From NCBI GenBank assembly GCA_017405065.1, contig JAFRBD010000050.1:1-40744 (forward strand): a stretch of DNA of 40,744 bases. The letters are read 5' to 3'. Within the stretch, counting starts at the first letter, position 1. Every line of letters starts with the position of its first letter. This document shows, one piece after another, positions 1-40,744 of this stretch. Made by a program: the position numbers and the translations under genes. Below the pieces are notes generated by a model. It was not told the origin of the DNA. It was given only the letters and a program-made list of their open reading frames with translations, and ran no database searches. Source of the DNA: Ruminococcus sp. GTDB lineage: Bacteria; Bacillota; Clostridia; Oscillospirales; Acutalibacteraceae.

Positions 1-141
1 ACCGACACCCGCGGGAACGAGGTGCATACGTGGGCTGTACATCACACTTGCTATGCGGGTGTGAAGCCCTACGACGAGTATGTGCAGACCGAAGAACGCC
101 GCCCCGACTACAACACGGTAACGGAGTTTAAGCTCCGCTAC
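1..141. repeat. Terminal duplication, left copy
   Basis: These 141 bases are identical to the last 141 bases of the window (40604-40744). The reading frame of the head-tail adaptor gene continues correctly when the two copies are merged, so this is an assembly overlap of a circular or circularly permuted molecule and not two biological repeats. Unique length is 40603 bp. Confidence 0.95.
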
Positions 142-294
142 TGTGCGAAGACTGCGGAGATAGTCCCGGAAACGTACCGCATAAAGTACGGCGGGACTAT
201 ACACCGCATACTCACGGCGACGGACGTTAACGGTGCACATCAGATCATCAAGATCAAGGCGGTGATTGACAGTGGCAAAGCAGCGGCGACCTGA
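1..294 (+). CDS. Head-tail adaptor (3' part of a gene crossing the contig junction)
   Basis: This is the C-terminal part of a 117-residue protein whose start lies at 40544 at the other end of the window. Joined over the 141-bp overlap it reads MRPDYSEFDRRITVEKA and runs to the TGA at 292-294. Size and position, after an HK97 gp6-like connector and before a gp10-like protein, fit the SPP1 gp16-type head-completion family (Phage_H_T_join), which closes the portal channel and joins head to tail. The family call rests on synteny and general character; no single diagnostic motif is visible. The protein is basic and beta-rich. Confidence 0.75.
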   Translation, partial: TDTRGNEVHTWAVHHTCYAGVKPYDEYVQTEERRPDYNTVTEFKLRYCAKTAEIVPETYRIKYGGTIHRILTATDVNGAHQIIKIKAVIDSGKAAAT

Positions 295-658
295 GATACA
301 GATCGACATAATGCGCGAGCTGACCGAATACACGGAAGAGATCGCGCAGGAGATCGAAAAGGCGGCGGACAGGAGGGCGAAAGAAGCGGTGAAAACGCTG
401 AAAGAGACCTCTCCGCGAAGCAAGAAGAACCGCGAGCACTACGCCGACGGCTGGACTGTGAGAAAGCAGAAAGGCGCGGGCAAGCTGGAAGTCACCATAT
501 ACAACCGCAAGAAGCCGCACCTCACGCATCTGCTGGAGTACGGCTGGCTGAAAAAGAGCGGCAAGCGCGTGAAGGGCAGACCTCACATCGAGCCCGTGCA
601 GGAAAAGCTCAACCGCGATTTTGAAGCCGACTGCGAAAACATCATCAAGAACACATAA
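272..658 (+). CDS. HK97 gp10-like head-tail protein
   Basis: The start is taken as GTG 272, about 8 bases after an AAGGCGGTGA ribosome site at 256-265; a TTG at 266 is less likely. The protein is about 128 residues. A charged N-terminal helix (residues 10-45) is followed by a segment of alternating basic residues and a mid-protein LTHLLEYGW motif, typical of HK97 gp10-like minor head-tail proteins (PF04883 family). It overlaps the adaptor gene upstream and is followed by a tail completion gene, the usual order for this module. It is expected to sit at the neck or tail terminator interface. Confidence 0.8.
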   Translation: MAKQRRPEIQIDIMRELTEYTEEIAQEIEKAADRRAKEAVKTLKETSPRSKKNREHYADGWTVRKQKGAGKLEVTIYNRKKPHLTHLLEYGWLKKSGKRVKGRPHIEPVQEKLNRDFEADCENIIKNT

Positions 659-670
659 GGCGGTGGGGAA

Positions 671-994
671 ATGACGATAGACGAATTTTGCGAAGTCTTA
701 GACGGCTTCACGCGGGTCACGGGCATACCCTATCGGCACTATGTATACTCGAAGCCCACCCCCGCGCCCTGTCTCGTATACTACGAGATGGACGGCGAGG
801 ACGTGCAGGCGGACGGGATAAACGTACTTGACGACGTTTATATCCGCGCCGAGCTGTATGTAAGACCCACCGACAGCGCATCGGGGGCGGCATTCGAGGA
901 ACTGCTCACCGCGAACGGGCTGTCCTACGACCGGGAAAGGGCGTGGGTAGACGAACGCGGCGAAGTAGTCATATACTACGACATAACGATTTAA
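671..994 (+). CDS. Tail completion / terminator protein
   Basis: A 107-residue protein starting at ATG 671 just after GGCGGTGGGG. It lies between the gp10-like gene and the major tail protein, where siphophages encode the tail terminator or tail-completion protein that caps the tail tube. The N-terminal helix followed by a beta-rich domain (PAPCLVYYEMDG, DDVYIRAELYV) fits that family's small alpha/beta fold. The assignment is based mainly on position and size. Confidence 0.6.
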   Translation: MTIDEFCEVLDGFTRVTGIPYRHYVYSKPTPAPCLVYYEMDGEDVQADGINVLDDVYIRAELYVRPTDSASGAAFEELLTANGLSYDRERAWVDERGEVVIYYDITI

Positions 995-1018
995 CGATAT
1001 AAAAAAGGGGGAAAACAC

Positions 1019-1846
1019 ATGGCAAAAGCAGCAATGAAGCGGACTTTGCGGGGCGCGACATACTTCCCCGCGACCGCGGAATTTAACGAAAACACGGGCG
1101 AGACTACCGTAACATACGGCGCGGCTCGTCAGCTCAACAGCTACAAAAGCGGCACAAGGTCCTACACTTGCGACCCTGTGGGTGAAACTAAGGAAGTGTG
1201 GGCGGACGGTATCAAAATCTACAGTGAAACCGTCAACGGCGGATATGAGATCAATCTTGAGATCGTGTCCCTGCTCGACAAGCAGCTCCTTATCGACTGG
1301 CTCAACTATATAGCCGTCGAGGGCGGCGTGGCAGAGCCTACATCTTCGCCCGAGCTGCCCTACTTCGGGCTTGCGATCTACGAGGATACCTCCGACGGCG
1401 TCGGGCAGACGCTTTGGTTCCCGTGGGTACAGGGCAACGGCAGACCTTCCGAAAGCGGCAAGACCGCCGAAGGCACGAGCTTTGACCCGACCTTCCCGAC
1501 CGTGCCGCTGAAAGCAACGGGAACGCCCGACGGCGACGACCATTTTTGCCTCTACAAGCTGGACGGCAAGAACAGGCTCACCGCTCCGCCTTCCGGCACG
1601 CAGGTACCCGGAGTTGAGCTCAGCACCCACTACATCGAGCTCGTCGAGGACGACACCTTTACACTCACGGCGTTTACCGCACCCGCAGGGCAGACAGTCA
1701 CCTGGACATCGGGCAGCAGCTCCGTCGCTACCGTTTCGGGCGGCGTAGTCACCGCGGAGGGCGCGGGCAACACCATCATCACAGCCTCGATCACTGTGGA
1801 CGGCGTGACCTATACGGACACCTGCACTGTGATAGTTACTGCGTGA
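1019..1846 (+). CDS. Major tail tube protein with C-terminal Ig-like (Big_2) domain
   Basis: 275 residues, preceded by a clear AAAGGGGGAAAA ribosome site. Residues about 1-195 are the tail-tube domain, made up of beta strands (ATYFPATAEFNENTGETTV, GGYEINLEI, LPYFGLAIYED). Residues about 203-275 form a bacterial Ig-like group 2 domain: the VTWTSGSSSVATVSGGVVTA stretch with a later GNTIITA and a terminal TCTVIVTA are typical Big_2 strands. Such domains decorate the outside of tail tubes and may bind carbohydrate. A hairpin terminator follows, so this abundant protein may be expressed at a level set partly by attenuation. Confidence 0.9.
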   Translation: MAKAAMKRTLRGATYFPATAEFNENTGETTVTYGAARQLNSYKSGTRSYTCDPVGETKEVWADGIKIYSETVNGGYEINLEIVSLLDKQLLIDWLNYIAVEGGVAEPTSSPELPYFGLAIYEDTSDGVGQTLWFPWVQGNGRPSESGKTAEGTSFDPTFPTVPLKATGTPDGDDHFCLYKLDGKNRLTAPPSGTQVPGVELSTHYIELVEDDTFTLTAFTAPAGQTVTWTSGSSSVATVSGGVVTAEGAGNTIITASITVDGVTYTDTCTVIVTA

Positions 1847-1897
1847 ACATAAAAAATCGGCAAAATACCTCCTATAAACCATCTCATAAGGGCATAG

Positions 1898-1922
1898 AGC
1901 CCCGCTCGAAGGGGCGGGGCTT
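1898..1922 (+). terminator. Hairpin terminator after the major tail gene
   Basis: An 8-bp perfect stem (AGCCCCGC at 1898-1905 with GCGGGGCT at 1914-1921) encloses an 8-base loop and is followed by only three T residues. The weak T tract suggests partial termination, separating the abundant tail-tube message from downstream tail genes. Confidence 0.6.
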
Positions 1923-1949
1923 TACGCTTATCCGAAAGGGGCAGAACAT

Positions 1950-2222
1950 ATGATAAGAGCAGGCAGCACGCCCGAAGGCATGAGCACGGGCGAAGTAAAT
2001 GCATATATCAACTACATGGCAAAGCAGCATCCCGATATCAAGTCGGGAACGCTGGATATCGAGCTGATCGACGGCGAGGAGGTAGGGCTCACGCTCACGC
2101 CCGACGTGGTACGCTTCCAGCGCATACGGCGTATCACCGGATATCTTGTCGGCGACCTGAGCCGCTTCAACAATGCCAAGCGTAAAGAGGTCGATGACAG
2201 AGTGGAACATATCGGCATATGA
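1950..2222 (+). CDS. Short protein resembling the C-terminal segment of anaerobic ribonucleotide reductase (NrdD)
   Basis: 90 residues, ATG 1950 preceded by GAAAGGGGC. The C-terminal part (RRITGYLVGDLSRFNNAKR and EVDDRVEH) matches the conserved end of class III ribonucleotide reductase NrdD, where VTGYLV...RFNNAK..E...R..H is a signature. The N-terminal part (GMSTGEVNAYINYM) is not from the catalytic barrel, and the glycyl-radical and active-site regions are absent, so it cannot be a reductase alone. Short NrdD-like orphans of this kind occur in Clostridia prophages. It overlaps by four bases with a zinc-ribbon gene, notable because NrdD itself carries a zinc site. Role unknown; it sits in the tail module between tail tube and tail chaperone. 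Confidence 0.7.
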   Translation: MIRAGSTPEGMSTGEVNAYINYMAKQHPDIKSGTLDIELIDGEEVGLTLTPDVVRFQRIRRITGYLVGDLSRFNNAKRKEVDDRVEHIGI

Positions 2223-2398
2223 AGAAAAGCAAGAAAGATAAGCCCCGTCCGCGCTGGTACTGCAAGAAGTGCGGCATGATGTGGGTGAGTGCGGAAAAAA
2301 AGTACATAGACTGCATACTCTGCGGGATAGCGGGAGAGCCGCTGAACGAGAGCGCAGAGAAAATGATAAGGAAAATAAGCGATGAAAAAATCGTATGA
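2219..2398 (+). CDS. Small zinc-ribbon protein
   Basis: 59 residues, beginning in an ATGA overlap with the NrdD-like gene, so probably translationally coupled. Two CxxC pairs (WYCKKCGMMW and DCILCG) about 18 residues apart form a rubredoxin-like zinc ribbon. Flanks are strongly basic (MKKSKKDKPRPR). Its 3' end overlaps the start of the tail chaperone gene by 17 bases. Too short for many gene callers, but its couplings and codon pattern support it. Confidence 0.75.
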   Translation: MKKSKKDKPRPRWYCKKCGMMWVSAEKKYIDCILCGIAGEPLNESAEKMIRKISDEKIV

Positions 2399-3041
2399 TA
2401 TAGGCGGGAGAACGCTCATGCTCCGCTCGAACGTGCATACATGGTTCAACTACAAAGCACAGTTTGGGCGGGAGCTGGCGGAGGACTTAAAAAGGGCTAT
2501 GGAGCTCGACGGGCTCAGAGAGCGTGCCGACGAAATCGAGAGCGCAAAAGTCTACGCCGAAGAGTGCCGGCTGTTCTTGCAGATACTCTGGGCGTTCGCC
2601 GACGAAGGCACGTCCGATATGCTGCCCTTTGACAGGTGGCTCACCACCGTGAGCGGTGTGGATATGCCCGAGATAGTAGCGACCGTCACGGAGCTGTATG
2701 TGAGCACCATGAAGCCCGACAAGCGCTATCGTATAGGCGCTAAGGACAGCGACGGCTCGACACTCACGACGGAGGAGCTCGCCGAGATGATCTACAGCTC
2801 GGGGGCGGACAGCTTAGCGCTCCGAGACCTGACGGTCGGCATGGCGCTCAACCTTGCCCACGCGCACATCAACGCCGTGCGCATGGCAAAAGGCGAGAAA
2901 GTTTCAGACCCCGAAAAGCAGTACAAGCAGATCAAAGAAATGCTCGACGCTATCGACAGCGGCGAAATACCGATGGAGAGCGTTGATCTGAAAGAGTACG
3001 AGCGACTGAAAGAAGCCGTGAAGGAGTGGGAAAATGGCTAA
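2382..3041 (+). CDS. Tail assembly chaperone
   Basis: 219 residues directly before the tape measure gene, overlapping it by 8 bases. The N-terminal half (YDIGGRTLMLRSNVHTWFNY ... FLQILWAFADEG) resembles the small tail chaperone (gpG-like); the C-terminal half (TTEELAEMIYSSGAD ... NAVRMAKGEKVSDPEKQYKQI) resembles the extension usually added by a programmed -1 frameshift (gpGT-like). Here both are in one frame, so no frameshift is needed for the long form. It should coat the tape measure during tail assembly and be absent from the virion. Confidence 0.75.
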   Translation: MKKSYDIGGRTLMLRSNVHTWFNYKAQFGRELAEDLKRAMELDGLRERADEIESAKVYAEECRLFLQILWAFADEGTSDMLPFDRWLTTVSGVDMPEIVATVTELYVSTMKPDKRYRIGAKDSDGSTLTTEELAEMIYSSGADSLALRDLTVGMALNLAHAHINAVRMAKGEKVSDPEKQYKQIKEMLDAIDSGEIPMESVDLKEYERLKEAVKEWENG

Positions 3042-6000
3042 GAAAATAAAGGGCATAACCGTCCAGCTCGGCGGCGACACTAGCGGACTGACGAAAGCGC
3101 TTTCGGAAGCCGATAAAAGCCTTGCGGCTACCCAAAAGGAAATAAACGAGGTACAAAAGGGCTTGAAGCTCGACCCCTCGAACGTCACTCTCATGGCTCA
3201 GAAGCAGGAGCTGCTCACGAAAGCCATATCGGACACGAGCGCGAAGCTGAGAGCCCTTGAAGAAAATCAGGAAAAGGCGAAAAGAGCCTTTGAAGCTAAC
3301 GCCGAGTGGGAACGGAAGTACGCCCCGCTGAAAGAGTCTATCGACAAAGCGAGTGCAAGCCTGAAAGAGCTGAAAGCCAAGCAGGACGAAGCAAAAAAAG
3401 CATTTGAAGCGGGGACGCTCAGCTCGGAAGACTATGAGAAAGTAAAAGCCGAGACCAAGGAAGCCGAAAAAGCGCTTGTCGACCTGAAGGAGCAGAAAAA
3501 GCAGCTTGACGCGCAGTTCGCGGACGGACATATCACTGCCGAAGAATACAGGGCATACCAGCGGGAAGTCGAGAACACCCGCAGTCACCTGCAAGGCTTG
3601 CAGAACGAGCTAAGCAACACCCGCGTGAACGCAGAGGAAGCGCACAAGAAAATCGCGGATTTCGGCACCCATGCAAAAGAGACGTTCGCGGGCGTAGCAA
3701 AAGCTGCCGCAGCCGTAGTCGCGGCGATAATCGCGGTCGGGACAAAGGTGCTCGAAGCGGGGCAGGACTTTGACAAATCAATGTCGGGCGTAGCGGCAAC
3801 AATGGGCTACTCGGTGGACGAGCTCAAGACCGAGGGCAGCGAGGCAAACAAGACGTTTGAACAGCTCAGAGCGACCGCGCAGGCATACGGAAAATCAACG
3901 GAGAAGTCCGCCACCGAAGCAAGCACGGCGCTCAATAACATGGCTCAGGCGGGCTATAACGCCGAGACCGCTATAGAGATGCTTTCTTCGGTGCTCGACC
4001 TCAGCAGTGCAGGGGAACTCGAACTCGCGGACAGCTCAAATTACGTCACGAACTCGCAGAAGGCGCTGGGGCTGACGCTCGAAGAGACAAAAGAGCTGAT
4101 CGACCAGATGGCGAAAGCCTCATCGAAGACGAACACCAAGGTCGGAGAGCTCGGCGACGGTATCCTAAAGATCGGCGGCACGGCTAAGACCCTGAGCGGC
4201 GGCACAAGAGAGCTCGTTGAAAATCTCGGTGTGCTTGCCGACAACAGCATAACAGCGGCAGAGGGAGGCACACATCTCCGAAACATCATACTCAGCCTTG
4301 AAAAGGCTATGAAAGACGGTGCTATCGAAATAAACGGCGTTAAAGTCGCAGTGACCGACACTGACGGCGAAATGCGTGAGATGTCAGAGGTCTTTCTTGA
4401 TGTTGAAGCCGCTATGAGCGGGCTGACGAAGACGGGAAAAGACACCGAGCTGCTCAAAATCTTTAATAAGACCGACCTTGCGGCGGTCAACGCTTTTCTC
4501 GGCACGACTGCCGAAAGGTGGGACGAGCTCAAAAACGAGATCGAAGATAGCGCAGGGGCGGCTCATGCGATGGCGGAAACCAAGCTCGACAACCTCGCGG
4601 GAGATATCACCCTCTTCAAATCCGCCCTTGAGGGCGCGGAGATAACGATATCCGACAAGCTCAACCCCAAGCTCCGCGAAACCGTGCAGTTTGGCACGGA
4701 GATGGTGAGCAGGCTTGCGGACGGCTTCGGGCAGGGCGGGCTTGCGGGGGCTGTGGAGCAGGCGCACAAGGTGATCGCCGAACAGCTCGGCGAAGAAGCA
4801 AAACTCATTTTCGGCGTCGAAGCGGCGGTCGAGGGTGCTGTATCGGCATGGCTGACATATAAGGGCGTAACACTGCTAACTGAAGGCATTGAAGCGCTGC
4901 AAGCTATGCTTGGGCTGACTCAGGCAAACACAGCGGCGACCGAAGAACTCAACGCGGCACAGGTGGCGAACCCTTACGCGCTGATAGCGGCGCTTGCAGT
5001 CGGTGCGGCGACAGCTATCAAAAAAATGATAGACATACAAACCGACCTGATAGATGAAGCATCGAACAGCTACGACCTGCTCGACGACAAACAGAAAGAG
5101 ATCGCCGACAACGCGAAAAAAATATCGTCGGAGATCGGCAAGAGCCGCGCCGAGTATAAGAAAAACCGCGAAGCCGTGGACGAGCAGACCGAAAGCTACA
5201 GGCTGATGGCGGACAAGCTCTACGAGCTGAACAACGCGGAAACCATGAACAGCGATGTGCGTAAGCAAATGCAGGTGTACATCGACAAGCTGAACGGCGC
5301 TATAAAAGGGCTGAACATTGAGCTCGACGGCGAGACGGGGCGGCTGAAAACACAGAAGGAGACCGTTGACGCGCTGATAGACAGCTACGACAAGCAGGCT
5401 AAGGCTCAGGCGGCGCAGCAGCACCTCACCGACCTCTACGATCAGCAGATATCTGCCGAGATAGAGCGCAAAAACGCGCTCGAAGCGGTGACGGAAGCAG
5501 AAAAGAAGCTGCTCGACCTCACGGAGAAAAAGAACATCGCGGCGCGGGCGTATAACGACGCGCTGGCACAGCGTGACGGGAGCTGGACGGCTTCCGAACA
5601 GCAGATAGACAACGAGAACCGCCTGCGGGCGAACCTTGAAGCGGCAACAAAAGCCGTGCAAGACCAGAAGGACAGGCTCGGAGAGCTGAACACGGCGTAT
5701 GTAGTGGCGGGGGACGCTCTGGCAGGCGTTAACGGCGATATTGAAGCGACAAACGAGCTGATAGGCGAGATGGGCGGCGCTATATCCGACACCGCCGAGA
5801 CTGCCGGCGAGGGCTTCGACAAGATCGCGGACGGCGCGGAGGACATGGCGAACAGCGTGGAGATATCCGCGGGAGAGCTCGCCGAAAAGCTGGAAACTAC
5901 CACAAGCAAAATCGAGGAGCTTATAAACGCCTATGAGTCGAAGCTCGCAAGCCGCACGGGAACGCTTCAAAGCTGGTTCGAGGTGAATGCGACCGTTAGC

Positions 6001-6906
6001 GGCGAGGAGGCGAGCTTCAACGCGCTGAGCACGGGGCTCAACAAGCAGATTTTGTCGTTCGAAAAGTGGAAAGACGACATTGCCCGGCTCGAAAGCGAGG
6101 GTATCAATCAGAATTTTCTCGATAAACTCAAAGACGCGGGTCCGCAGTCGCAGGAACTGGTAAGCGCTCTGCTCTCCGTGCCGCCCGAAAAGCGAAACAA
6201 ATACGCTGAAACATGGAACACTGCGTATCAGAGCGCGGCAAATACCGCCGAAGAACAGCTCAAACGCATGAAAACGGATACCGAAACGCAGATATCCACC
6301 ATGCTCGAAGAGCTGAACGGTATGTCCCCGCAGTTTGAGGCGACCTTCGGCGACCTCGCAAACGCGGCGGTCGATGGATATATACAAAAAATCAAAGAAC
6401 GCCTTCCCGAACTGAAAGAGTGGGGCAAGGTGATAGGCTCGGAGACGATGGACGGCGAAAAGGAAGAGACCGAGACCGCTTCACCGTCGAAGAAGTGGGC
6501 GGAGCTCGGCGGATATGCCGTCGAGGGCTACGAAAAGGGCATCAAGGACAGCATGAGCAAAGCCGTAAGCGCCGCACGAAAGATGGCTGACGACGCTATG
6601 AGCGCCGTGAGCAGGGCTCAGAGCGGCGGGGCTACGCTGGCGGGCGTGAAGAGCGCGGGGGCGGCTGTGAGAGCGACCGCAGAAGCGCAGGCGAGCACAC
6701 CGAGCACCGCGCAGGTGGTGATCGAAAGCGCCGTCAAGCCCGCAGACATCGAGAACGCCGTGCGAAACGTGCTGAATGAAGCGCTGAAAAACGTCGGACA
6801 AGGCGCGGTATACATGGACGGGCGAGAGGTCGGCGAGATCGTCTACCCCGTCGTGAACGTCCTCCAGGGCTACGATGTAGACGTAAAGACAAGAGGGGGT
6901 GCATAA
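3034..6906 (+). CDS. Tail tape measure protein
   Basis: 1290 residues, the longest gene, starting MAKKIKGITVQLGGDTSGL, a typical Gram-positive tape measure start. Residues about 20-215 are coiled coil; a hydrophobic stretch follows at about 220-240 (AKAAAAVVAAIIAVG). Residues about 250-510 carry the phage tail tape measure core domain (SGVAATMGYS ... NNMAQAGYNAETAIEMLSS ... ITAAEGGTHLRNII). A second hydrophobic and coiled region follows, and near residue 1150 there is an ASPSKKWAELG motif common near tape measure C-termini. At about 1.5 angstrom per residue it predicts a tail near 190 nm. It ends one base before the distal tail gene. Confidence 0.95.
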   Translation: MAKKIKGITVQLGGDTSGLTKALSEADKSLAATQKEINEVQKGLKLDPSNVTLMAQKQELLTKAISDTSAKLRALEENQEKAKRAFEANAEWERKYAPLKESIDKASASLKELKAKQDEAKKAFEAGTLSSEDYEKVKAETKEAEKALVDLKEQKKQLDAQFADGHITAEEYRAYQREVENTRSHLQGLQNELSNTRVNAEEAHKKIADFGTHAKETFAGVAKAAAAVVAAIIAVGTKVLEAGQDFDKSMSGVAATMGYSVDELKTEGSEANKTFEQLRATAQAYGKSTEKSATEASTALNNMAQAGYNAETAIEMLSSVLDLSSAGELELADSSNYVTNSQKALGLTLEETKELIDQMAKASSKTNTKVGELGDGILKIGGTAKTLSGGTRELVENLGVLADNSITAAEGGTHLRNIILSLEKAMKDGAIEINGVKVAVTDTDGEMREMSEVFLDVEAAMSGLTKTGKDTELLKIFNKTDLAAVNAFLGTTAERWDELKNEIEDSAGAAHAMAETKLDNLAGDITLFKSALEGAEITISDKLNPKLRETVQFGTEMVSRLADGFGQGGLAGAVEQAHKVIAEQLGEEAKLIFGVEAAVEGAVSAWLTYKGVTLLTEGIEALQAMLGLTQANTAATEELNAAQVANPYALIAALAVGAATAIKKMIDIQTDLIDEASNSYDLLDDKQKEIADNAKKISSEIGKSRAEYKKNREAVDEQTESYRLMADKLYELNNAETMNSDVRKQMQVYIDKLNGAIKGLNIELDGETGRLKTQKETVDALIDSYDKQAKAQAAQQHLTDLYDQQISAEIERKNALEAVTEAEKKLLDLTEKKNIAARAYNDALAQRDGSWTASEQQIDNENRLRANLEAATKAVQDQKDRLGELNTAYVVAGDALAGVNGDIEATNELIGEMGGAISDTAETAGEGFDKIADGAEDMANSVEISAGELAEKLETTTSKIEELINAYESKLASRTGTLQSWFEVNATVSGEEASFNALSTGLNKQILSFEKWKDDIARLESEGINQNFLDKLKDAGPQSQELVSALLSVPPEKRNKYAETWNTAYQSAANTAEEQLKRMKTDTETQISTMLEELNGMSPQFEATFGDLANAAVDGYIQKIKERLPELKEWGKVIGSETMDGEKEETETASPSKKWAELGGYAVEGYEKGIKDSMSKAVSAARKMADDAMSAVSRAQSGGATLAGVKSAGAAVRATAEAQASTPSTAQVVIESAVKPADIENAVRNVLNEALKNVGQGAVYMDGREVGEIVYPVVNVLQGYDVDVKTRGGA

Positions 6907-7626
6907 ATGTCTGTAAGAAAAATAGTGTTTGCGGGGCTTGACACCCTCGCAAGCGGGATCCGCATAGACTCCGAGAAGTCGGAAACGACGGGAGCGGAGG
7001 TCGGGACAGCCGAAGAAAATATCTCTTATAAAGTCGGGGGCATCATATACCCGACGGGGCGGGGGCTTGCGAACCTCACGTATGTGCTGATACTGCACGA
7101 TGAGCAGGGGCGGGGAGCTGTCGAGGCAAAGGCACGAATGATCGAAAACACGTTTTACGGTGTAAAAGGCGATCTTATAGACAGCGACAACCCGGGGCAA
7201 AAGTACACAAACGCCGTTTTTGTGGGGAGCGACCCTTTAAAGCCTGTTTCCCGCAACTGGACGTCGGCATATATGACTATACACTTCAAAGCCGACCCCG
7301 TGCCGCAGGATATAAACGCCATTAACGAGCGGGTGCTGAAATTTTCGGCAAACGGAAACGCCGCGATAAACATCACGAACAACGCGAGCTATACTATCAC
7401 CAAAAGCGGCAGCACTTCGGAGGCGGTAAGCTACACAGCCGCGGAGCCATACACCTATCTGCTCGTCGCAGTTACGGAAAACGCCGAGACGATAACGCTC
7501 AACGGTGCGGAGCTCACGCCCGATACGCCTTTCACGATGCCCGCAAGCGCCGAAATAGCTATATCACACACAGGCTACGGCTACTATGAGCTGTGGCACG
7601 ACACGCGGGAGGCGGTGAGCACATGA
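6907..7626 (+). CDS. Distal tail protein (Dit)
   Basis: 239 residues, ATG immediately after the tape measure stop and with an AGAGGGGGTGCATAA ribosome site inside that gene's end. Its position between tape measure and tail-associated protein and its size fit the siphovirus Dit family, which forms the hub under the tail tube. N-terminal strands (IVFAGLDTLASGIRID) and a C-terminal beta domain with ITNNASYTITKSGS are consistent. The stop overlaps the next start (ATGA). Confidence 0.8.
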   Translation: MSVRKIVFAGLDTLASGIRIDSEKSETTGAEVGTAEENISYKVGGIIYPTGRGLANLTYVLILHDEQGRGAVEAKARMIENTFYGVKGDLIDSDNPGQKYTNAVFVGSDPLKPVSRNWTSAYMTIHFKADPVPQDINAINERVLKFSANGNAAINITNNASYTITKSGSTSEAVSYTAAEPYTYLLVAVTENAETITLNGAELTPDTPFTMPASAEIAISHTGYGYYELWHDTREAVST

Positions 7627-9701
7627 GATACGCGATCTTTGAGACGGACAGCGAACCCGTACTGCTGAGAGCCGACGAGATATCGGACGACGATATACAG
7701 GCGTTAGCAGTCAACTGCAAGATGACGGCGACGTTTTATATCTTTCCGACCTTCGAAAGTTGGCAAAAGTGCAAAAGAACGCTGACGTATGTGAGGATAA
7801 TCGACACCGACAGGGCCGCCGACCGTATTGTTTTCAAGGGACGGGTGCTCCGAGTTAACGACAACATGGATAGCTCGGGGCGTTTGTGGCAGGAGATAAC
7901 GTGCTTTTCCGCGGCGGATTACCTTGAAGATACCGCCCACATCGGGGCGATATCGGGAAAAAATCTGAGCGTTTACATGGCGGACGAGCTAAGCGAGCAC
8001 AACGACGCTGTAGACCTTCCGCGACGGCTGACGTATACCATCACGGGAAGCGCCAGCGTGAACAGCGAGGGCATGGATATCACCGGCACGCGATATAAGG
8101 CATTATCCGAGATATTGACGGGCGGGAAATACCTCTCAAAGCTTGTGAGCCCAAGCGGAGCGGTACCAAACTACACCATGGAGTGGCGGGAACGGTACGC
8201 AAACGATGTTGCATATATCGACATTGCCGAAAAGTTCGGCGAGGAAAAAGAAACCGCTATCGTTATCGGCGAGAACCTGAAAGATATCAAGGCCGAAAGA
8301 AACACCGACGGCGGGATATATACGTCAGTGCTGGCGGTAAGCGGTGTGAACTCGGACGGCTCACGGGCGACACACAGCGCGGCGAACAGCGCTATGCAGA
8401 CGTTATACAGCACGGGGCGGGTGCTGATAGTCGATGCAAACGATATCCGCTGCACTGCGCCGATGTGGGACTATACATACGCCGGTGGAGCCGAAGAAAT
8501 TTCGCGTTCAAACGCACAGCTTGCTATGCTGGACGCTCTGCGAGTGTACGCGGAGCAGGAAGCCGCAAAGCTCTCCGACCCGCCTATGAAGATTACCATA
8601 AACGCCGTAGACCTTGCACGGCTGGGGCTTGCGGGGTATGACGGCTTCGAGGTCGGAAACAGCCACCCCGTTGTGTGTCCCCCGCTGGGGCTCTTCGGCG
8701 AAGCAATGAGGATAACGGCGATAAAGCGAAAGTTGGCAAGTGGGCAAATAGCCTCTATCACAATCGAGAAGGGGCAGAAAGCAGGCGTAAAGTCCTCGGG
8801 AACGTTGTCATATTTTATGGCGCGGCTGGACGAAGAGAACCGCAGAGGCACGGAAGAAGTGCGGCAGACCGAGATCGCACAAACCAAAGTTGAAGAACAG
8901 ACGGACAGCTACGTCGTCAAGGAGATATCGCAGGAGGACTACGACAATCTCCCCGCGACCTCGCCGCTGAAAACGCGGGGATTTTGTATCATACGCGATA
9001 GTCAGACGGGCGACAGTACGCTCATGCTCAACGGTACGCATATAAGCTCGGGTGGTGGTGGGGAAGACAGGGGTACTATCGAATACGCGGCGATCTTAAC
9101 AGAGGAAGAAATGAGCGAATGGGCGCCGGAACACGAGCTCGTGCCGCTGTGGTTCCGCGGGACGGCTGCCGTGTACTACGGGCAGGTGCCCGCAAGGTTC
9201 GTCGTGCAAAACAACCGCGTGCTGTGGGGCAGCACGGCGGCTGTCGAGGACGACATCGCGGAGACTATAACGCTCGAATACGCCGACGGGCGCAAGAACA
9301 CCTACAAAGCGTTCATATCGGCTTTCAGCTACAACAGCAGGAACCATGTGCTCACCGTGAGCGTGGCGGCGTATGACAGCGGCGGCAGCCGTCTCGCAGT
9401 CCTCAGCAACTCGGGCGCGCTGACCTTTAGTATAACGCCGCCGTATGGGTACATCAAGGTCGGCATGGTACTGAAATGCTCGTCCTGGTCAACAGGCAGC
9501 GACGGCAAGCTTTACCCAAATCTCAACGTATCGCTGCAAAAGTATGTGAGCGTTGACGGAGTGCTCGTTGACGCGGGGACGAGCTCTGCGGGCACGGGTA
9601 CGTCCTACGGGATAGCTAACCCCGTGCCGTGTACAGACGCGGAGCGGGATTTCGGGCTTGCGCTCACGACCCGCACCGAGCCTATAGCTCCGCCTTCGTG
9701 A
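7623..9701 (+). CDS. Tail-associated / baseplate protein (Tal-like)
   Basis: 692 residues from ATG 7623, which overlaps the Dit stop; an upstream in-frame start at 7593 is less likely because of this coupling. Residues about 1-420 resemble the siphophage tail protein that forms the tip hub (prophage tail/endopeptidase-like N-terminal domains, gp27-like fold). A helical linker near residues 405-425 (ARLDEENRRGTEEVRQTE) leads to a C-terminal beta-rich part with a glycine patch (SSGGGGEDRG) and repeated strands that may contact the cell surface. No protease motif is evident, so structural hub rather than enzyme is the safer call. Confidence 0.75.
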   Translation: MRYAIFETDSEPVLLRADEISDDDIQALAVNCKMTATFYIFPTFESWQKCKRTLTYVRIIDTDRAADRIVFKGRVLRVNDNMDSSGRLWQEITCFSAADYLEDTAHIGAISGKNLSVYMADELSEHNDAVDLPRRLTYTITGSASVNSEGMDITGTRYKALSEILTGGKYLSKLVSPSGAVPNYTMEWRERYANDVAYIDIAEKFGEEKETAIVIGENLKDIKAERNTDGGIYTSVLAVSGVNSDGSRATHSAANSAMQTLYSTGRVLIVDANDIRCTAPMWDYTYAGGAEEISRSNAQLAMLDALRVYAEQEAAKLSDPPMKITINAVDLARLGLAGYDGFEVGNSHPVVCPPLGLFGEAMRITAIKRKLASGQIASITIEKGQKAGVKSSGTLSYFMARLDEENRRGTEEVRQTEIAQTKVEEQTDSYVVKEISQEDYDNLPATSPLKTRGFCIIRDSQTGDSTLMLNGTHISSGGGGEDRGTIEYAAILTEEEMSEWAPEHELVPLWFRGTAAVYYGQVPARFVVQNNRVLWGSTAAVEDDIAETITLEYADGRKNTYKAFISAFSYNSRNHVLTVSVAAYDSGGSRLAVLSNSGALTFSITPPYGYIKVGMVLKCSSWSTGSDGKLYPNLNVSLQKYVSVDGVLVDAGTSSAGTGTSYGIANPVPCTDAERDFGLALTTRTEPIAPPS

Positions 9702-9710
9702 GGTGATACC

Positions 9711-10256
9711 ATGATCTATGTAAATCACGGCGTGAATCTGCTGGTAACGCCGCCCGCAGCGCATAACTATGCATATAACGAGGGCAGGAGCGGAGCGGCA
9801 AAAACTATGCTCACGCCTTTCGAGGCGGGGCAGAAGATAACGTCCTCGTCGGGATATAACGGGTATATGCGAGGCTCCGAACCGTCGCCGAACGACCATG
9901 TGTACAGCTCGCTGAGTTTTTCCGTGAGCGGCGGCACGACCCACGAGATAACCCAGGCGGCGGAGGTTGACGCGCAGGGCAGGACGGTATACGTAAGATA
10001 TATAAACGGCACACGAAACGCAAATATCAGGAGCTACAATGAGCCGTGGGAGTTTTCGTACACCGTGACATCGTGGAACCACGCGAACCCGGAGGGCGAC
10101 TACACGGCGGCTATAACGGTGACGGGCAAGTACCGCAGCAACAACGGCACATACAGCACCACGACAAACAGCATGGGAAAGACGGGCGTTCTGCTTCGGC
10201 AGGGCGACCGCACGCAGACGGATCATACTTTCAACATATCCGAAAATCGGTCATAA
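9711..10256 (+). CDS. Putative tail tip / fibre accessory protein
   Basis: 181 residues with GAGGTGATACC ahead of ATG 9711. The sequence is rich in Tyr, Asn, Ser, Thr and Gly (KYRSNNGTYSTTTNS), with alternating beta strands and no recognisable enzyme motif, as expected for a small receptor-binding or tail-tip protein. Lying between the tail-associated protein and holin supports a structural role. I do not recognise the family. Confidence 0.55.
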   Translation: MIYVNHGVNLLVTPPAAHNYAYNEGRSGAAKTMLTPFEAGQKITSSSGYNGYMRGSEPSPNDHVYSSLSFSVSGGTTHEITQAAEVDAQGRTVYVRYINGTRNANIRSYNEPWEFSYTVTSWNHANPEGDYTAAITVTGKYRSNNGTYSTTTNSMGKTGVLLRQGDRTQTDHTFNISENRS

Positions 10257-10270
10257 AAAGGGGGGATAAA

Positions 10271-10651
10271 ATGCAGTACATCATAATGTTTCTAATCGTG
10301 CTCGGGCTTGCCTTTGCGGACTTCGTGACGGGCTACATCAAAGCGCGGTGCAAAGACGAGGTATCGAGCAAAGCTCTCCGCATCGGAGGGCTGCACAAGG
10401 TGAGCGAGCTGACTATAATGCTGTCGGCGATCGGGCTCACGGTCGGGCTCGAAAAGCTGGGCGGCTACTACAGCGACACGCGGCTCACGAGCCTTGCGGG
10501 GGCGTTCACGGCGCTGACCGTGTTCGTCTACATCACGGCGATGGAGATAATCTCGATAGTCGAGAACTTCGCCGAGATATACCCCGAAGCGACTTGGGCG
10601 CGGAAGATTATCAGCAGGCTGAAAAAATATGAAGACGATAAGGAGGACTAA
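10271..10651 (+). CDS. Holin (phage holin family 4 type)
   Basis: 126 residues from ATG 10271, preceded by AAAAGGGGGGATAAA; the longer open frame upstream is a shadow. It has membrane segments at about residues 1-18 (YIIMFLIVLGLAFADFVTG), 45-60 and 75-100 (SLAGAFTALTVFVYITAMEI), followed by a charged tail (RLKKYEDDKED). The FADFVTGYIKA segment and a later GGLHKVSELTIM are typical of toxin secretion/phage lysis holins (PF05105). It stands immediately ahead of the lysozyme gene and should time release of the endolysin. Confidence 0.9.
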   Translation: MQYIIMFLIVLGLAFADFVTGYIKARCKDEVSSKALRIGGLHKVSELTIMLSAIGLTVGLEKLGGYYSDTRLTSLAGAFTALTVFVYITAMEIISIVENFAEIYPEATWARKIISRLKKYEDDKED

Positions 10652-10654
10652 GAC

Positions 10655-11512
10655 ATGGCAGAAAAAAGAGGTATAGATATCAGCAGATATCAGGGCAAGC
10701 CTGACTTCGGCAAGCTGAAAAGCGCTGTCGATTTCGTCATCGTTCAAGCGGGGTTCGGACGGTATGCTTCGCAGGTTGACGCGGAGTTCGAGCGCAACTA
10801 TGCGGAGTGCCACAAGAACGGCATACCCGTCGGGGCGTATTGGTTCGGGTACGCTCTTACTCCCGCAGACGCGAGAGCAGAAGCGCAAGCGTGTATGCAG
10901 GCGCTTAAAGGCAAGACGTTTGACTATCCCATCTACTACGATATGGAGACAGACGTGGAGAGCAATCACTATCCGTTCGCAACAGGCAAAGCTAACTGCA
11001 CCGCGATGGTAAACGCTTTTTGCGGTGAGCTCGAAAAAAACGGGTACTATGCAGGGCTTTACATCAGCCGCTCGCCGTGCCAAGACTACATCGAAAAATC
11101 AACAGCGGCAAGATACGCGCTTTGGATAGCCGATTATGCGGATAAATGCTACTATAACGGTGACGTTGGGATATGGCAATACAGCTCCACGGGACACGTC
11201 AACGGCATATCCGCAAAAGTTGATATGGACATATGCTATGAGGATTACCCCAAAATCATCAAGCAGGGCGGCTTTAACAACTTTCCGAAAGCCGACCCGA
11301 AAACGCTCGATACGGAAGGCTTTAAACGCGGTGACAAGTCTCTCGGGGTGTATTACCTTAAACAGCGGCTCAGAGCCAAAGGCTACAAGGTAGACGATAC
11401 CGAAGGCTTTGGCAGAGGCACGGAAAACGCCGTGAACGAAATCCTGTCCGCAAAAGGCTACGAGCCGAACGGCATAGCCGGAAAAGGCTTTGCACGGCTC
11501 GTTATGAGATAA
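10655..11512 (+). CDS. Endolysin: GH25 muramidase with C-terminal wall-binding-like domain
   Basis: 285 residues. Residues 1-190 form a GH25 lysozyme: GIDISRYQG gives the catalytic Asp8, and YYDMETD gives Asp96 and Glu98, matching the DxE pair of the family; WIADYA and DMDICYEDYP close the barrel. It cleaves the MurNAc-GlcNAc beta-1,4 bond of host peptidoglycan. Residues about 205-285 form a separate domain (GVYYLKQRLRAKGYKVD ... FGRGTENAVNEIL) with the layout of a PG_binding_1 helical module. No signal peptide is present, in agreement with holin-dependent export. Confidence 0.95.
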   Translation: MAEKRGIDISRYQGKPDFGKLKSAVDFVIVQAGFGRYASQVDAEFERNYAECHKNGIPVGAYWFGYALTPADARAEAQACMQALKGKTFDYPIYYDMETDVESNHYPFATGKANCTAMVNAFCGELEKNGYYAGLYISRSPCQDYIEKSTAARYALWIADYADKCYYNGDVGIWQYSSTGHVNGISAKVDMDICYEDYPKIIKQGGFNNFPKADPKTLDTEGFKRGDKSLGVYYLKQRLRAKGYKVDDTEGFGRGTENAVNEILSAKGYEPNGIAGKGFARLVMR

Positions 11513-11524
11513 CGGAGGTAAATC

Positions 11525-11896
11525 ATGAGAGAACTAAGCACTATTCAGAAGAGAGAAAAGCTGAACCGGGTCTTTGCAAGCGACGAAGCCGGCGCGGGCA
11601 ACGCGAATCATGAGTACGACATCTATCCTGCGGAGGGCTTTAATGAGGGCACCGAGCCGCTTGCGGTGATACAGTTCCAGCACGGTCCGCGCAGGCTGCC
11701 CGACAGCATTCACGGCGTGCTCGACACCGACCTGCTTGAGATCGTGCGCGACAGGCTCAAGGGCTTTCAGGCGGGTGAATTTTCTTGCCGTGAAAACGCT
11801 TTGGCTCTTACGCACATCGAGGAGGCGCTCATGTGGATGAATCGCCGCGTAGAGGACAGAATCGAAAGAAATGTTTTAGGCACTAACAAGAAATAA
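11525..11896 (+). CDS. Candidate Acb2/Tad1-type helical hairpin protein (possible anti-defence nucleotide sponge)
   Basis: 123 residues behind ACGGAGGTAAATC. The core IQFQHGP ... [20 protein letters not shown] followed by [20 protein letters not shown] is a widespread phage module I associate with the Acb2/Tad1 hairpin domain: two antiparallel helices, a buried FxCxEN turn, then a short tail ending near GT. Known members (Acb2, Tad1) bind and sequester cyclic nucleotide signals of CBASS or Thoeris defence. The family link is from memory and the ligand is unknown. The gene follows the lysin and precedes a small HTH gene, just before the accessory region. Confidence 0.5.
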
Positions 11897-11916
11897 TAAA
11901 AAAGAGGTGATACGCC

Positions 11917-12144
11917 GTGAAGAAGTTCGCCCGCGACGTCTGCAAAGACGAGCTCGCCGATGTTATCGACCAGTGGGTGATACTATCCACTCATGCCGAG
12001 CGCGATCGGCGTATCTTATACCGCCGCTTCGTGGACGGCGTGCCGGAGTTTGAACTCTGTGAGGAGTTTGACTTGTCCCGGCAACGTATACAAAGGATAG
12101 TAGATAAGTGGTTCGATGTGCTTTGCGAGCACATCGGCGATTAA
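11917..12144 (+). CDS. Small sigma-region-4-like HTH protein
   Basis: 75 residues from GTG 11917, behind AAGAGGTGATACGCC. Residues 30-68 (RRILYRRFVDGVPEFELCEE, DLSRQRIQRIVDKWFD) resemble sigma-70 region 4 or ArpU-type helix-turn-helix: a first helix, then a recognition helix after DLS. It is the last gene of the rightward structural and lysis operon and is closed by a strong terminator. It may regulate late genes or the adjacent accessory operon. Confidence 0.65.
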   Translation: MKKFARDVCKDELADVIDQWVILSTHAERDRRILYRRFVDGVPEFELCEEFDLSRQRIQRIVDKWFDVLCEHIGD

Positions 12145-12149
12145 AGCAC

Positions 12150-12184
12150 AAGGCGACTGCCCGAGAGGGTAGCCGCCTTTTTTT
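12150..12184. terminator. Strong intrinsic terminator between converging operons
   Basis: A 12-bp arm AAGGCGACTGCC at 12150-12161 pairs with GGTAGCCGCCTT at 12168-12179 (one mismatch, one wobble) and is followed by a run of T at 12178-12184. It ends the late operon; the facing leftward operon ends at 12186, so it may serve both directions. Confidence 0.9.
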
Positions 12185-12185
12185 G

Positions 12186-12626
12186 TTATATGGTATTTAT
12201 CCAGTTTTCGATGTATGCGCTTACGGTCTGTCCGTCCTTTTGCGCCGCTTGTTTGAGCTTTGCAATGGCAGCTTTGGAAAGATTCACGTGTATCTGAGCT
12301 TTGCTATCGTCTTCTTCCGGCTCGCCGAAGATCGCGAGCCAGTCGTCGGCGGGCATTTCCAACTCGCCCCATTTGCGCGCCTGTTCGTAAGTCAGCGCAA
12401 AAATGTGATTTTCTTTGTCGTGCGGGCAAGAACTGATCCCGAGGTTGTGCGCGGCGTTGGATTCGGCAAGATTTGGACGAAACAAGAAAAACTCGCCATT
12501 TTTTTTCTGATAAAGCAGCTCTTCTAACGGTTTTCTGTCGGGTCCGATGTACCGGTCGTTTTTCACGGCTGCTATCAGTTTTGCAGCGTCTGTATCGTAT
12601 ACACGATTTTTTATGATTTTTTTCAT
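12186..12626 (-). CDS. Ribbon-helix-helix domain protein, last gene of the anti-CRISPR operon (possible Aca-like regulator)
   Basis: 146 residues from ATG 12626, with AGGAGGGTAAAATC ahead. Residues about 1-45 (MKKIIKNRVYDTDAAKLIAA ... LYQKKNGEFFLF) resemble a module common in Firmicutes mobile-element proteins; residues about 112-146 (AQIHVNLSKAAIAKLKQAA ... TVSAYIENWINTI) are a ribbon-helix-helix DNA-binding motif of the CopG/Arc type. Its ATG overlaps the stop of the AcrVA2-like gene (ATGA), so the two are translationally coupled. Anti-CRISPR genes are often followed by DNA-binding regulators (aca genes), so autoregulation at the palindrome near 15043-15084 is a reasonable inference, not shown. 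Confidence 0.7.
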   Translation of the reverse strand: MKKIIKNRVYDTDAAKLIAAVKNDRYIGPDRKPLEELLYQKKNGEFFLFRPNLAESNAAHNLGISSCPHDKENHIFALTYEQARKWGELEMPADDWLAIFGEPEEDDSKAQIHVNLSKAAIAKLKQAAQKDGQTVSAYIENWINTI

Positions 12627-13609
12627 GATTTTACCCTCCTGATCGTCACTATGTTGTTGTAATCGGCGTTGATAATAACGGGACTTACCCACTTCAAAAT
12701 CAACTTTCTGTCGGGGCTGTCTTTTGCCCCCGTCCAAAAATGGTGATAATGTCCGCGTCGGGCGTGTGTGCGCTTGCGAGCGTGTGAGCCTTCACGTTTA
12801 GTCGTTTCCTCTTGCGGAGCTTTTGGTACGGAGCGCTTTGCTTTGCGAATCGCGCTGCCGTATCGGTAGCCTACGTCCCACCGGCGCAGCTCTCGAAATG
12901 TGTCAGGGCGCAGATCTGCGGTTTTTTCTTCTGCCGGTGTTTCTTCGGCTTTCGACGCGGGTTCGGGATGCGCACGATCATATATCTCTTTCTGCTCGGC
13001 GTTTTCTTCTACGTCGGCGTTCGCGGAGCAAAGATAAAGCACCATCTGCAAGGCGAGGTTTGAGAAATCGAGAGTATCATCGTTCGGACGCAGCATTTCA
13101 TTCATACTTTCGCGCAAAGATTGCGTTTTATCGAGTGTGAAGCCAAGAGACAGCGCCCGAGCGTTATCAAATACTATCACAAACGCGGCATATACGCGGT
13201 CGATGTAAAAAAACACTCCGTCGATATACATCGTTTCTTTGATGTCTACGTGTAGTGTTTTCAGGCGCGGCACAGACATCATCTTGCTCGGAAGCCGCAT
13301 ATACACGCCGTTATAAGGCAGCCCCATCAACGCCTCACATGGTATCTCGTTGTCGAGCGAGTCAGCTTCGCGCAGCAGCTTGATCAACGACTTGTCGAAA
13401 TCAAAAATCGTTTTGTGCCTGCGCCACTCGGCGACGGCGTAGAGCAGCCCCGCCGAATCTTTATACTCCATCTCCCGACAGTAGCCGCGAACCTTTAAAA
13501 TGTCCGCCACTCCGTCGGTGTATAATTTTTCCCAAATGTGTGAGTCGTTCTCGATCAGCACATCTATCATTTCAAGTGGGAGGATAGTCTCCCGTTTCTT
13601 TTTTGCCAT
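12623..13609 (-). CDS. AcrVA2-like anti-CRISPR family protein
   Basis: 328 residues. The C-terminal segment (residues about 280-320) has RRGHYHHFWTG, then a basic K-L-I-L-K-W segment and SPVIIN. This corresponds to the RRGHWHGYWQG ... RVRWQPAVFVN end of Moraxella AcrVA2. An internal GLPYNGVYMRLP (about 96-107) corresponds to LPDWCVYVDI in AcrVA2. Length (328 against 322) and the acidic, low-complexity linker at about 205-235 also fit. AcrVA2 lowers Cas12a levels by acting on its message during translation. Distant AcrVA2-family proteins are common on Firmicutes mobile elements and most are untested, so activity is inferred. Coupled to the ribbon-helix-helix gene downstream. Confidence 0.75.
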   Translation of the reverse strand: MAKKKRETILPLEMIDVLIENDSHIWEKLYTDGVADILKVRGYCREMEYKDSAGLLYAVAEWRRHKTIFDFDKSLIKLLREADSLDNEIPCEALMGLPYNGVYMRLPSKMMSVPRLKTLHVDIKETMYIDGVFFYIDRVYAAFVIVFDNARALSLGFTLDKTQSLRESMNEMLRPNDDTLDFSNLALQMVLYLCSANADVEENAEQKEIYDRAHPEPASKAEETPAEEKTADLRPDTFRELRRWDVGYRYGSAIRKAKRSVPKAPQEETTKREGSHARKRTHARRGHYHHFWTGAKDSPDRKLILKWVSPVIINADYNNIVTIRRVKS

Positions 13610-13613
13610 TCCG

Positions 13614-13835
13614 TCACCTCATCGTCGCCGTGCCTCTGCGTAACCTTGCCCGGAAAGCTTCGGGCGTGAGCTGGCGGCTTGCGTTGTCCCAACCGCCGTC
13701 TTTCGCTGCAATATAAGGGTAGCTTGTGCGGTAATCAAATCCCGTTCCGATAGTTCCGCGCACGATCAGCCCGTTTTCGATGTATACGTCGTATCCTGCA
13801 ACTTTGTGCCAGCCGTCAGTGTATATTTTTTTCAT
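13614..13835 (-). CDS. Small hypothetical protein of the anti-CRISPR operon
   Basis: 73 residues, ATG 13835 behind AAAGGAGGAAACACT. It starts MKKIYTDGWHKVAGYDVYIE and ends with an Arg-rich LTPEAFRARLRRGTATM segment. I recognise the general pattern from hypothetical genes of Clostridia mobile elements but know no function. It lies 4 bp upstream of the AcrVA2-like gene and has a structured leader (13861-13890) upstream. Confidence 0.75.
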   Translation of the reverse strand: MKKIYTDGWHKVAGYDVYIENGLIVRGTIGTGFDYRTSYPYIAAKDGGWDNASRQLTPEAFRARLRRGTATMR

Positions 13836-13860
13836 AGTGTTTCCTCCTTTTTGGGCTTTT

Positions 13861-13890
13861 GCGGAGACTTTGCCCGCTCCGCTCGGGGTG
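13861..13890 (-). ncRNA. Structured leader hairpin, copy A
   Basis: On the minus strand the conserved block CCCCGAGCGG opens a 6-bp stem GCGGAG/CTCCGC (13877-13882 with 13861-13866) whose loop begins CGGGCA. It lies directly after the stop of the upstream gene and 25 bases before the start at 13835. One of four related hairpins in the genome, with stem changes that keep pairing. Confidence 0.6.
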
Positions 13891-13896
13891 TGTTTG

Positions 13897-14451
13897 TTAA
13901 TCGCCTATCAACGCATTCAGCTCCGCAAGCCTTGCCAGCAGCCTGTCGCGTTCTTCGATCAATGCAGCTTTGTCGGGTGCTTTGTACAGCGACACGCCCG
14001 CTTCGTCCTTGATCTTCTCGTAGAGCTTGACGGGGATATCCTTCACGCGGATAACGGTACCGCTGTCGGGATATACGCGGGGATTTTTCACCGAACCGCC
14101 CGAAGAAGGAAATCCGCCCTTGACCAGCATTACGTTATCCGCGTATGTGACGTTGCTGTCGCGGTATCTCCTCCTGATCGCCACGAAGCTGCCTATAGAG
14201 ACTTCCGCGCCGACGTGCTTGTACTCATCGAGATCGAGATCAACAGTAACGGTTACAGGCGCTTCATCGGCGAGATCTCCGCACTCGCCGTAAACGTCGA
14301 GCAGGATCTCACGAAGCTCGTTGATGTTTCCCTCAGGGAAAACCCAGTAAGGGGAGTTCCACTTGCCCTGTATGCTTTTCGCTCGGGTGATAAAATCACG
14401 GTTGTACTCGCTCTGTACCTTAATTTTGCCATTTTCGATGATAGTTTTCAT
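13897..14451 (-). CDS. Hypothetical accessory protein of the anti-CRISPR operon
   Basis: 184 residues from ATG 14451 behind GAAAGGAGCGGTCACA; a longer frame upstream runs through the structured leader and is not used. The N-terminal 55 residues (IIENGKIKVQSEYNRDFITR, IQGKWNSPYWVF) form a compact module seen repeatedly in mobile-element proteins; the middle is a beta-rich domain (VGSFVAI-like, MLVKGGFPSSGGSVKN) and the end is a coiled coil (ALIEERDRLLARLAELNALI). Function unknown. It might be a further anti-defence factor, given its neighbours. Confidence 0.75.
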   Translation of the reverse strand: MKTIIENGKIKVQSEYNRDFITRAKSIQGKWNSPYWVFPEGNINELREILLDVYGECGDLADEAPVTVTVDLDLDEYKHVGAEVSIGSFVAIRRRYRDSNVTYADNVMLVKGGFPSSGGSVKNPRVYPDSGTVIRVKDIPVKLYEKIKDEAGVSLYKAPDKAALIEERDRLLARLAELNALIGD

Positions 14452-14485
14452 TGTGACCGCTCCTTTCGAAATCGCTTGTTTATCT

Positions 14486-14514
14486 GCGGCAGGCTGCCCG
14501 CTGCCGCTCGGGGC
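14486..14514 (-). ncRNA. Structured leader hairpin, copy B
   Basis: Minus-strand CCCCGAGCGG block with a 7-bp perfect stem GCGGCAG/CTGCCGC (14501-14507 with 14486-14492) and loop CGGGCAGC. It lies between the stop at 14523 and the start at 14451. Nearly identical to copy C. Confidence 0.65.
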
Positions 14515-14522
14515 TTTGCTTT

Positions 14523-14741
14523 TCACTGCTCTGTGAGCATATCGTAAATTTCGAGTTCGTTGAAAGTCTCAGCTATTTCTTCTTCGGGGTTGCTTGCATC
14601 TATCTGCACGAGCTGCTCTACTGCATTATCTGCACCATACTCTTTCTCGATGTACGCAAGTGCTGCGTCGAAGGTGTCAAATTCCTTCACAACATTTGTG
14701 TATGTGCCTTCGATTACTTTGAAATTTGTGTAGTTTCTCAT
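14523..14741 (-). CDS. Small acidic hypothetical protein
   Basis: 72 residues, ATG 14741 behind AAAGGGAGTTTTACT. It reads MRNYTNFKVIEGTYTNVVKE and ends in a very acidic tail (NPEEEIAETFNELEIYDML). Short acidic proteins are common among anti-CRISPR and DNA-mimic proteins, but that is only a suggestion. Second gene of the leftward operon, with structured leaders both before and after it. Confidence 0.7.
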   Translation of the reverse strand: MRNYTNFKVIEGTYTNVVKEFDTFDAALAYIEKEYGADNAVEQLVQIDASNPEEEIAETFNELEIYDMLTEQ

Positions 14742-14778
14742 AGTAAAACTCCCTTTCTGCTTTTGACTCAGTTTATCT

Positions 14779-14806
14779 GCAGCAGGCTGCCCGCTGCCGC
14801 TCGGGG
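14779..14806 (-). ncRNA. Structured leader hairpin, copy C
   Basis: Minus-strand CCCCGAGCGG block; 7-bp stem GCGGCAG/CTGCTGC (14794-14800 with 14779-14785) in which one G-C of copy B is replaced by G-U, so pairing in RNA is kept. Loop CGGGCAGC. Upstream of the start at 14741. Confidence 0.65.
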
Positions 14807-14814
14807 TATATTTA

Positions 14815-14973
14815 TTAAATTTTCTCAATCGTGTAGCTGTCGATGCACTCGCCTATCAGCTCGTCCAGAGCCTCGATCATTTCATCGTAGCTGTCGAAAT
14901 CTTCGCCGATCGTGTAGTCTTCGGTGTACTTAACTTTGCCATTTACTATCTGATATGTTCTGTAGTTCATCAT
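14815..14973 (-). CDS. Small acidic protein, first gene of the anti-CRISPR operon
   Basis: 52 residues from ATG 14973 (next codon is also ATG), behind AAAGGATGTTTATT. It reads MMNYRTYQIVNGKVKYTEDY and is rich in Asp and Glu (DFDSYDEMIEALDELIGE). It is shorter than most ORF cut-offs but has a ribosome site and lies just downstream of the operon promoter, and its opening resembles that of the next gene (MRNYTNFKVIEG), suggesting a duplicated small-protein family. Confidence 0.7.
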   Translation of the reverse strand: MMNYRTYQIVNGKVKYTEDYTIGEDFDSYDEMIEALDELIGECIDSYTIEKI

Positions 14974-15028
14974 AATAAACATCCTTTCTGTTTTTGGGCT
15001 TAGCCCTCATTTCCTTTTCTCTGATTAT

Positions 15029-15057
15029 ATTATATCATAGAATTTAGCCAAAGTCAA
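15029..15057 (-). promoter_or_regulatory. Sigma-70 promoter of the anti-CRISPR operon
   Basis: On the minus strand TTGACT (15052-15057) and TATAAT (15029-15034) are separated by exactly 17 bases, close to consensus. It faces leftward about 55 bases upstream of the first small gene and should drive the genes at 14973-12186. An inverted repeat overlaps it. Confidence 0.85.
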
Positions 15058-15084
15058 GAGATTTTGAAAAAAAGTTTGGCTAAA
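15043..15084. promoter_or_regulatory. Inverted-repeat operator at the anti-CRISPR promoter
   Basis: TTTAGCCAAA at 15043-15052 and its exact reverse complement TTTGGCTAAA at 15075-15084 have starts 32 bases apart, about three helical turns. One arm lies in the promoter spacer up to the edge of the -35 box; the other is upstream. This is the geometry of a repressor site, possibly for the ribbon-helix-helix protein of the same operon. Confidence 0.7.
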
Positions 15085-15150
15085 CTCAAAATTTGTATAC
15101 TTGCACAAAATCACCCGCATACTTTGTACATTTTGCCGTGTGCAAAAAGA

Positions 15151-15206
15151 AGCCGAAAGATAGCCGAAAGACAGGCGTTTCAGCGGTTCTTTCGGCTGCT
15201 TTTTTA
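15151..15206. terminator. Bidirectional terminator with duplicated left arm
   Basis: The 10-base arm AGCCGAAAGA occurs twice (15151-15160 and 15162-15171), and both can pair with TCTTTCGGCT at 15188-15197. Rightward, the inner copy pairs and GCTTTTTT follows; leftward, the outer copy pairs and a TCTTTTTG tract follows. One structure can thus insulate the anti-CRISPR operon from the insertion sequence in both directions. No gene is visible at 14990-15277; it holds only the promoter, operator and this terminator. Confidence 0.75.
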
Positions 15207-15362
15207 TGCTATGATATCAAAAAAAGAAAGACCTGCAAATAAAAGTCAATACCGAAAATGAATGATTTACAAAATCTTAACAAGTGCAAAAACAGGTACG
15301 ACAATAAGACCGCAATGAATATTTTTCAAAGCAGTCATTGGCTATATTTTGAGAATGATTTG

Positions 15363-16559
15363 TCAGCACAGCACTTGCATTACTCTGGCATAGTATATCC
15401 TGAGAAACTTGTGCGCGGCTGCTATCATATACACTCGGTACGGCTTGCCTTCGCTGCGTTTCTTGTCAAGAAACTGATATACAGGCTCGTTTATGGGGTG
15501 CTGTTGAAGATATATAGTCATGATCTGAAACAGAGTCTTGCGAAGAAATGGGGAACCGCATTTGGAGATACTTCTCGACTTGGCATCGTGCTTGCCTGAC
15601 TGATCGGGCGGCGGATCGATACCGGCTAATGCGACGAGCGACTTTGAACTTTTGAGATGTCTAACATCACCGATCTCTGCGATGAGCTGCGAGCAGAATA
15701 CCTTGCCGACACCGAACAGGCTCATTACAACATCGTATTCGGGCAGCTTTGAGGAGAGGTCGTCCATCTCGTGTCTGAGCTTGGAAAGCGTTTCAAGCAT
15801 TGAATTAAGCTGCTCGGCAGCAATAGTGACCATCTTCATTACGGCTTCCGTACAGGGCATTGGTGCTGAAACGGTTCTCGAATAAGCGTGTATCCATTCG
15901 GCTTTTTTCTCGCTGAATTGATAACCGCATTTCTTGCACCAGCTCTGATACTTGACCTTGAAAGCCGAAAAAGAGAGATTGGACACGCACTCTATGTGCG
16001 GAAATTTCAATACGAAATCCACCCACTTTTCGTGTCCGTCAGAGTCTCTGCGCGGCGAAGTAAACAGCGTATTTGCATTCGGAAAACAGGTATCAAGCAA
16101 TGCGATAAAACTGTTTTTCTGCATGACAAGTATCTTGTTGAACTGCTCATACTGACGATTCATGACCTTGAGCGTCCTGCGGGTATCCTCGGCGGGAGCG
16201 TACTCACGGAGCTTGAGCCATTTGTCAATAGCAAACGATGCTAGCCTGAGTGCGTCGTGCTTGTCGGTCTTGACTTTTCTGACACGATTTGTATCGTAGT
16301 CATCAATTACAAGAGGGTTGACTACGCTTACGAATATACCTGAGTTGTGGAGCGCGTTAGCGACGGGTTCATAATATGTTCCCGTGTACTCCATGACCAC
16401 CCTTGTTTCACCGGGCAGCGACTTGATGAACCTCGCAAGCTCTGCAAGCTCGCTGTCTGTGTGAGACACATCATAAGGCGCGGCTATGACAACTCCGAAA
16501 GGCTGAATGACAGCCACTGTACTCTTGCCTTTGGAAACGTCGATACCTACTGCGTTCAT
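15363..16559 (-). CDS. IS110-family transposase (bridge-RNA-guided recombinase)
   Basis: 398 residues from ATG 16559, six bases after GGAGAG; an ATG at 16565 abuts the ribosome site and is less likely. The N-terminal RuvC-like DEDD domain shows AVGIDVSKGKSTVAV (first Asp), VVMEYTGTYYEPVA (Glu) and KVKTDKHDALRLA (Asp pair). A coiled-coil middle follows, and the C-terminal Tnp20 domain has ALAGIDPPPDQSGKH and ISKCGSPFLRKTLF with the catalytic serine. All key residues are present and the frame is intact, so the element may be active. Confidence 0.95.
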   Translation of the reverse strand: MNAVGIDVSKGKSTVAVIQPFGVVIAAPYDVSHTDSELAELARFIKSLPGETRVVMEYTGTYYEPVANALHNSGIFVSVVNPLVIDDYDTNRVRKVKTDKHDALRLASFAIDKWLKLREYAPAEDTRRTLKVMNRQYEQFNKILVMQKNSFIALLDTCFPNANTLFTSPRRDSDGHEKWVDFVLKFPHIECVSNLSFSAFKVKYQSWCKKCGYQFSEKKAEWIHAYSRTVSAPMPCTEAVMKMVTIAAEQLNSMLETLSKLRHEMDDLSSKLPEYDVVMSLFGVGKVFCSQLIAEIGDVRHLKSSKSLVALAGIDPPPDQSGKHDAKSRSISKCGSPFLRKTLFQIMTIYLQQHPINEPVYQFLDKKRSEGKPYRVYMIAAAHKFLRIYYARVMQVLC

Positions 16560-16566
16560 AAACATC

Positions 16567-16750
16567 TCTCCTAAATAGAATTAGTGATCGATAAACTCCA
16601 CACTTTACTCGTTACCTATTCTGCCTACTGAGCGATGCGAGCGCACAACGGTTGGCTCTGCCTGCAAAAACGAACGCTATAACGAAAGCATGGATAACTG
16701 TCTTTCTTACGGGCGTGTTGTCCCTGGGGGATGGGCGTTATCCAATCACT
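16567..16750 (-). ncRNA. Probable IS110 bridge RNA
   Basis: The leftward 5' flank of the transposase is non-coding and structured. A TATAAT on the minus strand (16757-16762) sits just inside the proposed end, where IS110 circle junctions complete a promoter. Downstream, GGATAAC (16737-16743) pairs perfectly with GTTATCC (16692-16698), enclosing a 38-base internal loop like the target-binding loop of known bridge RNAs. Exact ends and the guide and donor loops are not resolved. Confidence 0.55.
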
Positions 16751-16843
16751 GCTTCCATTATAGCTTAAGTAACAAGTGCGTGTAAACCACGGCTGGTTTG
16801 TCGTGGCGTTAACGACTAATATTATTATAGTAGGGTGATGTAT

Positions 16844-17290
16844 ATGTACGGATATCCACAAAGCTACTATCCGCAGAGCTACTATGATATGATACGTGCG
16901 CAGATGGCGCCGCAACAGCCCGCGCCGCAGTCCTCGAACGTCCTGCCCGCACAGCAGGTGATACAGGTAGCAGGTCGGCAGTCCATCGACACACTCCAGA
17001 TGTCCCCGAACAGCTCGGTGCTAATCATGGACACCTCCGCGCCTATCGTATGGCTGTGCGTCTCCGACGGGCTCGGCAAGGTGACAGCGACGGCGTATGA
17101 TATCACCTTGCACCAGGACGCGCCGGCTTTTGATGTAGCGGGCTTTGCGGGAGACGTGGAAGAACGGCTCAAAAATGTTGAAGAAAAGATCGCGCTATTT
17201 ACTGAGGAGATGAAGAAAAATGCAGGGGAACCCCATGATACAGGCACTCACGGCGGCAAACCGAACGACTGGAAAGCTCGACGAGATTAA
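16844..17290 (+). CDS. Gut-phage cassette protein 1 (Tyr/Gln-rich N-terminus, C-terminal coiled coil)
   Basis: About 148 residues from ATG 16844 (ATG 16838 also possible; GGTGAT lies just upstream). N-terminus MYGYPQSYYPQSYYDMIRAQ followed by proline/glutamine runs; the middle has a small beta domain (SSVLIMDTSAPIVWLCVSDG), the end a helix (EERLKNVEEKIALFTEEMKK). This arrangement recurs in Clostridia gut phages, usually beside the next genes; function unknown, possibly virion-associated. The upstream region may have been altered by the insertion sequence. Confidence 0.75.
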   Translation: MYGYPQSYYPQSYYDMIRAQMAPQQPAPQSSNVLPAQQVIQVAGRQSIDTLQMSPNSSVLIMDTSAPIVWLCVSDGLGKVTATAYDITLHQDAPAFDVAGFAGDVEERLKNVEEKIALFTEEMKKNAGEPHDTGTHGGKPNDWKARRD

Positions 17291-17480
17291 AAAGGTGATC
17301 GGCACGCTGAAAGCCTCGAAAAATCCCGCGGAGCTGATAAAGAGCATGATCGCGCAGAACCCCGCGTATAAAAACGCGCTGGAGTATATCCAGGCGAACG
17401 GTGGCGACCCGAAAGCGGCGTTTGAAAAGCTCGCACGCGAGCAGGGGATTGACCCCGGCGAGATATCCCACATGATATAA
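17220..17480 (+). CDS. Gut-phage cassette protein 2 (small helical protein)
   Basis: 86 residues starting within the end of the previous gene (71-base overlap in another frame), with GAGGAG ten bases upstream. The C-terminal half (KSMIAQNPAYKNALEYIQAN, then GGDPKAAFEKLAREQGIDP) matches a recurring gut-phage helical family with the pattern NP..K.....Q..GGDPK.AFY.LA...GVDP. Unknown function; always seen with neighbours like those here. Confidence 0.75.
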   Translation: MQGNPMIQALTAANRTTGKLDEIKKVIGTLKASKNPAELIKSMIAQNPAYKNALEYIQANGGDPKAAFEKLAREQGIDPGEISHMI

Positions 17481-17511
17481 CGCGCCAGTGCGCAGGGCGT
17501 GATATATATAA

Positions 17512-17537
17512 ACGGCTGTACAGACGGATACAGCCGT
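17512..17537 (+). other. Intergenic hairpin before cassette gene 3
   Basis: An 8-bp perfect stem ACGGCTGT (17512-17519) / ACAGCCGT (17530-17537) with a 10-base loop lies 24 bases before the start at 17562. There is no T tract, so it is more likely a message-stabilising, processing or translational element than a terminator. Confidence 0.5.
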
Positions 17538-17561
17538 ATCTCACAGTTAGGAGGTTTTACT

Positions 17562-18206
17562 ATGGCAGAAAACACAGGTCTTAGCGTAGGCGATGTAGCA
17601 GCTCTGAACGGCGGTCTCGGAGGCTGCGGAGGCTGGGAAGGTCTGATATACCTTGCAGTCATCGCGAGTATGTTCGGCGGAGGCTTCGGCGGTTTCGGCT
17701 TCGGCGGAAACGGTACCGGAGCTGCGCTTAACGCTGATATGCAGCGCGGCTTTGACACGCAGAACATCCAGGCACAGACGAGAGACATTCTCGGCGCAGT
17801 AAACGCGGGCACAGCTCAGACTATCGCGGCGAGCACACAGAACGCGCAGAACGCGATCAACGCGATCAAGGACGGCAACGCAAACATTATCCGCGAGTTT
17901 GGCAACGTCGAAACGGCACTTGCAACACTCACCGGGAAGGAGATGGAGTGCTGCTGCAACACACTCCGCGCTATCGACAGCGTTAACTACAACGGCGCGG
18001 TCAACACTGCGGCTATAAACGCAAACACTACCGCGCAGGTTCAGAAAGTGCTCGACGCTATCATGGGCAACCGTATGGCGGATATGCAGGCTCAGATCAA
18101 CTCGCTCCAGCTTCAGAACGCGCTCAGCGGCGTGCTTCGCTTCCCGAATGCGTGGACGTTTAACGGCGGCGTTTTCCCTCCCGTTAGCGGCGGGGCAACG
18201 GCATGA
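17562..18206 (+). CDS. Gut-phage cassette protein 3 (glycine-rich membrane-like protein)
   Basis: 214 residues, ATG 17562 with TTAGGAGGTTTTACT ahead. After MAENTGLSVGDVAALNGG comes a Gly/Cys patch and a hydrophobic segment (LIYLAVIASMFGGGFGGFGF) at about residues 28-50. Residues 65-190 are a long Ala/Asn/Gln-rich helix region with a CCC motif (EMECCCNTL). The pattern recurs in Firmicutes gut phages; a DNA-injection, vertex or membrane-channel role has some appeal but is not shown. Confidence 0.75.
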   Translation: MAENTGLSVGDVAALNGGLGGCGGWEGLIYLAVIASMFGGGFGGFGFGGNGTGAALNADMQRGFDTQNIQAQTRDILGAVNAGTAQTIAASTQNAQNAINAIKDGNANIIREFGNVETALATLTGKEMECCCNTLRAIDSVNYNGAVNTAAINANTTAQVQKVLDAIMGNRMADMQAQINSLQLQNALSGVLRFPNAWTFNGGVFPPVSGGATA

Positions 18207-18514
18207 AGATCATCAGAGAGCTCTCGGACATGATCGAGGACGAGATAGACGGCGCTCTCGACTACGCACGAAAAGCGGTAGAGCTCAAAGGAGAGCACAA
18301 AAAACTCGCTGACGCTCTCTACGAGCTATCAACGGAAGAGGTGTCGCACATATCCCGCCTGCATGACGAGGTCGTGCGGCTTATCGACAAGTACAAAGCC
18401 GAGAAGGGTGAACCGCCCGCAGACATGATGGCAATCTACGACTACCTGCACAAGAAGCACATCGCAAAGGTAGCGGAGATCAAACGCTATCAGGAGATGT
18501 ATAAAACGATGTAA
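18203..18514 (+). CDS. Ferritin-like helical protein
   Basis: 103 residues, ATG overlapping the previous stop. It is fully helical: DMIEDEIDGALDYARKAVEL, ALYELSTEEVSHISRLHDEV and IYDYLHKKHIAKVAEIKRYQ. The E..Y...A and E..H....H spacing resembles ferritin-like/rubrerythrin helical hairpins, and such short ferritin-like proteins recur in gut phages. Whether it binds metal is not clear. Last gene of the cassette, followed by a terminator and attP. Confidence 0.75.
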   Translation: MKIIRELSDMIEDEIDGALDYARKAVELKGEHKKLADALYELSTEEVSHISRLHDEVVRLIDKYKAEKGEPPADMMAIYDYLHKKHIAKVAEIKRYQEMYKTM

Positions 18515-18519
18515 AAAAG

Positions 18520-18545
18520 GCGGCTGGGTTTTAAAACTCAGCCGC
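18520..18545 (+). terminator. Hairpin terminator after the cassette
   Basis: GCGGCTG (18520-18526) pairs with CAGCCGC (18539-18545), with an inner GTTTT/AAAAC pairing. The following T-rich stretch is short, so termination may be partial. Confidence 0.65.
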
Positions 18546-18648
18546 TGTATTATTTGCCTTTAGAAATTTGAGATAGGGTAACACATGGGGTAATACAATA
18601 AAATTATTCAAAATTTTTAAAGATAGTTTGCAAAAAGGCAAAAAAGAG

Positions 18649-18680
18649 AAGCCCCGAAAATCGTTGATTTTCAAGGCTTT
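18649..18680. terminator. Terminator downstream of the integrase and tRNA fragment
   Basis: GAAAATC (18656-18662) pairs with GATTTTC (18666-18672), extended by AAGCC/GGCTT outside a small internal loop. Leftward, a TCTCTTTTTT tract follows, ending integrase transcription; it probably also represents the terminator of the host tRNA carried with attP. Confidence 0.7.
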
Positions 18681-18683
18681 TAC

Positions 18684-18743
18684 GCGGATTGAGAGATTTG
18701 AACTCTCGCGCCGGTTTCCCGACCTACTCCCTTAGCAGGGGAG
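18684..18743 (-). pseudogene. 3' half of tRNA-Ser(GCU), attP core
   Basis: On the minus strand the sequence begins GCTCCCCTGCTAAGGGAG, an anticodon arm with GCT in the loop, followed by a long variable arm, a T arm (GAGAG / TTCAAAT / CTCTC) and the acceptor strand AATCCGC. The 5' half (acceptor, D arm) is absent, so this is not a functional tRNA gene. It is the stretch that restores the 3' end of the host gene after integration. The crossover point within it cannot be read from one sequence. Confidence 0.85.
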
Positions 18744-18821
18744 CATTTTTTGCTTAAAAAGCACGTATTTACGTGATTTTTTCTGAAATATGGGGTAATA
18801 ATGGGGGAATAGGTTTTGCTC

Positions 18822-19925
18822 TCACAGCAGATTCACGGCGCTCAGACGGTCGGCGATGGAAAGGTGCGTATAGTCGAGGGTGGTATCGTAGTCCTCATGC
18901 CCTGCGAGTTCTTGGAGCATGGCGGGGGATACGCCGAGCGCAGTCAGGCGGGTGATGTAGGTGTGGCGGCAGCAGTAAGGCGTTAAGCACTCCCGCAGAC
19001 CGAGCGCATCCCGCTTTGATATCCATGCTTCGTAAAAATCGCTATCTTTGCGGTAGTAGTACAGCCGATAGCTCCGCTCTTCGCGCATGAGCTGCGCTAT
19101 GATGGGCGTTATCTTATCGGGAATTATCAGCTTTCGGCGCTTGCCGCGTGCCGTTTTTATGCCGCCCGTCATATAGTGCTCGCCAAGGTGGACGTTCTCG
19201 GTGCGTATCGTCAGCAGCTCCCCGGGGCGTATGCCGACATAAAGCATGATAAGCATACCCGCCGTGATCTTGTCGCCCGTCGCCGCATAGTCCGACCACA
19301 GCGCCGCGATCTCTTCGCCGGCAAACGTCTCCCGCTCCGTCGTCACCAGCTCGGGCAGTTTGATAAACTCGGCGCGGTTTTTGTCCTCGAAGTCGTCACG
19401 GATAGCTATCTTGTACAGCTTTGATATCAATGCTTTGATATCTCGGCGGGTGTAGTAGGTTGGCGCAGCTCCGTCCACCAGCTCTTGCAGCTCGGGGACG
19501 GAGAAGCTGTCTATCGTGCGCCACGCTATCTCGCCGCTTATCTTTTTCCATGCTCCGCGATAGGCGGTCTGCTTGGATTTGCTCAGGCGGTCGAGCTCAG
19601 GCTTTAGGCGCTCGTACAGCTCCGACATGGTGATAGTCTTTGACTGCTCGGGGCTCGTTCGGAGCGTTTCGATATATGCCACAGCTTCTTTTTTCGTTCG
19701 GAAGCCATACTTTCGCGCCCGTTTCCGTTTCTGCTTGCCGTCGGCGATGTAGTAGCCGAGCGTCACCTCCGCCGCCCACGTCCCGCAGGGCATTTTGTAC
19801 ACGCTCCCTTGTCCGTTTCCTCTGGACTTCGTTTTGCGCTCGGGCTCGGCTTGTTTTTTCCCGCACCAGCAGCAAAAAAGGGAGCCGTCCGGCAGCTCCT
19901 TTTTGCACTTAATGCAAATCGCCAT
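18822..19925 (-). CDS. int: Tyrosine integrase
   Basis: 367 residues. An N-terminal zinc ribbon (CIKCKKELPD ... CCWCGKK, residues 4-24) precedes an arm-binding domain (NGQGSVYKMPCGTWAAEV), a SAM-like core-binding domain (about 95-190) and the catalytic domain. Catalytic residues visible: Arg in YVGIRPGELL, Arg-His in CCRHTYITRL, His in LAGHEDYDTT and the nucleophile Tyr in LDYTHL. The first His of the usual HxxR motif is Tyr/Cys, as in many Firmicutes integrases. Catalyses attP x attB recombination at tRNA-Ser. It is the last gene of a leftward operon and ends at attP. Confidence 0.95.
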   Translation of the reverse strand: MAICIKCKKELPDGSLFCCWCGKKQAEPERKTKSRGNGQGSVYKMPCGTWAAEVTLGYYIADGKQKRKRARKYGFRTKKEAVAYIETLRTSPEQSKTITMSELYERLKPELDRLSKSKQTAYRGAWKKISGEIAWRTIDSFSVPELQELVDGAAPTYYTRRDIKALISKLYKIAIRDDFEDKNRAEFIKLPELVTTERETFAGEEIAALWSDYAATGDKITAGMLIMLYVGIRPGELLTIRTENVHLGEHYMTGGIKTARGKRRKLIIPDKITPIIAQLMREERSYRLYYYRKDSDFYEAWISKRDALGLRECLTPYCCRHTYITRLTALGVSPAMLQELAGHEDYDTTLDYTHLSIADRLSAVNLL

Positions 19926-19946
19926 ACCTACGACCCCCTTAAAAAA

Positions 19947-20828
19947 TTATAAATCAAAACGTTTCAGCAGGCGTTGAAATAGCTTCGAAGTCGCAAGACA
20001 ATCTGATAAAGAGCGATGTGCTGTATTTCGATAGATTTCAAAATGGCTGCAAAGCGAATCAAGCTTATAGTCCATTACTTCCCAGCTTCCATTGTCATAA
20101 GCGCCCGGCGGTGGCATTTTTCTGACAGTCTTTTTAGCCATTTCTAAAGTATCATAGTATCGCCGTCTGTTTTTTTGAAAATCAAAACCGTATTTATACA
20201 AAAATTTCAAATCAAAAGGAAGATTATGCCCTAACAAGTTATCTTTTCCGACAAAATCTATGAAATCGGGTAAAACCTGTTTTATAGATGGTGCGTCGGA
20301 AACCATCTCATTTGTAATGCCTGTCAAATCAGTGATGTCAAAAGGTATTTCTTTTTTAGGCTTTATCAAGGTAGTATATGCTTTTATGGGTTTAAAATCT
20401 CTAACCCTTATTGCAGATAGTTCAATAATCTCTGACTGAATTTTCAAGCCTGTTGTTTCAACGTCTATTACCGTGTAATTCCCGCATGAAGCTAAAGTTG
20501 TATCACTACGAAAAGTATAAATTTTTATATCGCCCATAGCAGAAACAAGATTATTATTGATTTTTTCATCTGATAAAGTAACCGAAGCTTTTTCAATGCC
20601 GTTTAGCTCTTCTTCAAAAAGCTGAGGTCCTTTTTTACGTCTTTCCTCAAGCTCTTGCAATCTGCGTTTCTTTTCTTCAACCTCTTTTTTATATTCTTCC
20701 TCACGTTTAGCCATATCTTTGACACGTTGTTCGGCTTGCTTCTTCTTTTCGATTTTGTCGGTTTGAACATTCGAAGCAATCGCGCAGACAAGGCATAAAA
20801 CAAAAATAGCAAGAATAGTCCAACCCAT
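19947..20828 (-). CDS. Membrane-anchored DEDDh 3'-5' exonuclease (DnaQ-like)
   Basis: 293 residues, ATG 20828 with GGAGTGATTTT ahead. Residues 3-19 are one hydrophobic anchor (TILAIFVLCLVCAIAS), residues 22-75 a highly charged coiled coil, and residues about 116-293 an exonuclease domain: ExoI VIDVETTGL (Asp122, Glu124), ExoII GHNLPFDLKF (Asp206), ExoIII HRSLSDCLAT (His271, Asp276). All DEDDh residues are present. It probably degrades DNA or RNA ends near the membrane. Its place between the HTH gene and integrase means expression in the lysogen, so superinfection exclusion or defence is a possible role. Confidence 0.85.
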   Translation of the reverse strand: MGWTILAIFVLCLVCAIASNVQTDKIEKKKQAEQRVKDMAKREEEYKKEVEEKKRRLQELEERRKKGPQLFEEELNGIEKASVTLSDEKINNNLVSAMGDIKIYTFRSDTTLASCGNYTVIDVETTGLKIQSEIIELSAIRVRDFKPIKAYTTLIKPKKEIPFDITDLTGITNEMVSDAPSIKQVLPDFIDFVGKDNLLGHNLPFDLKFLYKYGFDFQKNRRRYYDTLEMAKKTVRKMPPPGAYDNGSWEVMDYKLDSLCSHFEIYRNTAHRSLSDCLATSKLFQRLLKRFDL

Positions 20829-20832
20829 AAAA

Positions 20833-21291
20833 TCACTCCTTCTTTATATTTTTGATATAGTATTCTATTACAGCCTGGATTTCCTCGCCGTTATCGACTT
20901 GTAAACCGTGCCAGAGAATTTCAATGATCTTACGTTGCTTTTCTATAAGATCGTCTTGCTCCGTACATTTCTGCCGAAGTGTTTCGACATTGTTTTTGAG
21001 CACTCCGATCAAATTTTCATAATCTTTGCGCACAAAGTGGGGATATATGTACGAAGGCGCGGCTGGCACAGCATCGTTGTACTGAGAATAGAGGGCTGAG
21101 TATATGGGCGTTACGGTGTCGGTGCGGAACTGCTTCTGCTCCGCGTTTTTCGCCGTAATCCGCCGCACTGTATGGACCGTAGCGAAACCGCCGTGCTTAG
21201 ACACTATATCGCATATGTTATCGGCGCTCAGACCGTATTTTGATTTGACAGACTTTATATATAAAATTTGTTCAGAAATCGGAATGTTCAC
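20833..21291 (-). CDS. HTH-like protein with C-terminal coiled coil, first gene of the lysogeny operon
   Basis: 152 residues from GTG 21291 behind GGAGTGATTTT. Residues 5-50 (SEQILYIKSVKSKYGLSADN, VHTVRRITAKNAEQ) look like a helix-turn-helix; residues about 95-125 form a coiled coil (LKNNVETLRQKCTEQDDLIE). I do not know the family. An imperfect palindrome CGCAAAACGTGCG at 21309-21321 just upstream could be an operator. Its operon continues to the exonuclease and integrase. Confidence 0.65.
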   Translation of the reverse strand: MNIPISEQILYIKSVKSKYGLSADNICDIVSKHGGFATVHTVRRITAKNAEQKQFRTDTVTPIYSALYSQYNDAVPAAPSYIYPHFVRKDYENLIGVLKNNVETLRQKCTEQDDLIEKQRKIIEILWHGLQVDNGEEIQAVIEYYIKNIKKE

Positions 21292-21343
21292 AAAATCACT
21301 CCATTATGCGCAAAACGTGCGTTATTTTTACTAACTTATGCTA

Positions 21344-21372
21344 TTGTTTATTTCTTAGTGATTTGCTACAAT
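21344..21372 (+). promoter_or_regulatory. Rightward promoter for the two small genes
   Basis: TTGTTT (21344-21349), 17-base spacer, TACAAT (21367-21372). It stands 24 bases upstream of the start at 21397 and is divergent from the lysogeny operon. Confidence 0.7.
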
Positions 21373-21396
21373 ATAGAAAAAAAGGAGGTAGAAACG

Positions 21397-21597
21397 ATGA
21401 ACTATGAAAAAATTATCAGCCCTGAAATCTTTAAGCAAATCGACCGCACGTTCTACGACCTCGTTCAGCAAACAGGTGACAAAGCTGCCGTGCAAGCCGA
21501 CATTATGGGCTTTATCCTCCGCCGCAAGATCGACGAGTACATCAACGAAGCTGTAAAAAATATCCGTCAGAGCATAGGAGGTGACTCGAATGCCTAA
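21397..21597 (+). CDS. Small hypothetical protein
   Basis: 66 residues from ATG 21397 behind AAAAGGAGGTAGAAACG; the upstream open frame lies over the promoter. All-helical (EIFKQIDRTFYDLVQQ, GFILRRKIDEYINEAVKNIR). Possibly an antitoxin or regulator-sized protein, but no family is recognised. It overlaps the next gene by 8 bases. Confidence 0.75.
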   Translation: MNYEKIISPEIFKQIDRTFYDLVQQTGDKAAVQADIMGFILRRKIDEYINEAVKNIRQSIGGDSNA

Positions 21598-21727
21598 GCC
21601 GACGAAAGAGGAACTGATAAACGATATCATCGAAAGACTGGTCGATCTCGGCTTTATCGCCCTCAAGGAAAGAGCTGAGGGCGATAAGCCCGAGAGCGTC
21701 AAAGCTCGTCCGGATGATCTCGCTTAA
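21590..21727 (+). CDS. Very small hypothetical protein
   Basis: 45 residues from ATG 21590, with ATAGGAGGTGACTCGA ahead. Reads MPKPTKEELINDIIERLVDL then a charged end. It is coupled to the previous gene and its 3' end overlaps the converging CI-like gene by 29 bases, so the two transcripts are complementary at their ends. Confidence 0.65.
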   Translation: MPKPTKEELINDIIERLVDLGFIALKERAEGDKPESVKARPDDLA

Positions 21728-22058
21728 ACTGCAAAAATTTTAGATACTGCTGAAGCTCGACAAGCTCATCATATGATAGCTTGTTGAGCTGCTCATAAAT
21801 TTCGTCCTTATAGGTTTCTATAGGGACGAATTTTTTTTGCTCTTCTGCAATCTCTGGAAGCAAAGTATCTATATACTCATTAATATCACACCCAATCACC
21901 TTGCAAAGTTTCAAAAGTGTTTCGATTGCAACACGTTTGTTATTTCGGGAAATGATGCTTCCGATAGTAGTCACAGGGACACCCGAACGGCGCGAAAGTT
22001 CAGCTTTGCTCATGTGTTGTTCGTCCATGTGTTTTTGCAAAAATTCGCCAATCAGCAT
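21699..22058 (-). CDS. CI-like XRE-family repressor
   Basis: 119 residues from ATG 22058 behind GGAAGGAGGTGTATAA. An XRE helix-turn-helix occupies residues 5-60: MSKAELSRRSGVPVTTIGSI, then VAIETLLKLCKVIGCDINEY. The C-terminal third is a short helical region without a LexA/CI peptidase domain, so induction must involve something other than self-cleavage (for example an antirepressor). Divergent from the Cro-like gene with four operator-like sites between them, the arrangement of a lysis/lysogeny switch. Confidence 0.85.
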   Translation of the reverse strand: MLIGEFLQKHMDEQHMSKAELSRRSGVPVTTIGSIISRNNKRVAIETLLKLCKVIGCDINEYIDTLLPEIAEEQKKFVPIETYKDEIYEQLNKLSYDELVELQQYLKFLQFKRDHPDEL

Positions 22059-22081
22059 TTATACACCTCCTTCCATAAATA

Positions 22082-22110
22082 ATTATATCACAGTTATTCG
22101 CTATAGTCAA
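22082..22110 (-). promoter_or_regulatory. Leftward promoter of the CI-like gene
   Basis: Minus strand: TTGACT (22105-22110), 17-base spacer, TATAAT (22082-22087). A half operator (GCGAATA, complement of 22095-22101) lies in the spacer, allowing autoregulation. Confidence 0.85.
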
Positions 22111-22139
22111 CGAGTTTTCGTATAAATGTATATAATAAT

Positions 22140-22273
22140 GCGAAAATTCGGCTTTTTCTACAATTACTTATAAAATAATTGTGCAAGTATACAAAAATGC
22201 GAAAATTCGCCGTTTTGTATTGACAATCGGCGAATTTTCGCATATAATGTAATTGCAAACGGCGAATATTCGG
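22140..22273. promoter_or_regulatory. Array of four switch operators
   Basis: Near-palindromes of the form GCGAAWWTTCGC occur at 22140-22151 (last base variant), 22199-22210, 22230-22241 and 22262-22273 (last base variant), with another half site at 22273-22279. The third lies in the spacer of the rightward promoter and the fourth just downstream. Spacings of 59, 31 and 32 bases suggest cooperative binding by the CI-like and Cro-like proteins on one face of the helix for the last three. Confidence 0.85.
22220..22248 (+). promoter_or_regulatory. Rightward early promoter
   Basis: Perfect consensus TTGACA (22220-22225), 17-base spacer, TATAAT (22243-22248). An operator fills the spacer, so repressor binding should directly block polymerase. 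It drives the Cro-like gene and the early operon. Confidence 0.95.
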
Positions 22274-22310
22274 CGAATACAACGAATGCAAAACAAGGAG
22301 TGATAATATT

Positions 22311-22529
22311 ATGTATGAAAATCTCAGAAATGCACTGAAAGCGAAGGGCATTTCACATAATGCGGCGGCGGCGGCTATAGGTATGCCTGAGCCTACTTTC
22401 CGCGGAAAAATGACCATTGAAGATAGGTCTTTTTCCATCGAGGAGGCTATACGCATCAAGATAAATCTTTTCCCTGAAATGGATATGATGTATCTTTTCC
22501 AGCGTGAGGAGACCACCAAGCCAGCATAA
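22311..22529 (+). CDS. Cro-like HTH protein
   Basis: 72 residues, ATG 22311 behind AAGGAGTGATAATATT. Residues 1-35 (LRNALKAKGISHNAAAAAIG then MPEPTFRGKM) form a helix-turn-helix; the rest (FSIEEAIRIKINLFPEMDM) resembles short phage Cro/antirepressor-type DNA-binding proteins. First gene after the early promoter, opposite the CI-like gene. Confidence 0.8.
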   Translation: MYENLRNALKAKGISHNAAAAAIGMPEPTFRGKMTIEDRSFSIEEAIRIKINLFPEMDMMYLFQREETTKPA

Positions 22530-22561
22530 CAAAAGCATTCAAGTACTAACATCCTCTGATA

Positions 22562-22591
22562 CCCCGAGCGGCGGCGGGGCAAGACCGCCGC
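22562..22591 (+). ncRNA. Structured leader hairpin, copy D
   Basis: CCCCGAGCGG block at 22562-22571 followed by a 7-bp stem GCGGCGG (22568-22574)/CCGCCGC (22585-22591) with loop starting CGGGGCA. It stands 14 bases before the start at 22606, on the other strand from copies A-C. Stem bases differ from the other copies but stay paired. Confidence 0.65.
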
Positions 22592-22605
22592 AGGGAGGAA
22601 AAACA

Positions 22606-22719
22606 ATGGCAAGTTTGACAAGGACTATCAGGCGCAAGCTCACGTTCAAGGGAATGAACAAGCGGCAAAAAGCGCACTGGAACGTTACAAAGGTAAAAAA
22701 GCATGATAGAAGCACCTAA
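22606..22719 (+). CDS. Very small basic protein
   Basis: 37 residues, ATG 22606 behind CAGGGAGGAAAAACA. Sequence MASLTRTIRRKLTFKGMNKR then a basic end (KVKKHDRST). Very basic, likely nucleic-acid binding. Small proteins of this type are common early in Clostridia phage operons. A structured leader (copy D) lies directly upstream. Overlaps the next gene by 17 bases. Confidence 0.7.
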   Translation: MASLTRTIRRKLTFKGMNKRQKAHWNVTKVKKHDRST

Positions 22720-22918
22720 AGAGTGGAAAGCGCTCGCTATGGTGACTATACAGGCGATCGAAAAAATCGACAAGAAGACAGGTCGAAAACAGCCGCTGTC
22801 AAAGTCGGTGCTGGAGTTCGGACAGTTTCTCGGACTGCTGGCGATCGCGGGCGGCAAGGACCTTGACGGAGGTGATGGCGATGAGCATGACGATAGACGA
22901 GATCAGGACAAGCAGTAA
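22703..22918 (+). CDS. Small hypothetical early protein
   Basis: 71 residues starting in the end of the previous gene. Helical core (EWKALAMVTIQAIEKIDKKT, LEFGQFLGLLAIAGG) and a very charged tail (DGDEHDDRRDQDKQ). No family recognised. Overlaps the next gene in another frame by 38 bases. Confidence 0.55.
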   Translation: MIEAPKEWKALAMVTIQAIEKIDKKTGRKQPLSKSVLEFGQFLGLLAIAGGKDLDGGDGDEHDDRRDQDKQ

Positions 22919-23114
22919 AACCATGCTCGCCCCCGCAGACGTATGCGGATTGCTGGGCGTTAGCGCATACTCTATAAACATCGCCGTAAAGCAGTACGGC
23001 GTGGAAGCCTTTCCCTTCCCGATCATGCGGGTCGGAACGCGGGTAAAGATACCGCGTTTGCAGTTTTTGCGTTTTATCACGGGTGAAGATGTTGAAAGGA
23101 GTGAGAGTGCATGA
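22881..23114 (+). CDS. Small winged-helix/HTH_17-like DNA-binding protein (excisionase-like)
   Basis: 77 residues from ATG 22881, eight bases after GGAGG. Residues 15-60 (MLAPADVCGLLGVSAYSINI, PFPIMRVGTRVKIPRLQFLR) have the layout of MerR/excisionase HTH_17 proteins: helix, turn, then a strand where R-x-G-x-R-x-x-x-P normally contacts DNA. It may act as excisionase or as an early regulator. Confidence 0.65.
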   Translation: MSMTIDEIRTSSKTMLAPADVCGLLGVSAYSINIAVKQYGVEAFPFPIMRVGTRVKIPRLQFLRFITGEDVERSESA

Positions 23115-23329
23115 AAGAGTACAAAAATAACTTTTTGCAGGACTTCGGCGACCTTTTGCGCGACTACTCCCGCGAAAAAGTCGATTATATCGACTATGAC
23201 GAGGAGCTGGAAGAAGTCTCAATCGGCATGAAAGGCGGCGGCGAGATCAACTGCGGAGTCGATGGCATGGATATCTTAGATATCGTTGATATGCTCGTTG
23301 ATATACTCCGCGAGGCGAGGGAGTGTTGA
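23111..23329 (+). CDS. Small acidic hypothetical protein
   Basis: 72 residues, ATGA overlap with the previous gene and GAAAGGAGTGAGAGTGC ahead. Very acidic (YIDYDEELEEVSIGMKGG, MDILDIVDMLVDIL). No family recognised; acidic early proteins may be DNA mimics but this is only a guess. Confidence 0.65.
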   Translation: MKEYKNNFLQDFGDLLRDYSREKVDYIDYDEELEEVSIGMKGGGEINCGVDGMDILDIVDMLVDILREAREC

Positions 23330-23333
23330 GCGT

Positions 23334-23993
23334 ATGAACTGTCTCAAAAATCCCCGCCGCCGCCCGAAGCTGATAAACGCGGTCGAATGCTATGAGCGGG
23401 CGTGCAACATCAACATCGTGCTCATAGCAAATTTTTTGGAAGCACTGCACGAACTCTACCCGAAGGACTTTGGGCGAACGGGGAAAGGGCGATTTCTCGA
23501 TAACTTCGTGCAGTCCGTGGACTACCTCAACGCCGACGACGACAGCGAGGTCAGGGAGTACCGCATGGCGCAAATGCTCGAAGAGCTGCCCTACGTCACA
23601 AAGGGGATCGCGGCGGATATTCTGAAAAAAGTCGCTTTGCAGGCGACTGCAAAAGATAGGGTCGTGCTCGACTCGCCGGAGTTCTGCGCGGGGCTCGTCG
23701 AAAACATCGTTCTCCTTCTCGCCACCCTGCACGAGGACTGCGGCTTCGGTGAGAAGCGTATCGGGCGCGTAATCGAGCGCTGGAAGCTCGGGAAGATCAC
23801 GGACGCGGAGCAGTATATGCGGGAGCATCTCGACTACAGCTCCGATCCCGTCCGGGAACGCCGCGACATGGAGGACAAGCTGCTCGACAGGAGCAGCCGA
23901 AAAGTCAGGAGCACAGCCCGCGAGCAGATCGACGCCCGCCGTGAGCTGGAAGCCCTAAAAGCATATCAAACCGAGGTGATAAAAAATGGATAG
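23334..23993 (+). CDS. Hypothetical early protein, helical
   Basis: 219 residues from ATG 23334; the frame is open further upstream but this start follows GGGAG and the previous stop. Largely helical with a C-terminal charged coiled coil (RERRDMEDKLLDRSSRKVRS). The region NCLKNPRRRPKLINAVECYE at the start and a later FGEKRIGRVIERW suggest a DNA-associated role. Family not recognised. Overlaps the following zinc-ribbon gene by 8 bases. Confidence 0.7.
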   Translation: MNCLKNPRRRPKLINAVECYERACNINIVLIANFLEALHELYPKDFGRTGKGRFLDNFVQSVDYLNADDDSEVREYRMAQMLEELPYVTKGIAADILKKVALQATAKDRVVLDSPEFCAGLVENIVLLLATLHEDCGFGEKRIGRVIERWKLGKITDAEQYMREHLDYSSDPVRERRDMEDKLLDRSSRKVRSTAREQIDARRELEALKAYQTEVIKNG

Positions 23994-24369
23994 CCATATA
24001 TACTGCTGCTCACGGTGCGGCGAGATCTTCGAAAGCAAGACCGACGAGGAGCTCTGCGCCAGCTGCCGCGTAGTCATGCAGAGATCGCGGGCGCAGACGA
24101 TCATCTACGAGCACACCTGCGAACGCTGCGGCAGCAAGTACAAAAGCAAAGGCAAAACGGCGCGGTACTGTCTCGACTGCCCGCAGGAGGTCCAGCGCGA
24201 AAAGGCGAAGAAGTGGAACGAGCGAGCCCGAACAGCACCACCGCCGAAGAAAAAGGCAGTCAAGCCCCCGGAGGAGCACCGAAGTATCGCCGAGATATGC
24301 AAGCTCGCCGAGCTCAACGGCATCACATACGGCAGGGCGGTCGCTCTAATCGAGGACGGCAAGCTATGA
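23986..24369 (+). CDS. Double zinc-ribbon protein
   Basis: 127 residues. Two zinc ribbons: CCSRCGEIFE with CASCR (residues 7-27), and CERCGSKYKS with CLDC (about 44-65). A basic proline-rich linker (APPPKKKAVKPPEEHRS) leads to a C-terminal helix pair (EICKLAELNGITYGRAVALI) like a small HTH. Likely a nucleic-acid binding early protein. Overlaps both neighbours. Confidence 0.75.
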   Translation: MDSHIYCCSRCGEIFESKTDEELCASCRVVMQRSRAQTIIYEHTCERCGSKYKSKGKTARYCLDCPQEVQREKAKKWNERARTAPPPKKKAVKPPEEHRSIAEICKLAELNGITYGRAVALIEDGKL

Positions 24370-24578
24370 GACTGATGGAACTGCTCGGCGTTCTTTCGCG
24401 CCGTGAGTTTATATATCTATACTACATCGACGAAAACGACAAGGAAGTCGTTTTATATTTCGGTGAGGCAGGCGGTACGACCATATACCCGCCCTTTTAC
24501 GGCTGCACCGTTCTGCGCGTGAGCCATATCGATGCGGGCATATCAATAGAAATCGAGGTGAAGAAAAATGCAGAATGA
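24366..24578 (+). CDS. Small hypothetical protein
   Basis: 70 residues, ATGA coupled to the zinc-ribbon gene. Beta-rich (EFIYLYYIDENDKEVVLYFG, TVLRVSHIDAGISIEIEV). No family recognised. Confidence 0.65.
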   Translation: MRLMELLGVLSRREFIYLYYIDENDKEVVLYFGEAGGTTIYPPFYGCTVLRVSHIDAGISIEIEVKKNAE

Positions 24579-24783
24579 GTTTAAGTTTTCGGCGAGTGAT
24601 CTTGCCTATTATGCTCTGCGGGAAATAAAACTCAGTCTCTCGGAGATGTACGAGGGCATGAGCGAGGACGAGCAGCACGCCTTTGATCTCGGCGAGATGT
24701 GGGGGCGGATACAAGTGGCGCTTGACGGTCCGGAGGACATCGAAAAGGTGGAGGAGGCTGAAATGCGTGATAAAATCCGATAA
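24568..24783 (+). CDS. Small acidic helical protein
   Basis: 71 residues behind GAGGTGAAGAAAA. Helical and acidic (SDLAYYALREIKLSLSEMYE, FDLGEMWGRIQVALD, EDIEKVEEAE). No family recognised. Overlaps neighbours at both ends. Confidence 0.65.
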   Translation: MQNEFKFSASDLAYYALREIKLSLSEMYEGMSEDEQHAFDLGEMWGRIQVALDGPEDIEKVEEAEMRDKIR

Positions 24784-24970
24784 GCCGCATTGGGAAGCCC
24801 CTGATATTTTCGGAAGATTTTACGCAATGTGTTCTGAGTGCGGAGCTATATATGATGCGAAAATATGCGAAGTCGCACGAAGTATAGAGAACTTCGTTTT
24901 TTATTTTGAAATGCCGCGGTTTTGTCCACATTGTGGCGTAGAAATGGAGGGTGAAGACGATGAACGATAG
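24767..24970 (+). CDS. Small zinc-ribbon protein
   Basis: 67 residues from GTG 24767, behind GGAGGAGGCTGAAATGC. Has CSECGAIYD (about residue 22) and FCPHCGVEME (about 54), a treble-clef or ribbon pair with 30 residues between. The open frame before 24767 is a shadow of the previous gene. Confidence 0.65.
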   Translation: MIKSDKPHWEAPDIFGRFYAMCSECGAIYDAKICEVARSIENFVFYFEMPRFCPHCGVEMEGEDDER

Positions 24971-25169
24971 AGAAAGAAAAACATACCTCGATTTTATGTA
25001 CAACCCCGACAACATCGGAAATTGCAAGGGCTGCCCCGAAAATCGCGGCTATGATGGGCACGAAGCGAACGGGCACCCTTGCGGGCAGCAGAATTGTTGG
25101 GTGGCGGTGCATTGCGCTGACAAGGCTTTTCGAGAAGCGGAGGAAAACGAAAATGAGCGTAGAGATTAA
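24960..25169 (+). CDS. Small cysteine-rich protein
   Basis: 69 residues from ATG 24960, behind GGAGGGTGAAGACG. Five Cys (CKGCPENRGY, PCGQQNCWVAVHC) suggest a metal site. No family recognised. Overlaps both neighbours. Confidence 0.65.
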   Translation: MNDRERKTYLDFMYNPDNIGNCKGCPENRGYDGHEANGHPCGQQNCWVAVHCADKAFREAEENENERRD

Positions 25170-25638
25170 GATTACTGATGAGCTGATAGGCTTCTGCTGC
25201 AAGAAACACGACACGCAGGAACTCTTAGAGCTCAATTTCTGGCGGCGGCTGATGAACTGCCTTTGCAAAGAAATTGTGAACGTTGGCGGATATTATACCG
25301 TCAGCGAGGTGGTTCTCGCGGAGAACACATATAACGAAATCGTGGCGTTTATCGTTGAGCATGGTTATAGCGGTGGCGAAGACGAAATATATTTGTCACA
25401 CCGTCACAATGACGGCGAGACATGGACGATAGTGAGAGCCACTATTAAATATTCGTACTGTCACGACGGCGGCGCATATGACGGTATGAAGAACGGTTTT
25501 ACAGTGTTCGTTCGTCCGGGAAACGATAATCATAAATTTATGAATTTGTGGGATGATGACGAAAAGCTAATTCGAAAAGGCATTGAAAAGGTGCTGACGT
25601 GCGAAGACTTCGGGCTGCTGAGCGGTATATATTTTTAA
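25153..25638 (+). CDS. Hypothetical early protein
   Basis: 161 residues from ATG 25153, within the end of the previous gene behind AAGCGGAGGAAAACGAAA. The first 35 residues of the longer open frame are a shadow. Mixed alpha/beta with several Cys and Tyr; MSVEIKITDELIGFCCKKHD at the start. No family recognised. Confidence 0.65.
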   Translation: MSVEIKITDELIGFCCKKHDTQELLELNFWRRLMNCLCKEIVNVGGYYTVSEVVLAENTYNEIVAFIVEHGYSGGEDEIYLSHRHNDGETWTIVRATIKYSYCHDGGAYDGMKNGFTVFVRPGNDNHKFMNLWDDDEKLIRKGIEKVLTCEDFGLLSGIYF

Positions 25639-25653
25639 AGGAGGGCAAAAACG

Positions 25654-25974
25654 ATGAACCGAACACAAGTAAACGGGAACAAAACTGAATGCCGAGCCGG
25701 AGACAAAGCGTTTTATCTGGCGTATATAGCCGAGCTGGAATCCGATCACGAAAAAGCTCTCCGTGAAAAGGACGAGCTGATCGAGTATTACGCGAAAACC
25801 GCCGAACTTGCCACTCAGCGCAAAAAGCAGGCTATCCGAAACAGCGAGCGCAGAGCAAAGCTCAATTTTTCCTACGCCGCGCTGCTGATAGCAGGCATGA
25901 TGATAGTGCCTTGGGCGCTGTGGCTCTGCGACTTTGCCTTAAAAAATTTCTGGCTGTGGAGTCAAGGGAAATGA
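25654..25974 (+). CDS. Small membrane protein with coiled coil
   Basis: 106 residues behind AAAGGAGGGCAAAAACG. Residues 22-68 form a charged coiled coil (AELESDHEKALREKDELIEY) and residues about 72-92 a membrane helix (YAALLIAGMMIVPWALWL). Probably anchored with the coiled coil in the cytoplasm. Function unknown; followed by the small RNA locus. Confidence 0.7.
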   Translation: MNRTQVNGNKTECRAGDKAFYLAYIAELESDHEKALREKDELIEYYAKTAELATQRKKQAIRNSERRAKLNFSYAALLIAGMMIVPWALWLCDFALKNFWLWSQGK

Positions 25975-25984
25975 GCATGAGCAC

Positions 25985-26049
25985 AAAAAAAGAGCCCGTC
26001 CCCGAAACGGAGACGAGCCCTCAGACGATATTTGAAAAGAGCAATCCAT
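25985..26049 (-). ncRNA. Antisense small RNA with own promoter and terminator
   Basis: Transcribed leftward from a near-perfect promoter at 26056-26084. After about 30 bases the transcript forms a long hairpin (arms about 26011-26022 and 25992-26003, loop GUUUC) followed by UUUUUUU (complement of 25985-25991). In the minus-strand RNA the arm mismatches are G-U pairs; on the plus strand they would be A-C clashes, so the minus strand is the structured one. Predicted length is about 65 bases. It lies in the gap between two early genes, facing against the operon. Confidence 0.75.
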
Positions 26050-26055
26050 GTTTAT

Positions 26056-26084
26056 ATTATACACCAAAATCCGCAGTTTGTCAA
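26056..26084 (-). promoter_or_regulatory. Promoter of the antisense small RNA
   Basis: Minus strand: TTGACA (26079-26084), 17-base spacer, TATAAT (26056-26061), full consensus. It faces against the early operon and has no leftward protein gene downstream, only the hairpin terminator at about 25985-26022. Confidence 0.85.
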
Positions 26085-26120
26085 GCCCGCGCCTACGATT
26101 TTGACGAAGGAGCCGTCACG

Positions 26121-26390
26121 ATGGAGCACTACGGCGGCAGATATCACGTCTTTCTGCTCGGCGAGGAGCAGGATAGGTACAGCGAGACCCAGATGTCAAA
26201 TCCGCGCATAGCGGCGATGCTGTTTGAGTCCTGCGTGAGCGTCTATCTTGGCGAAAAGATAGGGGCGTACCTCAAAAAAAAGGGATACAACCGTCTCATG
26301 GGCTGTAAGATCGACCTCCCGTGCGCCGACTGCAAGGCATACGGGCTCGACACGGCGGACAGTTGGTGCCGATTTAAAGATGGAGAGTAA
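26121..26390 (+). CDS. Hypothetical early protein
   Basis: 89 residues from ATG 26121, eight bases after GAAGGAG. The frame is open back to ATG 25971, overlapping the previous stop, but that would run through the small RNA and its promoter, so the shorter form is preferred; the longer one (139 residues) cannot be excluded. Reads MEHYGGRYHVFLLGEEQDRY and ends with a Cys group (DLPCADCKAYG ... SWCRF), perhaps a metal site. Confidence 0.6.
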   Translation: MEHYGGRYHVFLLGEEQDRYSETQMSNPRIAAMLFESCVSVYLGEKIGAYLKKKGYNRLMGCKIDLPCADCKAYGLDTADSWCRFKDGE

Positions 26391-26393
26391 AAA

Positions 26394-26609
26394 ATGCAAA
26401 AACAGTACGTCGATCACACCATATACGCCAGCAATCCGCAGGGGTACATATACAACGTCAACCACCCGCTCATCAACCACCTGTACCGCCAGTACAAGGA
26501 GCGGCACAACCTGCCGGGACATTTCCCGATTTCCGACAAGGAGCGGCGGCGGTTCGAGGCTATCATATCGCGGATGGTGGACGACGGGGTGATCGTCGTG
26601 AGAGGGTGA
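26394..26609 (+). CDS. Small hypothetical protein
   Basis: 71 residues behind GGAGAGTAAAA. Reads MQKQYVDHTIYASNPQGYIY, then a basic winged-helix-like region (PISDKERRRFEAIISRMVDD, VIVVRG). May bind DNA. Family not recognised. Confidence 0.65.
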   Translation: MQKQYVDHTIYASNPQGYIYNVNHPLINHLYRQYKERHNLPGHFPISDKERRRFEAIISRMVDDGVIVVRG

Positions 26610-26613
26610 TAAA

Positions 26614-27237
26614 ATGCAAAGAAGCAAAACGCCGATGTGGAAAAAGTCGTGCCTTGCAGCAGGGCTTTCGTGGGAAAACATGACGGAATGGCTCGAAGAA
26701 ATCGGTGAGAACGGCGACCCCTACGGATACGAGGACAGCTCGAAAGAGGGCTACTATAACGACTACAAGGAGCTTTTCGACGACCTTTCGGCAGGGGCGT
26801 ACAGTATGTTCGAGGTAATGACTGACTACAGCACTGAAAGCCTGCGGGAGATATGGAACGATATGACGGTCACGCTCCTGGGCGAGCTTTTCACGGTCTA
26901 CGGTTACGATGCCGCCGAATGCGATTATTTCAGGCTTGGGGACGGCTTCGAGGAAGAGCTCGCGGCGAAGGAAGCCGAAAAGCGGCTCATGAGATTGACA
27001 AAACCGGAACTCGTTCGGAACTTTCGGCGAGTGCTCAAAACGATTGTCATGTTTATGGATTTGAAATGCTCGCACGACTGCCTGACGGCGGTAGTGGACG
27101 AGCTCGACGAGAGGGGCGCACTTCTCGAACAGAAAAACGAAAGGATAAACGCACTGTACAAGGACCTCACGGGAAAGAGCGGCGAGCAGTTCGACGAAGA
27201 ATTGCGGAACCTTCCGCCGAGAATGTGGGTTGAATGA
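26614..27237 (+). CDS. Hypothetical early protein
   Basis: 207 residues behind GAGGGTGATAAA. Acidic N-terminal half rich in Tyr, Asp and Glu (YGYEDSSKEGYYNDYKELFD), helical C-terminal half (CLTAVVDELDERGALLEQKN). No family recognised. Lies directly before the PcfK/PcfJ-like pair. Confidence 0.7.
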   Translation: MQRSKTPMWKKSCLAAGLSWENMTEWLEEIGENGDPYGYEDSSKEGYYNDYKELFDDLSAGAYSMFEVMTDYSTESLREIWNDMTVTLLGELFTVYGYDAAECDYFRLGDGFEEELAAKEAEKRLMRLTKPELVRNFRRVLKTIVMFMDLKCSHDCLTAVVDELDERGALLEQKNERINALYKDLTGKSGEQFDEELRNLPPRMWVE

Positions 27238-27251
27238 AAAGGACGGATATT

Positions 27252-27665
27252 ATGAGTTATAAAGAGCAAGCCATAGCAAAAATCAACGAAGAACACATGA
27301 AAGCAAGGCTCACAAGTAAGGGGCAGGAGGTCGCAGGCTGTGTGATCGCCCAGCTGGAACATTTCTGCGAGCAAGAGGAAGAGTTTGCGCAGGCGGTCGT
27401 CTGGAGCACGAAGACGGTGCAGGAGTGCATCGAGAGCACGGTCAAGGGGGTCGGAAATGCTATATCCGATCTTGAGGTCTACGCCCGCGCCGCGCAGTTT
27501 TATTTCCCGGGGTCGAAAGTGAGATATATCCTCACGCTCGACCTGATCGGCGACGCCGCAGCGCCCGACATTACCGTCGCAGAAGGCGGCAAGGACGAAG
27601 AGCCGAAAAAGAAATCGCTGGAGTTTAGCTTTGACGCGCTTTTCGGAGGTGGTGGCGATGATTGA
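27252..27665 (+). CDS. PcfK-like protein
   Basis: 137 residues from ATG 27252, eight bases after AAAGGA; ATG 27234 has no ribosome site. The order of helices (LTSKGQEVAGCVIAQLEHFC, EEEFAQAVVWSTKTVQECIE, DLEVYARAAQFYF) fits the PcfK family first named on the conjugative plasmid pCF10. The C-terminus is acidic then Gly-rich (LFGGGGDD). PcfK and PcfJ are nearly always neighbours on plasmids and phages, as here with an 8-base overlap. Function is not established. Confidence 0.75.
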   Translation: MSYKEQAIAKINEEHMKARLTSKGQEVAGCVIAQLEHFCEQEEEFAQAVVWSTKTVQECIESTVKGVGNAISDLEVYARAAQFYFPGSKVRYILTLDLIGDAAAPDITVAEGGKDEEPKKKSLEFSFDALFGGGGDD

Positions 27666-29310
27666 TGAACAGATCACCGCAGAGTTTGAGAAGCCTCTCA
27701 CCGCCGAGATCATGGAGCAGATCAACCACGTTTTTACGCCGTACATTTTCTATAAACGCGACGGCAAGGACCAGACGGCAGGATATAAGGGATTTTGCAC
27801 GTACTGCCGGAGGGAGTTCGAGGTGAGCTATTCGATGATATGCCTTGATGGGTATACCCTTAAGCACCGCGATCACGCGACTTGCCCTTTTTGCAGGAAT
27901 GAGGCGATACTTTTTCATGAGAGTCGCGGGAAAAAGGTGCTGACGGAGTGTCGAAAGGTCGTTGTTTTCCGCAAAGCGGACGAAGATCATGTTTTCGCGC
28001 AGGGCTTTTACGTTTGGAAGATATACAACGTTTGTCGCGAAAAAAGTCTCAACAGTATTTTTAAGCCGGAGGAATGGGAAAAGGACCCGCCACTCGAACT
28101 CTCGGAAAGCTCCCGCTATTACTTTACACCGGAGCAGGTGCGACACTGGCGAATGGAGTACGACTATATCTATCATGAGTGCATTTGCTGGAACGAGATC
28201 AAAAATGCCGTCCGCGAGCCCTTCGGAAACGGCTTCGGCTTCCAGCGATACGCGGGGTATTTTTTTATAAATGAGAACGTCCTTGCTGATAGTTTCCTGC
28301 GGTATTCGGGCATGGAGCTCTATATGAGCCACGAGGTCAGCGGGTGGAAGGCGATGAAGTATCTCGTTTATTACTCATATCACCCCGTATGCGAGATGAT
28401 GCTGAAGCTCGGGCTCGGCGATTTTGTGATCGACGCCGTCGAGCTGAAAAAGCCGCACAAGAGATACATCGACTGGAACGGAAGCAAGCCGACGGAGATC
28501 TTCAAGGGCTCGACGATGGCGGAGTTTAAGGAGATGTGCAAAGCAAAGATAGATCCGAGCGAGTATATATGGTACAAGCAGCTACAGCGGCAGGGCTTCG
28601 GGCTCACGCTTTTGGAGGTCGTCACCCTGGGACGGAAGTACTTATACAAAAAAAAGAAGGTGATCGAGCTGATAAAGGAGTTTAATATCTCTTTTACGCG
28701 GCTCGAAAACTATCTGAAAAAATACATCGACAACGAGCTCAGCGGCGAGGGAGAGATGAGCGCCGCGCTGACCTACTGGGACGACTACCTGCAAGCGGCG
28801 GAGCGCATCGGCTACGATCTCACGGTCGAGCGGGTGCGAATGCCGAAGAACCTCACCGAAGCCCACGACCGCGCTGTCGCCATAGATACCGCGATGAAGC
28901 GCGAAGTCGAGGAAAAAGAGATGAAGGCGCTCACCGCGAAGCTCGAAAAGCTGTATGGATTCGAGTACGAGGATATGATGATCGTCGTGCCGCACTCCAT
29001 GCAGGAGATCATTGCGGAGGGAAAAGCCCTGAGCCACTGTGTCGGAGGATACGCTGAGCGGCACGCACGGGGCGAGACTATCATACTTTTCCTGCGGCAA
29101 AAAAGCGCCCCCGCCGTGCCGTGGTATACTATCGAGCTTGGCAAAGCATACCCGGGAAAGCAGATGATGATAAGGCAGTGCAGAGGATTTAAAAACAACA
29201 GAAAAATCCCGAAGCCGCAGAAAGTCAAGGACTTTGAGGCGGAGTTCTCGGAGTTTATCAAAAATCCGAAAAAGTATAAGAAAGCACATGAAAGGAAGAA
29301 ATCGGCATGA
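27658..29310 (+). CDS. PcfJ-like protein
   Basis: 550 residues from ATG 27658, behind GGAGGTGGTGGCG. An N-terminal zinc site (CTYCRREFEV near residue 47 and ATCPFC near 76) leads to a long middle domain. Near residue 455 stands the family signature ALSHCVGGYAERHARGE followed by TIILFLR. A basic tail closes the protein. PcfJ-like proteins occur on conjugative plasmids and in many Clostridia phages beside PcfK; the biochemical role is not known to me, though the zinc finger and basic tail point to nucleic acids. Confidence 0.85.
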   Translation: MIDEQITAEFEKPLTAEIMEQINHVFTPYIFYKRDGKDQTAGYKGFCTYCRREFEVSYSMICLDGYTLKHRDHATCPFCRNEAILFHESRGKKVLTECRKVVVFRKADEDHVFAQGFYVWKIYNVCREKSLNSIFKPEEWEKDPPLELSESSRYYFTPEQVRHWRMEYDYIYHECICWNEIKNAVREPFGNGFGFQRYAGYFFINENVLADSFLRYSGMELYMSHEVSGWKAMKYLVYYSYHPVCEMMLKLGLGDFVIDAVELKKPHKRYIDWNGSKPTEIFKGSTMAEFKEMCKAKIDPSEYIWYKQLQRQGFGLTLLEVVTLGRKYLYKKKKVIELIKEFNISFTRLENYLKKYIDNELSGEGEMSAALTYWDDYLQAAERIGYDLTVERVRMPKNLTEAHDRAVAIDTAMKREVEEKEMKALTAKLEKLYGFEYEDMMIVVPHSMQEIIAEGKALSHCVGGYAERHARGETIILFLRQKSAPAVPWYTIELGKAYPGKQMMIRQCRGFKNNRKIPKPQKVKDFEAEFSEFIKNPKKYKKAHERKKSA

Positions 29311-30293
29311 ATGAGATCATAAAAATGGAAGAGCTCACCCCCGAAGTGCGGGAGGCTATAAGCTGTCATCAGCAGATATGCGAGAGCGGCAAGGTGGCGG
29401 CTTCGGCGCTTGCGGATATGGGGAGAGGGCTCAAACGGATGAGGGACGGCAAGCTCTACGCCCAGCTGGGATATGAGACGTTTGCTGAGTACCTCGAAAA
29501 GAACGGGGACTATTCCTTCAAGGAGCGGCAAGCCTACACCTATATAAAGGCGGTCGAGAGTTTCTCGGACAAGTTTCTCACGGAGCACGGCGACCTCGGC
29601 ATCACAAAGTTGGGGCTGCTCACGGCTCTTTCCGAACAGGACGCCGTCGAGGTGATCGAGAGCTCCGACCTCTCGGGGCTCAACGCCGACGAAGTCAAAG
29701 CTCTGGTCCGTGAAAAGCAGGCGCTCGGGGAACAGCTCTCTTTCTGGAAAGAGGAAGCCCAAAGTGCGAAGGACGATGCAGCAGGCTACGAGGGCGAAAT
29801 GGGCAAGCTGAAAGAAAGAGCCACCGCCGCCGAAATGAACGTCGAGAAGCTCAACAAGCGGATCGAGAAGCTGAAAAAATCACACCAAAAGGAGCTCGGC
29901 AAGCTCTCGGCAGAGCTGGAGATGGTAAAGCGCGAGAACGACGAGCCGAAGATCACCGACGAACAGCGCAAGGAGATAGCCGGTGAAGAAGTCAAGCAGG
30001 TTTCCGCTGAGTATGAGAAACAGATTGAAGAGCTGAAAGCCGAGTATCGGGCTAAGGCAGAAGCGGCAGAGGAAGAAAAGAAGAAGCTCGAAAGCAAGCT
30101 GAACAGCCGCTCACCCGATGAGCAGATGGCGGCTATGAAGATATACTTCGAGAATGTTCAAAACGCCGTGAATACCTTCACGGCAAAAATCGACCTTCTC
30201 GCGGACGAGGAAGTCAAGCAGAAAATGCGCGGCGGGGCGATAAAGTATCTGAGTATCGTTATCGACGAGCTGAAGGAGGGTGAGGGCAAGTGA
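29307..30293 (+). CDS. DUF3102-like coiled-coil protein
   Basis: 328 residues, ATGA overlap with the PcfJ-like gene. Residues 1-110 (GRGLKRMRDGKLYAQLGYET, FAEYLEKNGDYSFKERQAYT) match the DUF3102/plasmid-associated HTH type domain with GY.TFE.Y; residues about 135-270 are a long coiled coil (KLNKRIEKLKKSHQKELGKL). It may bind DNA and oligomerise in replication or partition. Coupled by overlap with both neighbours. Confidence 0.75.
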   Translation: MNEIIKMEELTPEVREAISCHQQICESGKVAASALADMGRGLKRMRDGKLYAQLGYETFAEYLEKNGDYSFKERQAYTYIKAVESFSDKFLTEHGDLGITKLGLLTALSEQDAVEVIESSDLSGLNADEVKALVREKQALGEQLSFWKEEAQSAKDDAAGYEGEMGKLKERATAAEMNVEKLNKRIEKLKKSHQKELGKLSAELEMVKRENDEPKITDEQRKEIAGEEVKQVSAEYEKQIEELKAEYRAKAEAAEEEKKKLESKLNSRSPDEQMAAMKIYFENVQNAVNTFTAKIDLLADEEVKQKMRGGAIKYLSIVIDELKEGEGK

Positions 30294-30853
30294 AGATAAA
30301 TGCGATAGCGGCGGCGCTGAAAAAGGATTATAATCTTATAGTATACACGGACGGTTATACGCAGTATTTATCAAACGGGGCTGCGGCGTATCTTGCAAAC
30401 AACCTCCCTCCGATAACGTCGGCGGAGCAGCTCTGTGCGATTCTTGGCATTACCGACGAGCAGGAGGGCAAGTATAACATAAAAATCGGCGAGCCTTTGC
30501 CGCCAGTGCTCCATCGGAACGCCACATATCACGACCGCCCGATGGATAAAAGCGAGCTATCCGTAAAATGGCACGGTATGCAGTACACGGCGTTTACCGA
30601 CAACATAAACGCTATTTTTGTAAAATCTCAGTATCTTACACCGTTTAAGGATATCGACGAGGCGATATACTACGACCGCACCGACGGCAAAAAGGAGCAT
30701 TTTATCACGGTCGCGGCGGGGATGATCGGGCTGATCGGAGTGATATGCCCGATAAACTTTTCAAAAAACGACCCGATGAGCAAAGAGCTGAGCAAGATAG
30801 TCGAGATGATCGGGCTGGAAACGGAGAACGATATGCTTGACTTGGACGAGTAA
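30290..30853 (+). CDS. Hypothetical early protein
   Basis: 187 residues, ATG overlapping the previous stop. Starts MKINAIAAALKKDYNLIVYT; alpha/beta with a short hydrophobic stretch near residue 145 (VAAGMIGLIGVICPI). No family recognised. Lies immediately before the putative replication origin and HUH gene. Confidence 0.65.
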   Translation: MKINAIAAALKKDYNLIVYTDGYTQYLSNGAAAYLANNLPPITSAEQLCAILGITDEQEGKYNIKIGEPLPPVLHRNATYHDRPMDKSELSVKWHGMQYTAFTDNINAIFVKSQYLTPFKDIDEAIYYDRTDGKKEHFITVAAGMIGLIGVICPINFSKNDPMSKELSKIVEMIGLETENDMLDLDE

Positions 30854-30862
30854 AAACTATCC

Positions 30863-30896
30863 GCCTTGCTTCCTTATTATATATAGGGGGCAAGGC
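30863..30896 (+). other. Stem-loop upstream of the HUH initiator, candidate replication origin
   Basis: GCCTTGC (30863-30869) pairs with GCAAGGC (30890-30896); with wobble and further pairs the stem reaches about 11 bp and presents an AT-only loop (TTATTATATATA). No T tract follows, so it is unlike a terminator. A stem with an AT-rich loop beside an HUH initiator gene is the usual look of a double-stranded origin for rolling-circle nicking. No gene is visible between 30854 and 31011. Function inferred. Confidence 0.4.
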
Positions 30897-31011
30897 TATA
30901 GTATACCTTTATAAAATCGGGCAGGGCAAAAAGCCCTTGTGAGCTTGTAATGGGTCTTAACAATGCGGGCATAATGTCAGAAAATAGAAGAAACGCAAGG
31001 AGGGCAGGACC

Positions 31012-31785
31012 ATGAGGGGCAACATGGCTTATCGGGAACAAAGGTTTGTTTCGGGTGACTACCTCGATGTGAACATTTATCCCGTGTTCCGCTCTCGGAG
31101 ACAGACGAAGCGGTCGATCGTTCGGAAACCGACAAAAGCTGTCCAGCAGGCTCTCAACCGCCGGAACCGTGCGCGGGAAGTCAACCATGTGATCTGCGCG
31201 AATTTTTCGAACGCGGATTACTACCTCACCCTGACCTATGCCGGGATACCTCCCAGCGAAGAGCAGGCTCGCCGGGACGTTGAAAATTTTTTGAAGAGAT
31301 ACGCCCGCGCTTTTGCTAAGAAGGGGCAGACGGTTTTTAAGTACGTGAAAACAATCGAGACGGGGCGGAACGGTCGTGCGCATATCCATCTCGTTCTCAC
31401 GGGCGGGCTCTCCCCGAAAGAGGTGCAGGCGCTCTGGGGGCGCGGATACATAGACTGCAAGCCGCTCATGTTCAGCACGCAGGGTGTCGCAGGGCTGGCG
31501 AGATATTTCACGAAAGAACCCCGCAACGAAGCCGGAAGCGGAAGCCGCCGCAAGTCGTGGAGCTGTTCGCGGAACTGCATACACCCCGAGCCCAAAACAA
31601 ACGATTACAAGTACAGCAAGAAAAGAGCGGCAGAGCTTGCCCGCGAAAGCGAAAACGCCCGCCTGCTCGAAAAGCTGTACCCCGATTACATCTGCGCGGA
31701 GTGCAAGCCGTTTTATAACGATCAAACGGGGCTGTACTATCTCGCGATGCGTTTTTATAAAAAAACTGCCCGTCTGGATATTTAA
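31012..31785 (+). CDS. HUH endonuclease, rolling-circle type replication initiator
   Basis: 257 residues from ATG 31012 behind AAGGAGGGCAGGACC (ATG 31024 also possible). Motif I: YYLTLTYAG (about 70-78). Motif II: GRAHIHLVLTG with the metal-binding His124 and His126. Motif III: GLARYFTKEP with a single candidate nucleophile Tyr165 and Lys168. This is the layout of single-Tyr HUH Rep proteins found in ssDNA phages and elements and in some Firmicutes siphophages. A C-terminal Cys pair (CAEC) follows. It should nick one strand at the origin. It is the only replication enzyme visible in the genome. Confidence 0.85.
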   Translation: MRGNMAYREQRFVSGDYLDVNIYPVFRSRRQTKRSIVRKPTKAVQQALNRRNRAREVNHVICANFSNADYYLTLTYAGIPPSEEQARRDVENFLKRYARAFAKKGQTVFKYVKTIETGRNGRAHIHLVLTGGLSPKEVQALWGRGYIDCKPLMFSTQGVAGLARYFTKEPRNEAGSGSRRKSWSCSRNCIHPEPKTNDYKYSKKRAAELARESENARLLEKLYPDYICAECKPFYNDQTGLYYLAMRFYKKTARLDI

Positions 31786-31820
31786 CGGGTTTGGAAGTTG
31801 AATGCAAGGAGGCATGATAC

Positions 31821-32639
31821 ATGAGGAAGATAGATGCGGACGAATTCAAATCAAAACTAATGGCTTTGATAGCCATATATGAGAGCCGAATGCCCGCATG
31901 GTCGCCGAACAACTTACTCACAAGCGGCAGGGACGCGGCTATGAAATTTGGAGCAAAGGCAGACGGAGTGGAAAAGGCGTTAGAACTGCTTGAAAGAATG
32001 CCTACCATCGAAACCGAGCCTGCTAAGTGGATAAGTACAGAAGAAGAGCTCCCACCAAAAGGCTGTGAGGTACTTGTGTGCGATTTTGACGACTATACCG
32101 CAGTCGGGGTTTTTAACGGGTGTAAATGGGTGGTCGAGGGCTTCGAAGCTTCAACACCGCCCGTTTCACATTGGCAACCTTTGCCCAAGCCACCGAGAAA
32201 AGCGTCAAAAAAGTCTTCACTGCCGTTTTCTTTCGGGTGCTCGTCGTGTAAGCACGAAATGAACTGCAAAGATCGGGAAAAGTGTGGAAGGGAAAACGGG
32301 AGCGGGTATGAGCCCTGCAAGCCGAGCCCTAGCAAAGAAGAAAAACTCGCTCGTCTTACGAAGTTCTCGGAGATTTTCGAGCACTACGGCTCGGAAGCAC
32401 AGCTTGGGAAGCTCATGCAAGAATGCGCTCATGTGTGCGGGTTAGCGAACAAATGCAGAGAACGCGGCATTGAGATATCGGACGAGCTGAACGAGCACGC
32501 GGCTGAGGTCGTTGCGCTGATCATGCAGATCTATACGCACGCTCCGCTTTACTGGATAGGAGAGCTTGAAAAAGCAATAGACGAGATCATAGAGCGAGAG
32601 ACAAAGAAAATCGAGGTGGAAAATGAAAAAAATACTTAG
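31821..32639 (+). CDS. DUF551 domain fused to a MazG-like helical domain
   Basis: 272 residues. The middle (about 73-128) is a DUF551 domain: KWISTEEELPPKGCEVLVCD ... VSHWQPLPKPP. A Cys cluster (CSSCKHEMNCKDREKCG) follows near 140-155. The C-terminal 95 residues (EHYGSEAQLGKLMQECAHVC ... ELNEHAAEVVALIMQIY) resemble phage MazG-like all-alpha NTP pyrophosphohydrolases, but the usual EExxE is reduced to QECAH, so activity is doubtful. Mosaic proteins of this kind are common in gut phages. Confidence 0.7.
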   Translation: MRKIDADEFKSKLMALIAIYESRMPAWSPNNLLTSGRDAAMKFGAKADGVEKALELLERMPTIETEPAKWISTEEELPPKGCEVLVCDFDDYTAVGVFNGCKWVVEGFEASTPPVSHWQPLPKPPRKASKKSSLPFSFGCSSCKHEMNCKDREKCGRENGSGYEPCKPSPSKEEKLARLTKFSEIFEHYGSEAQLGKLMQECAHVCGLANKCRERGIEISDELNEHAAEVVALIMQIYTHAPLYWIGELEKAIDEIIERETKKIEVENEKNT

Positions 32640-32901
32640 AAGCGGGGCAGACAAAGTCTTTTATACGATCTGCCGCAACTGCTCGACGGAGTTTACCTAC
32701 CAGCTGGCGGACACCACAACGGAACAGCTGCCGCTGCCTATCCTGCAAAATCTCTTTAGCTCGGATAGCGACGTGCCGCAGAAAGAGCAAAAGGCGGTAG
32801 TCTGCCCGCTCTGCGCGGAGGTAACGCCCGCAACACTCACGCCCTACGACAGCGTGTTTAAACCGCAGCCGATGGCGGGCTTCGGATTTGGAGGGACTTA
32901 G
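32623..32901 (+). CDS. Small zinc-ribbon protein
   Basis: 92 residues starting within the previous gene's end. CRNCSTEFTY (about 17-26) and CPLCAEVTP (about 61-69) give a zinc ribbon with a long insert. C-terminus PMAGFGFGGT. Possibly nucleic-acid binding. Confidence 0.7.
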   Translation: MKKILRSGADKVFYTICRNCSTEFTYQLADTTTEQLPLPILQNLFSSDSDVPQKEQKAVVCPLCAEVTPATLTPYDSVFKPQPMAGFGFGGT

Positions 32902-32902
32902 T

Positions 32903-33148
32903 ATGCATATAAGCACACTTGCACAATACCGAGAACCCGACTGCACCGAAGAGCAGCGACGGGAGATCGAGCAGTACATCGAGGATATCCCCGACCCGCA
33001 AACGAGGGAGATGTTCCGACTGCATTTTATCGACGGACTCAGCTACGCAAAGACGGCGGCGGAGCTCGGGGGAGGCATGGGGAGAATGTGTGTTTTTCAT
33101 CGAGTGCATCGCTATAAGCCACGCCGAAAAGTTGGTGACAGTTTATAA
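32903..33148 (+). CDS. Sigma-70 region 4-like late regulator
   Basis: 81 residues from ATG 32903, behind TTGGAGGGACTTAGT. Residues 30-75 (REMFRLHFIDGLSYAKTAAE then a Gly-rich turn and HRVHRYKPRRK) form a sigma region 4/ArpU-like helix-turn-helix. Proteins of this type sit just before the packaging genes in Clostridia phages and probably activate late transcription. Its last codons (KVGDSL) coincide with a direct repeat that continues into the late promoter region. Confidence 0.75.
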   Translation: MHISTLAQYREPDCTEEQRREIEQYIEDIPDPQTREMFRLHFIDGLSYAKTAAELGGGMGRMCVFHRVHRYKPRRKVGDSL

Positions 33149-33182
33149 AACTTGGTGACAGTTTTGTATTGCATTTTATATT
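33132..33182 (+). promoter_or_regulatory. Direct repeats and candidate late promoter
   Basis: TTGGTGACAGTTT occurs at 33132-33144 and 33152-33164, a 20-base period (about two helix turns). GTGACA at 33155-33160, a 16-base spacer and TATATT at 33177-33182 make a promoter-like pair before the packaging genes. The repeats look like activator sites for the adjacent sigma-like protein. The first repeat overlaps that protein's last codons. Confidence 0.5.
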
Positions 33183-33287
33183 ATTTTGTGATATATAAAC
33201 ATAAACAGGGACGATATGGGACACAGCTGCGGAGTATTTGCGGCGCGAACCTGTCGCCCCTGCGTTTGTATCTGCGAGGAGAAAGGC

Positions 33288-33698
33288 ATGATATACACAC
33301 GTTGTTCTCGGTGCCGGGAAAAAATCCCCGTCGGAACTTCTTGCCCCTGCTATGATCGGGGGCGTGACCGCTGGGGCAGGCTGGACGTTGACAGCTTTTA
33401 TCACTCCGCTGAGTGGGGGGCAGCTCGCGCCCGGGCTATCCGTCGGACGTATGGACTGGATATCGTAGCGTTTTATGAGCGCAGCGAGATCGTGACGGGC
33501 TTCACCGTCCATCACATCACCCCGCTTGAAATGGGGTGGGATTTGCGGACTGAGCCCGACAACCTGATATATCTCACGGAGCAAGACCATCGTATTATAC
33601 ATGAGAGATATCTCAAAGACTACGAGCAGACAGCAAGATACCTGCGGGAGCTGATAGCGAGATTTGACAGCGAGTTCGGAAAGTTCCGAAGGCGGTGA
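33288..33698 (+). CDS. HNH endonuclease (packaging-associated)
   Basis: 136 residues from ATG 33288 behind GAGGAGAAAGGC; the frame is open to ATG 33216 but that has a weaker site. An N-terminal zinc pair (CSRCREKIPV, CPCY) precedes the HNH motif: TVHHITPLEMGWDL, then NLIYLTEQDHRIIH. An HNH gene immediately before the terminase genes is characteristic of phages with cohesive ends; the nuclease works with terminase in cos cleavage. Confidence 0.9.
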   Translation: MIYTRCSRCREKIPVGTSCPCYDRGRDRWGRLDVDSFYHSAEWGAARARAIRRTYGLDIVAFYERSEIVTGFTVHHITPLEMGWDLRTEPDNLIYLTEQDHRIIHERYLKDYEQTARYLRELIARFDSEFGKFRRR

Positions 33699-33932
33699 CG
33701 CGGTTGCTCGCGGGAGGGTGGCACCCCTCCGAAGGGGTAGGGGGTATACAAAAAACATTTTACGGCTTTGAGCCCTTCCCGCAGCCCAGCTTTCTTCTCG
33801 CGAAATTCTAAATATTTTCTTTTTGTTTTTGCTATTAACAAAACATAGTATACATACGTGCGAAAATAGGCTGAAAAGTGATAAAAAACATATGAGTTTT
33901 GCACAAAAATCCAGCGGGCGGAGGTGGGCTAA
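33699..33932 (+). other. Gap between HNH and small terminase; candidate cos region
   Basis: 234 bases with no gene. The first 60 hold a GC-rich, symmetric block (GGAGGG at 33713-33718, then a CCCCTCC and GGGGTAGGGGG run to about 33748); the rest is AT-rich. In phages with this gene order the cos site lies here, so the block is the best candidate. The cut position cannot be read. Confidence 0.35.
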
Positions 33933-34406
33933 ATGGGACGTGCAAGGAAACCGCTCGAAGCTCAGGTCGGGAACCTGACGGTTGGGCAGCAGGAACAGCG
34001 GAAGTTTGAACAGCAGCTCACGGCGGGGAAACCGCTCACGGGATTGAAGCCGCCGAAGACGCTCATCAATGCCGAAGCGCGGAAGCTGTGGAAATGGGCG
34101 GTCGGGCTGCTGAAAGATATGCCGCTCGTGGGCGAGATCGACGCTCTGAACATTGAGGGAATGTGCAATGCCTTTGCCTTATATCGGGCGGCGACGGACA
34201 AGATCAAAAAAGACGGTATCACCGAAAAAGGAGTAGACTTCGGACAGGAGATCATCGCCGTTATGAACGCGCAAAAAAAATACGCGGAAGAGTTCCGGGC
34301 ATTTGCAAGGCTATGCGGGCTCACGGTGGACAGCCGTCTGAAGCTGGCGGCGACCAAGGCAAAGGACATCGACAACGACATCGAGGATCTTTTCGGAGAT
34401 ATATAG
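33933..34406 (+). CDS. terS: Small terminase subunit (P27 family)
   Basis: 157 residues behind CGGAGGTGGGCTAA. P27-type features: a basic start (MGRARKPLEAQVGN), the PPKTLINAEARKLWKWAVGL segment, and a C-terminal LCGLTVDSRLKLAATKAKD. It binds the packaging site and hands DNA to the large subunit. Separated from the large subunit gene by two tRNA-like elements and a small gene. Confidence 0.9.
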   Translation: MGRARKPLEAQVGNLTVGQQEQRKFEQQLTAGKPLTGLKPPKTLINAEARKLWKWAVGLLKDMPLVGEIDALNIEGMCNAFALYRAATDKIKKDGITEKGVDFGQEIIAVMNAQKKYAEEFRAFARLCGLTVDSRLKLAATKAKDIDNDIEDLFGDI

Positions 34407-34453
34407 GCTCGGAACTACAGCCGAATCGCAGCGGCTGTGAGATATAAAAACAT

Positions 34454-34569
34454 GGCGGGTGTAGCTCAGCGGTCAGAGCGCGGTTTGCGGAGCCTTGACA
34501 AAGGCTCTGACAGCTATTTTTCTTTGCTTAGGGAGCCCGATGCCGCAGGTTCGAGTCCTGCCGCCCGCC
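34454..34569 (+). tRNA. tRNA-like gene with an oversized centre (tRNA-His-like ends)
   Basis: Acceptor stem GCGGGTG (34455-34461) pairs with CGCCCGC (34562-34568), one G-U. An extra G at 34454 faces C at 34569, the hallmark of tRNA-His. D arm GCTC/GAGC (34464-34467, 34476-34479) and T arm GCAGG-TTCGAGT-CCTGC (34545-34561) are regular. Between D and T arms stand 65 bases instead of about 23. A loop TTGCGGA (34485-34491) could be an anticodon loop with GCG, where His has GTG, but its stem is weak; the rest can form hairpins (GAGCCTT/AAGGCTC at 34491-34508). Decoding is doubtful. Confidence 0.55.
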
Positions 34570-34604
34570 TGATAGCAAAAAGGGATTATCCCGGCAGCTA
34601 TAAT

Positions 34605-34702
34605 AAATGCGATACTCTCGGAAAGCGTGCAGGCGACGGCACACCGTCAGGGTGGCAAGCCCGTTCAAGGCACGTATGCGGGTTCGACTCCCGCCGCATT
34701 TC
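34605..34702 (+). tRNA. Second tRNA-like gene with an insert in the anticodon region
   Basis: Acceptor stem AAATGCG (34605-34611) pairs perfectly with CGCATTT (34695-34701). The T arm GCGGG-TTCGACT-CCCGC (34678-34694) is regular. The D region is irregular. GCGTGC (34625-34630) pairs with GCACGT (34670-34675) where an anticodon stem would be, but encloses 39 bases instead of 7; this insert contains its own perfect hairpin GACGG-CACA-CCGTC (34635-34648). Amino acid identity cannot be assigned. Confidence 0.5.
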
Positions 34703-34750
34703 TTAAACGCAAAAAACAATTTTGAAGTCAAGTGCGAAAGGAGTGAGAGC

Positions 34751-34966
34751 ATGACTTTGTACAAATGCGACCCGGGGAAGAACAAGGACTGTGCCGGGCG
34801 GCTCGGAAAATACTGCATGAGAGAAGGCTACTGCTTTTCGACTTCCAGACGGGAGTTCGCCGAAGAAACGGCGGACGGGCAGCCTGTTATCGCGCTTGAA
34901 ATTGGCGCTCCTCGCGAAGTTTATAACGCAGTAAAGGAAGAGCTCGGGAAACCGGGCAGTGAGTGA
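34751..34966 (+). CDS. Small cysteine-containing protein
   Basis: 71 residues from ATG 34751 behind AAAGGAGTGAGAGC; the upstream open frame crosses the tRNA-like elements. N-terminal Cys pattern (KCDPGKNKDCAGRLGKYCMR ... YCFS) suggests metal binding or disulfides. Overlaps the large terminase start by 8 bases. Role unknown. Confidence 0.65.
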   Translation: MTLYKCDPGKNKDCAGRLGKYCMREGYCFSTSRREFAEETADGQPVIALEIGAPREVYNAVKEELGKPGSE

Positions 34967-36665
34967 TGTGACTATCCTCGAAGAGCTCAAAGACTACGCG
35001 GCAAAGTGTATCTCCGGGGAGATCATAAGCTGTAAGAAGCACAAGCAGGCGTGTGCGCGGTTCCTTGCCGACTTAAAACGCAGTGACTGGCGCTGGGAGT
35101 GGGTCGAGGAAGAAGCGCAGAAGATCGTCCGGTGGTTCACGTTCCTGCGGCATTCAAAGGGCGTGCTCGCGGGAAAGCCTATCGTGCTCACTACCTCGCA
35201 GCGGTTTTTTCTCTGCCAGCTCTACGGCTGGCGGGAGAAAGGCACGGGATATAAGAGGTTCACGAACGCTTTCAAGGAGGTCGCACGAAAAAACGCGAAG
35301 TCTCAGGAGCAGGCGGGATGTCTGCTGTATGAGATAGGCGTAGAAAGCACTAAGTTCGGGGAGCTGTACGAGACGTACTGCGCGGGCGTGAAGTCCGACC
35401 AATCAAAGCTTATCTTCAACGAGTGCCGGCTTATGCTCAGGGGCTCGCCGCTTGCGCGAAAGTTCCGCGTAACCCGCTCCGAGATAAAGCATATCAAATC
35501 CGAGAGTTTTTTGAAGCCCCTCTCGAAGGAGGACGGCAAGAGCGGCGACGGAACGAACCCCGCCGTGCTGGTGCTCGACGAGTACCACCAGCACCCCACG
35601 ACCGAGTTCTATGACTTAGGTCTCGGCGGTAATGCGGCGCAGTCGCTTATAATCATAATCACGACCGCCGGCAAGGACTTGAACGCTCCGTGTTTCACAC
35701 AGGAGTACAAGTTCGTTTCAAATCTCCTCGACCCCGATATCGACATAGAAAACGACCGATATCTTGCGGACGTATACGAAGCCGACGAGGGCGACGACTG
35801 GACAGCCCTCGAAACATGGATAAAGGCGAACCCCGTGAGGGCAAGCTATCCCGAAGGACTTGAAAAAATCAAGCAGGCTTTCGACCTCGCTCAGGTAATG
35901 CCGGAGAAAAAGACGGCGTTCCTCACAAAAATACTCGATATGTGGGTGCAGTCGAAAGTCAACGGCTATATGGATATGCGCCGCTGGAAGGCTTGCGAGG
36001 TCGGGCGGCTGCCGTATGATATCAAGGGCGCATCCGTATATGTTGGCTTTGACGTATCGGCAAAGATCGACCTTACGAGCATCGGCTTCGTGATCGTGAT
36101 GAAAGGCAAGGACGGAAAGGTAAAATACATCGTGTTCCATCACAGCTTTATCCCGAACCGGGAGAAGCTCCAGGAGCGCATACACACCGACCGCGCACCC
36201 TATGACCTGTGGGAAGAGCAGGGATTTATCACGGTGACAGACACGCCCATCGTAGACCAGAACGCCGTCGTTAAGTACATGGACGACTTTGTGAAGGCTC
36301 ACGGGCTCCGCATCGAGTGCCTGTGCTTCGACCCTGCGAATGCTTCAAAAATGGAAATGGAGCTTGCGGACGCGGGGCATACCGTCGAGGAAGTTTTCCA
36401 GTCTCACCGTAGTCTTAACGAAGCGACGGCAGGCTTCCGAGATCAGGTTTTTGACGGAAATGTTATATACATAGCAGACCCGGTGCTGAATTTTGCGATG
36501 GCGAACGCCGTCACGAAAAGCTCGAACGGGCTGATAAAGATAGACAAGGACGCGGCAACGCAGAGAATAGACCCCGTGGACGCGGTGCTGTGCGCGTTTA
36601 AGCTGGCGCTGTATCACGAATTTTCCGATTTCAGCGCCGACGCTTGGCTTGACGAAGAGTGGTGA
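34959..36665 (+). CDS. terL: Large terminase subunit
   Basis: 568 residues from GTG 34959. ATPase domain: a degenerate Walker A VARKNAKSQ (about 108-116) and Walker B VLVLDEYHQH (about 203-212), then a coupling motif IIIITTAG (about 230-237). RuvC-like nuclease domain: VYVGFDVSAK (Asp365), LCFDPANASK (about 450) and a late acidic DPVDAVLCAF. This is the Terminase_1 family of HK97-like siphophages. It pumps DNA into the prohead and cuts it. Confidence 0.95.
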   Translation: MSDVTILEELKDYAAKCISGEIISCKKHKQACARFLADLKRSDWRWEWVEEEAQKIVRWFTFLRHSKGVLAGKPIVLTTSQRFFLCQLYGWREKGTGYKRFTNAFKEVARKNAKSQEQAGCLLYEIGVESTKFGELYETYCAGVKSDQSKLIFNECRLMLRGSPLARKFRVTRSEIKHIKSESFLKPLSKEDGKSGDGTNPAVLVLDEYHQHPTTEFYDLGLGGNAAQSLIIIITTAGKDLNAPCFTQEYKFVSNLLDPDIDIENDRYLADVYEADEGDDWTALETWIKANPVRASYPEGLEKIKQAFDLAQVMPEKKTAFLTKILDMWVQSKVNGYMDMRRWKACEVGRLPYDIKGASVYVGFDVSAKIDLTSIGFVIVMKGKDGKVKYIVFHHSFIPNREKLQERIHTDRAPYDLWEEQGFITVTDTPIVDQNAVVKYMDDFVKAHGLRIECLCFDPANASKMEMELADAGHTVEEVFQSHRSLNEATAGFRDQVFDGNVIYIADPVLNFAMANAVTKSSNGLIKIDKDAATQRIDPVDAVLCAFKLALYHEFSDFSADAWLDEEW

Positions 36666-36673
36666 AATAAGAA

Positions 36674-37990
36674 ATGCAGTTATTTAAACGAAAAAAGCGG
36701 CAGAAGGACACGCCCGCCGCCATAGAGCCCGCTCCTGCGGCGGTCCCCGTTCCCGTGGAAGCCGAAACGCCGTCCATAGGACCGAACCCGACAATGGCGG
36801 AGCTCCTGCGATTTTTTAACGTCGATGATATATCGCAGATAGCGCCCTCGGGACTGACGGCGGCTACATACTACGCCTGCATGGTGATACGCTGCAACGC
36901 GCTTTCGAGGCTCCCGCTCAAAGTCAAGCAGAAAACTGAAGACGGCGGCGCAGCAGACCTCAGAAAGCACACTCTATACAACCTTCTGCACCTCAGACCG
37001 AACCCGTTTATGTCGGTGCATGATATGCTGTGGGCGACGGAGTTCCAGCGGCTGCACTACGGGAACGCTTTCTGGGTGTGGACGGGGCGCGGGGCGAAGT
37101 TTCGCGGGCTCTATCTGCTGGACAGCACCCGCGTGCAGATCGTGGTCGATGACGCAGGCATACTCAGCGACCCGAACGCGGTGTACTACCTCTACACCGA
37201 CGGGCGCAGCGGGCAGTACATATACCGCTCCGACGAGATCGTGCATTTCAAGAACTTCGCGCGGGGCGGCATAATCGGGGAAAGCATTCGCAAATATCTA
37301 AACGGCGTTATAGCGAACGAACAGTACGCGCAGAACGTCGTATCGAACAAATATAAATCGGGACTGCAAGACCCAGTCGTCGTCACCTACACGGGCGACC
37401 TGAGCAAAGAGCGCGAAGGGAAGCTGCGCAGGAAGTTCGAACAGCTTGGCGGCGTAAAGCACGCGGGGAAAGTGATACCGATACCCGTTGACTTTGATAT
37501 AAAGACCTTGCAGACGCGGCTTGTGGACTCGCAGTTTGAAGAGCTGAACAAGATGAACGCCCGACAGATAGCGAACGCTTTCGGGGTAAAAAGCTTCCAG
37601 CTCAACGACCTCGAAAAAAGTACTTACTCGAACATCGAACAGCAGAACACGAGCTTTTACACCGACACTCTGCTCAACGTCATAACGGCGTATGAGCAGG
37701 AGATGGACTACAAGCTGCTCTTTGATTTCGAGCGTGAGGACGGGGTATATATCAACTTTAACCCCGACGTTATACTCCGAGCCGACCTGCTGACGAGGTA
37801 TCAGGCATACTCGACGGGCGTTAATAACGCGCTTCTCAAAATCTCGGAAGTGCGGGCGAAAGAAGACCTCCCGTTTGTGGAGGGTACGGACAAGCTGATC
37901 TTCGGGAACGGCGCGGCGATACCGTTCGACGATCTCGGGAAGCAGTACACGGAAGGCGGTGAAGGAAATGAAAATCGAGAAGCAGAGTAA
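36674..37990 (+). CDS. Portal protein
   Basis: 438 residues, HK97/SPP1-like phage portal family. After a proline-rich leader, LTAATYYACMVIRCNALSRL starts the conserved wing; HLRPNPFMSVHDMLWATEFQ, YGNAFWVW, LTRYQAYSTGVNNA follow. It forms the dodecameric DNA gate at the head vertex. The 3' end overlaps the protease start by 23 bases. Confidence 0.95.
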   Translation: MQLFKRKKRQKDTPAAIEPAPAAVPVPVEAETPSIGPNPTMAELLRFFNVDDISQIAPSGLTAATYYACMVIRCNALSRLPLKVKQKTEDGGAADLRKHTLYNLLHLRPNPFMSVHDMLWATEFQRLHYGNAFWVWTGRGAKFRGLYLLDSTRVQIVVDDAGILSDPNAVYYLYTDGRSGQYIYRSDEIVHFKNFARGGIIGESIRKYLNGVIANEQYAQNVVSNKYKSGLQDPVVVTYTGDLSKEREGKLRRKFEQLGGVKHAGKVIPIPVDFDIKTLQTRLVDSQFEELNKMNARQIANAFGVKSFQLNDLEKSTYSNIEQQNTSFYTDTLLNVITAYEQEMDYKLLFDFEREDGVYINFNPDVILRADLLTRYQAYSTGVNNALLKISEVRAKEDLPFVEGTDKLIFGNGAAIPFDDLGKQYTEGGEGNENREAE

Positions 37991-38666
37991 AACACTGAAC
38001 ATCAAGAGCCTTGAAGCCAACGAGGACGAGATGAAGCAGATAAACGGATACACACTCGAACCGCTGACGGCAGAGCAGGTATTTACGTTCAAAGCCGTTA
38101 TCGGAAACAACGAAACCGACGACAGGAACCTCATGCCCTTTTCGGAAACGGCGCTGAAAGACCTTGCGAACCTCTACAGGGGCAAGACAATGATAAAAGA
38201 CCACAACCCCAGCGCCGAAAATCAGATAGCGAGGGTATATGCGACGGAGCTCAGGACAGACGCGGAAAAGCTCTCGGGGCTGGGCGAGCCGTACACGGAG
38301 CTGATAGCAAAGTGCTACATGGCAAAGACTGCCGAAAACGAGGGGCTTATATCCGAGATCAAGGCGGGTATCAAACGTGAAGTGTCAACGGGCTTTGCAG
38401 TGAGCGAGTTCCGCTGCTCCATCTGCGGCAAGGAAGTGTGCAAGCATTGGCGCGGCAAGGAGTACGACGGCAAGAAGTGCATGAGAGTGATAAAGCACTG
38501 CCCCGACGCTTACGAGCTTTCGTTCGTCGCCGTCCCCGCACAGCCTAACGCGGGGACTATCAAAGCGGCGGAAGAGCCCGAAGAGGACGAGCAGGCACAG
38601 CTCGAAGCGAAAAAGGCTGCTATTTTGGCACATCTCGGCGAAAGCCGGATAAAATATAAATTCTGA
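37968..38666 (+). CDS. Prohead protease
   Basis: 232 residues from ATG 37968, behind AAGGCGGTGAAGGAA. Herpesvirus-type assemblin fold: FKAVIGNNETDDRNLMPFSE at the start, catalytic His in TMIKDHNPSA, catalytic Ser in REVSTGFAV. A Cys-rich insert (CSICGKEVCKHWRGKEY) follows the Ser, likely a zinc knuckle, and ELSFVAVPAQPNAG is the usual end of the domain. It removes the capsid N-terminal scaffold domain during maturation. Confidence 0.9.
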   Translation: MKIEKQSKTLNIKSLEANEDEMKQINGYTLEPLTAEQVFTFKAVIGNNETDDRNLMPFSETALKDLANLYRGKTMIKDHNPSAENQIARVYATELRTDAEKLSGLGEPYTELIAKCYMAKTAENEGLISEIKAGIKREVSTGFAVSEFRCSICGKEVCKHWRGKEYDGKKCMRVIKHCPDAYELSFVAVPAQPNAGTIKAAEEPEEDEQAQLEAKKAAILAHLGESRIKYKF

Positions 38667-38682
38667 AAGTGAGGAAAAAGAC

Positions 38683-40251
38683 ATGACCAAGTTAGACAAA
38701 ATGCGTGCAAAGCTCGACGTGCTCCGCGACATGGCGCAGGCGCAGGTCGAAGAAAACGACATGGACAACGCCGAGAAGACCATGACTGAGATCAAAGAGC
38801 TTGAGCGTAAGATCGCTATCATGGAAAAGCTCGAAACCGAAGAGGACGAAGAGCTCGCGGCTAAGGCTACAGTGGGCGCTAAGTCTACCGTAGGCGGCAA
38901 GGCTCCCGAGGGTGATGTGAAGGAAGCGGCTAACGCTATCCGCGCCATCATCAAGACCATTTCGGGCAAGAGCCTGACCGAAGCGGAAAAGAGCCTGCTG
39001 GTACCCTCTCCCGTAACTGCGGCGGGTACTAACGGCGAGGGCTACATACTCCCGCAGGATATCTCCACCAAGATCAACGAGCGCGTGAGAGAGTTCCGCT
39101 CCTTCCGCTCGATCGTCGGCACTATCACGACCACTGCCCTCTCGGGCTCGCTGACCGTTGAAAGTATCGGCGGCATAACGGGGCTCACAAACTTTTCGGA
39201 CGGCGACGAGCTGACACCCAGCGAGGACCCGAAGTTTGTACCCGTCAAGTACGCTATGAGCGAGTGGGGCGCCATCATCAAGATGTCGAACGTACTCCTT
39301 GCGATGACCGATAACGACCTCGTGGCGTATATCACCAGATACTTCGCGAAGAAAGCCGTTATCACCGAGAACGCCGCGATCATCGCTAAGCTCAAATACG
39401 GAAAGACCGCAAAGGGACTCGCCACCTACACGGCGCTTTCGAGCTCTATCAATACCGACCTTGACCCCGCGTCCATTAACGGCACCGTTATCGTGACCAA
39501 TCAGGACGGCTTCGATTATCTCGACAAGCAGCTCGACACCAACGGCAGACCTATCCTCCAGCCCGACCCGGCAGACCCTACAAGAAAGATTTTTAAGGGT
39601 TTCAGAATTGAAGTTTTCTCGAATGCGCAGTTCCCCTCCGACGCAGACTACGGCGCACCCGTTTTCTACGGGAACCTCGAAGAGGGCGTGAAGTTCGTGA
39701 CCTGCGGGTACTACAAGTTCGCGACCTCCAGCGAGGCGGGATTCACCTCGAACACTACGCTTGCAAGGCTTATCGAGCTCTTTGACGTTATCCAGTGGGA
39801 CGCTGACGACGCTTGCTACTGCTTCGGCTATCTGAGCGCGGCTTCCGCAACGCCTCTCACCCCCGTTACTGTAGCGGCGGAAACGGGCAGCACAAAGGTA
39901 TATAACGTTCTGACTTCGAATATGCAGACGGGCGTAAGCGTAGCGGACGGAAAGATCACGGGAACCCTTAAATACCTCAGCGGCTCGAATCCTATAACCG
40001 ACGTTTGGGGCGAGGGCAACTTCCTTGTACTCAAATTCTCCGACATCGACGAACACGCGACCTCTGTCAAGGTAGGTCTCGACCCGTCGGCGGGTTCGGG
40101 TCTCGTTGAGCTTCTCGGCGACCCCGACATGAACGGCGTTTTCAAGATCACCTCGAAGGAGCTCCAGAAGTTCAAGGTCGTTTCGAGTAACGATGGCACG
40201 AGCACCGTGCAGGAGTTTGACCTCAGCGAGCTGACACTTCAGAACGCATAA
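38683..40251 (+). CDS. Major capsid protein, HK97 fold, with C-terminal extra domain
   Basis: 522 residues behind AAAGTGAGGAAAAAGAC. Residues 1-70 are a coiled-coil delta (scaffold) domain; a flexible segment follows and cleavage likely occurs between about residues 95 and 120. Residues about 105-395 are the HK97 core (INERVREFRSFRSIVGTITT, E-loop, ISDLE-like LVAYITRYFAKKAV, ILQPDPADPTRKIFKGFRIE). From about 395 to the end a separate beta-rich domain (PLTPVTVAAETGSTKVYNVL onward) extends the protein by about 120 residues, perhaps a surface decoration domain. Confidence 0.95.
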   Translation: MTKLDKMRAKLDVLRDMAQAQVEENDMDNAEKTMTEIKELERKIAIMEKLETEEDEELAAKATVGAKSTVGGKAPEGDVKEAANAIRAIIKTISGKSLTEAEKSLLVPSPVTAAGTNGEGYILPQDISTKINERVREFRSFRSIVGTITTTALSGSLTVESIGGITGLTNFSDGDELTPSEDPKFVPVKYAMSEWGAIIKMSNVLLAMTDNDLVAYITRYFAKKAVITENAAIIAKLKYGKTAKGLATYTALSSSINTDLDPASINGTVIVTNQDGFDYLDKQLDTNGRPILQPDPADPTRKIFKGFRIEVFSNAQFPSDADYGAPVFYGNLEEGVKFVTCGYYKFATSSEAGFTSNTTLARLIELFDVIQWDADDACYCFGYLSAASATPLTPVTVAAETGSTKVYNVLTSNMQTGVSVADGKITGTLKYLSGSNPITDVWGEGNFLVLKFSDIDEHATSVKVGLDPSAGSGLVELLGDPDMNGVFKITSKELQKFKVVSSNDGTSTVQEFDLSELTLQNA

Positions 40252-40268
40252 GATAAGGCGGTGAGATC

Positions 40269-40547
40269 ATGGAGCTGGCACTCGTCAAGAAGTGGATAAA
40301 GGTCGACTATGACGACGATGACGACCTGATAACGCTGTTACAGCAGTCGGCGGAAGCCTACGCGGTAAACGCTGTCGGCAAGTATGACGATAACGACCGT
40401 CTCATGCGGCTGCTTGTCCTCGTCCTATGTGCCGAGTACTACAAAAACAGGACGTATCACATATCCGCCAACGATAAGCAGTCGCCCATGGTGCGCAGTA
40501 TCGTCACCCAGCTCCAGATGAACGAGTACGGGGGTGACGGCGAGTGA
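40269..40547 (+). CDS. Head-tail connector (gp6-like)
   Basis: 92 residues behind AAGGCGGTGAGATC. N-terminal ELALVKKWIKVDYDDDDDLI and helical LLQQSAEAYAVNAVG fit the HK97 gp6-like connector family, which forms a ring under the portal. Its stop overlaps the GTG start of the next gene. Confidence 0.85.
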   Translation: MELALVKKWIKVDYDDDDDLITLLQQSAEAYAVNAVGKYDDNDRLMRLLVLVLCAEYYKNRTYHISANDKQSPMVRSIVTQLQMNEYGGDGE

Positions 40548-40744
40548 GACCCGATTACTCGGAGTTTGACAGGCGGATAACCGTCGAGAAAGCGACCGTG
40601 ACCACCGACACCCGCGGGAACGAGGTGCATACGTGGGCTGTACATCACACTTGCTATGCGGGTGTGAAGCCCTACGACGAGTATGTGCAGACCGAAGAAC
40701 GCCGCCCCGACTACAACACGGTAACGGAGTTTAAGCTCCGCTAC
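40544..40744 (+). CDS. Head-tail adaptor (5' part of the junction-crossing gene)
   Basis: Begins at GTG 40544, overlapping the connector stop, and reads MRPDYSEFDRRITVEKATVT into the terminal duplication. The gene continues at base 142 of the window and ends at 294, giving 117 residues in all. The window end cuts it; the gene itself is intact in the circular molecule. Confidence 0.85.
   Translation, partial: MRPDYSEFDRRITVEKATVTTDTRGNEVHTWAVHHTCYAGVKPYDEYVQTEERRPDYNTVTEFKLRY
40604..40744. repeat. Terminal duplication, right copy
   Basis: Identical to bases 1-141, see the left copy. The overlap size equals a common maximum assembler word size, which favours an assembly artefact of a circular molecule over true terminal repeats. 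Confidence 0.95.

Follow-up and report, generated by a model that had tools for sequence, protein, structure and literature searches.

An AcrVA2-family gene in a temperate phage operon that is probably autoregulated by a ribbon-helix-helix protein through paired promoter boxes

The window is the whole stretch of DNA that was analyzed (40,744 nt), which proved to be the circular genome of a temperate phage (141-base terminal repeat). The layout described in the first-pass annotation, i.e., six leftward genes, a consensus promoter, a perfect 10-base inverted repeat, and an ATGA overlap of genes 5 and 6 (12623–12626), was borne out at every position. The six open reading frames (52, 72, 184, 73, 328, and 146 codons) probably make up a moron (accessory) operon located between the lysis genes and the integrase of the phage. 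Gene 6 is the last in the operon, downstream of the acr-like gene 5. The features are listed below in the order in which the operon is read, followed by two from the early region of the phage.

15093–15108, minus strand: upstream element TTGTGCAAGTATACAA, common to the operon promoter and the phage early promoter region
15075–15084, minus strand: putative outer operator box TTTAGCCAAA, 32 bases start-to-start from the inner box
15052–15057, minus strand: −35 hexamer TTGACT
15043–15052, minus strand: putative inner operator box TTTGGCTAAA, immediately 3′ of TTGAC
15029–15034, minus strand: −10 hexamer TATAAT, preceded by TG
14815–14973, minus strand: gene 1 (P0006), 52 aa, small acidic cargo protein (13 D+E versus 4 K+R) with a weak PHROG match only
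14771–14806, minus strand: leader repeat before gene 2, intercistronic, hairpin-forming
14523–14741, minus strand: gene 2 (P0005), 72 aa, acidic cargo protein, related to proteins of the L109 and L110 operons
14478–14513, minus strand: leader repeat before gene 3, intercistronic, hairpin-forming
13897–14451, minus strand: gene 3 (P0004), 184 aa, phrog_18108-like accessory protein with relatives in Fusobacterium phages
13861–13888, minus strand: leader repeat before gene 4, diverged, stem altered with pairing retained
13614–13835, minus strand: gene 4 (P0003), 73 aa, cargo protein; the L108 operon encodes a very similar one
12623–13609, minus strand: gene 5 (P0001), 328 aa, AcrVA2-family protein with an invariant H-x-RR-x-H-x-H-xx-W region near the C-terminus
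12186–12626, minus strand: gene 6 (P0002), 146 aa, N-domain and C-terminal ribbon-helix-helix (RHH), proposed autoregulator
12150–12179, minus strand: possible terminator hairpin after gene 6 (by eye), 9-pair stem including one G-T, weak T tail
21699–22058, minus strand: HTH gene resembling a phage repressor, its product a candidate for reading the shared 16-mer
22179–22194, plus strand: TTGTGCAAGTATACAA again, identical, in the gap that separates the first rightward early gene from the repressor gene

The promoter is of the extended consensus type (17-base spacer, 11 of 12 matches) and was the best among seven promoter-like sites in 11900–15400. The inverted repeat formed by TTTAGCCAAA and TTTGGCTAAA is perfect across 10 bases and matches at 12 of 13 positions across 13. 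Taken alone it was moderately unusual, as Markov shuffling of the 137-base region gave an arm of at least 10 in 26 of 1000 cases; the question of a chance repeat was settled, and the repeat given its weight, by the boxes being kept in relatives rather than by the repeat statistics alone. A putative operator, in the form of paired boxes kept in relatives, was present within the operon promoter. The leader repeats were rejected as structured RNA, their three folding energies being no better than those of shuffles, and no Rfam match was found at them.

Gene 5 had been proposed to be AcrVA2-like, and sequence comparison placed it in the AcrVA2 family as a distant relative: AcrVA2 7ci1 was matched at E = 2.8e-8 with the single sequence (residues 32–315) and at E = 2e-41 with the family profile. 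The similarity to AcrVA2 of Moraxella (PDB 7ci1, 7ci2) was nearly full-length and included the invariant C-terminal His/Arg/Trp region; H282, R284, R285, H287, H289, W292, and W307 were invariant in 54 aligned family sequences, gene 5 included, and the 7ci1 alignment displayed the same region. Identity to the AcrVA2 relative of Moraxella phage Mcat1 was 22% (alignment A1). Host and neighboring genes differ from those of Moraxella AcrVA2, and so, probably, does the target, with no Cas12a found in the genome of the bin. Matches to the family were obtained in 50 of 50,697 phage records (nine covering at least 80% of the query), and relatives, partly only partial matches, were present in phages of Erwinia, Klebsiella, and Leptospira. 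Another AcrVA2-like gene, whose function there is untested, is described in the accessible text of PMC10846135 for Shewanella phage vB_SbaS_Y11, a member of another phage group, along with a Shewanella genome whose system is of type I-E rather than V.

No HTH domain of the Aca kind was found in gene 6, which has a C-terminal RHH-like part instead. In gene 6 alone, the RHH reached neither the Pfam nor the NCBIfam cut-off (DUF6364 was the best Pfam match, E = 0.0088), and the PHROG 'Arc-like repressor' was matched at E = 0.0014; similar weak RHH matches recurred among the relatives of the protein. The P0002 family has no name in the libraries searched and consists of a conserved N-domain and an RHH tail. 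It was the commonest neighbor family of AcrVA2-like genes (seven loci including this one; 143 non-redundant proteins, within three genes).

In many operons of the P0002 family, the −35 TTGAC was fused to a TTTNNNNAAA box, and a similar box was usually located 28–33 bases upstream. A box promoter was called when TTGAC-TTTNNNNAAA was accompanied by a −10 and by a similar box upstream, with at most four mismatches in all. By this definition, it was found in 46 of 93 P0002-family loci (37 of 77 clusters at 90%), about half of the loci having none at this threshold. None of 465 shuffles passed or scored below 6. The real-DNA controls gave 0/93 for opposite strands, 1/182 for downstream stretches, and 3/166 for AcrVA2 open reading frames in loci without P0002, with none at three mismatches or fewer. 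Among held-out loci, 13 of 35 had the box promoter (opposite strands 0/35, shuffles 0/175), as did 11 of 30 held-out clusters unlike the first set. The AcrVA2-like gene sits between a box promoter and a P0002 relative in this phage, L026, and L025/L190; three further loci where the two families are neighbors showed no good box promoter (L183, score 7; L223, score 5; L023, score 6).

The two closest P0002 relatives among 80 viral loci (49%) had exact copies of both boxes before their own operons, the cargo of which was partly different; in L109, one box was inverted. The promoter region was kept in all three TTTGGCTAAA phages (mean column identity 80%). The three operons may have swapped their 5′ portions not long ago, since gene 4 here and its counterpart in L108 are very similar. 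Scanning the collections for the exact box pair yielded 10 contigs, and a P0002 relative was present in the fetched stretch only in the two already known; of the other eight, five had the pair inside open frames of at least 202 codons and three did not. Scanning for the −35 plus box yielded 11 contigs, of which, by eye, only the same two had a −10 behind.

The N4 of the box varies between phages, and its state (ATAT or not) was most strongly associated with residue 113 of the P0002 family, which ranked first of 139 columns (z 6.8, 0 of 300 permutations), relatedness of the loci being only partly removed. By analogy with the usual RHH pattern, residue 113 is presumed to be a DNA-facing residue of the RHH strand; it is H in P0002 and S in an ATAT-class relative. 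With a second labeling (A/T-only versus G/C-containing boxes), it ranked second. Residues 117 and 140 were also associated with N4, and positions 111 and 115, likewise presumed contacts, did not stand out. In pairs of loci sharing a box, an excess of strand identity over N-domain identity was not significant (349 of 2000 permutations).

Given the conserved boxes, their association with the RHH, and the exact boxes in the two closest relatives, the RHH protein most likely autoregulates an operon of interchangeable cargo. Gene 6 is thus very probably a DNA-binding autoregulator of this operon with the inverted repeat as its operator, and an Aca-like role is well supported by the comparisons. The first-pass annotation had made gene 6 a new Aca-type regulator coupled to AcrVA2. 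The autoregulator and its operator are backed by the boxes, the residue association, and the held-out loci, but an AcrVA2-specific Aca was rejected, since 77 of the 80 fetched viral stretches with the P0002 family carried no AcrVA2-like gene. The sequence comparisons suggest that gene 6 represents a widespread family whose members shut off their own operons of swappable cargo via a recognizable pair of DNA boxes.

We therefore regard an RHH-autoregulated operon with paired boxes and interchangeable cargo, the AcrVA2-like gene being one cargo, as the probable explanation. When naked phage DNA enters the cell, the strong promoter would be free and all six genes, including that of the AcrVA2-family protein, would be made. 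The P0002 protein would then bind the two TTTGGCTAAA boxes, one in the promoter right after the −35 and one upstream, and shut its own operon, which would confine expression to an early burst. Elsewhere, the same family would be paired with many other cargo sets and other box sequences. The AcrVA2-like protein would, by homology, bind a nascent host peptide and lower the level of its mRNA.

The 81 cargo open reading frames in the operons of relatives fell into 51 clusters. When six cargo proteins were searched against Pfam, one match was obtained (GNAT acetyltransferase), and most of the tested proteins had no functional annotation. Counter-defence sets are usually marked by cargo that changes rapidly under a strong regulated promoter. 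The products of genes 1–4 in this operon look like typical swapping cargo, and an anti-defence role for them is a guess. Tentatively, the model may be extended: widespread P0002-type RHH regulators would control swappable accessory operons in the Firmicutes phages of gut and rumen via paired TTTNNNNAAA boxes fused to the −35, with N4 as an 'address' per phage read by residue 113, so that co-resident prophages would leave one another's incoming burst unsilenced. AcrVA2-like proteins included, the small cargo in its 51 clusters would then be a large and mostly unexplored counter-defence set collectable by promoter alone.

It is unlikely that the operon is an ordinary set of unrelated small phage genes and that the AcrVA2 similarity marks a general phage family, usually not anti-defence. 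The breadth of the family, the lack of Cas12a in the 50 searched host genomes, and the sparse cargo annotation agree with such a set, whereas the strong regulated promoter and the fast cargo turnover among relatives do not, and the characterized AcrVA2-family member is an anti-CRISPR in the part of PMC13131331 that was available.

An anti-Cas12a operon, in which gene 5 lowers Cas12a in type V-A strains of the host and gene 6 is a dedicated Aca, seems improbable despite the nearly full-length resemblance of gene 5 to AcrVA2. The earlier claim that gene 5 acts on Cas12a gained no support: the genome of the bin, by which alone the host is known, yielded neither Cas12a nor a V-A repeat motif, and the 50 searched genomes carrying AcrVA2-like genes yielded no Cas12a. 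In the proposed search of host relatives, Cas12a was above the cut-off in 4 of 198 related genomes (three of the genus of the bin, one of its order), all four with V-A type arrays. When the 38 spacers of these arrays were compared with the phage, the best had six mismatches in 26 bases and shuffled spacers reached seven; the matches were about at chance level, none convincing. By eye, three related Cas12a proteins had VQKT, QSKT, or IQKT at the position of the AcrVA2 motif, which is LSKT in the reviewed literature (accessible portion of PMC13131331). The occurrence of AcrVA2 relatives in Erwinia, Klebsiella, and Leptospira phages and of the gene 6 family mostly without AcrVA2 also argues against this reading. 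Since three sampled genomes of the genus of the bin hold Cas12a, it is perhaps the host target of the AcrVA2-like protein, with a small probability. Assigning the host by IS110 copies or by terminase relatives gave no close relatives among the sampled genomes, and the host is therefore uncertain. If the main explanation is true, silencing of defence proteins other than Cas12a by AcrVA2 relatives would become testable, since the 50 searched genomes with such relatives yielded no Cas12a.

That the boxes are read by the phage repressor or a host factor, with P0002 acting elsewhere (for example as an antitoxin-like or anti-defence protein, the RHH serving dimerization), is improbable: the shared TTGTGCAAGTATACAA suggests that another regulator also reads the operon promoter, the RHH scores are weak, and one plasmid relative of P0002 is annotated as a HicB family antitoxin, but across phages, and in held-out loci too, the design of the boxes goes with the P0002 family, the box sequence tracks an RHH strand residue, and a host factor would need no different box per phage.

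The autoregulated operon resembles those of Aca proteins, which are likewise encoded by the last gene, have an operator in the promoter, and presumably autorepress to give an early burst. Gene 6 differs from them in being RHH, not HTH, and in its extra N-domain of about 100 residues, and most sampled operons of its family, unlike Aca operons, contain no known Acr. Ten HTH Aca families are given in the accessible text of PMC9410906, and phage repressors of the Aca-like kind are HTH in that of PMC8708921. If the explanation is true, an RHH class would be added to the phage autoregulators known as Aca, a Firmicutes-type phage would be shown to carry an AcrVA2 relative within such an operon, and TTGAC-TTTNNNNAAA with its upstream partner would be a DNA signature for counter-defence candidates in gut phages. 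By its description in the available sections of PMC8708921, Reg(p576) of pLS20-family conjugative plasmids is comparable to gene 6, as an RHH repressor acting on strong promoters with operators and on transient early establishment genes; it is a plasmid protein whose operators flank promoters, whereas gene 6 belongs to a phage with paired TTTNNNNAAA boxes and a phage-specific core. Archaeal-virus anti-defence regulons, as far as covered in the text available from PMC11065993, also have small genes under a shared promoter/operator, some with RHH; there, Aca8 is described as wHTH and many separate promoters are used, versus one operon here.

The operon lies with the lysis side on one flank and the integrase on the other, and consists of a single extended consensus promoter followed by six leftward genes (14973 to 12186). 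Genes 1-4 encode products of 52, 72, 184, and 73 residues, gene 5 encodes the AcrVA2-like protein of 328 residues, and gene 6 encodes P0002 (146 residues); the last two genes share an ATGA overlap. The promoter is accompanied by a perfect 10-base inverted repeat (15084-15075 / 15052-15043); the final base of the -35 hexamer is also the first base of the inner arm. The genes, promoter, repeat, and overlap had been listed in the first-pass annotation, and all were found in place. By itself, the inverted repeat was only moderately unusual, being equalled or exceeded in 26 of 1000 shuffles.

Features of the operon and the regulatory region
12186-12626, reverse strand, gene 6 (P0002)
12623-13609, reverse strand, gene 5 (AcrVA2-like)
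13861-13888, hairpin-forming leader before gene 4, intercistronic
14478-14513, related leader before gene 3, intercistronic
14771-14806, related leader before gene 2, intercistronic
18822-19925, integrase
21699-22058, helix-turn-helix (HTH) repressor
22179-22194, second, exact copy of TTGTGCAAGTATACAA, in the interval separating the first early gene from the repressor gene

The core pattern of the leaders was found only here within this genome, and their folding energies were no better than those of shuffles. In the leader before gene 4, stem bases were changed with pairing kept.

The closest P0002 relatives among 80 viral loci were those of L108 and L109 (49% identity). Both operons are preceded by exact box pairs (spacing 33 and 31 bases, respectively), and the entire promoter region is conserved among the window, L108, and L109, with one box inverted in L109. 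Their cargo (genes between the box promoter and the P0002 relative) is partly unlike that of the window: it includes a gene-4 relative in L108 and a gene-2 relative in L109, and AcrVA2 is absent from both operons. Repeated 10-mers 28-37 bases apart were first observed in 36/93 promoter-like sites preceding P0002-family genes (9.4 expected), some of these sites overlapping. The box score, fixed after this first look, counted mismatches to a design made up of TTGAC, a TTTNNNNAAA box next to it, a -10, and a second TTTNNNNAAA box further upstream whose variable four-base core (N4) is identical or complementary to that of the first. Scores of ≤4 were obtained for 46 and of ≤3 for 40 of the 93 P0002-family loci, and 465 shuffles never scored below 6; when clustered at 90% identity, 37/77 had a box promoter (score ≤4). 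Real DNA was used as a control, and scores of ≤4 were seen in 0/93 opposite strands, 1/182 downstream stretches, and 3/166 AcrVA2 ORFs without P0002 (none ≤3). A search with other family members yielded 77 new gene-bearing stretches, although 42 of these were already in the set. The 35 left served as held-out loci, and 13 of them scored ≤4, compared with 0/35 opposite strands and 0/175 shuffles. Among these 13, L349-L351 are near-identical, and L310, L329, and L348 have ends unlike the ribbon-helix-helix (RHH) of the family; of the 30 held-out clusters less than 90% identical to the first set, 11 had the box promoter.

Covariation between box and protein was analyzed in 33 loci with box score ≤3 and N-domains <90% identical (139 columns). 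The column most associated with N4 being ATAT or not was residue 113, H in P0002 (z 6.8, 0/300 permutations), which ranked second when boxes were labelled as A/T-only or G/C-containing. In the alternating pattern of an RHH strand, residues 111, 113, and 115 would face DNA. Residue 113 was H in all three loci with AGCC and both with GTAC, N in both with CTAC, and S in 9/13 with ATAT (1/19 for the others; Fisher test, p=2e-4, post hoc, as it was chosen after the pattern had been seen). By eye, held-out loci combining a GTAC inner box and an RHH tail again had H at 113. Counting against covariation, 111 and 115 were unremarkable, 117 and 140 were also associated, and a broader test of strand identity against box was not significant (349/2000 permutations). 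Box and RHH appear to change together in the sense of an association.

Judged by sequence, P0002 is a member of a separate family of its own, with a conserved N-domain (Y-D-T..TA.., E-x-LY-x-K-x-x-GE-x-F) and an RHH-like C-terminal tail of strongly variable sequence. Profile matches to PDB were weak: four of the eight at E≤1 were CopG (twice), MazE7, and NikA, each on the tail (E 0.09-0.8), and the top match (E 0.08) was an unrelated one on the N-domain. The neighbours, by eye, were often recombinases, repressors, and endolysins, and a same-strand gene lay ≤60 bases upstream in 42/64. Plasmid matches (e.g., Halorubrum, Lactococcus, Vagococcus) cover the N-domain only, and the N-domain may therefore exist without the RHH tail.

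Gene 6 had been proposed as a new Aca-type regulator; this agrees with the box promoter shared by P0002-family operons, but the family is not tied to AcrVA2, an AcrVA2-like gene being present in 3/80 P0002-family viral stretches. Nevertheless, the P0002 family was the commonest neighbour (≤3 genes) in a non-redundant set of 143 AcrVA2-like proteins (7 loci including the window; second-ranking family, 5 loci), in both gene orders and with one convergent case. For AcrVA2 in RefSeq, a 2019 survey gives the share with Aca homologues nearby as 0% (PMC6739104). Our reading is that the operon may function like an acr-aca operon, from which it differs in that its regulator is RHH, whereas Acas are HTH. 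P0002 would bind the boxes and would repress its own operon; the parts, their conservation, and the box/RHH association are apparent in the sequences, whereas binding, repression, the timing of operon expression, and the target of the AcrVA2-like protein are inferred. Among described systems, the closest in logic is Reg, an RHH repressor of p576-type plasmids, and phage repressors of this kind are described as HTH in the same paper (PMC8708921). The literature found on RHH/CopG and anti-CRISPR consisted of one archaeal-virus paper and the pLS20/p576 one, with most subscription papers and preprints outside the search.

The cargo of 46 operons comprised 81 ORFs by a simple gene caller, in 51 single-linkage clusters. 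The largest, perhaps mixed, had 14 members and was headed by a zinc-finger-like protein. This family (TG-x-x-KQIAWA, named by eye) was seen in L026, L035, L140, L181, and others, and recurred upstream of P0002-family genes in 15/70 loci. AcrVA2-like cargo was found in the window, L026, and L025/L190, and one of six cargo proteins tested had a Pfam match (GNAT acetyltransferase). In L040, L058, L078, L084, L202, and L205, AcrVA2-like genes lay near ParB-like, PAPS-reductase-like, and GNAT-like genes (named by look at sequence), possibly a DNA-modification island.

By homology, gene 5 is an AcrVA2-family protein, as had been suggested: its single sequence gave one PDB match, AcrVA2 (7ci1, E=2.8e-8, residues 32-315), and a profile from 54 relatives matched AcrVA2 over nearly the whole length (E=2e-41). 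Nine residues are invariant across the 54 sequences, seven of them in H282 to W307, and 278-310 was the best conserved of four stretches compared. The family is broad, with matches in 50/50,697 phage records (9 covering ≥80% of the query); the locus set took in 80 out of 101 from viruses and 80 out of 89 from bacteria. Within the bin's genus the family is rare (1/150 genomes, the window's own).

The claim that gene 5 acts on Cas12a was not borne out, and Cas12a is an unlikely target. The bin's genome yielded neither Cas12a nor a V-A repeat motif, and Cas12a was found in 0/50 searched genomes carrying AcrVA2-like genes (from 80 loci), which does not prove absence, as control genomes gave no match to the model either. 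The model did match among 198 relatives: four were above the family cut-off (three of the bin's genus) and one further match was weak, under the cut-off. V-A type arrays adjoin all four genes, and their 38 spacers had ≥6 mismatches to the window (shuffled spacers ≥7). As reviewed in PMC13131331, AcrVA2 recognizes nascent Cas12a by an LSKT peptide at its N-terminus and reduces Cas12a mRNA. At this site, the sequence of three of the related Cas12a proteins is VQKT, QSKT, or IQKT (by eye), and a conference report describes AcrVA2 as usable against tagged Cas9 and Cas12f (PMC12908700); the mechanism may therefore be general and the target of gene 5 a different one.

Upstream of the operon promoter stands a 16-base element, TTGTGCAAGTATACAA, which L109 carries unchanged and L108 with one mismatch; none of 100 shuffles had two matches at ≤3 mismatches. 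Because it is common to the operon promoter and the repressor/early-gene interval, early regulation of the phage probably extends to the operon as well. The window looks like a complete circular phage genome with terminase, portal, and capsid genes; its ends carry an exact 141-base repeat, leaving ~40,603 unique bases. It is contig C159 of a binned genome (2.52 Mb, 160 contigs, completeness 91.28, contamination 5.3), and the host is thus known by binning only. The closest terminase among 147 other related genomes had 34% identity.

An IS110-family transposase (15363-16565) sits between the operon and the integrase. Directly past the lysis genes and convergent with the operon, 11917-12144 encodes a small protein like sigma-70 region 4 (E=2e-4, under the Pfam cut-off). 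At 34455-34569, an Rfam tRNA match (46.3 bits) spans 115 bases against a 71-position model, and ARAGORN found no tRNA there; this is perhaps a tRNA containing an insertion. A Pfam match to the replication-associated REP_ORF2-G2P was present at 31012-31785, here in a tailed phage.
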